Program-made: the position numbers and the translations under genes
Assembly (NCBI GenBank): GCA_019359725.1
Contig: JAHHGR010000005.1
Span: 32,067-96,066 of the forward strand
Reading direction: 5' to 3'
DNA from: Aphanocapsa lilacina HA4352-LM1
GTDB taxonomy: Bacteria > Cyanobacteriota > Cyanobacteriia > Gloeobacterales > Gloeobacteraceae
Length of the DNA: 64,000 nucleotides
Notes under the pieces: model-generated
Told to the model about the DNA's origin: nothing
Database searches by the model: none
Seen by the model: only the letters and a program-made list of their open reading frames with translations
In this document: positions 1 through 64,000 of the stretch, one piece after another
Layout of the letters: every line of letters starts with the position of its first letter
How positions within the stretch are numbered: the first letter of the stretch is position 1

Positions 1-421
1 CGCCTTTTTCGGTGCCGTAGCCGGTGCCACGCGAACCGGCGAGCATGTTCTCCGAAACGGAGGTGTCGGATTGGACCGGGGCCTTGGTGCTCAGGATCGG
101 GCGCGAGGCTTTGGCTTTTTGCGGCGCGCTTTGCTTTGCCACGGACTTGGATTTGGGCTTCGTTTTTACCGGCTCGGGCGGCTTGGGCTTCGGCTTGGGG
201 GGATCGGGCTGCTTAATTTCGGGAGGCTTGGGAGGTGCGGTCTGCACCATCACCATTTTCTGGACAGGCGGCGGCTCGGGAGCCTTAGGCTCCGGCAGGC
301 TCAGGAGCATCACTCCCCCGTGCAGCACCGCCGATCCGACGACACTCAGCGCCATAATCCAGCCGCTTGTGGTTCCTAAGGTGGTCTCAAACGGCGTCAA
401 CGGTTCTGTATTGGAATTCAT
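1..421 (-). CDS. TonB-family / energy-transducer-like protein (N-terminal part, runs off left edge)
   Basis: Manual reverse-strand translation MNSNTEPLTPFETTLGTTSGWIMALSVVGSAVLHGGVMLLSLPEPKAPEPPPVQKMVMVQTAPPKPPEIKQPDPPKPKPKPPEPVKTKPKSK...: N-terminal TM segment, then a Pro/Lys-rich linker typical of TonB. Absent from the ORF track because it has no stop in the window. Confidence 0.75.
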   Translation of the reverse strand, partial: MNSNTEPLTPFETTLGTTSGWIMALSVVGSAVLHGGVMLLSLPEPKAPEPPPVQKMVMVQTAPPKPPEIKQPDPPKPKPKPPEPVKTKPKSKSVAKQSAPQKAKASRPILSTKAPVQSDTSVSENMLAGSRGTGYGTEKG

Positions 422-630
422 AGTCAGTTTACTGCTAAACAGCCGGACTTTCCTGGGACAAAGCCGGGCGCACCTTGTTCCATCAGCCTCTCCTGCAGAG
501 TGATCTTCAGATATCTACCCTGGGGCAGATATCCTCTGGATTGACAGAAATTTGCTATAAATTTACTAATTAATATTGGGGAGTGCGGCCGGGAGCTGAG
601 TACGGGTGTCCCGGCCGCAGAGGCGGTGCC

Positions 631-2475
631 TTAGTCCACCGCCCGGTTCGACAGACGGGTCAGCACGTCGTTGGATCGCTGGATGAACTGGCCCATCGAC
701 TCCGCGTCGAAGCTCTTCTGCGACAGCAGCGCCAGATCGTAGACGTGCTGGCAAACGAGCGTCACCAGCGCGTCGTCGCGGCCGGTGTCCGCAAGGCGCT
801 GGACGTTCTGGATGAGGGGATTGCTGGTGTTGAGCACCAGGGTGTGATCCTCTAGAAACTCCATCGGTTTTTGCTGTACCAGGGCAGTCATCTCCTTGAT
901 CCGCCGAAGTGACTCCGGGAGCAACAGCACCGCTGGGGTGGCCTCACTTTTGAGTGCCTCGGCGCGCACTTTGAGCTTGGCCTGGCTGAGCTGCCGCTGA
1001 AACAACTCCACCAGTTGCTCGCTGCGGGTCTTGTTGGTGGCCGGGTCCACCAGTTCGGCGGCTTTGTCTTTGCTCAGGACGTTTTCGTCCAGGTCCGAGT
1101 CGACCCGGGCGAAGCGCGCCTCGCTGTTGTGCCGCTCCAAGAACGAGACGAAATGCGTATCGATGTAGGCATCGAGCAACAGCACCTCGATGTCCTGGCT
1201 TTTGAGCAACTCGATATAAGGAGTCTGGGCGCCGGTGTCGCTGGCGTAGTAAACCTTGCCCCCGGTCCTTTCTTTGTTGCGCTCCAGGTAGTCTTTGAGG
1301 GTGGTGTAGCTCTCGCCCAGGGCTAGCGGGAAGATCAAGATGTCCTTGACCTGCTCGTAGAATTTGTCGGAGTTCATCACACCGTACTTAATGAACATGT
1401 TGATGTCTTTCCAGCACTGCACGTAGCGCTCGTAGTCATCGCGGTGCAGTTCTTTGAGGCGATCGCCGACTTTTTTGGTGATGTAATCGGCGATGCGGCG
1501 TACGGTGCGGTCGTTCTGCAGGAACGAGCGCGAGACGTTGAGCGGAATATCGGGACTGTCGACCGCCCCCTGCAGTGGTGTTAGAAACTGGGGAATAATT
1601 TCCTCGACGTTGTTGCTCACGAACACCTGGTTGCAGAAAAGGCGAATCTGCCCCTTGGTCCAATCGATGTCGGAGCGCAGGCGCGGGAAATAGAGAATGC
1701 CCTGCAGGTTGAAAGGATAGTCGGTATTCAGGTGGATCCAGAAGAGCGGCTCATCGTTGAGAGGATACAGGTAGCTGTAGAACTCCTTGTAATCCTCGTC
1801 TTTGAGGCTGCCTGGCGATTGGGTCCAAAGCGGCTTCTGGCGGTTGGCCACCTCGCCGTTAAATTTGATGGGCACCGGCAGGAAGTCGCAGTAATTGCGG
1901 ATGAGTTGCCGGATATTCACTTCATCGAGAAACTCTTCATTTTCTGCGTCGATAAAGAGGCGGACAGTCGTGCCCCGCTCGGTGCGTTCCGAGGAGGTGA
2001 GTTCAAAGGCGGTAGTGCCGTCGCAACTCCACAGCACCGCCTCAGCACCGCCTTTATAGGAGAGCGTGTCGATCTCGACTTTGCCTGCCACCATGAACGC
2101 CGAGTAGAAGCCCAGCCCGAAGTGGCCAATGATCTGCTGCTTGACGTCATCGCCCTGATACTTTTGCAGGAATTCTTCGGCGCTCGAAAACGCCACCTGG
2201 TTGATGTACTTTTTGACTTCCTCAGCGGTCATGCCGAGGCCGTTGTCGTTCACACTCAGGATTTTAGCCTCTTTGTCAAGGGTGACGCGGATCTCGAATT
2301 CTTCGCCGCTGCTTTGAAATTCCCCGGAGTAGCCAAGCATCTTGAGCTTGCTGATCGCGTCGGCGGCGTTGGAGATCAGCTCCCGCAGGAAAATGTCCTT
2401 GTCGGAGTACAGCCAGCGCTTGATGATCGGGAAGATATTCTCGGTGTGGACGGTGATACTGCCTCTCTCTTGCAT
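631..2475 (-). CDS. htpG: Molecular chaperone HtpG (Hsp90)
   Basis: 614 aa; IFPIIKRWLYSDKDIFLRELISNAADAISKLK, NDNGLGMTAEEVKKYI, IGHFGLGFYSAFMV are Hsp90 GHKL motifs. Confidence 0.97.
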   Translation of the reverse strand: MQERGSITVHTENIFPIIKRWLYSDKDIFLRELISNAADAISKLKMLGYSGEFQSSGEEFEIRVTLDKEAKILSVNDNGLGMTAEEVKKYINQVAFSSAEEFLQKYQGDDVKQQIIGHFGLGFYSAFMVAGKVEIDTLSYKGGAEAVLWSCDGTTAFELTSSERTERGTTVRLFIDAENEEFLDEVNIRQLIRNYCDFLPVPIKFNGEVANRQKPLWTQSPGSLKDEDYKEFYSYLYPLNDEPLFWIHLNTDYPFNLQGILYFPRLRSDIDWTKGQIRLFCNQVFVSNNVEEIIPQFLTPLQGAVDSPDIPLNVSRSFLQNDRTVRRIADYITKKVGDRLKELHRDDYERYVQCWKDINMFIKYGVMNSDKFYEQVKDILIFPLALGESYTTLKDYLERNKERTGGKVYYASDTGAQTPYIELLKSQDIEVLLLDAYIDTHFVSFLERHNSEARFARVDSDLDENVLSKDKAAELVDPATNKTRSEQLVELFQRQLSQAKLKVRAEALKSEATPAVLLLPESLRRIKEMTALVQQKPMEFLEDHTLVLNTSNPLIQNVQRLADTGRDDALVTLVCQHVYDLALLSQKSFDAESMGQFIQRSNDVLTRLSNRAVD

Positions 2476-3023
2476 CGATGTAACCAGAACGCTCAGCTAT
2501 CACAATAGCAAGACCGCTTCTACAGCTGTAACCGGTCCTCGCCTCGCTGGTTTGTGGGTGGTACCTCCCCAATGACCTTCGCGCCTATCCCGGTTTCAGA
2601 CGGCAAACCACAACCTGCACTCCATTCAAAATAAAAGAGACAAATTGGAATAAACACTCTAAATCCCTAGACTTAGTATAGTATATCTTATTTGGAAATT
2701 TTTTTGTGCGCACATTGCAACCATTTCTGGTCTATTAAATTCCACCTGTGAACTCTTGCAAAATTGCTGACCGGGGATCGCAAAAAGAAAATCACACCGC
2801 CCTAAGACGGCTCAAGTCTGAGAAAGCCTGTGAGAAGGTGATCCCAGCTGCATTGAGAGGTCGCTGCGTCGGTCGTTGGTAAATTCCCCTCAGGAAAATC
2901 CCCGAGATTGTCGCGTGGAACACAATGACGAAGGAATGTTACAAGTCGTGGCGACATGCCTGGGCGCCAGCTACAAATGTCTTGCAACCACCTCCCCGGG
3001 ATCGCCGGGCAAGGAGACCATTG

Positions 3024-3599
3024 ATGGATGAGAATATGAATACTGCGCCTCCGTCGACGGAGGCGTCGCTCGAAGCTGAGGAAAAATCGGTCGTCGTTAT
3101 CGAGGGTGTCGAGGCCACTTCAGAAGCGCAGCCGGTTGTCGAGCAAGTGCTCGATGATCAAGAAGCGACCGCCGAGGAGCCGCATCTAGAGGCAACGACA
3201 GCAGCCGAGCCGGTGGAAGAGGAAGCCATCGTTGCTGAGGAGTTTGCGGAGGAGCCGACTTCGGAGGCACCGACCACCGACATCGAGGAGACGGCCGCCG
3301 AAGCGGAGAGCGTTTTTGAGCCCGCCGCTGCTGAAGAAATGGTTGAGGTGGAAGTCGCCGAAGAGAAGACTGCCGTGGTTGAAGAGCCCGTTGCAGAGGC
3401 TTCCGAGGTTGCTGCTGCAGAGGCCGTTTCTGAGAACCCGCTGGAAGGGACTACCGAAGAGGAAGCTGTCGTCGAGCCGACTGAGACCGCCCAGGATACT
3501 GCTGAAGAGCATGTGCCCGGCGAGCAGGCGGTCGAGGAAACGGCCTCCGTCGTGGATGCCGATGCCGACGAAACACGCACGGAGCAGGCCACAGCGTAG
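3024..3599 (+). CDS. Acidic, Glu/Ala/Val/Thr-rich low-complexity (disordered) protein
   Basis: ORF 2925..3599; likely start ATG at 3024 (MDENMNTAPPSTEASLEAEEKS...). Composition is almost entirely E/A/V/T/P. Confidence 0.5.
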   Translation: MDENMNTAPPSTEASLEAEEKSVVVIEGVEATSEAQPVVEQVLDDQEATAEEPHLEATTAAEPVEEEAIVAEEFAEEPTSEAPTTDIEETAAEAESVFEPAAAEEMVEVEVAEEKTAVVEEPVAEASEVAAAEAVSENPLEGTTEEEAVVEPTETAQDTAEEHVPGEQAVEETASVVDADADETRTEQATA

Positions 3600-3769
3600 C
3601 GAAGTCAGTTGAGAGTCAGGTACCGGTGGTGGTGTCGATGCACCGAACGATATTTTGGATCCTTGTCTTTACTGCAGCCCATGGTGATGTGCGCCAGACG
3701 TTTTTTTGTTGAGCCGGCACCTTCATTCCTTGCTTTGCGATCGTGAATCGACAACTGCAATGCTCCTTA

Positions 3770-3795
3770 CCCGCCGCTCTGCCGGCGGGTTTTTT
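3770..3795 (+). terminator. Rho-independent terminator
   Basis: CCCGCCG-ctctgc-CGGCGGG followed by TTTTTT. Confidence 0.85.
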
Positions 3796-3866
3796 GCAAG
3801 AGATCAAGGCAGCTTGCGGAGGGAGGGTGAGCAGGTACATTCCGAGAGGAAAGATTCGTTGCTAGC

Positions 3867-4994
3867 ATGTGCGGTGAACGGGATGTCCGTTTTTTCAATC
3901 ACCAGACGGTACGGACGATGGCCGAAGCCGATGCGAGAGCACCCAAGCCGCTGCCTGCCGACTCTCCCGTGCCAGCCAAACCCACGCGCGCCCAAAAGCG
4001 CGAACAGGCTCGCGCCGCCCGCCGTTCGCCCGTCTGCCTCAACTGTGGCGAACTGACCCCCGGCAACTACTGCATCCACTGCGGGCAACCCAACGAGACG
4101 TACCGAGTTTCGACCCGGAAGTTGGTCGCTGATTTTATCAACGACTATTTCACCGTCGATCTCAAATTTCCCAAAAGCGTTCTGCCGCTCTTGTTCAAAC
4201 CCGGTTTTTTAACCAACGAATACATCGCAGGCCGTAGAGCACGCTACATCGCTCCCCTGCGCATGTATTTGTTTGTGAGCGTTCTTTATTTTGTGATTTT
4301 AGGGTTTTTCAGCAACACCCTTTTCGACAACTCAAATGATGTCACAGTGCAGACGGACACAGGGGCCGACACCCCTGCAAAGGTTCTGGATAATTCCAAA
4401 GCCACTCGGAAAATCGACAACGCGCTCAAACCGCCAAATCCAAAGCTTGCCCCCCCCGGTGCCGATCAAAAAGGCGTCAATGTTCGCATTGGCAACGACG
4501 GCAGCCTGCCGCTAGACATCAAGCCCGAGGATGTCGAGGTTGATACTGGAAACCCGGACCTCGATCGCTATCTAGTCAAACAAATTCGTGCCAAAGTTGA
4601 AGACTACCGAGCTCCCGGTGGACGGGACAGGCTTATTCGCGACATCGAAGACAATCTCCCGATCGCGGTATTTACCCTGTTGCCTGTGTTCGCTCTACTT
4701 CTAAAAGTCTTCTACTGGCGCAGCGGACGCTACTACGCCGAGCATTTGATCTTCTCACTCCACTTTCATGCCTTCATTTTCCTGGCCTTAAGTCTAGCCA
4801 CGCTGGTAAACAGTAACCTGTTGTTGCCCTGGACACCATTCGCCCATCTTCTGTACCTGTTCATTGCGATGATGACGGTATACCGGCAGGGATGGCTGAA
4901 GACGCTGATCAAATGTTCACTGCTGGTGGCCGGTTACAGCATTGCCATCATTTTTTCGATCGTGCTGGCGGCGTTACTCACTTTTGTATTTTAA
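3867..4994 (+). CDS. DUF3667-like zinc-ribbon membrane protein
   Basis: CLNCGELTPGNYCIHCGQ N-terminal double CxxC, then multiple TM segments. Start may be ATG at 3918 (MAEADARAPK). Confidence 0.75.
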   Translation: MCGERDVRFFNHQTVRTMAEADARAPKPLPADSPVPAKPTRAQKREQARAARRSPVCLNCGELTPGNYCIHCGQPNETYRVSTRKLVADFINDYFTVDLKFPKSVLPLLFKPGFLTNEYIAGRRARYIAPLRMYLFVSVLYFVILGFFSNTLFDNSNDVTVQTDTGADTPAKVLDNSKATRKIDNALKPPNPKLAPPGADQKGVNVRIGNDGSLPLDIKPEDVEVDTGNPDLDRYLVKQIRAKVEDYRAPGGRDRLIRDIEDNLPIAVFTLLPVFALLLKVFYWRSGRYYAEHLIFSLHFHAFIFLALSLATLVNSNLLLPWTPFAHLLYLFIAMMTVYRQGWLKTLIKCSLLVAGYSIAIIFSIVLAALLTFVF

Positions 4995-5010
4995 TTAACG
5001 TGAGTTCGGG

Positions 5011-5260
5011 TTAAGCCAGGAGCAGCTCAGCATCCGCTGCCACCGAAGGCTTTTTCAGTTGGTGGCAGTAGGCGATCCGCCCACTCACCCAGTTCACCAC
5101 AAAGGGCGTTGGGCTGCGATGTGACGGGTGTGCTCTATCTGCGCAATGTTCTTTAGCTGGTCATTGACTGCCTCCAGCAGGCCCCGCTTGCGCAACCACA
5201 GCTTATCGCTCAGCACCATCAACCGATTTTTCATCTTGCGGCGCAACTTGGTAATACGGT
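5011..5260 (-). pseudogene. IS982-like transposase C-terminal relic
   Basis: Reverse translation ...LMVLSDKLWLRKRGLLEAVNDQLKNIAQIEHT... / HRSPTPFVVNWVSGRIAYCHQLKKPSVAADAELLLA*, split over two frames by a 1-nt shift near 5110-5125. Confidence 0.75.
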
Positions 5261-5741
5261 GGGGGGCCTGGCGGAGCGGCGCCAGGAGAACGCCGCCAGC
5301 CAGATTATCGGCGGCATCGAATTCGGCGGCCAGTGGCGGGTGATCCCCGAACTTGCCCTCTTGGGCACCGCCACCTGGACTCAGGGGGATACTACGCTCG
5401 ACACCGGCGAAGTCGTACCTGCCGACCGCATTCCGCCATTTAACGGCATCGTTGGGATGCGCTACGAACCGCCGGCAGGCAAATTCTACGTCGAGCCGCT
5501 CTTGCGCTACGCAGGCGCCCAGAACCGTCTAGCTCCGAACAACCGCACCGACAACCGCATCAACCCGAACGGCACCCCCGGCTTTTTCGTCTTCGATGTG
5601 CGCGCGGGGATGTTGGTGAGCGAAAGCCTCTGGCTGCGGCTGGTCGCCCAGAACCTCACCAACAACAACTACCGCGAGCACGGCAGTTCCCTCGACGGGC
5701 TGGGGACGAACATTTTTTTCAACGTCGACTACCGCTATTGA
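5259..5741 (+). pseudogene. TonB-dependent siderophore receptor, C-terminal barrel fragment
   Basis: GGIEFGGQWRVIPELALLGTATWTQGDT...FFVFDVRAGMLVSESLWLRLVAQNLTNNNYREHGSS...NIFFNVDYRY*: end of a TonB receptor barrel with terminal aromatic. Plug and most of the barrel missing; abuts the IS982 relic. Confidence 0.8.
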
Positions 5742-5749
5742 GCAATGCC

Positions 5750-6442
5750 ATGGTCCGGATCTTGATCGCCGAGGACGACGAGCGCATTGCGATCCCGCTT
5801 GCGGAAGATCTCACCCACCAGCACTACCTGGTGGACGTGGCGGCGGACGGCAAAGCCGCCTGGCACTACGCCAGCACCTACCACTACGATGTGCTTCTGC
5901 TCGATGTGATGCTGCCGGAGATCGATGGCTTCGCCCTATGCAGGCAACTGCGCGAGGCAGGTTACGAGCAACCCATCTTGATGCTCACCGCCCTCGATCG
6001 CACCACGGACCGGGTGGCCGGGCTCGACAGCGGTGCAGACGATTATCTGGTCAAACCCTTTAGCCTGGCGGAACTGGGGGCGAGGGTGCGGGCGCTGCTC
6101 CGACGCAGTGGTCCGACCCGGGGATTGGTGCTCAAAGCCGGACCCCTCAGCCTCGATCCGCTGATGCTGCAGGCCACCTACGGCGGCTTGCCTTTGCACC
6201 TGACCCCCAAGGAGTACCGGTTGCTCGAATGCCTGCTGCGCCACCCCGGCCAGATCTTCAGCCGTGAGATGCTCCTGGACCGGCTGTGGGAACCCGCCCA
6301 TGCCGGCGGGGACGACGCCGTCAAAGCCCTGGTGCTGAGACTGAGGCGCAAATTGCAAGAAGCCGGAGCCCCGCAGGATTTGCTCAAGACGGTGCACGGC
6401 TTCGGCTACTGCTTCAATCGCTCCGCGATGGAATTCGAATGA
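5750..6442 (+). CDS. OmpR/PhoB-family response regulator (RppA-like)
   Basis: MVRILIAEDDERIAIPLAEDL..LLLDVMLPEIDGF..MLTALD..DDYLVKPF plus winged-helix C-terminus. Confidence 0.93.
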   Translation: MVRILIAEDDERIAIPLAEDLTHQHYLVDVAADGKAAWHYASTYHYDVLLLDVMLPEIDGFALCRQLREAGYEQPILMLTALDRTTDRVAGLDSGADDYLVKPFSLAELGARVRALLRRSGPTRGLVLKAGPLSLDPLMLQATYGGLPLHLTPKEYRLLECLLRHPGQIFSREMLLDRLWEPAHAGGDDAVKALVLRLRRKLQEAGAPQDLLKTVHGFGYCFNRSAMEFE

Positions 6443-7698
6443 TTGAGCCGTCGCTTTTTACCCGCACACGCTTGAAGCTGCTGGCCGGTTTTCTGGGGGT
6501 GCTTGCGGCAATCTTGCTGCTCTTCTGCGCGGGGGTGGGGGGCTTTTTCCGCCTGGCACTCGCGCAACGCTTCGATCAGCAACTGGCCGCCTTCGCCCAC
6601 GCCGCCCTCAGCACCATCGACATCGAGGAGGGCGAGTTCGACTTTCGCTCCGCCCCCCAGGTATCTTCCCAACCGCTGCCTACCGACACCGAGGTGCAGT
6701 GGTTCGACCCGGAAGGCCGCCTGCTGCGCGAGGTGGGCGCACTGCCGGGGATCGCTTCGCAGCTTGCCGAGCGGCCGACGACCGGCCGCTTCGAGAATTT
6801 GCCCGGCCCCTTGCGCGCCTGGGTGGAGCCGGTGCGCGCCCCCGGCGGCACCCTCGCGGGTTACCTGCGGGTAACCCGCTCTTTTGAAACGGTGGAAGGT
6901 CCCTTCGGGCAACTGCTCTGGGGTTTGGCGGCGGGTATCCCGGCGGTCTTGCTGGTGAGCGCGGCGGGCGGCTGGTGGCTCACGGGCCTGGTGATCCGAC
7001 CGGTGGAGGACACCCTGCGCAGACTGGAACAGTTCGCCGCCGACGCCAGCTACGAGTTGCGCAATCCCCTGATGGCGATCCAGAGCAACTGTGCGGTCGC
7101 CCTCAAGTATCCCGAGCAGATACGCCCCGGCGACCGGCAAAAGTTTTTACGCATCGAGGACGCTGCCCGCCAACTGCTCACCCTTGTGCAGGAGTTGCTG
7201 ATGCTGGCGCGTACCGGCGAGGGGATCGCAGCTCCCGAGCCGGTCGACTTGGCGCATCTGGCGCAGGAACTGGTGGCGGAGTACCGTCCGCGCGCCTGCG
7301 AATGCGATCTGCAATTGAACCTTGCGATCGAACCGTCGCCATCCTCCTGGCAAGTGTCGGGCAAGGCGGTCCAACTGCGCTGTCTGTGTGCCAATTTGAT
7401 CGAAAATGCGGTCAAATTCACTCCCGAAGGGGGCCGCATCGACGTCCGCCTGTGCCGCGCGTCCAGAGAAGTCCTGGTGCAAGTCAGCGACACCGGTGTC
7501 GGCATCGCCCCGCCCGACCTGCCCCACGTCTTCGACCGCTTCTGGCGGGCGGACCGCTCGCGCCACCGCCAGGGCGGCAGCGGCCTGGGTCTGGCCATCG
7601 CCCGGGGCATCGCCGAGGCCCACGGCGGCACCCTCGAAGCCCGGAGCATCCCCGAGCACGGCAGCACCTTCACCGTGCGCCTACCCGCTGTCCATTAG
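6439..7698 (+). CDS. Sensor histidine kinase (degenerate H-box)
   Basis: ATGA overlap with the response regulator. Two TM segments; N box NLIENAVKFTPEGG, G1 DTGVGIAPPDL, F box VFDRFWRADRS, G2 GGSGLGLAIARGIAEAHGG. H-box reads DASYELRNPL. Confidence 0.9.
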   Translation: MIEPSLFTRTRLKLLAGFLGVLAAILLLFCAGVGGFFRLALAQRFDQQLAAFAHAALSTIDIEEGEFDFRSAPQVSSQPLPTDTEVQWFDPEGRLLREVGALPGIASQLAERPTTGRFENLPGPLRAWVEPVRAPGGTLAGYLRVTRSFETVEGPFGQLLWGLAAGIPAVLLVSAAGGWWLTGLVIRPVEDTLRRLEQFAADASYELRNPLMAIQSNCAVALKYPEQIRPGDRQKFLRIEDAARQLLTLVQELLMLARTGEGIAAPEPVDLAHLAQELVAEYRPRACECDLQLNLAIEPSPSSWQVSGKAVQLRCLCANLIENAVKFTPEGGRIDVRLCRASREVLVQVSDTGVGIAPPDLPHVFDRFWRADRSRHRQGGSGLGLAIARGIAEAHGGTLEARSIPEHGSTFTVRLPAVH

Positions 7699-7709
7699 AG
7701 GCCCCGGCC

Positions 7710-8609
7710 TCACAGCCACCAGGCGAGCGGATAAACCAGATATTCCACGTAATAAAGCTTCCAGATGAACTGATAAAAATCGGTCACTTCGACATTGTCC
7801 TTGAGTTCCACCCGGCCACGGCGATAGAAGAAAACCGCCAGCACCGCAGCATGAAAAGCGAACAAAAAGGCTACCCCGGCAGGTGAGAGAAACAAGGCGC
7901 TCAGGGCGCTGACCAGCAGGTAAGTCGCCACCAGCAGCCAGCAGGACAAGCCAAAGACAAAGCGCTTGCCGAGGCGCAGTGAAAAGGTAGTAATCGCAAA
8001 GCGTCGGTCCCCTTCCATATCGGGAATGTCCTTAAAGATGGCGATTACAAAGGTAAACAAGGTCACAAACAGGCTCAGGCACAAAATTGCCGGATCGAAC
8101 CGGACGGGTTGGCCGGCTTCGTCCAGGAAATAGCCCCACAGCCCCAGATTGACGATCAGCCCGCGCACGGTGAAGATGCACAGCGAAGCGAACAGCGCAA
8201 AGCGCTTCAGTCGCAGGGGCGGCAGCGAGTAGGCGGTACCGATGAGGACGCTTGCCGCCACCGTGGCAAACAGGTACGGATTTTGCAGCAGGGCGATTCC
8301 GAGCGCTGTTACTCCGAGGACGCCCACCAGCACCGCCCCGGTGCGCGGCGAAATCTCGCCGCTCGCGATAGGCAGGTAGGGCTTGTTGATACGGTCAATC
8401 TCAACATCGGTAAGCTGGTTGAGGCCGACGATATAGACGTTGGCGCACAAACAGCTCACCTGGGCGACAAGCAGTGCTGCGAGCCCTTCAGGAGTAACAG
8501 CGCCCAGATGTGCCGAGGCGATCACGAAAATGCCGATCAGGCTCGCGGCGGTGCCGTAGATGGTGTGCGGGCGGGTGAATTTCCAGAAGGCTTGTAGCGT
8601 CGGCGGCAT
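7710..8609 (-). CDS. UbiA-family prenyltransferase, homogentisate phytyltransferase-like
   Basis: FWKFTRPHTIYGTAASLIG...NQLTDVEIDRINKPYLPIASGE...KDIPDMEGDRRFAITTFSLRLGKR. Confidence 0.9.
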   Translation of the reverse strand: MPPTLQAFWKFTRPHTIYGTAASLIGIFVIASAHLGAVTPEGLAALLVAQVSCLCANVYIVGLNQLTDVEIDRINKPYLPIASGEISPRTGAVLVGVLGVTALGIALLQNPYLFATVAASVLIGTAYSLPPLRLKRFALFASLCIFTVRGLIVNLGLWGYFLDEAGQPVRFDPAILCLSLFVTLFTFVIAIFKDIPDMEGDRRFAITTFSLRLGKRFVFGLSCWLLVATYLLVSALSALFLSPAGVAFLFAFHAAVLAVFFYRRGRVELKDNVEVTDFYQFIWKLYYVEYLVYPLAWWL

Positions 8610-8670
8610 CCGATATCCAGCACCCGTACGGAGTGTACCCGCAACAAATTGTACCGCCCGGGTGCTTAAA

Positions 8671-8697
8671 GCCGATGGCGGGTATCCCGCCGTCGGC
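8671..8697. other. Strong hairpin (possible transcription end signal)
   Basis: GCCGATGGCGGG-TAT-CCCGCCGTCGGC, one wobble/mismatch, triloop; between 8609 and the ORFs ending at 8715. Confidence 0.5.
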
Positions 8698-8714
8698 CAC
8701 CGCAGGGTCGCTAT

Positions 8715-9258
8715 TTAGGGCGCGTTGATCGCCTGGTGGATGCCGTCGATCAGCGTGTTGGTGCCGCTGATCATCGCACCGGCGCGCACCGCAGCCATGC
8801 CGATAGCGTCTACTCTGGCGGAGTGGGCGGCGTAGACAAAATTTTTGTATAGTTGGGCCGCTTCCTGAGGCGACAAATCCAACAGGCACACAAGGAGTGA
8901 TGTCGGCGGCTGGCGCTTCGAGTCGTTCGGCCGCTGGATGTAGGCGCGCAACGCCTCCCGTTCATCCGCCGAGTCAGTATAGTGCGCCACGGACCGACCG
9001 ATGCTGTCGCAGCGATGGGCATCGAAAACTGTTTCAACGGCACAGTTTCCCGCTCGCCGCGCCCGGGGTTCCGACATAGGGGGTGGCGTCGCTGGCACTT
9101 TCTGAGGCGCGCGGCCCATTCTGGTCGTTGTCGGGGTCGATGCGCGGGTTATCGATGCAAACCGGAACGCTGTCCGGTGGCTGCCCGTCGGTGCAGCGCA
9201 CCACCAGCACCGCCACCAGGGCGAAGGCGGCAAAGATGGCCAAGATGCGGGGGGCCAT
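8715..9258 (-). CDS. Hypothetical secreted/lipoprotein-like protein; possibly frameshifted
   Basis: Frame at 9034..9258 gives MAPRILAIFAAFALVAVLVVRCTDGQPPDS...; a second overlapping frame continues ...CAVETVFDAHRCDSIGRSVAHYTDSADEREALRAYIQ...IDGIHQAINAP*. Confidence 0.35.
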
Positions 9259-9260
9259 GG

Positions 9261-9491
9261 CTATTTCTTTTCGAGCCGGACGCTGTACCACTGCAGGTAC
9301 TCGCTGGGCGATGTCGGGTAGTCGCAGGCGGTATCGAGCAAAAATTTGACCTGGCGGGTCAGGGCTTCGCCTGCAAGACCTTCCGCCCGCCGGACGGCAT
9401 CGGCCAGAACGGCCTGCAGTTCGGCTTCGGTAACGAACTGCTCCTCCTGGTCCGTGCGCAGCAGCACGTAGTACGCTTTGTCGTTATCCAT
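9261..9491 (-). CDS. Conserved-looking hypothetical protein (76 aa)
   Basis: MDNDKAYYVLLRTDQEEQFVTEAELQAVLADAVRRAEGLAGEALTRQVKFLLDTACDYPTSPSEYLQWYSVRLEKK; start overlaps the end of the TPR gene. Confidence 0.65.
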   Translation of the reverse strand: MDNDKAYYVLLRTDQEEQFVTEAELQAVLADAVRRAEGLAGEALTRQVKFLLDTACDYPTSPSEYLQWYSVRLEKK

Positions 9492-10005
9492 CGGCGGTGG
9501 AAGGAACGCGTTTGCGCAATGCCCGCGCCCGCCGCTCGGCGGTGGCGTTGGCAGGTTGCAGGGTGAGCACCTGATCGTAGGCTTCGAGGGCCTGGACGGC
9601 CTGGCCCTTCATCTCCAGGGCGTGGCCCAAGTTGTTGAGGGCGGAGACGTAATCGGACTTGAAGCGGACGGCGTCTTTGTACTCGCGGATGGCCAGGTCG
9701 TACTGGCGCTGTTGGAAGTGGCAGAAGCCCAGGTTGTTGTGGGCCTCGGCAAATTCGGGGTTGGCCTGGAGCGCTTTTTTGAAGTTCTCGGTGGCGTCCA
9801 TGTAGAGTCGCTTCTCCAGATAGGCGCAGCCCAGTTCGTAATAATCCTGGGCACCGGCCTGGCCGTCTTTGGTCTTGGGTTGGAGCTTGTTGATCACCCC
9901 TTCGACCCCGACGTTGCGGCGCACCTGCCGGAAGACCTGCCAGGCCAACCAGCCCAGCAGCACCGCCAGACCGAGCAAATAGAGAATGCGAAGATTGTCG
10001 TTCAT
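9484..10005 (-). CDS. TPR-repeat membrane-anchored protein (Ycf37-like)
   Basis: N-terminal TM (ILYLLGLAVLLGWLAWQVF) and TPR repeats YYELGCAYLEKRLYMDATENFKKALQANPEFAEAHNNLGFCHFQ... Start chosen at MNDNLRI. Confidence 0.8.
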   Translation of the reverse strand: MNDNLRILYLLGLAVLLGWLAWQVFRQVRRNVGVEGVINKLQPKTKDGQAGAQDYYELGCAYLEKRLYMDATENFKKALQANPEFAEAHNNLGFCHFQQRQYDLAIREYKDAVRFKSDYVSALNNLGHALEMKGQAVQALEAYDQVLTLQPANATAERRARALRKRVPSTADG

Positions 10006-10100
10006 GGCCCCGAAACGTCCGCCCCACACTGTTCAAGCTAACACAGCCCCGGAGGACGAGCCCGCGCGCCGAAGCTGGGGCACCATGGAAGTATGAAGTT

Positions 10101-10769
10101 GTGTATCCAAACGAGCCGATGATTCCGTTGCCAAGAGCGAGCCGCCCCGACGAGGGCGACGACGGGCTTTTCTACCAGCAGCCGCGGCTGGTGCAGCACA
10201 TCGACCTGGGTTTTATCGCCAGCTTGCAGGAAGTCTTCCGGCAGTACCTGCCCGAGAACGCCACGATCCTGGACACGATGAGCAGTTGGGTTTCCCACCT
10301 GCCCGAGGATCTGAAGACGGCCAAGGTCGTCGGCCACGGCATGAACAGCGTCGAACTGGCGGCCAACCCGCGCCTGGACGAATTTTTTGTACAGAACCTC
10401 AACCAGAATCCGAAATTGCCCCTGGCGGACAGCACCTTCGACGCGGCGCTCAACACCGTCTCCATTCAGTACCTGGTGGACGCGCCGATCGTGCTGGCGG
10501 AGGTCAACCGGGTGCTCAAACCGGGCGGCGTAGTGATCATCAGCTTCTCCAACCGCATGTTCCCGACCAAGGCGGTGCACCGCTGGCAAAACAGCGAAGA
10601 GGAGGAGCGCGTCGATCTCGTCCAGCAATATCTGCTGGCTGCCGGGGGCTACACCGATCTGCGGGTGCACCGGAAGTTGCCCACGGGATTGACGTTCTTT
10701 TTCTCGCAGCAGCGCGATCCATTTTATTGCGTGACGGCGCGCAAGGCGGCAGCTGACATCCGGGGGTAG
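10101..10769 (+). CDS. Class I SAM-dependent methyltransferase
   Basis: ATILDTMSSWVSHLP...VVGHGMNSVELAANPRLDEFFVQNLNQNPKLPLADSTFDAALNTVSIQYLVDAPIVLAEVNRVLKPGGVVIISFSNRMFPTKAV. Confidence 0.8.
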   Translation: MYPNEPMIPLPRASRPDEGDDGLFYQQPRLVQHIDLGFIASLQEVFRQYLPENATILDTMSSWVSHLPEDLKTAKVVGHGMNSVELAANPRLDEFFVQNLNQNPKLPLADSTFDAALNTVSIQYLVDAPIVLAEVNRVLKPGGVVIISFSNRMFPTKAVHRWQNSEEEERVDLVQQYLLAAGGYTDLRVHRKLPTGLTFFFSQQRDPFYCVTARKAAADIRG

Positions 10770-10808
10770 TAGCGGATTGGAGCGTTCATCGGCGATCATG
10801 GGTAACTG

Positions 10809-11381
10809 GTGCTCCCACGAATGGAGGTTGCGGTGAACGTTTCGAAAACTGAACAGGACATGCGCAAGGCAATCGAGGCGACGGCGGGCAACTTTGCCAC
10901 CATCCGCACCGGCCGCGCGTCCACCTCCCTTCTCGACCGCATCAACGTCGAATATTACGGACAGCCGACGCCGCTGAAGACGCTAGCAACGATTACGACT
11001 CCGGACGCTTCGACGGTGATCATCCAGCCTTACGACCCGAGTTCAATCCGCCTGATCGAAAAGGCGATTCTCGAATCGGACTTGGGGCTGCCCCCCGGCA
11101 ACGACGGTAAGGCTATCCGCCTCAACATTCCACCCCTGACCGCCGAGCGGCGCAAGGATCTCGTCAAGGTGCTGCGCAATCTGGCGGAGGAGGGCCGGGT
11201 GGCGGTGCGCAACATCCGCCGCCACGCCATCGACGAAGTGCGCAAAGAAGAAAAAGACGCCAAAATCTCCGAAGACGAATCGCGGCGGTTGCAAGACGAA
11301 GTCCAGAAGCTCACCGATAAGTCCATCCAGCAGATTGAAAAACTATTTGAGGCCAAAGAAAAAGAGATCACGACCGTCTGA
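10809..11381 (+). CDS. frr: Ribosome recycling factor
   Basis: [52 protein letters not shown]; classic RRF. Start possibly at MEVAVNVSK. Confidence 0.97.
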
Positions 11382-11399
11382 CGGGATGGTGCAAGGTGG

Positions 11400-11987
11400 A
11401 TGGCCAGGCGAGTCATTGGGCTTACAGGTGGAATCGCGACGGGCAAGAGCACGGTGGGCCGACTGCTTGCCGGGCGGGGCATCCCGGTCATCGACGCCGA
11501 CCTTCTGGCGCGCGAAGCGGTCGCCCCTGGCGGTACCGCCCTTGCCGCCATTGTTCACCGTTACGGCAGCGCGATGCTCACCGACGCCGGAGCGCTCAAC
11601 CGTTCAGCCCTGGCACGCATCGTCTTTTCTGACCCGGACGAGCGCCGCTGGCTGGAAAGCCGCATCCATCCGTTCGTGCGCGCAGCCATGCAGGCGGCTA
11701 TCGAGCGCACAGCGGGGACCATCTGCTTGATGATCCCGCTATTATTCGAGGCGGGCATGACCGACTTGGTCACCGAAATCTGGGTAGTGAGCTGCGAACC
11801 TGAGCAGCAACACGCGCGGCTCAAGAAGCGCGACGGGCCCAGCGACGAAGCGATTGCGGCGCGCATCGCCAGCCAGTGGCCACTTGCTGAAAAAGTGCGG
11901 CTTGCCGACGTGGTCATCGACAACAACGGCGAGCCGGCTCACCTGGAAAGGCAGGTAGCGTGCGCCCTGGCTCAAGCTTCAATCTGA
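11400..11987 (+). CDS. coaE: Dephospho-CoA kinase
   Basis: MARRVIGLTGGIATGKSTVGRLLAGRGIPVIDADLLAREAV. Confidence 0.95.
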   Translation: MARRVIGLTGGIATGKSTVGRLLAGRGIPVIDADLLAREAVAPGGTALAAIVHRYGSAMLTDAGALNRSALARIVFSDPDERRWLESRIHPFVRAAMQAAIERTAGTICLMIPLLFEAGMTDLVTEIWVVSCEPEQQHARLKKRDGPSDEAIAARIASQWPLAEKVRLADVVIDNNGEPAHLERQVACALAQASI

Positions 11988-12541
11988 ACGGTCGCAGCCT
12001 GCCAGCGCCGAAAATCGCTTTCGAGCGATTTGCTGAGCCGGTCACGCAAGATCCACAGGAAACTTTCGAGAATCGTGCGAGCTGCCCCGCTCAAGACCGG
12101 TTCGGCCATCCAGGCTAGAAAGGGTGGCGTCGGGAAGCAAGCGGAAGCCTCGGCCCAACCGTGCATGGGGGTGCGCCCCGCCTGTATCACCTCGAGGGTG
12201 CGCAACTGGGCGCGAAAGTCGATTTTAAGGTGCTTGACCAGCCAGGGATGACCCATCAATTCGTAGGCAATCAGTTGCGCCCAGGCGCGCCCTTGGTCGT
12301 CGGCACCAATCTGCAACTCGGCAGTCGGTTCGATGGCAAGACCCATCCAAACCAGCGGGCGCACCTTCAGCCGGAAGCGATCGGGGCCGAGTTGCTCGAT
12401 GCGCTCCGGGGGAAAGCCGCTGCGCAAAAGCCGCTGCGGATCGCTCACGTAGCGGCGGACCTCAGCGGGCGCAGCCGGCAGGGAGACATCGAGCATGGCC
12501 CGGGCCGAAGCCTGAATCGGGCTGGTCATCGCGGTTTCCAC
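11972..12541 (-). CDS. DUF1997 family protein
   Basis: VSDPQRLLRSGFPPERIEQLGPDRFRLKVRPLVWMGLAIEPTAELQI...; convergent 16-bp overlap with coaE. Confidence 0.7.
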   Translation of the reverse strand: METAMTSPIQASARAMLDVSLPAAPAEVRRYVSDPQRLLRSGFPPERIEQLGPDRFRLKVRPLVWMGLAIEPTAELQIGADDQGRAWAQLIAYELMGHPWLVKHLKIDFRAQLRTLEVIQAGRTPMHGWAEASACFPTPPFLAWMAEPVLSGAARTILESFLWILRDRLSKSLESDFRRWQAATVQIEA

Positions 12542-12707
12542 GGTGAGAAGTTGCCCATGCAGTCATCACTTCCAATCATACTTTGAAATGCTTAACAAAG
12601 GAGCCTCCCAGCGGCCGGGCGACGGAGCGCTATTGGTGAAGTGTACCCTGTGATACTGCCATTGCCAGGAGGGCTACAGTGGTGGGCGGTGCGTCGGGAG
12701 GTAGGGT

Positions 12708-13592
12708 GTGGCCGATCTATGGCAAGTGCAGGTGGAGACGGCCGCAGATGGGGCCGACGGTGAAGTCGAAGAAACGCTCTACTGGTATTTGACTGAACTG
12801 GGCCTCCCCCACGTCGAGCGGCAAATTCTCGGGGAGCGGCTGGTGCTGCGGGGGTACCTGAGCGGTGAAACGCCCGAGGGGGTGCTGCAGCGTTGGCGTG
12901 AAAACGTCGGCGAGCGGCTGAGCGAAAAGGCCGAAATCGGCTGGCGCGCAGCGGAGCGGCGCGACTGGCAGAAAACCTGGCGCGAGCATTGGCGGCCGAT
13001 ATTCGTAGGCGAACGCCTGGTCATCTGGCCGGTGTGGCTGCCGGATCCCCCCGGCGACCGGTTGGTGATTCCCCTTGATCCGGGCATGGCCTTCGGCACG
13101 GGTGAGCACGCCACCACCCGGCTGTGCCTGCGGGCGCTCGAATCTGTACCGGATCTGGGCATCTTTGCCGATGTCGGCTGCGGCTCCGGCGTGCTCACGG
13201 TGGCGGCCCTCAAGCTGGGGGCCGGGCGGGGTTGGGCGGTCGATACCGACGATCTGGCCGTCGCCTCCACCCGCAAGAATCTTGAAATCAACGGTTTGCA
13301 GGAGCGGGCTGCGGTGGCACACGGCAGCACCGAACAGTTGTCCGGGCCACTCGATGGGGTGGTGAGCAACATCCTGGCTGAGGTGATTTGCGATCTCGCC
13401 CCGGAATTTCGGCGGCTGGTGCGCTCTGGCGGTTGGGGCATCTTCAGCGGCCTGCTGCTTACCCAGGCTCCCCGCGTGGTCGAAGCCCTCGCCGGGCAGG
13501 GTTTTGCACTTTCTGAGACCCTCAATGAGGGCGACTGGGCCTGCCTGGTGGGCCGCTTCAGCGCGGATCGGTTTCGAAGCGCCGGTAGCTGA
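12708..13592 (+). CDS. prmA: Ribosomal protein L11 methyltransferase
   Basis: LDPGMAFGTGEHATTRLCLRALE..FADVGCGSGVLTVAALKLGA. Confidence 0.95.
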   Translation: MADLWQVQVETAADGADGEVEETLYWYLTELGLPHVERQILGERLVLRGYLSGETPEGVLQRWRENVGERLSEKAEIGWRAAERRDWQKTWREHWRPIFVGERLVIWPVWLPDPPGDRLVIPLDPGMAFGTGEHATTRLCLRALESVPDLGIFADVGCGSGVLTVAALKLGAGRGWAVDTDDLAVASTRKNLEINGLQERAAVAHGSTEQLSGPLDGVVSNILAEVICDLAPEFRRLVRSGGWGIFSGLLLTQAPRVVEALAGQGFALSETLNEGDWACLVGRFSADRFRSAGS

Positions 13593-14619
13593 AGGCCGCG
13601 AGCAAAGGGTCTTCGCCGCCGCCGGTGAGCGCGCGGGTCACCAGTTGGGCGGTGATCGGTGCGAGCAGAACCCCGTTGCGGTGGTGACCGGTTGCAAGGT
13701 GCAGATTCGGCCACGGTCCCGGCCCGATCAGAGGCGCGGCGTCGGGGGTGGCCGGTCGAAAGCCCCACCACTGCTCCAGGAGCCGATGGGAAGCGAGCCC
13801 CGGGACCAGGGCGAGGGCAGCGGTAAGCAGACCGGCCATCCCCCCGGCGGTGTTGCCCGGCGCGAAACCGACCGTCTCCTGGGTGGCACCCACGACGATG
13901 CGGCCGTCCCGGCGCGGCACCAGGTATATGTTCTTGCTAAAGATAATGGCTTTCAACCAACCTGGTGCGCTTTCGAGGGCGAGCATCTGGCCTTTAAGCG
14001 GCTGGACGGGCAGTCCCCAGGCTCCCGACCAGGCCCCCTGGGCAAGCACGAAGGCGTCCGCCGCCACCGGACCGGCACTGGTGGCCACAGCGGCAAGGCC
14101 CGGATCGGCGGGGCCGGTGACTGTCACCCCCGCCCAAATTTCGGCCCCCATTCGCTCGACAGCTAGGTGCAGAGCGGTGAGTACCTTGCGGTTGTCGACG
14201 CAGGCTTCTTTTTCAAGCCACCAGCCGCCCGTCACATCGGGGGCAAGACCCGGCAGTGCGCTCGCCATCCGGGTGCTGTCCCACCACTGATGACCCTCGA
14301 TTGGGGCAGCCGCGTCGGCGATGGCGGGCACTAGTGCGCCGCAAGGGGAGTAATCGATTCTCTGGCCGCTGAATTCTTCGAGGCGCGCTGCCCAGACGGG
14401 CCACAGTGCACGGCTTGCAAAAGCCAGTTCAGCAAGTGGAGTACCCGCCAATCCCTCGGCCGCCGGGGCGATCATTCCCGCAGCCGCCCAGCCCGCGGGC
14501 ACGCTGCCGCGATCGAGCACGACGACTGCGGCTCCGGCGAGCCGCAGTTCCAGCGCCACCGCGAGGCCAATCAATCCGCCACCCAGGATACAGATTTTCA
14601 CGCCACGGCCTGACAACAC
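13558..14619 (-). CDS. thiO: Glycine oxidase ThiO-like FAD oxidoreductase
   Basis: ICILGGGLIGLAVALELRLAGAAVVVLDRG...; VVGATQETVGF; WWGFRPATPDAAPLIGPGPWPNLHLATGHHRNGVLLAPITAQL. Confidence 0.88.
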   Translation of the reverse strand: MLSGRGVKICILGGGLIGLAVALELRLAGAAVVVLDRGSVPAGWAAAGMIAPAAEGLAGTPLAELAFASRALWPVWAARLEEFSGQRIDYSPCGALVPAIADAAAPIEGHQWWDSTRMASALPGLAPDVTGGWWLEKEACVDNRKVLTALHLAVERMGAEIWAGVTVTGPADPGLAAVATSAGPVAADAFVLAQGAWSGAWGLPVQPLKGQMLALESAPGWLKAIIFSKNIYLVPRRDGRIVVGATQETVGFAPGNTAGGMAGLLTAALALVPGLASHRLLEQWWGFRPATPDAAPLIGPGPWPNLHLATGHHRNGVLLAPITAQLVTRALTGGGEDPLLAAFSYRRFETDPR

Positions 14620-14684
14620 AGGTGGGTACCCTGTTATTCTGTTCCAGGTAAAGGTGCCGCGTCACCGTCCGAGCGTCCAAAAGG

Positions 14685-15092
14685 GTGAGGAACGCCATGG
14701 AAACTTCGCACATGCTGAGTCCGGACATCGATATCGTCGCTTCCACCGTGCTCCGGCCCTGGGGTTCGTTCACGGTCCTGGGCGAAGGCAACGGCTACAA
14801 AGTCAAGCGCATCGAGGTCAAACCCGGTCACCGCCTGAGCCTGCAGATGCACCACCACCGATCCGAGCACTGGGTCGTCGTCTCCGGCACCGCCCGCGTC
14901 GTCTGCAACGACCGCATCGAACTGATCCACGCCAACCAGTCGACCTACGTGCCTCCCTGTGCCACCCACCGGCTCGAAAACCCCGGCATTATCCCACTGG
15001 TGATTATCGAAGTCCAAAACGGTCAGTACCTCGGTGAGGACGACATCATCCGCTTCGAGGACGACTACAAGCGTATCGAGCCGCGCTCTTGA
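14685..15092 (+). CDS. Cupin / mannose-6-phosphate isomerase type II-like
   Basis: RPWGSFTVLGEGNGYKVKRIEVKPGHRLSLQMHHHRSEHWVVVSGTARV. Confidence 0.9.
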   Translation: MRNAMETSHMLSPDIDIVASTVLRPWGSFTVLGEGNGYKVKRIEVKPGHRLSLQMHHHRSEHWVVVSGTARVVCNDRIELIHANQSTYVPPCATHRLENPGIIPLVIIEVQNGQYLGEDDIIRFEDDYKRIEPRS

Positions 15093-15177
15093 TCCCAAAA
15101 ATCTTGTTAAAGAAGTCCATCGGCGGCTGAGCCTGACCTACAGTGTTGGGTAAGATACCTCCTAACTGCGTCCTCAT

Positions 15178-15213
15178 GCCCCCGCTACTATTCAGCAGCA
15201 GGGGCTCTTTATT
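15178..15213 (+). terminator. Terminator downstream of cupin gene
   Basis: GCCCCCGCT-actattcagc-AGCAGGGGC followed by TCTTTATT. Confidence 0.6.
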
Positions 15214-15259
15214 GGGAGTGTAAAATCGGAGGGCCGAGTTCAGTTTTAACGGAGATCCC

Positions 15260-16840
15260 ATGCCCAAGGTGCTTGTCAGTGACGCGATCGACCAGGCTGG
15301 TATCGAAATTCTCACCCAGGTCGCTCAAGTAACTTACGAGCCGGATCTCAGCCCGGCGACGTTGCTTGAGACCATTCCCCAGTACGACGCTTTGATGATC
15401 CGCTCGGGCACCAAGGTGACCGCCCCGGTGATCGAGGCGGCCCAGCGCCTGCGGATCATTGGCCGCGCCGGGGTGGGTGTCGACAATGTCGATCTGCAGG
15501 CTGCTACCCGCAAGGGGATCGTCGTGGTCAACTCCCCCGAGGGCAACACGATCGCCGCCGCCGAGCACGCCATCGCCCTGATGATGAGCCTGTCGCGCCA
15601 CGTAGGTGAAGCGAACGCCTCGCTGAAGGCGGGCCAGTGGAAGCGCTCGCAATTTATCGGCGTCGAAGTCTACAAAAAGACGATTGGCGTGGTCGGCCTC
15701 GGCCGCATCGGCTCCCATGTGACGCGGGTGGCGCGCGCTCTCGGCATGCAGATCGTCGCCTTTGATCCGTATATTTCCGCTGAGCGCGCCCAGCAGTTAG
15801 GGGCGCGCCTGGTGGATCTCGAACAACTGTTTCACGAGGCCGACTACATCACGCTGCATGTGCCGCGTACGCCGGAGACCACCCACCTCATCAACGAGAA
15901 GACCCTTGCCTCGATGAAGCCCACGGCCCGGATCATCAACTGCGCCCGCGGCGGCCTCATCGACGAGCAGGCACTCTACATTGCCCTCAAGGAGGGCCGC
16001 ATCGCCGGAGCTGCCCTCGATGTCTTCGAGAATGAACCTTTGGGCGAATCACCCCTGTGCGCCCTTGGGCGCGAGGTGATCCTCACGCCCCACCTGGGCG
16101 CTTCGACCGAAGAGGCCCAGACCAACGTCGCCATCGACGTGGCTGAGCAGATTCGCGATGTGCTTCTGGGTCTTCCGGCCCGCACGGCGGTCAACATTCC
16201 GGGTCTGCGCGCCGAGGTGCTGCAGGAACTGAAGCCCTATCTGGAACTGGCCGAGACCCTGGGTAACCTGGTGGGTCAACTGGCCGGTGGCCGGGTGGAC
16301 GCCCTCGACATTCGCCTGCAGGGCATTCTCGCCGCCAAAGACGCCCAACCCATCGTCGTGGCCGCCCTCAAGGGGCTGCTCACCCCGGCCCTGCGCGAGC
16401 GGGTCAACTTCGTCAACGCGCTATTGGAGGCCAAGGAGCGGGGCATTCGGGTCACTGAGACGCGCGATTCAGCTTTCGCCGATTACGCAGGCTCGATCCG
16501 CCTGGAGGCGCGCGGCCCGGAGGGCGAGCGTTCGGTGACCGGCGCACTGCTGGCCGGGGACGAACTGCGCATCACCAACATCGACGAATTTCCGATCAGC
16601 GTCGCCCCGAGCCGCCACATGCTTATCACCCTACACCGCGACATGCCGGGGATCATCGGCAAGGTCGGCTCGTTTCTCGGTTCCTACAACGTCAACATCG
16701 CCGGGATGCAGGTGGGCCGCAAATTGGTGCGCGGCGACGCGGTAATGATGGTCTCCCTGGATGACCCGCTGCCGGAGGGACTGTTGGGAGAAATCGAGTC
16801 GGTCCCCGGGATTCGCAAGGCATACACGGTCAATCTCTAG
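15260..16840 (+). CDS. serA: D-3-phosphoglycerate dehydrogenase
   Basis: 526 aa; MPKVLVSDAIDQAGIEILTQ..., NAD-binding GVVGLGRIGSHV, C-terminal ACT domain ITLHRDMPGIIGKVGSFLGSYNVNIAGMQVGR. Confidence 0.96.
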   Translation: MPKVLVSDAIDQAGIEILTQVAQVTYEPDLSPATLLETIPQYDALMIRSGTKVTAPVIEAAQRLRIIGRAGVGVDNVDLQAATRKGIVVVNSPEGNTIAAAEHAIALMMSLSRHVGEANASLKAGQWKRSQFIGVEVYKKTIGVVGLGRIGSHVTRVARALGMQIVAFDPYISAERAQQLGARLVDLEQLFHEADYITLHVPRTPETTHLINEKTLASMKPTARIINCARGGLIDEQALYIALKEGRIAGAALDVFENEPLGESPLCALGREVILTPHLGASTEEAQTNVAIDVAEQIRDVLLGLPARTAVNIPGLRAEVLQELKPYLELAETLGNLVGQLAGGRVDALDIRLQGILAAKDAQPIVVAALKGLLTPALRERVNFVNALLEAKERGIRVTETRDSAFADYAGSIRLEARGPEGERSVTGALLAGDELRITNIDEFPISVAPSRHMLITLHRDMPGIIGKVGSFLGSYNVNIAGMQVGRKLVRGDAVMMVSLDDPLPEGLLGEIESVPGIRKAYTVNL

Positions 16841-17271
16841 GGGTTTGGCTCCCAGGGGTTCACCAAAGGAAGATCGACACCTCGAAAGTCGTCAATGTTG
16901 CGCGTCGCCAGCACTAAACCATGCTGGATTGCTGTTGCTGCAATTTGCAGGTCGGCGGCTGAACGTGGACGACCCATCCGGTCGCTTTGAGCCATAAACT
17001 GTCCCCAGAGTGTCGCAGTCGTTCGGTCGAAAGGCAGTATCCGACCGGAAAACTGTATCGGCAACTGCTCCAGCCACGCCAGCAGAGTGTTTCGCTTTTT
17101 GCCTGCATCCAGCCGGTATACCCCGCGCGTCAGTTCACCAAAAGTAGTCGCTGCGAGGAATAGCTCAAGCGGATTTTGCGAAGCCAGCCAATGGGTGACC
17201 AGCGGTTCCGGGCCAAGGCGCACCAACTCGCTTACAACATTCGTGTCCAGCAAGTATCGCCCTTCCTTCAC
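16837..17271 (-). CDS. VapC-like PIN-domain toxin
   Basis: YLLDTNVVSELVRLGPEPLVTHWLASQ...RSAADLQIAATAIQHGLVLATRNIDDFRGVDLPLVNPW. Confidence 0.93.
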   Translation of the reverse strand: MKEGRYLLDTNVVSELVRLGPEPLVTHWLASQNPLELFLAATTFGELTRGVYRLDAGKKRNTLLAWLEQLPIQFSGRILPFDRTTATLWGQFMAQSDRMGRPRSAADLQIAATAIQHGLVLATRNIDDFRGVDLPLVNPWEPNP

Positions 17272-17579
17272 AATTCGACAGGCCGCCCAGGCGAACGATC
17301 TCGGTCGAATTCGAGTTCTTCTCCTACCAGCGGCGATGCACGGAAAAAAGCGAGCAGCTCTTCTCCGGTCTGTGCCGGCAGCATTCCGAGCACCGAGCGT
17401 ACTTGCCGACGCACGTGTTCACCTGTTTCGCCCCCAGTCCGCAGCACCTCGGCCAGGCGGCGAACGAGGGCAGCGTCGCCTGTAGGGACTGTCACTTCAA
17501 CTCGCTTCAGTCCTGAGGCAGCTAGTCGTCGTCGGTACCCCCGGACACGAGTAGACGTACTCACCATAAAGTTCCTCAA
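17268..17579 (-). CDS. Antitoxin paired with PIN toxin (MazE-/DUF3018-like N-terminus)
   Basis: MVSTSTRVRGYRRRLAASGLKRVEVTVPTGDAALVRRLAEVLR...; 4-bp ATGA overlap with the toxin. Start may be the internal Met (MVSTS). Confidence 0.8.
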   Translation of the reverse strand: MRNFMVSTSTRVRGYRRRLAASGLKRVEVTVPTGDAALVRRLAEVLRTGGETGEHVRRQVRSVLGMLPAQTGEELLAFFRASPLVGEELEFDRDRSPGRPVEL

Positions 17580-17678
17580 GGCAGTCCTGTGTTGCCGGTA
17601 ACACTACGGTAACCTACGGGAGTCTTAAAGCTACACTCCTGCGCCGCTCCAAGGCGGCTTGACATGCAACCGTGAAAG

Positions 17679-18964
17679 TGAACCGCCTAGAATGTGAGTC
17701 TTCCAGCCGACCACACCGAGAGGAAGACCATGAAGAAAAGTCGGTTCACCACCGAGCAGATGATGGTGCTCCGCACCGCTTTGCGAACGCCATCCTCAAC
17801 GAAGGACAGGCCGGAGCCACGGTGACGGAATTGTGCCGTAGGCACGGTATCAGCGAACAGACCGACTATCGCTGGAAGGCCAAGTACGGCGGGATGGAAC
17901 TCTCCGAGGCTCAACGCCTGAAGGACCTCGAAGATGAAAACCGCAAACTCAAGCAGCTCGTCGCCAATCAGGCCCTGGATATCCATGCCCTGGGGGCGGT
18001 GCTGTCAAAAAAATTCTGACCCCAGCGGTCAAGCGTCAGGCCGCCGCCTTTGTGCAGACTGACCTGCAGATGGCACAAAGGCGTGCCTGTCGGAGTCAAG
18101 GGGTTGCACCGCTCCACCGCCCGTCTGCTCAGCCGTCGTCGCGAGGATCCGGCCTTGCTTGCCCGCCTCAAGCAGTTGGCGAGCGAGCGCCCGCGCTTGG
18201 GCTATCGAAGGCTGACGGCTCTATTGCGGCGCGAAGGTACACTCGTCAATGCCAAGAAGGTCTATCGGCTGTGCATCAAGGCGGGCCTGCTGGTGCGCCC
18301 AAAAAGACGCAAGCCCCGCACCCGGCCGTCCTCTCGGCCGGAGGTGCCCGCCTTGGAACGTCCCAATCGGCTATGGAGCCTGGATTTCGCCCTTGGCTGC
18401 CCTGGCCGATGGACGCAAAGTGCGGACCTGGACAATCGTGGGGGCCGTTGGGTCAACGGCCCTGGACGTCTACAGCCGGGAGTGCCCGCACATCGAGGTG
18501 GACACCTCCCTGCCGGGGGTCCGCGTCGTGCGGGTGCTCGAAATGCTGGCTGCCCGGCGGCAGTTGCCCGAGCGCCGGTTGGTGGACAACGGGCCGGAGT
18601 GCGTCTGCCGGACGCTTGCCGAGTGGGCCGAGCGGCGCGGGGTGCTCCTCGCCTTCACCCGTCCGGGCAAGCCGACGGACAAGCCGCACATCGAGAGCAC
18701 GGGCGGCCGATTTCGGGATGAATGCCTCAACGCGCACTACTTCTTGAGCGTGCTGGACGCGAGGCGGATCATCGAGGCTTGGCGGCTCGATTATAACCAC
18801 CATCGTCCGCACAGCGCTCTGGGAGGGGCAAGCCCGATGGAGTTCTTGCAACAGGTTGCTGCCATTGCGGCTGCGCTGTCTCCGCAACGGCATCACCCTG
18901 TACGATGAGGAAAACCAGGCTGGAAACTCACTTTTTCAGCCGCTCACTGTTCGGGGCCAGGTCA
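17679..18964 (+). mobile_element. IS3-family element, decayed (OrfA/OrfB frameshifted)
   Basis: OrfA relic MKKSRFTTEQMM..../TVTELCRRHGISEQTDYRWKAKYGGMELSEAQRLKDLEDENRKLKQLVANQALD; OrfB in at least two frames (RLKQLASERPRLGYRRLTALLRREG; LVDNGPECVCRTLAEWAERRGVLLAFTRPGKPTDKPHIESTGGRFRDECLNAHYF). Ends tgaaccgcct...gtgagtcttccagcc and RC tgacctggcccc...gtgagtttccagcc. Confidence 0.88.
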
Positions 18965-18982
18965 GCCCGATGGACGCGGGCG

Positions 18983-19255
18983 CTACGCAGGCGGGTCGGC
19001 TTCGCTCAAGGCGCGCAGGCCGCGCGCAGTAATGTTGCGCACGACCACGTCTTCGATAAAGTGCCGGCCGGTTTTGCTCTCGCGGCTGGGGGGAAAGGAC
19101 AGTTCGATAAATCCGACGTCCGCCAGAAACAACAGTCGCTCCGCCCGGACCTGAAAACCGGCCAGATCCCCGCCCTGGGGGCTGTAGATCGTCGGGCGCT
19201 TTTGTTGCTGGATGGACTTGAGCAGGTCGATCGTCATCTCGTCAAGGGCAATCAT
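18983..19255 (-). CDS. Hypothetical protein (90 aa)
   Basis: MIALDEMTIDLLKSIQQQKRPTIYSPQGGDLAGFQVRAERLLFLADVGFIELSFPPSRESKTGRHFIEDVVVRNITARGLRAL; winged-helix-like look. Confidence 0.6.
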   Translation of the reverse strand: MIALDEMTIDLLKSIQQQKRPTIYSPQGGDLAGFQVRAERLLFLADVGFIELSFPPSRESKTGRHFIEDVVVRNITARGLRALSEADPPA

Positions 19256-19333
19256 CTATTTTTCCCAACCTTTGGTGATGCAGGAGTGACCATTTAAGCA
19301 GTATATGCGTAGACATCTTTTTTGCGGTCGCGC

Positions 19334-20074
19334 TCAGGCGAACGGAGCGGCCAGCAAGATCAGGCGAGGAGCGCGATCGGTCGGCGGGTTGGCCCGGTAG
19401 TCGCCGTGGCGATCCAGCAGATAAAATCCGCACCCTTCCAATTCCGCTTCGATCCGCGAAGCCCCGAGCCGTTGCAGCGTGAGCCTCTGGACCAACGTCA
19501 CCGCTTGAGATCGCCAGGTATAGCGGATGCGGATCTGCTCGGCCTCGGCGGCAACCGCCGTGGACTTGTGGAATACCGCTCCGGTCTGCGGGTCGACCAC
19601 CGTCCGTTCACCCGGCAACTCGCCCGTGGCGAGCGCAGCGGCAGGATTGATCAGATCGAGCACCAACAGACCGTCCGCACGCAGATGGCGGCGGCAGCAG
19701 ACCAGACAGGCGCGGCGATCCGCCTCGCTTTGCAAGAACCCCAGAGCGGAGAAGGCGACGACGATGTTGGCGAACGTCTCCTCCAATGCGAAGTTGCGCA
19801 TATCGCCGACTTTCCAGCAGGCATTGTGAGTACGCCGGGTGCGGGCGAGGCGGATCATCGCCTCTGAGCGATCGATCCCCACCACCCGCCGACCATCCGC
19901 CGTCAAGCGCACAGCGAGCCTGCCGCTGCCGCAGGCCAGTTCCAGCACCGGACCGGGGGCCAGGCGCTCGGTATAGTAGGCCACATCGCCGTCAAAAGCG
20001 TCGTACTCCGCGTCGTAGAGGCGGGCGAGCAGATCGTCTTCGTAGTCGGTGCGCTCGATAATCTCCTCAGCCAT
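19334..20074 (-). CDS. Class I SAM-dependent methyltransferase
   Basis: VLELACGSGRLAVRLTADGRRVVGIDRSEAMIRLAR. Confidence 0.9.
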   Translation of the reverse strand: MAEEIIERTDYEDDLLARLYDAEYDAFDGDVAYYTERLAPGPVLELACGSGRLAVRLTADGRRVVGIDRSEAMIRLARTRRTHNACWKVGDMRNFALEETFANIVVAFSALGFLQSEADRRACLVCCRRHLRADGLLVLDLINPAAALATGELPGERTVVDPQTGAVFHKSTAVAAEAEQIRIRYTWRSQAVTLVQRLTLQRLGASRIEAELEGCGFYLLDRHGDYRANPPTDRAPRLILLAAPFA

Positions 20075-20127
20075 GGGCAGGAACCTGTGGGGTCGGTTAG
20101 GTTATCACTATTTCAGTTCAGCATCGA

Positions 20128-21948
20128 GTGCAGGCGATGAAACGAGCGGCAATCGGCACAGCCCTGCTGCTGCTGTCGGCGGGAAACCTCCCTGCCCGGG
20201 CAGCGGAGGTGACGGTGCCCCTGGGGGCGCGGGCCGACAAAATTGAGGTGGTCTACACCAGGCAGGGGCCCATGGCCCTGGTGGGGCTGCTCGACGAAGA
20301 AGCCCTGGCGGTCGTGGACCTGACCAGCAAGCAGATCAAAAGCCGCACACCTTTGGGCATCCGGCCTCTGGTGGTACGCCGCGTCGGTTCCACCAATGTG
20401 GCGGCGGTGGGCGGCCCGGCCAGCGGCAACCTGGTGCTGGTGGACTTCGAGAAGCAGGAGGTTGTCCGCCAGGTCGACCTGGGGTCGGGCATTTTTGATA
20501 TCGCCGTGGACGCGGAGCGGGGTCGCATCGTGGTTACCCACCCGGCGGCGGACCGCATTTCGGTGGTCAACCCCGCCACGGGTCAGGTGCGCATCTTTCC
20601 GATGCCGGGGCCGCCCCTGGCCGCCGCCATCCAGTCGGCCAACGGCAATTTGCTGGTCACCCTGGGCGGGAGCGACCCGCTAGGGTTGGTGATTGTCAAT
20701 CTGGCCAACGGCGAACTGCTCGCCCGCCTCAGAAGCGGCGCCACCCCCGAGGATATGGTGCTCGACCTGGTCCACCAGCAGGCGGTAGTGCTCAACTCCG
20801 GCAGCAATGACCTGACGCTGGTGCCCCTGAGCGCCACGGCCCGCACCGTGCGCACCGTCGGCCTCGACTGGCGGCCGAGCCGGCTGGTGCTCTCCCGAGA
20901 CGGCCGCTACGCCTATGTGACCAGCGGCGAGAGCGACCGGCTGCAGATTGTCGATCTTGAAGCGGGCCAGATTGTCAAAAGCCGTCCCCTCGGGCGCCTG
21001 CCCACCGGTATCGTCCTGTTGGAGGACGACTCGCTGCTGGTGGCTGAGGCGGGCACCCAGGCTCTGCGCCGCATCACCCCCGAGTCCTTTGCGGTGAGCG
21101 AACTGCCCCCGTTGCAGCCAGGTTCGGTAGCCGGGGTGATCACCGACGTGGCTGGTAAGCCGATTACCAAAGGCGTGCTCAAAGTCGAAGGGCGCACGGT
21201 GCCGATCTTGCCCGACGGCTCGTTTCTCATCTCGAAGCTGCCCGCCGGTAAGCACCTGGTCGATGTGCAGGTGCCGGGTTTTCCAGCGTTTTCCGCGCGC
21301 CTGCAGGCGCGCGAGGGCTACGTGGTCACCGATGAAATTCGCCTGCCGCCGCGCTCGCAGGCCGAAAAAGCGGACGGCATCGGCTTTATCGCCGATGTAC
21401 CCCAGTACTCGGAACTGCTCGCCCGCACCCTGGTGGAGCGGCTGGCGGGCAAAGAAAAAACACGCAAGGTGATCTTGCTCAACGGACCACTCGGTCCGCA
21501 TCCGGAGTTCGTGCAACTGGCCCCCACGGTGCGCGATCTCAACTTGCTCGATCGCGACAACCGCTACACCGACGATCTGGAGAAACTGCAGACGATCGGC
21601 CGCAGCCTCGGTCTGCGCTATATCGTCGTCACCCAGGTCCAGTTCACCCGCGGCTACAACACCCAGGGCGATCCGATCATCAATACGCTGCTGCGCTTTT
21701 TTGTGCCGGTGTCGCTGCCCAATTTCAGCCCCAACCAGTTGCGCTCCCAGGCGGTGGCTGTCGTTGTCGACCTGCAGAAGGTACGATCAGGAGATAAAGC
21801 GATGCTGTTTAAGGCCGAAGATCGCGACGATACGGGCGGGCCGCCCCTGTTCGAAGAAGCGGCCGATGGGCTTTTCCGCCTGGAGGTCAAGCGCATGGCC
21901 GAGCAGATCGACAACCAGTGGAAAGAAAAAAGTCCGTTTATCAGCTAG
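20128..21948 (+). CDS. Secreted YVTN/YncE-like beta-propeller protein with carboxypeptidase-regulatory-like segment
   Basis: Signal peptide; repeats such as RIVVTHPAADRISVVNPATGQV, YAYVTSGESDRLQIVDLEAGQIVKSRPLGRLPTGIVL; VAGVITDVAGKPITKGVLKVEGR. Confidence 0.75.
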   Translation: MQAMKRAAIGTALLLLSAGNLPARAAEVTVPLGARADKIEVVYTRQGPMALVGLLDEEALAVVDLTSKQIKSRTPLGIRPLVVRRVGSTNVAAVGGPASGNLVLVDFEKQEVVRQVDLGSGIFDIAVDAERGRIVVTHPAADRISVVNPATGQVRIFPMPGPPLAAAIQSANGNLLVTLGGSDPLGLVIVNLANGELLARLRSGATPEDMVLDLVHQQAVVLNSGSNDLTLVPLSATARTVRTVGLDWRPSRLVLSRDGRYAYVTSGESDRLQIVDLEAGQIVKSRPLGRLPTGIVLLEDDSLLVAEAGTQALRRITPESFAVSELPPLQPGSVAGVITDVAGKPITKGVLKVEGRTVPILPDGSFLISKLPAGKHLVDVQVPGFPAFSARLQAREGYVVTDEIRLPPRSQAEKADGIGFIADVPQYSELLARTLVERLAGKEKTRKVILLNGPLGPHPEFVQLAPTVRDLNLLDRDNRYTDDLEKLQTIGRSLGLRYIVVTQVQFTRGYNTQGDPIINTLLRFFVPVSLPNFSPNQLRSQAVAVVVDLQKVRSGDKAMLFKAEDRDDTGGPPLFEEAADGLFRLEVKRMAEQIDNQWKEKSPFIS

Positions 21949-21957
21949 GAGAACGCT

Positions 21958-22260
21958 GTGAGCAAAAACCAGTTCAGCATTGCCGAATTTACCGCCCGGG
22001 TGGAGCGGGTGGCAGGCCGGGTCGACCCGGTGCTGCGCGTCTCCCAGGCGGGTCCGGACATGGTACTGGTCACCTACCCGGGTCTTAGCAAACACGTCTG
22101 GGTCAAAGCCGCCGACGAAGGCGAAAAATTCGTCGTCCTCAAGACCCGCACCGACGCTCCCCGCCCCGCCCACATGGGTGAAATCGGCGCGGTAGGCGAA
22201 GGATTTCTAGCTGAGATCCTGGGCAACTACGTTGCCGAAGTCGGCAACCCCAGTCTCTAG
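21958..22260 (+). CDS. Hypothetical protein (100 aa)
   Basis: [60 protein letters not shown]; closely follows the upstream CDS. Confidence 0.65.
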
Positions 22261-22292
22261 GCACCCTTGATTTCTCCGTATTCGGCCTGGCC

Positions 22293-23270
22293 ATGAACAC
22301 CGTCAACTACCTGCGCATCTCCCTGGTGGACCGCTGCAACTTTCGCTGCAGCTACTGCATGCCCACGGGCGAAGCGATAACCTACCTGCACCGCTCGGAA
22401 ATTTTGAGCTACGAGGAGCTGCTGTTTCTGGTGGGCGAAGTCTTTTTGCCCCTGGGGATCGACCGCTTTCGTCTCACCGGCGGCGAGCCGCTGCTCAGGC
22501 GGGGGGTAGTGGGCTTCGTGCGCGCCCTGGTGGGATTGCCGGGGGTGGCGGACGTGTCGCTGAGCACCAACGCCTATCTGCTCGAAGAACTGGCGGAGGA
22601 CCTGTACGCCGCCGGTCTGAGGCGGGTGAATATTTCACTGGACTCCCTCGACCCGGGGGTATTCGCGCGCATCACCGGTCGCGACCACTGGCACAAAGTC
22701 TGGGCAGGCATCCAGGTGGCACACCGGGTGGGTTTCGACCCGCTCAAGCTCAATATCGTAGTCCTGCCCGGGATCAACGAACAGGAAGTGCCGGCTCTGG
22801 CCGCCCTCACCCTCGATCGGCTGTGGCACGTGCGCTTCATCGAATTCATGCCGATTGGCAACACCGGTTACTTTGAGCAGGCAGGCTGGGTGGATTCCGA
22901 GGCGCTGCGCCGCCGCATCCGCGAACGCTTCGGCCTGGCGGAAGGCACCTGCTATGGCAACGGTCCGGCCGATGTGTTTCAGATTCCGGGGGCCAAAGGC
23001 ACCGTCGGCTTTATCTCCCAGATGTCCGAGTGCTTTTGCAGCCGCTGCAACCGGGTGCGGCTGGCGGCCGACGGTTTTTTGCGGCCCTGCCTGCTCAACG
23101 AAGCCGATCAAATCGACCTCAAGACGCCCTTGCGCGCCGGGGCGGGCGCCGCTCAACTGCGCGAGCTGGTAAGTGAACTGCTGCTTCGCAAACCCGAAAT
23201 CAACTTTCGCGAGCGCGACCGGGGGACCACCGGCTCCTATGGCCGCACTATGTCTCAAATTGGTGGTTAA
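22293..23270 (+). CDS. moaA: GTP 3',8-cyclase MoaA
   Basis: [22 protein letters not shown] radical-SAM CX3CX2[13 protein letters not shown]-terminal CX2C...C cluster ([23 protein letters not shown]). Confidence 0.95.
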
Positions 23271-23278
23271 TACCTATT

Positions 23279-23356
23279 GCCCATAGCGCTGGCGCCCGCT
23301 GCCGGGGTTCTGAGCTGTTCGCCACCACCGCCGGGTGGCGACGGGCTGCTATGGGC
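23279..23356. other. Structured intergenic element (nested hairpins)
   Basis: Outer 9-bp perfect stem gcccatagc/gctatgggc (23279-23287 / 23348-23356) enclosing an 8-bp hairpin tcgccacc/ggtggcga. Confidence 0.45.
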
Positions 23357-23406
23357 CGCAGGCAACGGACAGAGGGTGTATGATTGCCGTACCTCCCGAA
23401 CTTTTC

Positions 23407-23415
23407 TGTTATAAT
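23407..23415 (+). promoter_or_regulatory. Extended -10 promoter for metG
   Basis: TG-T-TATAAT about 55 bp upstream of the metG start. Confidence 0.5.
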
Positions 23416-23466
23416 TCATTAACATTTTTCGGTTTTCCGAACGGTCCATTCCAGTTCGATTGAGTC

Positions 23467-25026
23467 TTGATGCAGATGACGCAGGGTTTTGCACTTACAA
23501 CCCCACTGTTTTACGTCAATGCTTTGCCCCACATCGGCAGTGCCTACCCGACGCTGGCAGCGGACGCGGTGGCGCGCTATCACCGTTTGCGGGGCCGCTC
23601 CGTGCGTTTTGTGACCGGCACCGACGAGTACGGGCTTAAGATTGAGCGGCAGGCGGCGGAGCGCAACTTGACCCCTCGCGAGCACTGTAACGAGATTGCC
23701 GCCGGGTTCGAGAAACTCTGGCAGGCGCTGTCAATCGATTACGACCGCTTCATCCGCACCACCGATCCGCGCCACGCCGCGATCGTGCGCGAATTTTTCG
23801 AGCGCTGCTGGCAGACGGGCGACATTTACAAAGGTCGCTACACGGGCCTGTACTGCGTCGATTGCGAAGAGTTCAAAAAAAAACCCGACGAGGACTACTT
23901 CGTCGAAAACGGCGAGCCTCGTTGCAAGATTCACCTCAAGCCATTGCGCGAGCAGGACGAAGAGAACTATATTTTTGCGCTCTCGCGCTACCAGCAAAAA
24001 CTGGAGCAATACTTCGACGAACATCCCGAATTTGTGCAGCCCGATTTTCGTGCCCACGAGGTGCGCAATTTCATTGCCGGGGGACTCGAAGACTTTTCGA
24101 TCTCGCGGGCCAATGTCTCGTGGGGGCTGCCGATTCCCGTCGATCCCAGCCAGACGATTTATGTCTGGTTCAACGCGCTACTGGGCTATGTGACGGCCCT
24201 GCTCGAACCCGACGACGAACCCACCTTAGAAAACGCCCTCGCGCGCTGGTGGCCCATCGATCTGCACATTGTCGGCAAGGACATTTTGCGCTTTCACGCC
24301 GTCTACTGGCCGGCGATGCTGATGTCGGCGGGGTTGCCGCTGCCGGGGATGATCTTCGGCCACGGGTTTTTGACGCGCGACGGCCGCAAGATGGGCAAGG
24401 CCCTTGGCAACGTCATCGACCCAGGTACGCTCGTTGAACAGTATGGTTCCGATGCGGTACGTTACTATTTTCTCAAAGCGATCGAATTTGGACGCGACAA
24501 TGACTTTAACGAAACCCGTTTTCGCGAGATTCTTAACGCAGATCTGGCCAATGATCTGGGCAATTTGCTAAATCGAACTGGTAACATGGTTGTCAAGTAT
24601 TGCGGTGGTGTTGTCCCTTCCGTTGCGATCGATCCCACCGACACCCTGCGGGACAAGGCCACTGGCCTTGCGCAGGTGTGCGCCGAGCATTGGGAGGCGC
24701 TACGGTTTTCCGAGGCTAGCGAGTTGGCGCTGGCCTTGGTGCGGGCGGGCAACCGCTACCTCGATGCGCGCGCGCCCTGGTCGCTGTACAAAAAAGGCGA
24801 GCAGGCGCAGGTTGAACAGGTACTCTACGCGGTTCTCGAATCGGTGCGCATCGCAGCGGTGCTGCTGTCGCCGCTGATTCCGGGGTTGGCCGCCGAGATC
24901 TACCGGCAACTGGGATTCTCCATCCAGGCTTGGGAGGATCGCAGTTGGGACGATGCCTTGTGGGGCGGTTTGCCGGGGGGGCAGCCGCTCTGTTTGGGGT
25001 CGCCTCTATTTCCCCGCCTGGAATAA
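23467..25026 (+). CDS. metG: Methionyl-tRNA synthetase
   Basis: TTPLFYVNALPHIGSAYPTLAADAVARY, GTDEYGLK, KMGKALGN (KMSKS-type) motifs. Confidence 0.96.
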   Translation: MMQMTQGFALTTPLFYVNALPHIGSAYPTLAADAVARYHRLRGRSVRFVTGTDEYGLKIERQAAERNLTPREHCNEIAAGFEKLWQALSIDYDRFIRTTDPRHAAIVREFFERCWQTGDIYKGRYTGLYCVDCEEFKKKPDEDYFVENGEPRCKIHLKPLREQDEENYIFALSRYQQKLEQYFDEHPEFVQPDFRAHEVRNFIAGGLEDFSISRANVSWGLPIPVDPSQTIYVWFNALLGYVTALLEPDDEPTLENALARWWPIDLHIVGKDILRFHAVYWPAMLMSAGLPLPGMIFGHGFLTRDGRKMGKALGNVIDPGTLVEQYGSDAVRYYFLKAIEFGRDNDFNETRFREILNADLANDLGNLLNRTGNMVVKYCGGVVPSVAIDPTDTLRDKATGLAQVCAEHWEALRFSEASELALALVRAGNRYLDARAPWSLYKKGEQAQVEQVLYAVLESVRIAAVLLSPLIPGLAAEIYRQLGFSIQAWEDRSWDDALWGGLPGGQPLCLGSPLFPRLE

Positions 25027-25059
25027 GGTTTACTTATCTCCGACGAGGTTGACTTATTT

Positions 25060-25725
25060 ATGACCGCTTCTTCAGAGACCGAAGGACTACTAGCCCGAGA
25101 GCAGGCGATGATGCGCGGGCGGGTGGCCATCTTCATCGATGGCTCGAACCTCTTTTACGCTGCGCTGCAGTTGGGGATCGAGATCGATTACACCAAGCTG
25201 CTGAATCGTCTGACCAGCGGTTCGCGCCTGCTGCGTTCATTTTTCTACACCGGCGTCGATCGGGCCAACGAAAAGCAGCAGGGCTTTTTGCTGTGGATGC
25301 GCCGCAACGGCTACCGGGTGATCACCAAGGACTTGGTGCAGTTGCCCGACGGTTCCAAAAAGGCCAACCTCGACGTCGAAATTGCCGTCGACATGCTCTC
25401 GCTGGCGGGTTCCTACGACACGGCGATCCTCGTCTCGGGCGACGGCGACCTGGCCTATGCCGTCAATGCCGCCTCCTACAAGGGAGTGCGCGTCGAGGTG
25501 GTAAGCCTGCGCTCGATGACCAGCGACTACCTCATCAACGTCGCCGATCGCTACATCGACTTGGAGCAGATCAAAGAGGACATCCAGAAGGCCCCCCGCC
25601 AGAACGGCTATGCCTACCGGCCGCTGCCGACGAGCCACACCGCCAACGGCTTCCACCACGGTACCAACGGCTCCAACGGCGCCCACAGTCTCGTCGTCAA
25701 CACCGTCGAGGACGAAGCGAGATAG
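25060..25725 (+). CDS. NYN-domain / LabA-like (DUF88) protein
   Basis: RVAIFIDGSNLFYAALQLGIEIDYTKLLNRL...DVEIAVDMLSLAGSYDTAILVSGDGDLAYAVNAASYKGVRVEVVSL. Confidence 0.9.
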   Translation: MTASSETEGLLAREQAMMRGRVAIFIDGSNLFYAALQLGIEIDYTKLLNRLTSGSRLLRSFFYTGVDRANEKQQGFLLWMRRNGYRVITKDLVQLPDGSKKANLDVEIAVDMLSLAGSYDTAILVSGDGDLAYAVNAASYKGVRVEVVSLRSMTSDYLINVADRYIDLEQIKEDIQKAPRQNGYAYRPLPTSHTANGFHHGTNGSNGAHSLVVNTVEDEAR

Positions 25726-25729
25726 TCCC

Positions 25730-26578
25730 TTGACGGGCACGCTCTACCTGGTGGCGACACCGATCGGCAACCTCGAAGACATCACCCTGCGGGCGCTACG
25801 CGTCCTCAAAGCGTGCGACCGGATCGCCTGCGAGGACACGCGCCACTCGCGCAAACTGCTCGCCCACTTCGAGATCTCCAGGCCGATGGTGAGTTTCCAC
25901 GCCCACAACGCCCACGCTCGCACGGGCGAACTGGTGGCCGCCCTTCAAGAGGGCCGGGACATCGCTCTAATCACCGACGCGGGCATGCCCGGCGTGAGCG
26001 ATCCTGGCGCCGAACTGGTGGCCGCCTGCCGGGCTGAGAATCTGCCGGTCAGCGTCATTCCTGGCCCGAGCGCCCTGACCGCTGCGCTGGCCCTGGCAGG
26101 CTTTTCCGAGCCCCGCTTCGTTTTTGAAGGCTTTTTGCCTACCACCGGTCGCCGCCGCGCCCGCCTGGTGGCCCTGGCGCGCGAGGAGCGTCCGGTGGTG
26201 CTGTTCGAGGCCCCCCACCGCCTGCTGCGCACCCTGGCGGATCTGAGCACCCACCTGGGGGCGGAGCGGCCCATCGTCATCTGCCGCGAACTGACCAAAA
26301 TTCACGAGCAAATCTGGCGGGGTAGCCTTTCAGAGGCGATTGCTTACTTTGAATCCACCCCACCCCGGGGCGAATTTACCCTGGTCATCGAAGGTACCCC
26401 CCCTCAGCCGCCCGAGCCGCCCACCCGGGAGCAGTTGCAGACGAGTCTAGAGGCGATGCTTGCCTCCGGCCTCTCGCGCTCGGAGGCAAGCCGTCAACTG
26501 GCCGCCCAGACCGGCCTGCCGCGCAAAGAGATCTACCGGCTGTCGCTCACCCTCGAAGCGGATGGCAGATCCCAATAG
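25730..26578 (+). CDS. rsmI: 16S rRNA (cytidine-2'-O-)-methyltransferase RsmI
   Basis: (TTG start) TGTLYLVATPIGNLEDITLRALRVLKACDRIACEDTRHSRKLL; ITDAGMPGVSDPGAELV. Confidence 0.95.
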   Translation: MTGTLYLVATPIGNLEDITLRALRVLKACDRIACEDTRHSRKLLAHFEISRPMVSFHAHNAHARTGELVAALQEGRDIALITDAGMPGVSDPGAELVAACRAENLPVSVIPGPSALTAALALAGFSEPRFVFEGFLPTTGRRRARLVALAREERPVVLFEAPHRLLRTLADLSTHLGAERPIVICRELTKIHEQIWRGSLSEAIAYFESTPPRGEFTLVIEGTPPQPPEPPTREQLQTSLEAMLASGLSRSEASRQLAAQTGLPRKEIYRLSLTLEADGRSQ

Positions 26579-26604
26579 AAGTCTGTTAGGATGGGCAAGT
26601 TCGA

Positions 26605-26681
<77 letters not shown>

Positions 26682-26907
26682 TATCAAGTGAAGCGTCGGC
26701 AGGTTTTTCTTCCGGCGCTTTTGCTTTTTTGCAGAGGATGATTAAAGCCGCAAGATCCCTTGAGCTTGGCAATAAGCCCGAAAATTGATGCCCTCCCCAT
26801 CGTCCTCGATTGCAGGTCCAGCCTCCGATGCTTACAAGCCGCTACAACTAAAATAGTGCGCAGGCTGCCGCCCGCCGGACAACCTGGCCCTTTATTTCAA
26901 GCTCTCT

Positions 26908-28128
26908 ATGAGATCCATCCCAATGACTATCGCCCCGCTCAGTTGGGCAGAACTGGAAGCGCTCACAGATTTTCAATTGGATACCGTGAATGGGCCGACC
27001 AACGCCCAGGCCCGTCTACGCCTGTTTGGCCTCACCGAATCCGCTGTGCGAGTTACCCTTTACCGCGACAATCACGCCTGGTGCCCCTACTGCCAGAAGG
27101 TCTGGCTGTGGCTTGAAGAAAAACAGCTCCCCTACCGCATCGAAAAAGTGACGATGTTCTGCTACGGGCAGAAGGAGAGCTGGTACAAGCGCAAGGTGCC
27201 CTCCGGCATGCTGCCGGCTATCGAATTGGCCGGCCGGGTGATCACAGAAAGCGACGACATCTTGATTGCCCTCGAACGGGCCTTCGGTCCATTGGGAGCG
27301 GGCATGGAAGACCCCACGGTGCTCCCCCTGCGGCGGCTGGAGCGGCTTTTATTTAGGGCCTGGTGCACCTGGCTTTGCTATCCGGCCGGTTCGTCTGGCG
27401 AGGAGCAGCGCAATCGCGACCAGTTCAAAGCCGTGGTCGCTGCGGTCGAAGATGCCCTCGTTCGCACCTCGGGGCCTTATTTTCTAGAGCAGTTCGGCAC
27501 CGCCGATGTGATCTTCACGCCCTACGTCGAACGGATGAACGCCAGCCTCTACTACTACAAGGGCTACTCCCTGCGCGAAGAAAATCCCCACCTGGCTGCC
27601 TGGTTTGCAGCGATGGAAAGCCGACCCGCCTACCGCGGCACCCAGAGCGACTTCCACACCCATGTCCACGACTTGCCGCCCCAAATGGGAGGCTGCTGGG
27701 AAAACGGCGAGCCCCAGATGCAACGCAATAAAGCACGGGTAGATTGTGGTCCTTGGGCCGGACTGCCCGATGTGGCTTACCCCGAGCCCGAAAACTCGCG
27801 CGCGGAAGCTCTTCAGCGGGTGCTCAAGCACCGCACCAACATCATTCGAGTCAACCCCGCCGATCGCCGATTGTTCGACGAAGCGCTGCGCTGTGCCCTG
27901 ACCCACCTGATCACCGGCCAAGCCTGCACACCGCCGCCGGGCTCCGACCCGGCCCTGCGATATTTGCGCGACCGGATAAACGTGCCCCGTGACATGTCTA
28001 TCTACGCGGCCAAACGGTTGCGCGAATCCCTGGAGCAAACCGCCGCTTTGGTGGGCGATGGCCAGGGTCCCCCTCTACCTGTCCAGCATCGGCGCGACCA
28101 GGACCCGGCGAATTTTGCCGGCGTTTGA
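26908..28128 (+). CDS. Glutathione S-transferase-like protein
   Basis: [39 protein letters not shown]... thioredoxin-fold GST N-domain. Confidence 0.88.
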
Positions 28129-28285
28129 GGTGAGGCGCTCCACACCTACACCGAGGCCATCGACTTGTGGACCGGAAATCGATTAGCCTCAGCGCAGTTG
28201 AAGTGCCTTTCCTGCTTTGTGCATAGTTTGCTCTGCGGGCGCACTGCGATGATGAAGATGTCGGCCGGAGCAAAGAAGGTACGCG

Positions 28286-29338
28286 ATGTTTGTGCTGCTG
28301 TCGATCCTGGTGCTGGGACTGCTCATCGTGGTGCACGAGCTGGGCCATTTTCTGGCGGCCCGCTGGCAACATATCCGGGTAAGCCGCTTCTCGATCGGCT
28401 TTGGGCCGGTGGTTGCCCGCTACCAGGGGCCGGAGGTGGAGTACGCCCTGCGCGCCTTGCCCCTGGGCGGCTATGTCGGCTTTCCCGACGACGACCCGGA
28501 TAGCGGTATACCCAAAGACGATCCGAATTTGCTCAAGAATCGACCGATTCTCGATAGAACGATCGTTCTGCTTGCCGGGGTGACGGCGAACTTTGTCTTC
28601 GGCTATCTGGTGCTGTTGGCGCTGGTGGTGCTGGGGGGCGTTCCTGAGACCCAGGTGCAGCCCGGCGCCCTCATCCAGCAGGTGACGGCCGGTCAGGCGG
28701 CCGAGCGCGCGGGGCTCGAAGCGGGCGATGTTGTCCTCGAAGCGGCAGGGCGGCCCATCGGCAGTGGCGATGGGGCGCTGGCCCAACTGAGCCGGGTGTT
28801 TCAGGCCAATCCCGACAAGCCCGTCAATCTGGTAATCCGGCGCGGCGAGCAGCGGCGGCCCGTGGCCCTCACCCCAAGTACCCAGGGCAAAGTCGGCGTT
28901 TCGCTCTCTCCCAACGGCACTGTGACGCGCCGGGCACCCCGGGATATCGCCGAAGTTTTCACCAGCAGCGCCACCGCCTACGGCCGCATCGCCGTAGCGA
29001 CTTTGAACGGCTTCGGCCAGCTTTTTACCGGCCGGGCGGGAATCGACCAACTTACCGGACCGGTGGGAATCGTCGCCGTCACCGCCCAGGCCGCCCAGAG
29101 CGACTGGCTCAACTTGTTCTACGTGGCGGCGTTGATTTCCTTTAACCTCGCGGTGCTGAACCTGCTGCCCCTGCCGGCCCTCGACGGCGGACAACTGGTG
29201 TTCGTCATTGCCGAGGCGCTGCGGGGCAAACCCGTCCCCGACAAGATACAAAACTACGTCAACCAGGCGGGCATGCTGGTGCTGCTTGGATTGGGCATAC
29301 TATTGATCTTTCGGGACACCTTCAATCTGCTTCAGTGA
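28286..29338 (+). CDS. RIP zinc metalloprotease (RseP/S2P-like)
   Basis: VVHELGHFLAARW HExxH, PDZ segment, NLLPLPALDGG motif. Confidence 0.94.
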   Translation: MFVLLSILVLGLLIVVHELGHFLAARWQHIRVSRFSIGFGPVVARYQGPEVEYALRALPLGGYVGFPDDDPDSGIPKDDPNLLKNRPILDRTIVLLAGVTANFVFGYLVLLALVVLGGVPETQVQPGALIQQVTAGQAAERAGLEAGDVVLEAAGRPIGSGDGALAQLSRVFQANPDKPVNLVIRRGEQRRPVALTPSTQGKVGVSLSPNGTVTRRAPRDIAEVFTSSATAYGRIAVATLNGFGQLFTGRAGIDQLTGPVGIVAVTAQAAQSDWLNLFYVAALISFNLAVLNLLPLPALDGGQLVFVIAEALRGKPVPDKIQNYVNQAGMLVLLGLGILLIFRDTFNLLQ

Positions 29339-29363
29339 GTGTCCTGCCGCCTGCGGCCCGCCG

Positions 29364-30005
29364 TTACCGGCTGGGCAGCGGTGTGGTGTCGTCCCCCCAA
29401 ATTTTTTGCTCGCTAAAGCCCAGTTCTTCAAAATCAGCTGCCCGCAGGTGGGCTTCGCCGGCACAGAAAAATTCGTCCAGTTGCGGCGATTTGACCGATG
29501 TGCCCGCGAGCATCGCGTGCGCTTGACCGCGGTGGTGGATCTGGTGCTGAAAAAGATGGGCGAGCACCCGTACCAGCGGTTCAGTCTGGATGCCGAAGGA
29601 GCGCGCCAGGTGTACCGGCAGGGCAAGCAGCGGTTCTGTGAGCGACTCGCAAAGGGCGATCAGGCGCCGGTCCGCCCCAAGTTGCGCCTGCCAAAGCGGC
29701 CCGCACGCCTCGAAAGGCTCCTCGGGATCAAAAAAATGCAAGGCTTCCGGGTTGGGCGGTTCGCCCTGCACGCTGCGCTCTGTAGCATCGAGGTAGTACC
29801 AGTCGACTGTAACGCTATGGTTGAGCGTCGCTTTGATAGATGGAAAAAACCCGGTTCTCGCTGTGGCAAAATCGGTCTGACTAAGCTGAGCGCAGGCTTT
29901 GAGCAAGCGGTGGTTGGACCAGGCGTTGTTGTAGGCCATGGTCGCGAAATGGTGGGCAAGAGTTTCCATAGTCAGCCGGTGTCGGCATGATGAATTTTTG
30001 TCCAC
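29364..30005 (-). CDS. DinB family protein
   Basis: MAYNNAWSNHRLLKACAQLSQTDF...LFQHQIHHRGQAHAML. Confidence 0.88.
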   Translation of the reverse strand: MDKNSSCRHRLTMETLAHHFATMAYNNAWSNHRLLKACAQLSQTDFATARTGFFPSIKATLNHSVTVDWYYLDATERSVQGEPPNPEALHFFDPEEPFEACGPLWQAQLGADRRLIALCESLTEPLLALPVHLARSFGIQTEPLVRVLAHLFQHQIHHRGQAHAMLAGTSVKSPQLDEFFCAGEAHLRAADFEELGFSEQKIWGDDTTPLPSR

Positions 30006-30147
30006 CTAATCATAGCGATCTGGGAGTGGACTCATCCTGGAGTGAACCCCTCCGGTGAGACAGCCTTCTGGCCTTCTTAAGTAGGTTGGCTTGTCAGACT
30101 TGTCTCACGAACGATGCTTGCCTCAAATTCAACGGGCGGCAAGTACC

Positions 30148-30279
30148 CAGGGCTGTTTCATTCTAGCTTTGCATTGGATGCAAATGAGAATCGAGAGCGG
30201 CAAAAGCCTTATTGCTTGTTGAGCAGGTCAAGCTTATTGACATGGCCGAATGGGGTTTTTGGAGAATGAAACAGCCCTG
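30148..30279. mobile_element. 132-bp MITE-like element nested in the IS3 relic
   Basis: 17-bp perfect terminal inverted repeat CAGGGCTGTTTCATTCT / AGAATGAAACAGCCCTG; no coding capacity. Confidence 0.7.
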
Positions 30280-30387
30280 CGCGGAACACCCGTCCAATCG
30301 CACATTGCAGCAACCGATTGTTCCCCCGAGTGCTCGGCAATCACCCGGTAGATGATGGCGGCGACTTCCGCTCTTTGACCTGCTTCT

Positions 30388-30690
30388 CTAAGCGCTCCAA
30401 GACTTTTTTGGATCGTTGGGGCAACGACCCTTTAAAAACTGGCTTTCCATGGTGAGCTTGCCCACCATCTGCTCCAGTTCAGCCACGCGCTGCTCCTGGC
30501 GTTTTTGGTCGGCACGGTCGCGCACGAAGGCAGATTGGGGATTGTTGCGGTATTGCGTGCACCCATGGGTGACGAGATTAGGATGTAGTTCATGGAGTCG
30601 GGCAACCTGAGCGACAGTGCTACCAGCCTCTACTTCTCGAACCACCTGAAGTTTGAATTCAGGACTGAAGGAACGACGGGCCTTGGACAT
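30388..30690 (-). CDS. IS3-family transposase OrfA
   Basis: MSKARRSFSPEFKLQVVREVEAGSTVAQVARLHELHPNLV...RVAELEQMVGKLTMESQFLKG. Confidence 0.88.
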   Translation of the reverse strand: MSKARRSFSPEFKLQVVREVEAGSTVAQVARLHELHPNLVTHGCTQYRNNPQSAFVRDRADQKRQEQRVAELEQMVGKLTMESQFLKGRCPNDPKKSWSA

Positions 30691-30825
30691 GTGCTACTTC
30701 TGCGTGGTCCAATCCACCTAAGAAGGCTGAGAAGACTGTCTCACATTAAGGGCGCATTCCAAGCGAGGTCTTTCGCGTATGCTCTTCAGCAGCAGGCAGA
30801 GGCGCTCTCAAAATGTGGGTAATGG

Positions 30826-30898
30826 ATAGCGACGCGGGGAGGGGGAGAGCGCGAAGGGGGTTCCACCTCTCGCCCTACAAGACTGTCGTGCCAAGCCA
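30826..30898 (-). repeat. Dispersed repeat copy A
   Basis: RC: ttggcacgacagtcttgtagggcgagaggtggaacccccttcgcgctctccccctccccgcgtc; matches copy B at 34135..34216. Confidence 0.75.
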
Positions 30899-31116
30899 AG
30901 CGCCGGAGGATCCAAAATGGGAGCGCCCGCTCGGTTTAGCGACTTGGCAACAGCCCCGGACGCAGAGCAGATGGGGTTGGCAGTCAAAGCGGTCGGGTAT
31001 AAAGCAATCTCGCACCTGCAAGTCATATAAGCCATCTGCCGCACCGGCCCCGGTTATACTGAGCAGCACCGGCCCCAGGCCGTCTTCACCCAGGCGGAAT
31101 CAGCGAAAGGTTTGCA

Positions 31117-32127
31117 TTGATTGAGATTCACGCGCTCGCCGCCCTGGAGGCGGGTAGACCCCTCGAAGCGTTTACCTATACCCTGGGCGGGCTGGCCAGC
31201 CAGGATTGCCTGATTCGGGTGTGCGCCTGCGGCGTCTGCCACTCGGACCTGCACATGATCGACAACGACTGGGGCCGCTCGCGCTATCCGCTGGTGCCAG
31301 GGCACGAGGTGGTGGGGGAGGTGGTGGAGGTCGGCTCCGAGGTGCGCCACCTCAAGCCCGGCGACCGGGTGGGGGTGGGCTGGCAGCGCTCGGCCTGTCT
31401 GCAGTGCCTCGACTGCCTGCGCGGCAACGAAAATCTGTGCGCCCACAGCCAGGCCACGATCGTCACCGGCTACGGCGGCTTCGGCGATTATCTGGCGATC
31501 GATGCGCGCTTTGCCTTCAAGATTCCGGCGGGGATTCCCACCCACGCCGCAGGACCGCTTCTGTGCGGCGGGATCACAGTCTATTCGGGGTTGCGGGCGG
31601 CAGGGATGACCTCCGGCCAGGCGATTGGCGTCATTGGGGTGGGCGGACTCGGCCACCTGGCAGTCCAGTTCGCCAGCCGCCTCGGCAACCGGGTGACCGT
31701 CTTTACCACCTCCAAGGACAAAGCCCGGCAGGCAGCGACCCTCGGAGCGCACCGGGCGGTGATCGTGCCGCCGGGCGAGTCGCCCCCGCCGCCTGTCGAA
31801 CGCCTCGACATCATCATCAGCACGATCCCCTACGCCCTCGATGCGGTGGGCTATCTGGCTCACCTCGCCACCGACGGCACCCTGGTGTTCGTCGGCGTAC
31901 CGCCCGAACCGCTGGCGTTGCCGGTGCGCGAACTCATCCGGGGCCGACGGCGCCTGATGGGATCGGGCATCGGCAGCCGCTCGCGCATCGTCGAAATGCT
32001 CTCGGTAGCCGAGCGCTTCGGGGTGATGCCGATGGTTGAAACCTTTGCGATGGCCGAGGCGAACGCGGCGCTTGAGCGGGTGCGCCGCAATCGGGTCCGC
32101 TATCGCGCGGTGCTGCTGGCTGAATAA
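31117..32127 (+). CDS. Zinc-dependent alcohol dehydrogenase
   Basis: CACGVCHSDLHMIDNDWGRSRYPLVPGHEVVGEVVEVG; four-Cys structural zinc loop; GVIGVGGLGHLAVQFA. Confidence 0.94.
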   Translation: MIEIHALAALEAGRPLEAFTYTLGGLASQDCLIRVCACGVCHSDLHMIDNDWGRSRYPLVPGHEVVGEVVEVGSEVRHLKPGDRVGVGWQRSACLQCLDCLRGNENLCAHSQATIVTGYGGFGDYLAIDARFAFKIPAGIPTHAAGPLLCGGITVYSGLRAAGMTSGQAIGVIGVGGLGHLAVQFASRLGNRVTVFTTSKDKARQAATLGAHRAVIVPPGESPPPPVERLDIIISTIPYALDAVGYLAHLATDGTLVFVGVPPEPLALPVRELIRGRRRLMGSGIGSRSRIVEMLSVAERFGVMPMVETFAMAEANAALERVRRNRVRYRAVLLAE

Positions 32128-32220
32128 TCTCTGCAGTTATTGCATAAAGTGATTACATAAATCTTGCTTTGTGGGAAAATCTTGGCCATAAACGACGTCA
32201 CCTGGCCTGCGAGGGAGTAG

Positions 32221-32742
32221 ATGCTGCTGGGAAGATTCACCGTATTTCCTGGAGAAGAGCGAACGCTGGCCGTTCAAATCCAGAGTGAAGAGTTCCGCTT
32301 CAACGAATGGAACGACACACACATCGAGCAGGGGTTCTCCTGGCGGCCGGGCAGTGTCTCGTTTGAAACCCTGAGCGACATCGGCCTGCTTGCCGTCGAG
32401 GTGCGCGTCGAGTCGACCTTTGAGATCGCTGCCTCGGCGATGCGGGCTATCCAGGTTCCTTTCGCGGTGCCCGAGGGTGAGAGCATTTTCGTAGGGGCGC
32501 TCATTGACGAAGAAGACCATCGCTTTGCCGTCCCACCCGGAGACTACGCACTGGTCTACCAGACGGGGCTGGTGGAGGCGGAGCCGCCACCCGGCCCGCC
32601 GGAGTTGGACGACGCCGACACGTGGTGCTGCCTATCTTTTGTGCGGCAGGAGAACCCCCAAGCGGAGATCTTGCGCATCGAAGCGGGCTACATGCCTGTG
32701 CTGCCGTTGCTGATGCAGGCGCGGGCCGTTGGCGTCGAGTAG
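32221..32742 (+). CDS. ComJ/Nin-like protein (competence nuclease-inhibitor family resemblance)
   Basis: FTVFPGEERT...WNDTHIEQGFSWRPGSVSFETLSDIG...VPFAVPEGESIFVGALIDEEDHRFAVPPGDYALVYQTG, resembling remembered B. subtilis ComJ (FTVFQ...W.D..IEKGYA...AISFEA...VPFHV...LPKGDYQLTCWT). Confidence 0.6.
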   Translation: MLLGRFTVFPGEERTLAVQIQSEEFRFNEWNDTHIEQGFSWRPGSVSFETLSDIGLLAVEVRVESTFEIAASAMRAIQVPFAVPEGESIFVGALIDEEDHRFAVPPGDYALVYQTGLVEAEPPPGPPELDDADTWCCLSFVRQENPQAEILRIEAGYMPVLPLLMQARAVGVE

Positions 32743-32772
32743 CGCAGCCCAGTTGCAACGTGGCAAGTATCG

Positions 32773-34002
32773 CTAGCCATGCCGCATGGCTTCTATGGCC
32801 GCTTCCAGGGCAATTTCGACGTGGGCCAGGTGGGTGCCGCCCTGCAAAAAAACAATGTAGGGTTCGCGCAGTGGACCGTCCGCCGAAAGTTCCAGGGTGC
32901 TCCCCTCTATGAAGGTGCCCCCGGCCATCACCACGGCGTCGGCGTAGCCGGGCACGACGTCGGGCACCGGCTCCAGGTAGCTGTCGATGGGCGAGCTGCG
33001 CTGGATGGCCCGGCAGAAGGCGACGAGCTTCTCAGGCGAACCCAGACGCAGAGCCTGGATGACATCGGTGCGCGGATCGGTGGGGGCAGGTTGAACCGCG
33101 TAACCCAACTGCGAAAAGATGTAGCTCGCCAGGTGCGCCCCCTTCACCGCCTCCCCGACCATCTGGGGCGCCAGAAAGAGCCCCTGCATCAGCAAGCGGT
33201 TGGTGTCGAGGGAGGAACCTCCTTCGCTGCCGATGCCGGGGGCGGTGAGCCGGGCGCAGGCCCGCTCGACCCACTCGGCCTTGCCTGCCAGGTAGCCCCC
33301 CGCCGGGGCGATCGTTCCCCCCGGATTTTTGATCAGGGAGCCCGCCACCAAGTCCGCTCCGACGTGGGTAGGCTCGCGATCTTCGCAAAATTCGCCGTAG
33401 CAGTTGTCTACAAAGCAGACGGTGTCAGGGTTTTGGGCTTTGACAAGCGCTATGACGCGCTCGATTTCGCCGATGGTAACGCTGGGCCGCCAGCTGTAGC
33501 CGCAGGAGCGCTGGATAAGCACCATGCGCGTCTCGGACCGGATGGCCGAGGCCAATTTTTCCCAGTCGATGCGGCCTGCCGGGGTGAGGGCCACTTCGCG
33601 GTAGGCGACGCCAAAATCCTTGAGCGATCCCTGTCCGTGGCCGCGCAGGCCGATCACTGCTTCGAGGGTGTCGTAGGGCGCACCCGCCACCGAGAGCAGC
33701 TCGTCACCCGGGCGCAGCACGCCGAACAGGGCGCAGGTGATGGCGTGGGTGCCGGAGACGAACTGGATGCGCACGGCGGCTTGCTCGGCGCCGAAGATGC
33801 GCGCAAAGGCTCGGTCAAGGGTGTCGCGGCCAAGATCTCCGTGGCCGTAGCCGCTCACCCCGGCAAAGTGGTGGGCGCCGATTTTTTCGGTGCGGTAGGC
33901 GGCAAGCACGCGCTGGAGGTTTTTTTTCACCCGGTTATCGACGGCGGCGAAGACAGAGGCTAGATCCTGCCTGGCCTGGACAAATAGTTCGACAGTAGAC
34001 AC
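32773..34002 (-). CDS. PLP-dependent methionine gamma-lyase / aluminium-resistance family protein
   Basis: GYGHGDLGRDTLDRAFARIFGAEQAAVRIQFVSGTHAI...FVDNCYGEFCEDREP...GSLIKNPGGTIAPAGGYLAG. Confidence 0.93.
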   Translation of the reverse strand: MSTVELFVQARQDLASVFAAVDNRVKKNLQRVLAAYRTEKIGAHHFAGVSGYGHGDLGRDTLDRAFARIFGAEQAAVRIQFVSGTHAITCALFGVLRPGDELLSVAGAPYDTLEAVIGLRGHGQGSLKDFGVAYREVALTPAGRIDWEKLASAIRSETRMVLIQRSCGYSWRPSVTIGEIERVIALVKAQNPDTVCFVDNCYGEFCEDREPTHVGADLVAGSLIKNPGGTIAPAGGYLAGKAEWVERACARLTAPGIGSEGGSSLDTNRLLMQGLFLAPQMVGEAVKGAHLASYIFSQLGYAVQPAPTDPRTDVIQALRLGSPEKLVAFCRAIQRSSPIDSYLEPVPDVVPGYADAVVMAGGTFIEGSTLELSADGPLREPYIVFLQGGTHLAHVEIALEAAIEAMRHG

Positions 34003-34134
34003 GGTTCCTCGAAATTTGCCAAAGCAACGATTCTAATCGGCTTCTGTTCAGTTGCGGATGGTACCGGGAACACACCTGGAGAAGCTGATTCGCCTCCGTA
34101 AACTCACCGTTTCAGTCCTAACGCCTGGCAGTTG

Positions 34135-34216
34135 GCCTGGCACGAGGGTCTGTGGAGCGAGAGGCGGAACCCCCTTCGCGCTTCCCCTCTCGCGCTCTCC
34201 AACCTCCCCGCGTCCG
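34135..34216 (+). repeat. Dispersed repeat copy B
   Basis: ctggcacgagggtctgtggagcgagaggcggaacccccttcgcgcttcccctctcgcgctctccaacctccccgcgtc; inverted orientation relative to copy A. Confidence 0.75.
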
Positions 34217-34422
34217 GGGGCTGCCAGCCCCCCGACACCCCCCGGACTGAGCGGTACGGAGAAGCACGAGGTTGTGTGGGTGGGATCGGTTTACTCTTCT
34301 AGGGCCTGCACGATGCGTGTCGACTGCGGCACAGATTTGCGTGTGCGAGGCTTTAGAGCGGTAAAACCAGCTGGTCAGCCGAAAATCCCAACGCAAACCG
34401 GTTTTTCCTCCTGACACCTGCT

Positions 34423-34989
34423 CTAAACTTCGCTGTGCAGTAACTGGTCGCTCAGGCTTGCCAGGACGCGCTTGAAGGGACTGTCGTCATCCAGGCCGCC
34501 GGAGAGGATAAGTGCTCCCTGGATGCGCAGTACCACCTCTTCCGCCCGTCGCCTGGCCTCGGAGGTTTCCACGCCGGCTTCGACCGCCAGCTGCGCAAGA
34601 GCATCCATCAGGGTCTCGAAACTCGCGCGCAACTGTTTTTGAAACAACAGCCGGGATGCGCCGTGCACCAGGGTACCCAATAGACAGGCTTCCCGGCCGT
34701 GGGCGTAGAGGATGTCCAGTGCGGCTATGAACCTCTCCAGCCGCGCTTCGGGGGTGCCTGCTGCCCGTAGTGGGGTAAGCAGGTGCTCTTGTGCCCAGGA
34801 GTCCAGCCGTTCGAGCGCGGCGCGGGCCATGTCTTCTTTGCCTCCCGGAAAGTAATGGTACAGACTGGAGCGGCCCAAACCGACAGCCTTCGACAATTCG
34901 GCAAGCGACGCTCCCTCGAAGCCCTGGCGGCGAAACACCAGCATCAAGCGATCGATGACTTGTTCGCGCGACAGCAATGGAGCAGGCAT
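34423..34989 (-). CDS. TetR/AcrR-family transcriptional regulator
   Basis: REQVIDRLMLVFRRQGFEGASLAELSKAVGLGRSSLYHYFPGGKEDMARAAL HTH. Confidence 0.94.
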   Translation of the reverse strand: MPAPLLSREQVIDRLMLVFRRQGFEGASLAELSKAVGLGRSSLYHYFPGGKEDMARAALERLDSWAQEHLLTPLRAAGTPEARLERFIAALDILYAHGREACLLGTLVHGASRLLFQKQLRASFETLMDALAQLAVEAGVETSEARRRAEEVVLRIQGALILSGGLDDDSPFKRVLASLSDQLLHSEV

Positions 34990-35058
34990 GGGGCACCCGG
35001 TAGAGCTGTGCTGGGACGGTTTCCGGCACGGCTGTGTCGATTGTACCGATGACAGGGA

Positions 35059-35925
35059 TCAGGCTACGCGGGGCAGCCGGGTGGCCAGAAAGCGGCGGAT
35101 GAGTTCGGCGATGAGCGCGCTTTCTTCTTCCAGGGCGAAGTGGCCGGTGTTGAGCAGATGGATTTCGGTGTCTTTGAGGTCGCGCTGGAAGGCGAGGGCC
35201 CCGGGCTGGCTGAAGATTGCGTCGTTCTTGCCCCACACGACCAATGTCGGCGGCTGGTGGCGGCGGAAGTATTCCTGCCAGCGCGGATAGAGCGGCGGGT
35301 TGGTCCGGCAGTCATAAAACAGGGCGAGCTGGATCTGCTGGTTGCTGGGCCGATCCAAGGTCGCCTGGTCGGTATTGACCGCATCGAGGCTGACGTGTTG
35401 GGGATTGCGAGCCCCGTTGAAGTACTGCCATTCAGTGGCGCCCCGGGTCAACAAAAAGCGCAGCGCGTCGGCGGTGGTTTCGTTTTTGTCCTGCCAGTAG
35501 GCACGGATCGGTTCCCAGAACTTGGGAAGACCTTCCTCGTAAGCGTTGCCGTTCTGGACAATGAGCGCCCGGATGCGCTCGGGACGGCGCTCGGCGATCC
35601 GAAAACCGATGGGCGCGCCGTAATCCATGACATAAGGGATAAATTGTTCGACGCCGAGGGCCACTAGAAATTTTTCCATCAAGTCGGCAAGCCGCTCGAA
35701 GGTGTACTCGAAGTCATCTACAGAAGGGTTGTCGCTGTTTCCGAACCCCGGGTAGTCGGGGGCAATCAGGTGAAAGTCGTCCGCCAGTTCGCGCATGAGA
35801 TGACGAAACATATGCGAAGAAGAAGGAAAGCCATGCAGCAGCACGATCGTCGGTGCACCGGGCCGTCCCACCTCGCGGTAAAAGATCTTCAGCCCATCGA
35901 CATGGACAGTCTTGTAAGCAATCAT
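35059..35925 (-). CDS. Alpha/beta hydrolase (haloalkane dehalogenase / epoxide hydrolase-like)
   Basis: MIAYKTVHVDGLKIFYREVGRPGAPTIVLLHGFPSSSHMFRHLMRELADDFHLIAPDYPGFGNSDNP. True start at 35925; the longer ORF reaches 36057. Confidence 0.9.
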   Translation of the reverse strand: MIAYKTVHVDGLKIFYREVGRPGAPTIVLLHGFPSSSHMFRHLMRELADDFHLIAPDYPGFGNSDNPSVDDFEYTFERLADLMEKFLVALGVEQFIPYVMDYGAPIGFRIAERRPERIRALIVQNGNAYEEGLPKFWEPIRAYWQDKNETTADALRFLLTRGATEWQYFNGARNPQHVSLDAVNTDQATLDRPSNQQIQLALFYDCRTNPPLYPRWQEYFRRHQPPTLVVWGKNDAIFSQPGALAFQRDLKDTEIHLLNTGHFALEEESALIAELIRRFLATRLPRVA

Positions 35926-35992
35926 GTCCGCCTCTGTGTGGTGTGAAATGCTTGCTGTGGCCCTGAGCCCGGCGGGCTTCAGGCACTTCTTT

Positions 35993-36021
35993 AATATACC
36001 GAACGTTCGGTGCAATGTCAA
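35993..36021 (-). promoter_or_regulatory. Promoter with TetR-type operator in spacer, driving hydrolase-tetR
   Basis: Reverse strand TTGACA-TTGCACCGAACGTTCGG(17)-TATATT; palindrome ACCGAACGTTCGGT at 35998..36011. Confidence 0.85.
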
Positions 36022-36053
36022 TAGCGCATCTTTGGGCGGTGGCGACTTTGAGT

Positions 36054-37352
36054 TCACTGCAAATCCGTAGCCCGGATCTCCTGTTCCCAGAGGGGTTTAC
36101 CAAGGGCGTTCCAGCAGCGCAGGCGCAGGCGGGCGTCCGTGGGGCTGCCGCCAAAATCCAGACTGGCGAAATTGGGCTCGGTGACGAAGGTGCCGGGGAC
36201 GGTGATCCGCGCCGGTTGGGCTTCTTTGTAGGCTTTTGAGCTGAGCGGTGAGCAGGTCAGTTCGTATAGCGGGTAGGTGCCCGGCCGCTCGTAGCGCAAC
36301 AGTTCGCTGAAGTGGCGATCGCCGCTCAAGAAGACCACGCCCCGGATGCGGTGCGCCCCCAGCCAGCGCACGAACTCCTCGCGCTCGCGGGCGAACCGGT
36401 TCCAGCCTTCGAAGCGGTTGTCGTCGTTGAACATCTGGTTGCCGCCCGCCACCACCTTGAAGACCCCCCGGGAACTCAATAGCCCCTCTTTGAGCCAGCT
36501 CAGCTGCTTTTCCCCCAGCATCCGCTCCGCCGTGCGGTAGTAGCGATCGTCCAGCAAGAAAAAATCGACGCCGTTGTGCTCGAAGCGGGTGAACACACCA
36601 GGGGTGTCGGGCAGGCCGTAGGTGGGGTTGTCCCAGAAGCGCTGGAACAGGGCAAGGCTCTCCCGCTTGAGGGAATAGCCGCTGTCGGCGTCGTTGGGGC
36701 CGTAGTCGTGGTCGTCCCAGATGGCCCAGTGGTGCGTGCTGCGCAACAGCGGCTGCAAAGCAGCCGCCTGGCGATCTTGTCGGTAGCGGTTGTGCATCGC
36801 CTGGGCTGTGGCCCATTCGCCGGTGATCAACAGCGGCGAGCGCTGGAAGTAGACGTTGTCCCCCAACCAGAGCATCCCATCCGGGCGCAGGCGGGCCATG
36901 CTTGCGAAGATGGGAGTGTCCTTGGTGTAGGCGCACGAACCGGTGAGCATCGTAAAGGGGGCGTAAGTGCCGACCGGGGCCGCTGTGCGCAAGAGCAGCA
37001 CTTCGGAAGTAAGCTGGGGCACGCCGTCGAGCAAGACACGGTAGCCGTAGCGGCGGGACGGTCCCAGTCCATCGATGCGGACGCGGCCGATGCAGTCTTC
37101 GGCGGCGCTCAGAACGTATTCGCTGCTGCGCAGGCGCTTTTGGGGAGCAAGCACATCCCAGTACTCGATATGGAGTTTCGCAGGGGCGCTGCTTTGCAGC
37201 CAGAGGGTAGCACCGTCGGGGCGCAGGCTGCCGGGCATTGGACCGGCAGCCAGAGCGAGCGCAGCCCGGGCGGGCCGAGAGCAGCCACCGCTTACCCAGA
37301 AACCGGAGGCCAATCCCAGCACCACCGAGCGCCGCTTGTACACGCCCCCCAT
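36054..37352 (-). CDS. PhoD-like alkaline phosphatase/phosphodiesterase
   Basis: MLTGSCAYTKDTPIFASMARLRPDGMLWLGDNVYFQ...HHWAIWDDHDYGPNDAD...RGVVFLSGDRHFSEL. Confidence 0.92.
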   Translation of the reverse strand: MGGVYKRRSVVLGLASGFWVSGGCSRPARAALALAAGPMPGSLRPDGATLWLQSSAPAKLHIEYWDVLAPQKRLRSSEYVLSAAEDCIGRVRIDGLGPSRRYGYRVLLDGVPQLTSEVLLLRTAAPVGTYAPFTMLTGSCAYTKDTPIFASMARLRPDGMLWLGDNVYFQRSPLLITGEWATAQAMHNRYRQDRQAAALQPLLRSTHHWAIWDDHDYGPNDADSGYSLKRESLALFQRFWDNPTYGLPDTPGVFTRFEHNGVDFFLLDDRYYRTAERMLGEKQLSWLKEGLLSSRGVFKVVAGGNQMFNDDNRFEGWNRFAREREEFVRWLGAHRIRGVVFLSGDRHFSELLRYERPGTYPLYELTCSPLSSKAYKEAQPARITVPGTFVTEPNFASLDFGGSPTDARLRLRCWNALGKPLWEQEIRATDLQ

Positions 37353-37499
37353 CCCCCTGCACGCCAGACTAGTCGAGGCAATTGTACTGCGGGCGGCATT
37401 TCCTTGCCCGGTGCAGCAAAGATCGCCGACGCTCCAGATACCGGATTTACCCCCGGGGACGGTGGAAGGCCCCGACCACAGCAGGGACGATCGAGTTAT

Positions 37500-37901
37500 A
37501 TGCGCTACACAAGGTGTCTTATGCTTTTTGCGCTACCTGAACGTGTGCTCGCGGTGGCCGGCGGCTCGATGGTGACCCTTGCCTGGCCCACACTTGGCCA
37601 GTTGGAGCGCACCAGCCCGGTGACTCCCCCCGGCTCCCTGGCTACGCCGAACGGCACGCTGCCGGAAATTGTGCCCTGCGGCAAAGACGGCAAACCGATC
37701 GGCAGCAAAGACGACGCGATCGTGGCCGTGCCGACCCCACCTGGCACCCCCCGCGACGAAGGGGCGGTGATCGCCCCTCCTTCCGGCACCCCGGAGGATA
37801 AGGGCGCCGTGATCGCCCCCCCAAAAGAGCCGGATCTCCCTTCCAACCTGCCCCGCTGCACGCCGCAACCGGCCACGAGCACGCCGAAGCAGCCGCGCTA
37901 A
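37500..37901 (+). CDS. Secreted Pro/Gly-rich protein, duplicate A
   Basis: QLERTSPVTPPGSLATPNGTLPEIVPCGKDGKPIGSKDDAIVAVPTPPGTPRDEGAVIAPPSGTPEDKGAVIAPPKEPDLPSNLPRCTPQPATSTPKQPR; near-identical to 39900..40280. Confidence 0.75.
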   Translation: MRYTRCLMLFALPERVLAVAGGSMVTLAWPTLGQLERTSPVTPPGSLATPNGTLPEIVPCGKDGKPIGSKDDAIVAVPTPPGTPRDEGAVIAPPSGTPEDKGAVIAPPKEPDLPSNLPRCTPQPATSTPKQPR

Positions 37902-38049
37902 AAGCGATTTTGTTGGTCGTCACACTGTTGAACCTACGCACACCTGAACCGATTTCACGAGCGGATGCTCAGGAGGCTGAAGTCACTGCGGCAGACCCGC
38001 TTTAAGGCTTGAGCGGTGTAGACGCTCACAGCAAGTGCAACCCGCACGG

Positions 38050-38394
38050 TGCCCTCCAGCCTAACCGAACCGCAGGATCTCATCCCGAGTCTGCTCAAAC
38101 GCTTGCTCGCTTCAATTTGGCCGAGCGCCGCGACTGGTTCTGGGGCACCGACATGGGCATCTATTTTGATCCCGAAGAAGCACCGGTGGTCCCGGATGGG
38201 TTTCTGGCCCTCGGTGTGCCGCGGGTCAAAGATGAGAATTTGCGGCGCAGCTACGTGCTATGGGAAGAACAAGTCGTGCCGGTGCTGGTGTTGGAAGTGA
38301 TCTCGCGGGCGCGTCGCACGAGTACCGGCAGAAAAAGCTCGATTATGCCGAACTTGGGGTGCGCTACTATAGCTATCGCCATTTAGGTTAGGAC
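38050..38394 (+). pseudogene. Uma2 (DUF820) family endonuclease relic
   Basis: LTEPQDLIPSLLKRLL / LAERRDWFWGTDMGIYFDPEEAPVVPDGFLALGVPR...LVLEVIS / EYRQKKLDYAELGVRYYSYRHLG*, spread over three frames. Confidence 0.75.
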
Positions 38395-39190
38395 GTAGCC
38401 TGTTGGAGAACGGCATCCATGGCATTGCGCAAATGCCCGCAATCGCCTAACCGTTTGCGAATCCGACTTTTCAACCACGCCCAGCACTTCTCAATGCGGT
38501 TTAGGTCGGGCGAATACGGCGGTAGGTAGATAGAGCACTTGGGCACCGGCCGCCGCAATCAATGCGCCAATCCGGCCGCCGTGATGAAACGTGGCGTTAT
38601 CCAGAATCACCCACGCGCCGGGCTGCAACATTTGGAATCAAGCAGCTCTCCAGCCAAATTTCAAATACGGTGCGATTGCAAGCCCCTTCGACGGTGAACG
38701 GGGCGATCAGCAGCTTTCGGGTCCGGCAGCAGCTTTAGGAATGCCGAGCGTTGCGCCTCATCGCGTTCGCGATAGCCATCGGTCTTTTTTTTCGCGTGAG
38801 GCCAAGCTTGTGCAAGGCCCGCGAAATCGTGCGGCTACTGATTTCTTCATCCCACAGTTGGGCCATCTCGACCTGGGTTTTGTGGCCGTGTTCTTGCACG
38901 AAGGTCCGAAACTTTTCCCAGTCGGTAATTTTGTGACCTTTGTGGGATGTGGGCCTGGGCTTTGCCTGGACATCTCCGGTTTCCGCCTTGCGCTGAAACC
39001 ACAGGTTGATGGTGTTGCGACTGATGTCGAACAACGCGCTGGCTTCGCTTTTCTTCAGACCGTTGAGTTCAATGGCTTGCAGGACTTTCTGGCGCAAGTC
39101 GTAACTATAGGGTTTTGCCATGTGGCCGGTCGCCCAGAGACTACTGGCTATACCTGGCGACTTCGCCTGTGTCGGGCCAGGTCCCACGGT
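38392..39190 (-). mobile_element. IS630-family element, decayed
   Basis: Start MAKPYSYDLRQKVLQAIELNGLKKSEASALFDISRNTINLWFQRK (39121); C-terminal relic PGAWVILDNATFHHGGRIGALIAAAGAQVLYLP..PYSPDLNRIEKCWAWLKSRIR in shifted frames with an internal deletion. Confidence 0.88.
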
Positions 39191-39272
39191 TTATGCTCTC
39201 GAAGATGGGTATGCGCCAATCCCCCCTCCAGCCGGACAAGTCAGGGCAATTTTACTTCAGACGGCCAACCAT

Positions 39273-39795
39273 CTACCCGGGTTTTCTCATGACCTGAAGG
39301 GCACTGAGGTACCAGAGCGGCAGACTGCCGGCAAAGCGGCGGTCGATAGTCTCCTTCAGGCTTTTAAACAAAGTATCCCTGGTTTGCCTATCTAGTTCGA
39401 TGTAGGGAGAGTAGGTGCCAAGGAGGGTCAAATAGTCCTCGGCGCTGTAAGTGGCTTCACACACCGAATGCTCACCGAACAAGTTTGTGAATCTGCCCGA
39501 ATCCATGGCTCCCTGGGCAATCCGCTTGAGGTTCGCTTCCTGCGTAGACTGCTCTTCAAAGGTTGCCAGGGACGGTGCAGACAGGCGGAACACTTCCTGC
39601 AAAATCCGGTGCACTTCGCGCTGGGGTTGGAGCGCCGTATTCCAGAGCAAGATCAAGAAGCTGAGCCAACTCCAAAGCACGGCCAATCAATTCCTGCCCA
39701 TAGCGGGGCCTGGTCCGGTCGTAGGCATCCGCCACGGGAGCGTACCAGTTTTTGCGGTGCTCCAGATCTTTGTTCCCGTACTGGTCAATGGCCAA
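39273..39795 (-). pseudogene. SAM-dependent methyltransferase relic (internal deletion and frameshift)
   Basis: NWYAPVADAYDRTRPRYGQELIGRALELAQLL (frame 1), then REVHRILQEVFRLSAPSLATFEEQSTQEANLKRIAQGAMDSGRFTNLFGEHSVCEATYSAEDYLTLLGTYSPYIELD (frame 2); SAM-binding core missing. Confidence 0.65.
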
Positions 39796-39899
39796 ATCCC
39801 GCTACTTTGCTCGTGCAAGGGGGATCTACCCCTGTGGACGGTGGAAGGCGCAATGGCCACCGGAGACGATCGGGTTATGCACGACACATAGGTGTTTTC

Positions 39900-40280
39900 A
39901 TGACTTTTTCGCTTTATTATCGGCTGCTTCCGGTTGTGGGCGGCTTGGTCCTGACTCTCGCCCCGCCGAGTCTCGCCCAGCTGGAGCGCACCAGCCCGGT
40001 GGCGCCTCCCAACTCGCCCGCTACGCCGAACGGCACTCTGCCTGAGATCGTGCCCTGCGGTAAAGACGGCAAACCGATCGGCAGCAAAGACGACAAGATT
40101 GTCGCCGTACCGACGCCGGCCGGCACCCCCCGCGACGAAGGGGCGGTCATTGCCCCTCCCCCCGGCACCCCTGAGGACAAAGGCGCCGTGATTGCCCCCG
40201 AAAAAGAGCCCGGCACTCCGTCCAACCTGCCAAAGTGCACGCCCCAGCCGGCAACGAGCACCCCGGCTCAACCGCGCTAA
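39900..40280 (+). CDS. Secreted Pro/Gly-rich protein, duplicate B
   Basis: QLERTSPVAPPNSPATPNGTLPEIVPCGKDGKPIGSKDDKIVAVPTPAGTPRDEGAVIAPPPGTPEDKGAVIAPEKEPGTPSNLPKCTPQPATSTPAQPR. Confidence 0.75.
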   Translation: MTFSLYYRLLPVVGGLVLTLAPPSLAQLERTSPVAPPNSPATPNGTLPEIVPCGKDGKPIGSKDDKIVAVPTPAGTPRDEGAVIAPPPGTPEDKGAVIAPEKEPGTPSNLPKCTPQPATSTPAQPR

Positions 40281-40792
40281 TGGCCCCGACCGCCCGGGGT
40301 ATAAAAACTAATCCGCCCGTAGCTTAGAAACTGGGCGCGCGGCGACGGACCGGCCGGGGCGGCGTTCACATCGAACAAAAACGTACCGCCCCGGCGGGGA
40401 TTGCGCATCGGATAGAACTGCACGGACACGCGGTTACCCGGCCCCACCGGTTGGGCGAAGGTCACCTGCACAGCGTTGCCTTGGACACTGGACTGCACTG
40501 CCACCGGATCGCCGTTGCCGTTGAACGCCTGCACCATGTCCGGCGTGGGCGGACGGATGCCGTTGGGGATGCCGATGAACAGGCTTCCCAATCCCTCGCC
40601 GCTGTCGGTGGGCACCACGACATCAAAGCTGTAGCGGGCAAAGTTGTAGGTCGAACTGTTGTTGTCGGTGGCCGCCCGCGCCAGGGTCGGGAAGCGCTCA
40701 AAAAACGTCTCGCCGCCCGCCACTCCCGCCAGAACCGCAGCCGGAAGTACCAGCATCACCCCAACCAACCCGGCTACAAACGCTTTCAACAT
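40277..40792 (-). CDS. DUF2808-like secreted protein
   Basis: Signal peptide; YSFDVVVPTDSGEGLGSLFIGIPNG...VQVTFAQPVGPGNRVSVQFYPMRNPRRGGTFLFDV. Confidence 0.75.
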   Translation of the reverse strand: MLKAFVAGLVGVMLVLPAAVLAGVAGGETFFERFPTLARAATDNNSSTYNFARYSFDVVVPTDSGEGLGSLFIGIPNGIRPPTPDMVQAFNGNGDPVAVQSSVQGNAVQVTFAQPVGPGNRVSVQFYPMRNPRRGGTFLFDVNAAPAGPSPRAQFLSYGRISFYTPGGRGH

Positions 40793-41118
40793 ACCCAGAC
40801 GTACAACTCACCTGCTTCGATGGTAACCGGGTAGGCCCGCGTGTCGAACCCGCTGCGGTCGCAGCGGCCGGTGGCCGGGTCAAATAAAAAGTGATGCCAG
40901 GGACAACTCACCCACATCTGGCCAGCTTCAAAGACCGGTTTGCCGTCCACCAGGGGAGCTGCCTTATGAGGGCAAAGATTGTCGAGGGCACAGAAGCGCC
41001 CCGCAATGTTGAACACAGTAATCTGCCGGTCCCGCCACTCGAAGACCACCGGTGTTTCGGGGGTCACGAGCGCTGCCGACCCCGCCCAGACTTTGTTTTG
41101 CATGCCAGTCGCCTTCAC
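40786..41118 (-). CDS. Rieske [2Fe-2S] domain ferredoxin-like protein
   Basis: ALDNLCPHKAAPLVDG...WVSCPWHHFLFDPATGRC (CxH...CxxH). Confidence 0.92.
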   Translation of the reverse strand: MKATGMQNKVWAGSAALVTPETPVVFEWRDRQITVFNIAGRFCALDNLCPHKAAPLVDGKPVFEAGQMWVSCPWHHFLFDPATGRCDRSGFDTRAYPVTIEAGELYVWVC

Positions 41119-41229
41119 GCTCCAGCCCCATTATTTCAGCCTAAAAGCCGAACCGCCCACAGGCATTCGCCCCGCGGGCGGTTCGGTCGGAGCGCGGTCG
41201 TCAGGATGCGGAGACTAAGACTAATGGAT

Positions 41230-41976
41230 TTATTTTTCGGTGCGCAGTTGGGCCGAGGCGGGAGTGCCCTCCGTTTCCTCGCCGGGTTCGTCGAGAAAAG
41301 CGTGGTAGAAAAGACCCGCCAGGGCCGCTCCGACAATCGGAGCAAGCCAGAAAAGCCACAATTCGGCAATCGCCCAATCGCCCACGAACAACGCCGGGCC
41401 GGTACTGCGGGCCGGGTTGACCGAGGTGTTGGTGACCGGGATGCTGATCAGGTGAATCAGCGTCAGGCTCAAACCGATGGCAATAGGAGCAAATCCCTTG
41501 GGGGCGCGACGGTCGGTGGAACCGAGGATGATCATCAAGAACATGAAGGTCATCACTACTTCGCAGACAAGGCAGGCAAGCAACGTGTAGCCGCCCGGCG
41601 AATGGAGGCCGTAGCCGTTGGAGGCGAAGCCGCCGCTCAGGCTGAAGCCGGCTTTGCCGCTGGCGATTAGATAGAGCACCCCGGCTCCGGCGATCCCGGC
41701 CAATACCTGGGCGGCGATGTAGGGCAACAGCTCGGTGGCCGGGAAGCGCTTGGCCGCCCAAAGTCCGATCGATACCGCCGGATTGATGTGGCAACCCGAG
41801 ATGTGGCCAATGGCAAAGGCCATCGTCAAAAGCGTCAGACCAAACGCCAGCGACACCCCGGCAAACCCGATACCCAGATTCGGAAAGGCCGCCGCGAGCA
41901 CGGCGGCACCGCAACCTCCCAGAACCAGCCAAAAAGTTCCGATGAACTCGGCTACGGAACGCTTGACAAGTGACAT
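41230..41976 (-). CDS. aqpZ: Aquaporin Z-like MIP channel
   Basis: [17 protein letters not shown] and [16 protein letters not shown]: both NPA boxes. Confidence 0.95.
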
Positions 41977-42028
41977 GTCTATAACCCGCTTTGAAAAATC
42001 GGTAGTGGTATCCTATCAAAAAAGTCAA

Positions 42029-42364
42029 AAGCCGGGTGAATAGCTGAAGCCGCTGGCTGAGAACCAGGTGAAGACCCTGACATTTGACAACGGCAAGGAA
42101 TTTAGCGAGCACGAGAAGCTGAGCGAAGCAGTTGGAGCAGCGTGCTACTTTGCGAAGCCATATCACTGTTGGGAGCGGGGATTGAACGAGCATACGAATG
42201 GAATGCTGCGTCAATTTTTTCCAAAAAAGAGAGATTTTTTGATTGGGAAGCCTGAGCCGTTGCAGCAGGCGGTAGATTTGCTGAATGACCGGCCGAGAAA
42301 AGCGCTTGGTTATCGGACACCTCGGGAGGTATTCTTGGGTGAGTCAGGCCCTGTTGCACTTTAA
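42029..42364 (+). pseudogene. IS30-family transposase C-terminal fragment
   Basis: VKTLTFDNGKEFSEHEKLSEAVGAACYFAKPYHCWERGLNEHTNGMLRQFFPKKRDF...LNDRPRKALGYRTPREVF; 5' part absent. Confidence 0.85.
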
Positions 42365-42566
42365 ACTTGAATGGGCCCAGCTATTCTCCTATGCAAAGCC
42401 TAGAGAGCAGAGCTTGGCAGCCATTCGACTACTGGAATCCGATACCCAAAGTGCGCCCAAATTCGCTCAATTTCGCCTAAATTAAGCACAGGCGTTCACA
42501 TATGAAAGTTTTCGTGGTGCTTTTGGGCAGAAGCTGGAAGTCGCTTGGGGGGAGGTTTTGGGCTTA

Positions 42567-42638
42567 AGCCGATGGCGAGATTCGAACTCGCGACCGTTCG
42601 ATTACGAATCGAATGCGCTACCACTGCGCCACATCGGC
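42567..42638 (-). tRNA. tRNA-Thr (CGU)
   Basis: RC GCCGATGTGGCGCAGTGGTAGCGCATTCGATTCGTAATCGAACGGTCGCGAGTTCGAATCTCGCCATCGGCT; cloverleaf with anticodon loop TTCGTAA. Confidence 0.95.
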
Positions 42639-42781
42639 ACGTCGCTGATCATAACCCATCCAGGCAGCACCGATCTATGCCCGCCTCGACAGGGGCCATA
42701 GGGCAAGCGGACTACATGTCATTTGTCAAGGGCTTTTTGTATTACACAAATACACTGAAAACTGTTTGTAATTAATGCGGC

Positions 42782-42810
42782 CTTAACGGGAGATTATTCG
42801 GGAATTTACG
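42782..42810 (+). promoter_or_regulatory. Pho-box-like 11-bp direct repeats upstream of PhoX-like gene 1
   Basis: CTTAACG-GGAG-ATTATTC-GGGA-ATTTACG, 11-bp period, 50 bp before ATG. Confidence 0.5.
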
Positions 42811-42859
42811 CAGGCGGTTTACCGTGCTATAGCAACCCATGCGAGGCGTAATTTACACC

Positions 42860-44167
42860 ATGGCTTTTTCGAGACGTCAATTTATGATGCGCACGGGCAT
42901 TCTGGGTCTGGCCGCCGCCGCCCCGCTGCAAGCGCTTTACAGCCGTGCCGCCGCCGGTCAGACGGTGCCTGGCGTCGGCTACGGTCCACTGATTCCCGAT
43001 CCGGCCGGCCTGCTGGATCTGCCCCGGGGATTTAAGTATGTGGCATTCTCGCAAACTGGTGAAATGATGAGCGACGGCACCCCGGTCCCCGGCGGCCACG
43101 ACGGCATGGCGGCTTTCGCCGGTCCCAACGGTGCCATCATCCTGATTCGCAACCACGAACTGAGCCCGGACTCCGACACGGCGACCATCGCCCCGGCCAC
43201 TAAGCTCTACGACTCGCTCTCCAAGGGCGGTACCACCACGCTGGTGGTCGGCCCCGGTCCCGAGCGCAAGCTGCTCAAGCACTATGTTTCGCTCGCAGGC
43301 ACCTACCGCAACTGCGCGGGCGGCCCCACCCCCTGGGGTTCGTGGATCAGCTGCGAGGAAAACACCTCCACCCCGGCCAACAGCACCACCGTCCGGGTTC
43401 CCCACGGCTACAACTTCGAAGTGCCGATTCTGGCCCGCGGCCCCGTCAACCCGGTGCCCCTCAAGGCGATGGGCCGCTTCAACCACGAAGCGGTCGCTGT
43501 CGATCCGAAAACCGGTATCGTCTATGAGACCGAGGACAACGGCGAGGGCCTGTTCTATCGCTTCTTGCCCAACCGCCCCGGCCGTCTGACCGAGGGTGGC
43601 GTCCTGCAGGCTCTGCGCATTGTCGGCATGCCCAAGGCGATCACCAAGTCCGGTTTCCCGATCAACACCCCGATGGCCGCCGATTGGGTGACCATCGAAG
43701 ACTTTGATCCGGTCGAAGACACCGTCGCCATCGAAGGCTTCGCCAAGGGTGCCGCCCAGTTCTCGCGCGGCGAGGGCATCTGGTACGGCAACGGTGAATT
43801 CTACTTCACCTGCACCAACGGTGGTGCTGCCGAGTACGGCCAGGTCTGGCGCTATGTGCCGGGCGCTTCGGCAAGCGAAGGCGGCACGATCGAACTGTTC
43901 GTCGAGCCCAACGATCCCGAAGTGCTGGACAGCCCCGACAATATCGTGGTCACCCCCTTTAGCGATCTGTTCTTGATGGAAGACGGCGACGACGTGCAGT
44001 TCGTGCGCGGCGTCACCCCCGAAGGCGAACTGTATTCCTTCGCCCGCAACGCCCTCAACGACAACGAGCTTGCCGGCGGCTGCTTCTCGCCCGACGGCCG
44101 GACGTTCTTCGTCAACATCCAGACCCCCGGCATCACCTTCGCCATCTGGGGTCCCTGGTCCCGCTAA
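42860..44167 (+). CDS. PhoX/DUF839-like Tat-exported phosphatase, copy 1
   Basis: MAFSRRQFMMRTGILGLAAAAPLQALYSRAAAGQ Tat signal; GGPTPWGSWISCEEN; GRFNHEAVAVDPKTGIVYETEDNGEGLFYRFLP. Confidence 0.9.
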   Translation: MAFSRRQFMMRTGILGLAAAAPLQALYSRAAAGQTVPGVGYGPLIPDPAGLLDLPRGFKYVAFSQTGEMMSDGTPVPGGHDGMAAFAGPNGAIILIRNHELSPDSDTATIAPATKLYDSLSKGGTTTLVVGPGPERKLLKHYVSLAGTYRNCAGGPTPWGSWISCEENTSTPANSTTVRVPHGYNFEVPILARGPVNPVPLKAMGRFNHEAVAVDPKTGIVYETEDNGEGLFYRFLPNRPGRLTEGGVLQALRIVGMPKAITKSGFPINTPMAADWVTIEDFDPVEDTVAIEGFAKGAAQFSRGEGIWYGNGEFYFTCTNGGAAEYGQVWRYVPGASASEGGTIELFVEPNDPEVLDSPDNIVVTPFSDLFLMEDGDDVQFVRGVTPEGELYSFARNALNDNELAGGCFSPDGRTFFVNIQTPGITFAIWGPWSR

Positions 44168-44254
44168 GACCCTCTAGGACAGCTATCCGCCTGGCCGGCG
44201 GGGCAAACCGCCCCGCCGGCCTTTGATGAGGATTCCCTGACGTAATAATCCTGC

Positions 44255-44283
44255 CTTAATGTCCTGATAGTTAGGCGTTTACG
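44255..44283 (+). promoter_or_regulatory. Pho-box-like 11-bp direct repeats upstream of PhoX-like gene 2
   Basis: CTTAATG-TCCT-GATAGTT-AGGC-GTTTACG, same 7+4 arrangement, 48 bp before ATG. Confidence 0.5.
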
Positions 44284-44330
44284 CAACCTCTCTACGGTGT
44301 TGACGCTACTCACGCAAGGCGGTTGTGACT

Positions 44331-45632
44331 ATGGCTTTTTCAAGACGCAATTTTCTTCAGCGCGCCGGGATTGCCGGTCTAGCGGCAGCGGCCCCTCTGC
44401 AGGCGCTTTACGCCCGTTCGGCGGCAGGTCAATCGATCGAAGGGGCGGGTTTTGGTCCCCTCGTCCCGGACCCGCAGGGTGTGCTGGACTTGCCGAAAGG
44501 ATTTCGGTACACGGTCTTTTCGCAGGTGGGCGAAACGATGAGCGACGGCACCCCGGTGCCTGCCAACCACGACGGCATGGCGGCCTTCGCCGGACCCGGG
44601 GGCACGACCATCCTCGTGCGCAACCACGAATTGAGCCCTCTGGTCTACAACCCCGTGGAAGCTCCCGAGGACAAAAAATACGACTCGCTGTGCAAGGGCG
44701 GCACGACGACTCTTGTGGTGAGCGCCGATCGCCGGTTGCTCAACCACTACGTGTCGCTCGCCGGGACGTACTGGAATTGTGCCGGCGGCCCGACCCCCTG
44801 GGGGTCGTGGATCAGCTGCGAGGAGACGGTGGCGACGCCTGCGCGCAATGAACTGGTGAGTGTGGCCCACGGCTATGCCTTCGAGGTGCCGATTCTGGCC
44901 AAGGGTCCGGTGGACCCGGTGCCCCTCAAGGCGATGGGCCGCTTCACCCACGAGGCGGCGGTGGTGGATCCTAAGACCGGTATCGTCTATATGACCGAGG
45001 ACATGGACACGGGTTTGTTCTACCGTTTCGTGCCCAAACAGCCGGGACAGTTGCGCGCAGGGGGCACGCTTGAGGCCCTGCGCATCCCTTCGATGCCCAA
45101 GGCGTTTACCGGCAAGGATTTCCCGCTCAACAGGCCCATGGCAGTCGATTGGGTGACGATCGAAGACTTTGACCCGGTGGATGACACGGTGCGCGTCGAA
45201 GGGTTCGATAAGGGGGCCGCGATCTTTGCTGGTGGTGAAGGAGCCTGCTTTGCCAGAGGCGAGGTGTTCTTCAGCGCCAGCGACGGCGGCAGCGCCGAAC
45301 TGGGGCAGATCTGGCGCTACACCCCGGGTCGCAATGCCGGCGAGGGCGGCACGATCGAATTGTTCGTCGAGCCCAACGACGACGCGCTTCTCGATGGGCC
45401 GGACAACATCGTGCTCGCTCCTTTTGGGGATCTGTTCGTCTGCGAGGACGGCGACGGCACCCAGTTCGTGCGGGGGATTACCCCCGAAGGCAAGCTCTAC
45501 TCCTTCGCCCGCAATGCCCTCAACGGTTTTGAGTTCACGGGCGCTTCTTTTTCGCCGGACGGCAAGACCTTCTTTGTCAACATCCAGATCCCGGGGATGA
45601 CCTTCGCCATCTGGGGTCCCTGGTCCCGTTAG
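44331..45632 (+). CDS. PhoX/DUF839-like Tat-exported phosphatase, copy 2
   Basis: MAFSRRNFLQRAGIAGLAAAAPLQALYARSAAGQ...; colinear with copy 1. Confidence 0.9.
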   Translation: MAFSRRNFLQRAGIAGLAAAAPLQALYARSAAGQSIEGAGFGPLVPDPQGVLDLPKGFRYTVFSQVGETMSDGTPVPANHDGMAAFAGPGGTTILVRNHELSPLVYNPVEAPEDKKYDSLCKGGTTTLVVSADRRLLNHYVSLAGTYWNCAGGPTPWGSWISCEETVATPARNELVSVAHGYAFEVPILAKGPVDPVPLKAMGRFTHEAAVVDPKTGIVYMTEDMDTGLFYRFVPKQPGQLRAGGTLEALRIPSMPKAFTGKDFPLNRPMAVDWVTIEDFDPVDDTVRVEGFDKGAAIFAGGEGACFARGEVFFSASDGGSAELGQIWRYTPGRNAGEGGTIELFVEPNDDALLDGPDNIVLAPFGDLFVCEDGDGTQFVRGITPEGKLYSFARNALNGFEFTGASFSPDGKTFFVNIQIPGMTFAIWGPWSR

Positions 45633-45703
45633 GACGGGTGGAAAGCGGGCGCAGCCATCGAATCGGGCATACTGGACGGGGTTTGCTTTCACACAGTCCG
45701 CCT

Positions 45704-46648
45704 ATGCCCTCCGCCCTGGTCTTTGGCTGCGCCTTTTTGCTCGACGGGCTGCTGGGCGATCCGCCCCGCCTCTACCACCCGGTGCAGGCGATGGGAGCGG
45801 CGATCGCTGCGGTCCAGCGGTGGGGACTGCCTCGCATCAAATCCTCCAAAAGTCGCCGCCTTCTGGGGATGGGGCTCACGGTGGGGCTTGCCGGGGGCAG
45901 TGCGGCAGGGGGCCGGTTGCTGATTGTCCTGGCGGCAAACATTCAGCCCTGGTTGGGGGCGGTGGTCGAAGTGGTGTTAATGGCGGCGTGCTTTGCCACG
46001 CGCAGTCTGGCGGAGGCGGCCGGAGCCGTGGCAATTCCCCTTGCCGCCGGGGATCTGCCCACAGCGCGACGGATTTTGGCGCGCTACGTGGGGCGCGATA
46101 CTGAGGATCTAGACGAGGGCGACATCGCCCGGGCGGTGGTGGAGACGGTGGCTGAGAACACCACGGACGGTGTGACCGCTCCGCTTTTTTATGCCGCCCT
46201 GGGGGGAGCGCCCCTGGCCCTGGCCTTCAAGGCGGTGAGCACCCTCGATTCGATGATCGGTTACCGCGATGAGCCCTACACCCACTTCGGCTGGTTCGCC
46301 GCGCGCAGCGACGACTGGCTCAACTGGATTCCAGCGAGGCTCACCGCCCTGACGATCGCCATACTCTCGGGCCGCCCCGGCCGGGTACTCGCGATCGTGC
46401 GCCGCGACGCCCACCGCGATCCGAGCCCCAACTCGGGGGTGAGCATTGCGGCCTACGCAGGTGCCCTGGATATACAACTGGGCGGCTTGAACCGTTACCG
46501 GGGCATCATAAAGAAGAAACCGACCCTGGGCGATGCGCACTTGCCCCTGGACCCCCAGACGATTCGGCGCTCCGTCGGACTGCTCTGGCGAACGGCGGCG
46601 GTGTGGGCCGGGGTGAGCGGGGTGCTGTTGGTGGTAGCGCATGGGTAG
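45704..46648 (+). CDS. cbiB: Adenosylcobinamide-phosphate synthase CbiB/CobD
   Basis: LLDGLLGDPPRLYHPVQAMGAAI...VAENTTDGVTAPLFYAALGGAPLALAFKAVSTLDSMIGYRDEPYTHFGWFAARSDDWLNWIPARLTAL. Confidence 0.96.
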   Translation: MPSALVFGCAFLLDGLLGDPPRLYHPVQAMGAAIAAVQRWGLPRIKSSKSRRLLGMGLTVGLAGGSAAGGRLLIVLAANIQPWLGAVVEVVLMAACFATRSLAEAAGAVAIPLAAGDLPTARRILARYVGRDTEDLDEGDIARAVVETVAENTTDGVTAPLFYAALGGAPLALAFKAVSTLDSMIGYRDEPYTHFGWFAARSDDWLNWIPARLTALTIAILSGRPGRVLAIVRRDAHRDPSPNSGVSIAAYAGALDIQLGGLNRYRGIIKKKPTLGDAHLPLDPQTIRRSVGLLWRTAAVWAGVSGVLLVVAHG

Positions 46649-46919
46649 AGCGTTGTTCGTCAAAATTGAGCGCGGTGTGGTCCCCAAGGAGATATTCGAC
46701 CGCTCTGTCCCCGCTCACCTCGAATACGTGCGCGCCCTGCGCTCAGAAGGGCGGCGGGTCGAGACGGGCTACTGGGCCGAGCGCGGCGGCGGCATGATGA
46801 TCTTCGAGGCCGGTTCGCTGGAGGAGGCCCGGGCAATCGTGGCGGGCGACCCGCTGGTGCGCGACGGCTGCGTCGAATTCGAGTTGCACCAGTGGTGCTG
46901 CGTCGCCGCCGGCACCTGA
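46641..46919 (+). CDS. YciI-like protein
   Basis: RSVPAHLEYVRALRSEGRRVETGYWAERGGGMMIFEAGSLEEARAIVAGDPLVRDGCVEFELHQW. Confidence 0.85.
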   Translation: MGRALFVKIERGVVPKEIFDRSVPAHLEYVRALRSEGRRVETGYWAERGGGMMIFEAGSLEEARAIVAGDPLVRDGCVEFELHQWCCVAAGT

Positions 46920-46936
46920 GCGGTTATGGTGGCTGC

Positions 46937-47905
46937 ATGCGGACCTTGATAACCGGTGCTTCGGGATTTATCGGCAAACGGCTCGCGCTTCGCCTGCTGG
47001 GCGAAGGACGCGGGGTGATCTACCTGGGCCGCCGTCCCGTCGCTGAACTCGACCGGCAGGGTGCCAGGTTTGTGCAGGGCGACATTGCCGACAAAGCCGC
47101 CGTCGACAGGGCGATGGGCGGGGTGCAACGGGTGTTTCACCTGGCGGCCTGGTTCGAATTCGGCATCGACGACCCTGAGAAGATGGAGCGCATCAACGTC
47201 GGGGGCACGCGCAACGTGCTGGTATGCGCCCTGGAGCAAGGCGTGGAGCGGGTGGTGTACTCAAGCACCACGGGTATCTACCACCCGACCCAGGGGGTCG
47301 TCGATGAGCGCTCGCCTGTGAGCGCCGCCCCCGTCACCCATTACACCCGCACCAAGGTGGTGGCCCACGCTGCGGCGGTCGAGTTATATTCCCGGGGTTG
47401 CCCGGTGGTGGTTGCCCTGCCGGGTTACGTCTACGGCCCCGACAGCGACGGTCCCTTCGGCAACAGCCTCCGGCAACTTTTGGCCGGTCAGATCCCGGCT
47501 CTGGTGGGGGCCGAGCAGCGCTCCAGCTACGTCCACGTCGACGATGTGATCGAAGGGCTGTTGCTTGCCGAACGACACGGTGCGCTCGGGGAGACGTATA
47601 TCCTGGCGGGTGAGGCGATGAGCTTTCGCGAATGGTACCGCCTGGTGGCCGAGGTGAGCGGCACGCCGGTCCCGAGCCTGGAACTGCCGCCCTGGCTGCT
47701 CTACCCGGTGGCGGCGGTCTCGGAGTGGCTGGGCAAACTGGGCGGCCGCCCTTCGATCGTCTCGCGCGAGGTGCTCGATTATCTGCAGGGTGACATGACC
47801 GCTTCAGGAGCCAGGGCCACAAAAGAACTGGGCTGGCAACCGCGGCCTTTGCGTCCGGCGATGGCCGAAACTATCCGCTGGTACCAGGAGCACCCGGCCG
47901 GATGA
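46937..47905 (+). CDS. NAD-dependent epimerase/dehydratase (extended SDR)
   Basis: MRTLITGASGFIGKRLALRLLGEG...YSSTTGIYHP...YTRTKVVAHAAA. Confidence 0.92.
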   Translation: MRTLITGASGFIGKRLALRLLGEGRGVIYLGRRPVAELDRQGARFVQGDIADKAAVDRAMGGVQRVFHLAAWFEFGIDDPEKMERINVGGTRNVLVCALEQGVERVVYSSTTGIYHPTQGVVDERSPVSAAPVTHYTRTKVVAHAAAVELYSRGCPVVVALPGYVYGPDSDGPFGNSLRQLLAGQIPALVGAEQRSSYVHVDDVIEGLLLAERHGALGETYILAGEAMSFREWYRLVAEVSGTPVPSLELPPWLLYPVAAVSEWLGKLGGRPSIVSREVLDYLQGDMTASGARATKELGWQPRPLRPAMAETIRWYQEHPAG

Positions 47906-48771
47906 ATCTGCGCGATGCCGTCGAGCACTGGCTCGATCATCTGATTGCCGCGCGTTCCCTGGCGGGCAACACCCTCAAGGCCTACCAGGGTGATCTCGAA
48001 GAGTTCGCCCGCTTCGTAGAGAGCGAGCACCTCGACTGGCAGACCTTTGGAGCTACAGGTACCCACCACTTCGCCCAGACCCTGCAAAAAACGCGTACTC
48101 CGCGCTCGGCGGCGCGCAAGCTTTCGGCCCTGCGCACCTTTTATCGCCACGCCCTGGTGCAGGGCTGGGCAGGGGGTGTACCTCCCGCCCGCACCCGCAC
48201 CCTCCCATCCGCCGATCGCGGCCTGCCGCGCATCCTGAGCGTCGCTCAAACCGAAAAGCTCATCGAGAGCACGGCTTCGCCACTGGAATTGGCCGTGCTC
48301 GAATTGCTCTACGCCACCGGGATCAAAGCGGGGGAGCTGTGCGAATTGCGGGTGCGGGATGTGGCTTTTGCCGAAGCCTATCTAAGCGTCCAACCGGCCG
48401 CTGCCCAGCCGCGGGTGGTACCGATGGGAGAACCGGCCCTGGCCGCTGTCGAAACCTATCTGGGGAGCGAACCTGTCCTGCCCGAGCGCTGGTTGTTCGT
48501 GGGCCGCCAGAATCGCCCCCTCAACCGCTTCCACATCTACCGGATTGTCCGGGAGGCGGCGGCGCGCTCGGCGATCGACTGGCCCGTCACCCCCGACACC
48601 CTGCGCCACAGCTTTGCTGTCCATCTGCTGGAAGGCGGCGCGGATCTGGCCACCGTCCGCGAACTTTTGGGCCACGCGAGCCTTGCAACCACCGGAATCT
48701 ACACCCGCCTCGCCCGCAATTACGCAGCCGGCCGTCTGCGAACCGACGGTACGCCAAACCATCTTGGATAA
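47902..48771 (+). CDS. XerC/D-like tyrosine recombinase (degenerate active site)
   Basis: SAM-like N-domain ([30 protein letters not shown]) and C-terminal [39 protein letters not shown]. Confidence 0.9.
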
Positions 48772-48797
48772 TCAAAGCACAACGACCCACAAAACCC

Positions 48798-50159
48798 TTG
48801 TCCGACACCATCTGCGCCATCGCCACCGCCATCGTCCCCCAGCAAGGCAGCGTCGGGATCGTGCGTTTGTCGGGCAGTGAGGCGCTCGCCCTCGCCAAAC
48901 GGGTCTTTCGATTGCGCGGCCAACAAGCTTTCGAGAGCCACCGCATCCACTACGGCCACTTCCTGGACGCCGATGGTGCCATCCTCGACGAGTGTCTGAT
49001 GCTGTTTATGCAGGCGCCGCGCTCCTTCACCCGCGAGGATGTGGTCGAATTTCACTGCCACGGCGGGATCGCCGTCATCCAGCAGATTTTGCGCCGTTGC
49101 GTCGAACTGGGCGCGCGTCTGGCCCGGCCCGGCGAATTCACCCTGCGCGCCTTTTTAAACGGCCGCATCGACCTGACCGAAGCGGAGGCGGTGGCGGAAC
49201 TGGTCTCGGCCCGCTCGCCGGAGGCGGCCCGGCTCGCGGTTGGGGGGCTGGCAGGCAAACTGGCGGGCGAAGTGCGCCAACTGCGATCTAGTTGCCTGGA
49301 CCTGCTGGCCGAACTGGAAGCTCGGCTGGATTTTGAAGACGACCTGCCGCCGCTCGATACCGGGGCGGTGCGCACTGGTATCGAACAGACCCTGGAGCGT
49401 ACCCGCAAACTGATGGCCACCAGTACTCGGGGCGAACTGCTGCGCACGGGCCTCAAAGTCGCCATCGTCGGGAGGCCCAACGTCGGTAAATCGAGCCTGC
49501 TCAACGCCTGGAGCCGCACCGACCGGGCGATCGTGACCGATTTACCAGGCACCACCCGCGATGTGGTCGAATCGATGCTGAATGTCCAGGGCATTCCGGT
49601 GCAGGTGCTCGACACGGCCGGTATTCGCGAGGCCATCGACACCGTCGAGCGCATCGGCATCGAGCGCTCCCGCGCCGCCGCCCGGGGGGCGGATCTGGTG
49701 CTGCTGGTCATCGACCGCACCGCAGGCTGGACCTGTGCCGACAGCGACATTTTTGCCCAGGTGCGCGAGCGACCGGTGATCGTCGTCGTCAACAAGTCGG
49801 ATCTGGACGGCCCGCCGGTCTACACCCCGTCGCGGGGGGTGCTGGCGACAGTGCCCACCGCCGCGCCTGCAGGCGAAGGCATCGATGCGCTGGAAGGGGC
49901 GATCCTCGCGGCTTTGGGCCAGGAGGGATTTTCAGTCGCCAACGGCGATTTTGCCGTCAACGAGCGGCAGTACGAGGCGCTCGTGCGCGCCGAGGCGGCC
50001 CTGGGGCGGGTGGTGGAGACGGTCGAGGGCGCCTTGCCCATCGACTTTTGGACTATCGATCTGCGCGCCGCCGCCGAGGCCCTCGCCGAAGTGACCGGCG
50101 AATCGGTCACCGAGGCTGTGCTGGAGCGGATCTTCAGCAAATTCTGCATCGGCAAGTAA
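48798..50159 (+). CDS. mnmE: tRNA uridine-5-carboxymethylaminomethyl modification GTPase MnmE
   Basis: (TTG start) [40 protein letters not shown]-terminal FCIGK. Confidence 0.96.
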
Positions 50160-50173
50160 AACCCGAGTTGGCT

Positions 50174-50929
50174 TCAGCGCTCAGGCGCACCCGGAAATTC
50201 CGCAAGCTGCCTGTCGGTGCGCACGGCTCGATCGAGCGCGCGCAACGGTGCCACGGCAACCGCGACACAGCGGGTGTCGGCGGCTTCCTCGCGGCATTCG
50301 GCCGGAAACGGAACGTAGCACAGGTGCCGCTCGCTCGACATGAGATTGCATTGGGCTGCGTCGGTGTGGGTAAAGCCGAGGGCGTGGCCGACGGCGTGCA
50401 TCAAGGCCGTGCGCAGGGCAAATTCGTCGGACGGAGAACCTGAGCGCGAGAGCACCAGCTCGATGAGCCCGGAGCGCCGGTAGCGGCCGATGACCGTCTC
50501 GACCTGCCCCGCAGCGGCGGCAAGCGGCGGTTGGTGGAGGACCTCGACCACCAGTTGCGCCTGCGCCCGGTCTGTTACAAAAGTAAACAGCCCCGCCCCC
50601 AACAACAACCCGGTCTGCGGCTCCGCCACCTGCTTGCGCAAAATCACCAAGACCTGTTCGGCAGAACCTTTACTGGGGGCTGCAAGCACCACGCTCACCC
50701 AGTCGAGAAATCCCTGCCGCAGCATCGCCAGCGTCGATTCAGCAAGCGCCTCGCCCGGATGGTCGCCAAAGGCTGCGTGGCGCGCCTGCGGTTCGATGTA
50801 CACCCGCACCGGAAACCCGCTACGCTCCCCTGCCGCAACAGACGGCGCCGAACCTACCCAGAGCGCTAGCAGCAGCGCTGCCACTTGCAGAAGTGGCGAT
50901 AAAACTCTACTGGTGATGCCCATGGCCAA
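50174..50929 (-). CDS. Matrixin-like secreted zincin, probably inactive
   Basis: Signal peptide; LMHAVGHALGFTHTDAAQCNLM is HxxxHxxGxxH plus Met-turn, but Ala replaces the catalytic Glu. Confidence 0.75.
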   Translation of the reverse strand: MAMGITSRVLSPLLQVAALLLALWVGSAPSVAAGERSGFPVRVYIEPQARHAAFGDHPGEALAESTLAMLRQGFLDWVSVVLAAPSKGSAEQVLVILRKQVAEPQTGLLLGAGLFTFVTDRAQAQLVVEVLHQPPLAAAAGQVETVIGRYRRSGLIELVLSRSGSPSDEFALRTALMHAVGHALGFTHTDAAQCNLMSSERHLCYVPFPAECREEAADTRCVAVAVAPLRALDRAVRTDRQLAEFPGAPER

Positions 50930-50975
50930 GTCCGAAGGACACCCGATTGTAGCCGCAACCGGGTGCGAACCCGTC

Positions 50976-51119
50976 TCAAATCAGATAGTACATTTTGTTG
51001 AGAACGGTAAAGGCCGCCAGGGCGATGAGCAGGACGAAGCCGAGCAGCTCGGCGAAGTGCAGGCGCACGGCTTCGCCGAAGTTGGCCGGTTTTTGGTGTT
51101 CGTGGGCTGGTTTGCTCAT
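50976..51119 (-). CDS. Small single-TM protein (47 aa)
   Basis: Reverse translation MSKPAHEHQKPANFGEAVRLHFAELLGFVLLIALAAFTVLNKMYYLI*; directly downstream of the efflux adaptor; absent from ORF track (below size cutoff). Confidence 0.65.
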   Translation of the reverse strand: MSKPAHEHQKPANFGEAVRLHFAELLGFVLLIALAAFTVLNKMYYLI

Positions 51120-51137
51120 GGTGGATCTTCTCGTGAA

Positions 51138-52373
51138 TCAGGATTTGAGCATTTCGGATTTGAGGACGAAGCCGCCTTCGACGACGACCGCATCGCCGGG
51201 CTTGAGGCCGCCGGTCACCTCGACGTATTCGCCGACGCGCGTGCCCAGCTGCACCTCGCGGGGCATAAAGCGCGTCGTCGATTCGCGCAGGAAAACCACT
51301 TGCTTGCCGCCCACGTCGTAGAGGGCCTTATCCGGGACGGCCAGTACCTCGCGGCTGGAGCCGCCCAGGTCGACTTCGGCCTGCACGAGCATACCGGGCT
51401 TGAGCTTGCGATCGCGGTTGGGGATGACCACGCGCACATCGGCGGCGCGGGTCTGGGGGTCGAGCGCCTCGCCGATGCGCACCACCCGCCCCTGCACCTC
51501 GGTATTGCCGAGGCCGCGCACGGTGAAGCGGACGCTGTCGCCCACGTGCAGGCGGCCGAGTTCCGACTGGAAGACCTTGAGCACCACCCAGACTTCCGAA
51601 AGATCGGAGATGGTAAAAAGCGCTTCGCCCGGTTGGACCACCTGGCCGACGCGGGCCTTGCGCAGGATGACCTGGCCGTTGACCGAACTTCTCGCCGAAA
51701 GGCGCGGGGTGATGTCGTTGCCGCGCTGCAGGCGGTTGATTTCTTCTTCGGTGAGGCCAAAAGCGAGAAGCCGCGCCTTCGCAGCCTCGATTGCCGATTG
51801 GGCGCCCGCAAATTCCGATTGGGCGCTGGCCAGTTGGGCCTGGGCTTCCTGCTGTTCTCGTTGGGAGCTGATGCCCCGTCCGGCCAGGTAGGTCTCGCGG
51901 TCGCTCTGGCGCTTGGCGGCGATTAGCCGCGCCTGGGAAGCGAGCAAACTGGCTTTTGCCGAGAGCAAGTCGGCCTTGGCGCCGCCCAGTTCGCTGCTGG
52001 TGAGCACCGCGAGTACCTGTCCCTTGCGCACCGAATCGCCGATGTCGACGTTGATTTGCTGCACGCGCGAACCGACCGGCATCGAGACGGTACCGGAGCG
52101 GGTGGCCGCCTCCTCGACCGAGGCCGGAAAGACCTTGCGCTCGGAGACGCGCCTGCGGCTGACGGTGGCCACCTGAATCGCCTGGTTGCGCACTGCCTCG
52201 GGCGACAGCTCGATGGTCCGCTCGCCGGAGCTTTGGAAGGCCGTCTTGTCTGCCTGGGCGGTATCGGCGGCGGCCGCAGCCTCCTTGGCCTGCTTGTCCG
52301 CCTCCGCTGTAGCGCAGGCGGTGAGCGCAACCGCAGCCAGGGCGGCGGCAAGGAAAATCCGATGGCTTCTCAA
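51138..52373 (-). CDS. RND/HlyD-family efflux periplasmic adaptor (CzcB-like)
   Basis: Lipoprotein-like N-terminus LTACATAEADK; VQQINVDIGDSVRKGQVLAVL; GVGQVVQPGEALFTISDLSEVWVVLKVFQSELGRLHVGD. Confidence 0.92.
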   Translation of the reverse strand: MRSHRIFLAAALAAVALTACATAEADKQAKEAAAAADTAQADKTAFQSSGERTIELSPEAVRNQAIQVATVSRRRVSERKVFPASVEEAATRSGTVSMPVGSRVQQINVDIGDSVRKGQVLAVLTSSELGGAKADLLSAKASLLASQARLIAAKRQSDRETYLAGRGISSQREQQEAQAQLASAQSEFAGAQSAIEAAKARLLAFGLTEEEINRLQRGNDITPRLSARSSVNGQVILRKARVGQVVQPGEALFTISDLSEVWVVLKVFQSELGRLHVGDSVRFTVRGLGNTEVQGRVVRIGEALDPQTRAADVRVVIPNRDRKLKPGMLVQAEVDLGGSSREVLAVPDKALYDVGGKQVVFLRESTTRFMPREVQLGTRVGEYVEVTGGLKPGDAVVVEGGFVLKSEMLKS

Positions 52374-53677
52374 AGGCGTCCTCCGGTAGCGTTTTGCAGC
52401 TGAACGTAGCTGGTGTAGAGATCTGCTTGCGCCTGCAGGAAGGCCGAGCGGGCGTTGAGACCGTCGCGGCGGGCAAGGAGCACTTCGGTCACCCCCGTCT
52501 TGCCGGCGCGAAAACCTTCCTCGACCAGTCCCTGGTTGCGCTCGATAGCCGCGATCGTATCACCTGTGTAGGTCTGGAGCACCCGGCGGGCGGCGTTGTA
52601 GCGGGCGTAGGCCTCCTCGACCTGGGTGCGCAACTCCAGGGCGCGCTGCTCGCGCAGCGCTACTGTCTGGGTGCGGCGGGCCTCGGCGCTAAAAATAGTG
52701 CCCTGGTTGCGGTTGAACAGATTGATAGGTACGCTCAAGCCCGCCACGACGATATTCTCCGGTCCTTCCCGACGGTAGCTCACCAGCGGCGAGAGATTCG
52801 GCAGGGCCTCCGCCTGGGCAAGCTGCACCTGCGCCTCGCTGCGGCGGCGCTCGGTCTCGGAGGCCAGCAGCACCGGGTTGGCTTCGATGACCAACTGGAA
52901 AATGCGCGGCAGTTCCGGTAGTTCGAGCGGAGCGGCGGGCAACGCCGCCTGGGGCTGTACGGGACGCTCGGGCGGCTCGCCGACAGCGACCAGCAAAGCG
53001 GCACGGCTCGCCGCCGCTTCTCCCTCTTGCCTTTCGCGTTGGGCGCGCGAGACGGAGAGCTCCACCTGGGCCAGATTGACGGGGATCAAACTGATATCGC
53101 CGACTTTGTAGCGCTCCTGCAGCGCAGTGAGCGAGCGGGTCGCCAACTGTTCGCGCTCGACGGCGAGCTTGAGGAGTTGCTCGCTGAGCCAAAATTGCGA
53201 ATAGAGGGTGCGAATGCGCAGCTCGAGGCGCAGGCGGGCGGCCTGCAACTGGGCCTGCTCCACCTGAAAGCCCAGCAGCGCCACCTGCTCGCGGGCGGCG
53301 CGCTTTTCGGGCCGGTCGAGTTCTTGGGCGACGGTGACGCCAAACTGCAAGGCAGACGAATCGGCGAGGGTATTGAGGCGCGGACCGGCCTCCAGGGACA
53401 CCCCCGGGTTGAAGCGGCTGGGCAGACGCGAAGTGATCACATCGCCCTGAGCAATGTCGACGCCCGAGCGAAACGATCGCAACTCCGGCGAGACGCTGGA
53501 GGCGCGGTCCACCGCCTCCTCGATGGTGAGCGTCGCGCGCCCGGAGAGCACCGGCGGCTCGGGAACCCCCTGGGCCAGCGCCGCCGTCGGTAGATAACCG
53601 CCTGCCACGCACAGGGCCATCAATACTTCACCCAACCGGCGGCTAACCAAACTCTGGATCATTTCAATTGAGCGCAA
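52370..53677 (-). CDS. TolC-family outer-membrane efflux protein
   Basis: LTIEEAVDRASSVSPELRSFRSGVDIAQGDVITSRLPSRFNPGVSLEAG...; 4-bp ATGA overlap with adaptor. Confidence 0.9.
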   Translation of the reverse strand: MRSIEMIQSLVSRRLGEVLMALCVAGGYLPTAALAQGVPEPPVLSGRATLTIEEAVDRASSVSPELRSFRSGVDIAQGDVITSRLPSRFNPGVSLEAGPRLNTLADSSALQFGVTVAQELDRPEKRAAREQVALLGFQVEQAQLQAARLRLELRIRTLYSQFWLSEQLLKLAVEREQLATRSLTALQERYKVGDISLIPVNLAQVELSVSRAQRERQEGEAAASRAALLVAVGEPPERPVQPQAALPAAPLELPELPRIFQLVIEANPVLLASETERRRSEAQVQLAQAEALPNLSPLVSYRREGPENIVVAGLSVPINLFNRNQGTIFSAEARRTQTVALREQRALELRTQVEEAYARYNAARRVLQTYTGDTIAAIERNQGLVEEGFRAGKTGVTEVLLARRDGLNARSAFLQAQADLYTSYVQLQNATGGRL

Positions 53678-53741
53678 GTCTATTGATCAATGTACAGTTG
53701 CCCTGTTTGTTTTACAAGACTTTACATTTGAGCACTTTTGT

Positions 53742-54053
53742 TCATGGCCTCGGCGGTTGCTCCGGGGCTGCCGCTTTGTCTTCGCTGCCGGGGGGCGGCG
53801 TTTGCGGTTGGCTTGGGGTGCCGGGCTGCGGCAGCGGCTTGTGGATGACTTTGACGCCGTCCGGCTTTGGCGGGGGGGGCAGCTGTTGCACATCGACGGT
53901 GCCTGCCGGTGCGACGCTGCCGGCCTCGCCCGGCGTGGGCGTCTGGGCACAGGCGGCCAGTTGAGCGCCAACAACGGCTGCAAAGGCGGTCCAACCGGCC
54001 AGAGAACAGGAGATTCGACCCATAGATGGCTGCTTTCTGGTGACGATCCCCAT
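53742..54053 (-). CDS. Small secreted Pro-rich protein sharing a motif with its two neighbours
   Basis: ACAQTPTPGEAGSVAPAGTVDVQQLPPPPKPDGVKVIHKPLPQPGTPSQPQTPPPGSEDKAAAPEQPPRP. Confidence 0.6.
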   Translation of the reverse strand: MGIVTRKQPSMGRISCSLAGWTAFAAVVGAQLAACAQTPTPGEAGSVAPAGTVDVQQLPPPPKPDGVKVIHKPLPQPGTPSQPQTPPPGSEDKAAAPEQPPRP

Positions 54054-54125
54054 TGTCGTGCAAAAAAACAAGCGGCGGACGAACAGCCGTTCGTCCGCCG
54101 CGGCGATTCCCAGTTGCGCTTTGGG

Positions 54126-55688
54126 CTAGGGAACCTGGGTCTGGCCGACGAAGGTCTGCCAGAAACCGGAGCCGGTGCGCTTGTACTCGCCATAGATCCA
54201 GATCGAGCGGTTGTCGGGACCGAGGGCGGCCCCGAAGTAGTCGCCCCAGCGCGTACCGGTGTAGGGGGCGCTGCCTGAGACGAGCAGCTTGCTTGCTTCA
54301 AGAACCCCCAGGGGTGCCGAGTTGAGGCGGCTGGTGTAGCGCGCGCTCGGAAACTCGGAACTGCTCGAACGGCCGAAGACGACGATCATGTTGTTGGTGC
54401 TGTCGGTGCGTAGAGCCGGAATGTAAGAATACGAACCCGGCGCTCCGAAGACGATTTGCTGGCGCAACGTCGGGGTGGTGCTGACGTTAGCGATTTCGAC
54501 GACGTTGATGCAGGCGAAGGTGGTCGAACTGCCCGAGAAGCGGCAGCCGGTGGTCGAGGCGGTCCAGATACTGCCGCCGTTTGCCCCGCGCAAGGTGGCA
54601 TCGAGCAGCCGCGTGTCGAGGGTGTCGATGCGGACGGAAGTGCCCTGCTGCACAGCGTCAGGCGGAGTGGAAACCGGCGCGGGCAAAGCCGGAACGGTGC
54701 TCACCGTCGTCAAAGTGGTGCTCGGGGGCAGACCGCCGATTTTGTAGAGCTGGATGCCGTTGTTGCCCCGCAAGGTGACCATGTTGCAGGTGTTGGTGCC
54801 AGTGAGCGAATGCACCGGCTGGATGGTGAAGGCCTGACCGGCGCCGCCGCTCAGCTGAATGTTGCCGAAGCGGTTGAAGGAGGTCGTCGCCCCGGCGGTC
54901 AGTTGGGATTTATTGAGGGCAACGGCGACTGCGCCGTTGTAGACAAAGGTGAACCCGCCCTGCAACCGAAAGTCGTTGGCGGTAATCACCAGCTTGTCGT
55001 TGCAGACGCCCAGGCCCGGGTAGTCGGGCAAATTGCCGTTTTCGGTGACCTGATAGACAAAGTAGGTGCCGTTGGCGCTCGAGGAGGTGGAGACCGCCAC
55101 GAACCAGGCTCCGACATTCACCTGCTGGTCGAAGGCAATCCAGACGGCAAAAAATCGCCCCGAACGGGCGTCGTAGAGCACCTTCGGATCCGATTGGATC
55201 TCGAACTGCGGTGGCACCAGAAAGAAACTGCTCGGGTCGATGAGGCCGCTCAAAGGCGAGCCGCTTTTGCTGTAGACCTGCAAGGCCGCGTTGGTGGCCA
55301 GCAGCACGTCGCTCGGCCCCACGGCGATATGGGGATCGGGTGGTTCGATACCTGAAGCGGAGATTCCCTCGAAGCTCTCGATCAAGTTGGCGGCGGCTTC
55401 GCTTGCCGGCTCGACCGCATCGGCGGCACCCAGGGCGACGTCGCTGGAAGCCAGAGGCTTGACGGCAGGCTCAGCAAAGCGCGCAAGCGGCCTGCGGATC
55501 ACTCGCACCTGGGTGCGCTCCCGCGGCGTCGGCAGATCGCGCACATCCACCAGACCCAGGGGCTCGACGCTGGCGGTGGTCCCCTCGGCAGCGGTCTGCG
55601 CCTCAGCCGAAGCGCCGGTGAACGTCATGACCGCCGCCGCGGCAGCTGCTGTCAGCGATGTCCCCCGCCTTCGCATGTATTTTTGCAT
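54126..55688 (-). CDS. Secreted beta-propeller-like protein, paralog 1
   Basis: MQKYMRRRGTSLTAAAAAAVMTFTGASAEAQ signal; PPDPHIAVGPSDVLLATNAALQVYSKSG...IWIYGEYKRTGSGFWQTFVGQTQVP. Confidence 0.8.
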   Translation of the reverse strand: MQKYMRRRGTSLTAAAAAAVMTFTGASAEAQTAAEGTTASVEPLGLVDVRDLPTPRERTQVRVIRRPLARFAEPAVKPLASSDVALGAADAVEPASEAAANLIESFEGISASGIEPPDPHIAVGPSDVLLATNAALQVYSKSGSPLSGLIDPSSFFLVPPQFEIQSDPKVLYDARSGRFFAVWIAFDQQVNVGAWFVAVSTSSSANGTYFVYQVTENGNLPDYPGLGVCNDKLVITANDFRLQGGFTFVYNGAVAVALNKSQLTAGATTSFNRFGNIQLSGGAGQAFTIQPVHSLTGTNTCNMVTLRGNNGIQLYKIGGLPPSTTLTTVSTVPALPAPVSTPPDAVQQGTSVRIDTLDTRLLDATLRGANGGSIWTASTTGCRFSGSSTTFACINVVEIANVSTTPTLRQQIVFGAPGSYSYIPALRTDSTNNMIVVFGRSSSSEFPSARYTSRLNSAPLGVLEASKLLVSGSAPYTGTRWGDYFGAALGPDNRSIWIYGEYKRTGSGFWQTFVGQTQVP

Positions 55689-55798
55689 ACCCACACCTGA
55701 CCAGAAATCTACGTGGGTGAGCATACAGTATCTCGATCCCCAAAAGAACGGTGCATGCTCCTACCGCAATTGAATAGGTCCGATTGTGACACACAAAT

Positions 55799-55825
55799 AA
55801 AGGCTCCGAGCCTGGGGGAGCCTTT
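55799..55825 (-). terminator. Hairpin with 3' U-containing tail between the paralogs
   Basis: Reverse strand AAAGGCTCC-cccaggctc-GGAGCCTTT-ATTT. Confidence 0.6.
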
Positions 55826-55839
55826 GTGAATAATTATTG

Positions 55840-55891
55840 CTGCAGGTCACCCGCGGCCAACCCCTGAAATTGCGCCTCGGGTGACCTGCAG
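55840..55891. repeat. 14-bp perfect inverted repeat downstream of paralog 2
   Basis: CTGCAGGTCACCCG ... CGGGTGACCTGCAG, 24-nt loop. Confidence 0.7.
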
Positions 55892-55895
55892 TCGG

Positions 55896-57467
55896 CTAGG
55901 GAACCTGGGTCTGGCCGACGCGGGTGTGCCAGAGGCTGGAGCCAGTGCGCTTGTACTCGCCGTAGATCCAGATCGAGCGGTTGTCGGTCGGATCAAGGGC
56001 GGCGCCGAAGTAGTCGCCCCAGCGGGTGCCGGTGTAGGCGGCGCTGCCGCCAATCAGCGGGACGCTCGATTCAAGGGTGTTGAGGGCGGCCGCATTGAGG
56101 TGGCTGGTGTAGCGCACGCCCGGAAACTCGGAGCTGCCCGAGCGCGAAAAGACGACGGTCATGTTGTTGGCGCTGTCGGTGCGCAGAGCCGGGAAGTAGT
56201 AGTAGAGCCCCGAGGCGCCGAAGACAATCTGTTGGCGGCGCGAAGGGGAGCCCCCATCCACGTTCGACAGTTCGACGACGTTGATGCAGGTATAGGTAGT
56301 CGAGCTGCCCGAGAAGCGGCAGCCGGTGTTCGATGAAGTCCAGATGCTGCCGCCGTTGACTCCCCGGTAGGTGGCATCGAGCAGGCGGGTGTCGCCGGTA
56401 TCGACCCGGCGGGTGGTGCCGGGTTGGGTCGCATCCACCGGGGTGGTGACGGCCGTGGTCAGCGACGGCACGGTGGTGGAGGTGCTGAGGGTGGCGCTCG
56501 GGGGCAGGCCGTTAATTTTGTAGAGCTGGATGCCGTTGGTGCCGCGCAGGCTGACCATATTGCAGCTGCTGGTGCTGGTCAGCGATTGGGCGGGCTGGAT
56601 AGTAAAGGCCTGACCGGCACCGCCGCTCAGTTGAATATTGCCGAAGCGGTTGAGCGAGACGCTGCTGCCTGAGGTCAGTTGCGACTTGTTGAGCGCCACG
56701 GCCACCGCCCCGGTAAAGCTGAAACCGCCGAAGCCCGCCGGTCGAAAGTCGTTGGTGGTGATCACCAGTTTGTCGCTGCAGATGCCCAAGCCCGGGTAGT
56801 CGGGCAGGTTGCCCGTCTCGTTAATCTGGTAGCGAAAGAAGGTGCCCGAGGCGCTCGAAGAAGTGGAGACCGCCACGAACCAGGCGCCCAGGTTGGCCTG
56901 CTGATCAAAGGCAATCCAGACGGCGAAAAACCGTCCCGAGGCGGCGTCGTAGAGTACCTTCGGATCCGACTGGATTTCAAATTGCGACGGCACCCCGAAG
57001 AAACTGCTCGGGCTGAGCAGGCCGGTGATGGACGAGCCGCTTTTGTTGTAGACCCGCAGGCCCGCGTTGGTGGCCAGCAAGACCTCGCTGGGGCCGACTG
57101 CGACGTGCGGATCGGGCGGTTCGAGGTTGGACGCTTCGATGCCTTCGAAGTTGAACAGCAAATTGGCCGCCGCTTCGGAGAACGGCTCCGCCGTCTCACC
57201 TTGGCTGGCAAATGGTACGTCGGCGGTGGCGAGGGGGGCAGGACGCTTCTGGCCTGAAAGTTTAGAAAGGGGTCTGCGGATAATCCGGATCGTTTCGCGC
57301 GCTTCGGGTTCGGGAATGGAGCGCACATCGACCATACCCAAAGGTTCGACCGTGGCGGTCGACACGTCGCTTACTTGGGCGCGGGCCATGCCGGCGGCTA
57401 GCGTCAGTACCAATGCACAGCTCACCACGCCCAGCGCCGCCCTGAACGGTCCATGTATTTTTTGCAT
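55896..57467 (-). CDS. Secreted beta-propeller-like protein, paralog 2
   Basis: MQKIHGPFRAALGVVSCALVLTLAAGMARAQ signal; PPDPHVAVGPSEVLLATNAGLRVYNKSG...IWIYGEYKRTGSSLWHTRVGQTQVP. Confidence 0.8.
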   Translation of the reverse strand: MQKIHGPFRAALGVVSCALVLTLAAGMARAQVSDVSTATVEPLGMVDVRSIPEPEARETIRIIRRPLSKLSGQKRPAPLATADVPFASQGETAEPFSEAAANLLFNFEGIEASNLEPPDPHVAVGPSEVLLATNAGLRVYNKSGSSITGLLSPSSFFGVPSQFEIQSDPKVLYDAASGRFFAVWIAFDQQANLGAWFVAVSTSSSASGTFFRYQINETGNLPDYPGLGICSDKLVITTNDFRPAGFGGFSFTGAVAVALNKSQLTSGSSVSLNRFGNIQLSGGAGQAFTIQPAQSLTSTSSCNMVSLRGTNGIQLYKINGLPPSATLSTSTTVPSLTTAVTTPVDATQPGTTRRVDTGDTRLLDATYRGVNGGSIWTSSNTGCRFSGSSTTYTCINVVELSNVDGGSPSRRQQIVFGASGLYYYFPALRTDSANNMTVVFSRSGSSEFPGVRYTSHLNAAALNTLESSVPLIGGSAAYTGTRWGDYFGAALDPTDNRSIWIYGEYKRTGSSLWHTRVGQTQVP

Positions 57468-57692
57468 ACCCGCTCCTGCTAAATTTTGGCTTGGGAAAGC
57501 ATACCGCATTCGCTGTTTGTTCGGCACATGAATTTTTTAAAGTAAAGTATGTTTGCTGCCCAAATGCCTGTAAAACAACTGCTCTGTATAAAATGCTACT
57601 TTCTTAAGCAAAATCAGGGCGGCATCGGCCGAGACGAAAATACCAGTCAATTTCCCTGTGCAGCTTCGCCGAAAGCGGCTGATCCGGATGCG

Positions 57693-58724
57693 TCAGCTTT
57701 CGGCATCCGCTTCCTCCAGGGAGGCAGAAAGGTTGAGAGTATAAGCGCCTTCCTTGCGGGAATCGCGCTCGATGTGCAGATAGTAAACCCCAGCTTCGAG
57801 GGTGCGGCCCAGGGTGTCGCCAAAATCGGTGCGGTCGCTGCGCTCCAGACGTTCGCCGTTGCGGTTGAGCAGCGAAGCGTGGGCTACCCGTCCTTCGAGC
57901 ATCAGGTTGAGGCGGCTTTCAGAAGCCAGTTCGAAGCGAAAAAAATCTTCTTCGTCGGCGCTGCCCACCCAGTCTTTGAAGTTTTGCGCCTCGCCCAAGG
58001 TGCCGACATCGGTGGCGGTGCTGAGCGTATCGTCGCCGGGTCGCGAATCGATCGCGCTTGCTGTGAGCATCAAGTTGTAGGTGCCCACGCGCCTGCGGCT
58101 GCCGCGTACCCAGGCATAGTAGGTGCCCGCCTTCAAACTGCGGTCGATGGCCACACCGGCGGGGCCGCGCTCGGAGGTGAGGATCTCTTTGCCGCTCGCA
58201 TCCAGGATGGCGGCGGCGGCGGCTGTGCCGTCCGCGAGCACCTGCACCGTGCTGGGGCCGTTCAGGGTGAAGCGGTAGAAATCCTGACGATCGATGGGTT
58301 TGGTCTCGCCGCGGAGGGGCTGTTTGCCGTCAAGATTGGCAACGGCGATGGCCGTCGCCAGGCTGTTGCCCTGGCTGTCGGACTGCAGGGTGGCCAGATC
58401 CGCTTCGTGCTCTTCGGGCGGTGGCGGCGGTGGCGGAACAACCCCCAGGCGATCCGTCGGCTTTGGGTCGGGCCGAGAACTCGCCTGCAGACCGCCGTCG
58501 GCGTCTTCGCAGGTGGCGTTGACCACCCGGCACAGTTGCAAAAACACCTGGCCCGCCACCGGCAGTTTGACCAGCGACGGCCCGGCCCAGTTGAGCAATA
58601 GACCCAGGCCCACCGTAGCCGTCAGCCCGGTACCCGCTCGAAACCACAGCTGCTCGTCGATTCGCTTTTTGACCACAGGCTGTCCACTCCCCCGCGCGGA
58701 AGCGCCCGGCGCGCCACTAGCCAC
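57693..58724 (-). CDS. TM-anchored protein with two pre-peptidase C-terminal (PPC)-like domains
   Basis: QDFYRFTLNGPSTVQVLADGTAAAAAILDASG...GTYYAWVRG and EDFFRFELASESRLNLMLEGRVAHASLLNRNG...GVYYLHIERD. Confidence 0.85.
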   Translation of the reverse strand: MASGAPGASARGSGQPVVKKRIDEQLWFRAGTGLTATVGLGLLLNWAGPSLVKLPVAGQVFLQLCRVVNATCEDADGGLQASSRPDPKPTDRLGVVPPPPPPPEEHEADLATLQSDSQGNSLATAIAVANLDGKQPLRGETKPIDRQDFYRFTLNGPSTVQVLADGTAAAAAILDASGKEILTSERGPAGVAIDRSLKAGTYYAWVRGSRRRVGTYNLMLTASAIDSRPGDDTLSTATDVGTLGEAQNFKDWVGSADEEDFFRFELASESRLNLMLEGRVAHASLLNRNGERLERSDRTDFGDTLGRTLEAGVYYLHIERDSRKEGAYTLNLSASLEEADAES

Positions 58725-58762
58725 AGGTTAGCTCACCGCACCGACTGCGCGTCAGACCTTGC

Positions 58763-61345
58763 CTACTGGGGGGATTTGCTGCTTTTTAGGGCGCTCAGGC
58801 TGTGCTGCATCGCCCAGATCGCCATCGGCCTCAGGTACATACAGGCGCGAAAGGTGCGCGCTGGAGTGAGCGCCTCGGGGGTGCGAAACTGCAACCCGCC
58901 CCCGTAGACATTGGCGACAACCGCCTCGGCGATGGCCAGTCCCTCGCGCCGCAAGCCGTTGCGGATCATAAAGGCGGCGAGGCCAAAGTTGATGCCGGTC
59001 CAGACTTCCGAGGGGTGCTCGGTGTCGCCGATAAAAGACCCGTCGGCGTTCGTGCCGTTGGCGCAGCCGAAGCGCCCGCCATAAAATTTCACAAAACAGG
59101 TCTGGTAAACCGTTTCGAGCGCCGAGCGCGCCTGGGCCACCGGCACGATGTCCGCGAGATTGCACACCTGGGCGTAATATTCGCCGCACAACTGATCGGC
59201 CATGATCGCTTCGGAATTTTTGCTCTGGCTGTCGATGCGGTAGTAGCGGCCGTTCCAGAGGGTCTTTTCGTACAAAGGCTGGGCCTGGGCGTACCAGGCA
59301 CCGAACTGCTGAACCGCCGCCGCGTCGCCCACGAGCTTGCCCATCTCGACGGCGGCAAGCAGCGCCGCAAGCCACAGCCCGCCGCAGTAGGCGCTGATCC
59401 CCTTGAGGGGCCAGGCGTCGTAGGTGCAGTCCGGCGGGCCGCCGTTTTCGGGAAATCCGTCCCCATCCTGGTCAAAAGTCCTCTTGAGGCGTATCAGGGC
59501 CGCTTTGGACGCGGGCCAGCAGTAGCGCACAAAGTTCAGATCGCGTTTGCCGGTATCGACGTAGTCGCGGTAGACCTGCAGCACGAAGTCGCAGGGCAGG
59601 TCCTTCCAGAGGTTGCAGTCCTGGTAGGTGGTGTAGTTGTTCTTGATCCACGGATCTTCGTTGGGAGCCCCCAGGTCGTGGGGCAGCGCGTCGCGGGATT
59701 TGCGCTTGGCGACGGTTTTGGTGTAGCCGATAATGCGCGTCGAATCGTCCTCGTCGGGCACGGCGTCGGCGTAGGCCCGCAGCACCGCTTTGTCGATTTC
59801 AGGCCAGTTCATCAGCAGCGCAAACGACCCGTAAAGCCTGACATCGAGCGAGTCGTACCAGCGGTAGTCGATCGATTCGAGGACTGCGAAGCGGCCCTGG
59901 CCGGGGGGAGCTTTGGCGATATCGGCGAGGGAAGCGATTTTTTCAGGAACCGGGCCGTTCTCCCAGAGGGTGCCGCCGCTGGTGAGATAGTACAGCTCGT
60001 TAAAGAGCGCCTGCTTGTACCAGTCCGGCAGGCTCGGATCGGCAAGGACCGGGTTTTGCCACTCCTGGATCTGCCGGTCCCAGTCGGCGTAATTATCCAG
60101 AGCCTCGGTGGCGATCTTCCAGGCGTTGCGGCCGCTCTTGTCGAAGTGCTTGGTGTAGTAGCGGTAGCGGCGCACCCCCTGGGCGAATTCCATGATCGGC
60201 AAATCCCAGGCGAGGGCCATCGGCACCACCCTGCGCTCGCCAGGTTTGAGGGTGAAGCGCACCGCCATCGCCGCCGCGATCCGCTCGCCCTTGGCCGCCG
60301 GCCGGATCGAGACCAGATCGCCGAGGCGGCCGGTAGTAGCGAACGGTTGCCAGACCTCCAGGCCGTTGCCGGTCGGATCGAAGCGGGTGTGATAAGTGAT
60401 TTCGACGCCAGGCTCGCGGGTGGTCGCGATCACGAACTGGCCGTCCGCTTCGGCGGTGACAAAGGGACGCTCGCTGACGGCGGCGGTGGCCGGGGCGGGC
60501 TTTTGCTGTTCGGTGTAGCCCGAGGCGCGGCCCATGGTCAGCCCCCGGTAGGCGTCCTCCTCGCGCGCCGAATTGAAGTTGCCGGTGCTCTCGCCCCAGT
60601 ACGGCTCGTAGTCGTAGACGGGCGTGTCGTCGTCGCGCACTTTCACTGCTCTGGATTTGAATTGGTTGGTAAACCAGCCCACCATGTTTTCCCAACTGAC
60701 CAGAATGCTCAGGGTGACGGGTTGGTCGGTCGGATTGAAGGCGGTCCACTCGAAGACGGCCACCGGGTAACTGGTCTGCTGGTAGTTGTTGGGGATGATG
60801 GGCGAGAACTGCTTCAGCTGCACGTGGCTGTTGAAAAAGCCCTCGTAGGTGAACCACGAGCGCGGATAGAGGGCTGCGTAGGTGCCCGCACCTTTGGGAT
60901 AGGTCCAGTCCCAGGCGCCCAGGCTGCCGTCTGCGGGTTTTTCGGTACAAAGCACCTTCGCGCGCGGTTTGGCCCCTGCGCTCTGCTCAAAGAGGGCAAA
61001 CTGACAGACCGGCTGGGAGCGAAAGTAGTGATCGCCGCTGTCGAGGTGCCAGAGGGTAAAGTCCCCCCGGTGCGATCGGCCGATGCAGCCCGCACCGAAG
61101 CCCCCCAGGGGCATGCCGTGCCAGTAACCGTCGTCGATGTTGCTCGGGTAGCGCACCTTGAAGGCCTCCGCGATCGGCTGACCGATGGGGTAAGTCCAGC
61201 TGGTTTTGGGCACCTCGGCGCGCAAAGCGGCGAGGGTGGCGGTCGTACCGGCCGGAGCGGCCCGGCCGGACCGGGAAAGCGCCAGGGGCAACGAGGCGGC
61301 AAGCAAGGCGGAGCGCAAAAAATTTCGGCGGGAGTAAGCACCCAT
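58763..61345 (-). CDS. GH116 non-lysosomal glucosylceramidase-like protein with Tat signal
   Basis: MGAYSRRNFLRSALLAASLPLALSRSGRA; FEWTAFNPTDQPVTLSILVSWENMVGWFTNQF; LFNELYYLTSGGTLWENG; PENGGPPDCTYDAWPLKGISAYCGGLWLAAL. Confidence 0.92.
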   Translation of the reverse strand: MGAYSRRNFLRSALLAASLPLALSRSGRAAPAGTTATLAALRAEVPKTSWTYPIGQPIAEAFKVRYPSNIDDGYWHGMPLGGFGAGCIGRSHRGDFTLWHLDSGDHYFRSQPVCQFALFEQSAGAKPRAKVLCTEKPADGSLGAWDWTYPKGAGTYAALYPRSWFTYEGFFNSHVQLKQFSPIIPNNYQQTSYPVAVFEWTAFNPTDQPVTLSILVSWENMVGWFTNQFKSRAVKVRDDDTPVYDYEPYWGESTGNFNSAREEDAYRGLTMGRASGYTEQQKPAPATAAVSERPFVTAEADGQFVIATTREPGVEITYHTRFDPTGNGLEVWQPFATTGRLGDLVSIRPAAKGERIAAAMAVRFTLKPGERRVVPMALAWDLPIMEFAQGVRRYRYYTKHFDKSGRNAWKIATEALDNYADWDRQIQEWQNPVLADPSLPDWYKQALFNELYYLTSGGTLWENGPVPEKIASLADIAKAPPGQGRFAVLESIDYRWYDSLDVRLYGSFALLMNWPEIDKAVLRAYADAVPDEDDSTRIIGYTKTVAKRKSRDALPHDLGAPNEDPWIKNNYTTYQDCNLWKDLPCDFVLQVYRDYVDTGKRDLNFVRYCWPASKAALIRLKRTFDQDGDGFPENGGPPDCTYDAWPLKGISAYCGGLWLAALLAAVEMGKLVGDAAAVQQFGAWYAQAQPLYEKTLWNGRYYRIDSQSKNSEAIMADQLCGEYYAQVCNLADIVPVAQARSALETVYQTCFVKFYGGRFGCANGTNADGSFIGDTEHPSEVWTGINFGLAAFMIRNGLRREGLAIAEAVVANVYGGGLQFRTPEALTPARTFRACMYLRPMAIWAMQHSLSALKSSKSPQ

Positions 61346-61404
61346 GGACAACACCAACCCGATTTTCTCTCTCAAGAGAGTAACCCAATCCGGGGACAGC
61401 TCGA

Positions 61405-61869
61405 CTAAATCCAGCGGCGCACCCGCGCTTTGTAGCGGCGGTAAGCCTCCTCGAAGCGGCGCTCCAGATAGATTTCCTCGCGTTCGATAACGCCCCGGAC
61501 CATGATCCACAGCACCACCGGCAGTACCAACAGCGGCCAGAGGGCACCGAGCCACAGCGCCAGACCCGCGTACACCAGCGCCAGAGCGAGATAGATCGGA
61601 TTGCGGCTGAAGCGGTAGGATCCCTCCTCCACCAGACTGGTAGTTGCCTCGTAGGGGCTGAGCGGCGTGTTGCGCCGGGCCAGCTCCCGAAAACTCCACA
61701 ACGCAAGCCCCGCACCCAGCACCACCCCCGCTCCCCCCAGGGGGGGTGCCGCCCCGATTCCGACCCTCAGCGGCACCAGCCACTGCAGCAGCATCCCAAC
61801 GGCAAAACCCGCCCCAAAAATCAAAGGTGGCGGGGCAAGCACACCCGCGGTCGGCTGATGGTTCGACAT
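61405..61869 (-). CDS. Isoprenylcysteine carboxyl methyltransferase / PEMT-like membrane methyltransferase
   Basis: RRNTPLSPYEATTSLVEEGSYRFSRNPIYLALALVYAGLALW...EREEIYLERRFEEAYRRYKARVRRWI. Confidence 0.9.
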   Translation of the reverse strand: MSNHQPTAGVLAPPPLIFGAGFAVGMLLQWLVPLRVGIGAAPPLGGAGVVLGAGLALWSFRELARRNTPLSPYEATTSLVEEGSYRFSRNPIYLALALVYAGLALWLGALWPLLVLPVVLWIMVRGVIEREEIYLERRFEEAYRRYKARVRRWI

Positions 61870-61959
61870 TATGTTTAAAATTATGACAGCGGTAATGCTA
61901 TGGCGCTGGGCGGCCGCATAATCCTTGGATTATAGCAACCATAACTGGGGGTCTATCCT

Positions 61960-62175
61960 ATGACACTCGCCACCACTCCACCGGTTTCGAAAGAATTGCA
62001 GAGAATCCTGGATCGCGTTGCCGGTCTGGCGGCCAATCGCAAGGACGAAGTATTCGATCTGGTGCAGCAGGACGAGTCAATGCCCACCGATGTGTGCACC
62101 TGCACCTGGTGGGACGGTTGTTATTACTGCAAGGACGAAGACGGGCTGTGGCACAGCGTCCGTTGCGTCACCTGA
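61960..62175 (+). CDS. Small Cys/Trp-rich peptide (71 aa)
   Basis: MTLATTPPVSKELQRILDRVAGLAANRKDEVFDLVQQDESMPTDVCTCTWWDGCYYCKDEDGLWHSVRCVT. Confidence 0.6.
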   Translation: MTLATTPPVSKELQRILDRVAGLAANRKDEVFDLVQQDESMPTDVCTCTWWDGCYYCKDEDGLWHSVRCVT

Positions 62176-62285
62176 AACTAGGTGGGAGCGAAGCTTTTTG
62201 AAGGCTTTCGGTTGGTAGCCTGCCGCATGTGTCAAAGTAGTGTCCGTAGTCGCGGTAGCTTCGACCTCTGGCCAGGATACTCGTA

Positions 62286-62903
62286 GTGCTCAACGGCAAG
62301 GGCGGCGTCGGCAAGACGACGACGGCCGTCAATCTGGCGGCGGCGCTGGCCGAAAACAGGCGCGTGCTGCTGGTCGACGCCGATCCCCAGGGATCCGCCT
62401 CCTGGTGGGTGGAGCGCAACCCGACAGGACTCGGTTTCGATGTGGCCCAGGAGACCGCACCGCAGCTGTTGAGCAACCTGCGCTCGCTGGAAGATTATGC
62501 CGTGGTCGTGGTGGACACCCCCCCGGCGCTGGCTTCGGAGGCCCTGGCGGCGGTGGTGCCGGTGGCCGACTATCTGGTGTTGCCCACTCCGCCCGCTCCG
62601 ATGGATCTGGCGGTGCTGGTGGAGACGGTGCGCCGGGCGGTGGTGCCCACCGGCGTCGCCCACCGGGTGCTGCTCACCCGCGTCGATCCGCGCAGCGTCG
62701 GGGAGGCTCTCGAAGCGCAGAACACCCTGACGGAGGTAGGTATTCCTGCTTTTCACACCTTTATCCGCGCCTATAAAGCCCACGAGCGCGCCGCCCTCGA
62801 AGGGTTACCCATTACCCGCTGGCGGGGCAAAAACGCCCGCGAGGCTGAAGCCGACTACCGCCGGGTCGTCGACGAACTGCACCGTGACTGGGAGAAACGA
62901 TGA
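62286..62903 (+). CDS. ParA/MinD-like P-loop ATPase
   Basis: [45 protein letters not shown] start or slightly upstream. Confidence 0.93.
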
Positions 62904-63448
62904 CCAGAAAACGCCTTTCAGACTTGCTGCGCACCGAACAGCAAAAAAATCACACCCACGCCGATGAGCCCCTCTGCGAGGAGACGGCAGTAGAGGAAGC
63001 GACCACTCCCACCGAGGCGCAGGAGCCGCAGCGGACCACGCGCCGCAGCCCGACCAAGGCCGATCTGGAGGTGACCATCGCTGAACTCAAGGTGCAGCTG
63101 AGCGAAGTGCAACAGGCCAGTGCCGCTTACCAACAAGCATCGGCCCAGGCCAGGGCGCGCATCGAGGAGCTGGAGCGGCAGCTTGCCGCAGCCCACAAGA
63201 TTCCCCCCGACTCCCTGCGCCAGTTGCAGGCCAAACTTGACGCCGTGCAGCAAGAGGCCCTCCAACTGGCCCAGGCCAACAGCCGCCTGCTCGAAGAGAT
63301 CAAAAGCCTCAAGCAAGAACCCAGTCCGACCAAGCCGACAGCAGCTATCCGGCCGGTTGTTCCCAAACCGATCCCAGCTTCCCGTCCCAGATCATCTGTC
63401 CCGACTGCGGCACCTACGGACGCTCAAATTCCCGACTGGATGCTCTAA
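62900..63448 (+). CDS. Coiled-coil hypothetical protein, likely ParA partner
   Basis: ATGA overlap with ParA; long Gln/Ala/Glu coiled coil [45 protein letters not shown]. Confidence 0.75.
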
Positions 63449-63877
63449 GTGCCGATTGCCGTGCGATGTTGCCCTTGCCTGGGGTGCAAGGCGGCAGGAA
63501 CCGATTTGTCGCTTCGGAGCAGTTGCTGGTAGACAGCGACCAGTTCGCCGTTGAGCTTATGAATATTGTATTGTGATTCCACCCGGGCCCGGCCGGCCCG
63601 GCCGAACGCAGGCCAGATTTGCGGGTTGCTCACCAGGTAGCCGAGTTTTTCGACGATCGCCTCGACGTCGCGCTCGGGTACCAGAAAGCCTGCAGCACCA
63701 TCTTCTACCAGTTCGGGAATCCCTCCATGCCAGGTACTGACTACAGGCAATCCCATCGCCATTGCTTCTTTGAGCGTGTTGGCGGGTCCATCCTCGTCTC
63801 CCTGCCTGCTGGTCACACTCGTGGAGATAAAAAGCTGAGCACCACCGAGGATTTCGATAATCTCCGCCTGATTCTTA
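63445..63877 (-). pseudogene. Group 1 glycosyltransferase C-terminal fragment, cut by IS insertion
   Basis: VSKNQAEIIEILGGAQLFISTSVTSRQGDEDGPANTLKEAMAMGLPVVSTWHGGIPELVEDGAAGFLVPERDVEAI...; homology stops at about 63877. Confidence 0.75.
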
Positions 63878-64000
63878 GAGACCGTCTGTTAAGACAATCT
63901 AAAGCGGCAGCTTGATAGACCAAGCAGGGTGGAGCCTGAGAAAATCTCACCTGCCGCTACCTGCCATGGAACGCAAGCCCTACAAGAGTGACCTCACAGA
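63878..64000 (+). mobile_element. IS5-like element, left end plus transposase start (truncated by window edge)
   Basis: gagaccgtctgttaag terminus; transposase begins ATG 63966: MERKPYKSDLT. Confidence 0.7.

Follow-up and report, generated by a model that had tools for sequence, protein, structure and literature searches.

A conserved pseudo-matrixin of Aphanocapsa lilacina with intact zinc ligands and no catalytic glutamate

Introduction

The metzincin pseudoproteases covered in a review of the subject are animal ADAMs (PMC11266112). In ADAM7 (HQLGH) and ADAM29 (HHLGH) the general base has been lost whilst all three histidines are retained (PMC11266112). A search of one literature collection for bacterial pseudo-matrixins found no paper, and in one survey sequences without HExxH were discarded (PMC12587646).

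The protein considered here, P0001, is encoded in a 64,000-nucleotide stretch of the Aphanocapsa lilacina HA4352-LM1 genome (the window). It is a real, conserved pseudo-matrixin, for which a function other than catalysis may be inferred. With the matrixins (MEROPS M10A; karilysin, MMPs) it shares the HxxGHxxGxxH spacing, the Met-turn methionine and a modelled metzincin fold; its three zinc ligands are present in three species. It differs from them in having alanine in place of the catalytic glutamate, in lacking a pro-domain and in scoring below the PF00413 gathering cut-off, and no HGD-type structural-zinc motif is seen in its sequence. P0001 also resembles the pseudo-metzincin ADAMs, amongst them UNC-71 (QSIGH), in having lost the general base and kept the Met-turn. 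Unlike these, it is bacterial, single-domain and matrixin-like, its glutamate is replaced by alanine and it has no disintegrin domain.

The gene and its product

The reading frame is open throughout. The ATG is the likely start and is followed by a hydrophobic stretch resembling a signal peptide (Table 1). The architecture is simple: a probable signal peptide and one matrixin-like metzincin domain. According to the translation, no pro-domain is present, the signal peptide running straight into the domain. The TonB_C-like C-terminal domain found in related proteins is also absent from P0001, and the short gap to mnmE leaves no room for it.

Table 1. Features of the P0001 locus (window coordinates; residues are counted from the TTG at 50929)
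Feature	Position	Strand	Remark
Open reading frame	50174..50929	(-)	251 aa
Secreted pseudo-matrixin P0001	50174..50923	(-)	ATG start (50923); TTG 50929 also possible; 249-251 aa
Probable signal peptide MGITSRVL...SVAA	50831..50923	(-)	inference read from translation
HAVGHALGFTH	50366..50398	(-)	zinc ligands H178, H182, H188 retained
Catalytic E179 replaced by Ala	GCC 50393..50395	(-)	
Met-turn CNLM, C194-M197	50339..50350	(-)	conserved across family
Four family-invariant Cys: C194, C204, C212, C221	50267..50350	(-)	invariant alignment columns; probable disulfides
Gap from P0001 end to convergent mnmE	50160..50173		14 bases

The active-site substitution

A preliminary description of this DNA had recognised the degenerate matrixin motif and placed it at 50380-50430. 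The motif is real, albeit slightly misplaced, as that interval covers its first half together with bases upstream. The same description read the protein as a pseudoprotease. Orthologues of P0001 are found in two sister species (genomes G001 and G003; the window genome is G000) at 88 and 90% identity, with conserved gene order. All three proteins are of equal length without indels. The sister motifs are HAVGHALGFAH and HAVGHVLGFAH, so that neither orthologue has the normal HExxH that might have spoken against the reading, and no other glutamate aligns with the catalytic position. All three species encode the alanine by GCC, and two substitutions separate this codon from GAA or GAG. This bears out the argument that more than one base change lies between it and a glutamate codon; the shared codon excludes a sequencing error.

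The zinc ligands H178, H182 and H188 and the motif glycine G181 are kept in all three species, in agreement with the preliminary description, and the methionine of the proposed Met-turn, M197, stands in a nearly invariant column of the family. As the sister species are close, invariance of the ligands among the three is weak evidence taken alone. Nine homologues (L004-L007 and L009-L013) have the normal motif, HE(I/V/L/M)(G/A)H, and 41 alignment columns are conserved in at least eight of these nine. All three orthologues keep 32 of them, including H178, H182, H188, M197, the four cysteines and both motif glycines, G181 among them. Only two columns which are invariant in the nine active homologues have changed in all three orthologues, giving E179A and D125Q.

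Family membership and fold

Taken singly, the sequence of P0001 is weak evidence for membership of the matrixins. The search of matrixin models proposed in the preliminary description did return PF00413, with an E-value of 0.019 and a score of 15.3 bits against a cut-off of 24; some of the HExxH homologues pass the gathering score. A profile of the P0001 family has strong matches in eight of the nine genomes of the order. The AlphaFold2 model of the domain (pLDDT 82, pTM 0.83) finds karilysin and other metzincins as its best PDB matches in Foldseek (E 1e-3, probability up to 1.00), albeit with low TM-scores to metzincins (at most 0.50 among the best matches). The predicted fold therefore supports the metzincin class of P0001 and not the details of its structure. 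Family profile and predicted fold together rule out a chance occurrence of the motif.

The HExxH homologues belong to the Gloeobacterales and share with P0001 the same domain, the four cysteines and CN(L/V)(M/L). They differ from it in having HExxH and, in the seven scanned against Pfam, 1-5 TonB_C-like (TonB_2) stretches alongside the matrixin similarity. The nearest protein that is not an orthologue, from G002, is 49% identical, carries HEIGHALGLAH with a GAG glutamate codon and has a TonB_2 match just under the cut-off. The other eight come from G002, G004, G005, G007 and G008. One of these proteins (L011:64-2241, (-)) has an unusual architecture, in which five TonB_2-like repeats come after an active-type matrixin.

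Since the more distant homologues have both HExxH and TonB_C-like domains, the P0001 lineage appears to have lost the glutamate and the TonB_C-like part. In the tree, the three orthologues form a clade with the active G002 homologue (support 100/99). The stem of the pseudo lineage is longer (0.98 versus 0.36), yet Tajima relative-rate tests are not significant (p 0.06-1.0) and do not support accelerated evolution of this lineage. A second degenerate member in G007 (L008:778-2247, (-)) has the motif NQLGRVMGLPQ and keeps two TonB_2 repeats. As it lies outside the clade of the trio and the G002 protein, at least two losses are indicated. Judged from the sequences, inactive copies arose repeatedly in the family.

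Zinc-free relatives and range

Further inactive relatives are present in the window genome. The family profile finds L028 (QLLGRSLGLPS, contig C48) and the FQLGR proteins L029 (contig C45) and L030 (contig C1); L084 (contig C5) was recovered with L029 as the query. These four are secreted relatives with pseudo-matrixin domains in which QLLGR or FQLGR replaces the zinc ligands. They belong to a set of secreted paralogues, apparently limited to the Gloeobacteraceae, whose motif is mostly FQLGRxLGL. The FQLGR proteins (L029, L030, L084 and relatives) are like P0001 in having a homologous domain that has lost active-site residues. They differ in having no histidine ligands and in possessing an N-terminal stretch before the domain, TonB_C-like where this is detectable. 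Among the four relatives, the TonB_2 match of this stretch is clear in the QLLGR protein L028 (1.2e-13) and weak or absent in L029, L030 and L084. Alignment of the FQLGR set with the P0001 family by hhalign gives 98.2% with an E-value of 3.4e-14. The AlphaFold2 model of L029 (pLDDT 69) matches MMPs with a probability of 1.00 and a TM-score of about 0.5 of the target. The L028 orthologue in G001 (L095, G001:C1:751991-752943) is apparently split between frames.

Neither the window genome (about 95% complete) nor G001 (a single contig) nor G003 yielded an HExxH member of the P0001 family, although HExxH matrixins of other subfamilies are present. The order is represented by nine genomes, and in scans of the class and phylum strong full-domain matches were confined to it, those elsewhere being weak and partial. 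Among 390 genomes of the class, full-length profile matches to the FQLGR set were restricted to the family of the window organism, the Gloeobacteraceae. Two wider scans of genome contigs, in which records near the window genome may have been left out, gave no confirmed relative outside the order.

Gene neighbourhood and constraint

Immediately upstream of P0001, on the same strand, are the genes for an RND adaptor, an outer-membrane factor and a 47-aa protein, and this order is conserved in the two sister species. Together with the three retained zinc ligands, this arrangement would suit a periplasmic zinc-binding or buffering protein working with the adjacent RND/CusB-type efflux genes, its zinc site serving metal handling. 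However, the adaptor has no recognised pump gene beside it. Furthermore, in G002 the adaptor and 47-aa genes have no adjoining P0001 homologue, the G002 homologue lying elsewhere, so that the neighbourhood is not established as ancestral. A role in metal handling is accordingly unlikely. The 47-aa protein, which follows the adaptor at approximately 50976-51120 (-), is membrane-like; it is identical in the two sisters and 58% identical in G002.

The otherwise intact zinc site might also be taken to mean that P0001 retains some slow or altered hydrolase activity, the water being activated by another residue, as certain supposed pseudoenzymes have proved to be active (PMC11266112). Against this, no newly conserved acid lies beside the site, the pair D168/E169 being present in the nearest active homologue as well. 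Replacement of this glutamate by alanine is the standard inactivating mutation in metzincins and counts against residual hydrolysis, which is quite improbable here.

The dN/dS of P0001 is 0.24-0.34 among the three orthologues, whilst the values for neighbouring genes lie between 0.04 and 0.32, most of them below that of P0001, and constraint is thus moderate. An open reading frame at 57546, with dN/dS of 0.8-1.2, is probably spurious. P0001 is retained under purifying selection, constrained but not strongly. That the gene is merely decaying, the glutamate and TonB_C part having gone once the protease was no longer needed, would fit the missing domain, the dN/dS above that of most neighbours and the split related locus in G001, but is very unlikely given a frame open in three species without indels, dN below dS in every codon bootstrap (dN at or above dS in 0 of 300 for each pair) and, in two of the three comparisons, stronger constraint on the core than on the signal and tail.

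A probable pseudoprotease that may bind without cutting

P0001 is probably a matrixin-type metzincin, secreted to the periplasm, which has become a pseudoprotease; it is possibly zinc-loaded and may bind without cutting. The preliminary description came to the same pseudoprotease reading, and it is upheld by the alanine in three species, the normal HE in nine homologues and the purifying selection. The missing TonB_C-like part and the recurrent losses in the family were beyond its view. Replacement of the general-base glutamate of HExGHxxGxxH by alanine would have preceded the divergence of the window species from its two sisters, as would the loss of the C-terminal TonB_C-like domain present in the HExxH homologues. 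Without its general base the protein would be expected not to hydrolyse peptides, whilst binding of zinc would still be possible; with all ligands and the Met-turn kept, it is plausible. Because the histidine ligands, Met-turn and disulfide framework are kept, the fold of P0001 is most likely still built around a zinc ion.

Loss of the general base under purifying selection points to a non-catalytic role. Binding of a peptide or protein, for which there are precedents among the ADAMs, would be the simplest such role, although as the function of P0001 this is a guess. The partner might be held, uncut, by the zinc-bearing cleft or by the cysteine-stabilised C-terminal subdomain. As for the inhibitory role raised in the preliminary description, an active protein of the P0001 family is an unlikely target, no such member having been found in the window genome or the sister genomes.

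Surveys which filter on HExxH, as in PMC12587646, would miss proteins of this kind. More tentatively, the Gloeobacterales lineage may have turned a secreted, TonB_C-linked matrixin into non-catalytic periplasmic binding domains, zinc-retaining in P0001 and zinc-free in the FQLGR and QLLGR proteins. Three genomes would then have lost the active form and would use the metzincin fold purely as a binding module; this is possible, albeit not the likelier outcome. P0001 is a bacterial, single-domain protein in which the ligands are kept and the general base alone is replaced, and its order also contains active homologues and relatives that are zinc-free. This natural series of active, base-less and zinc-less forms allows the role of the metzincin fold without catalysis to be asked.
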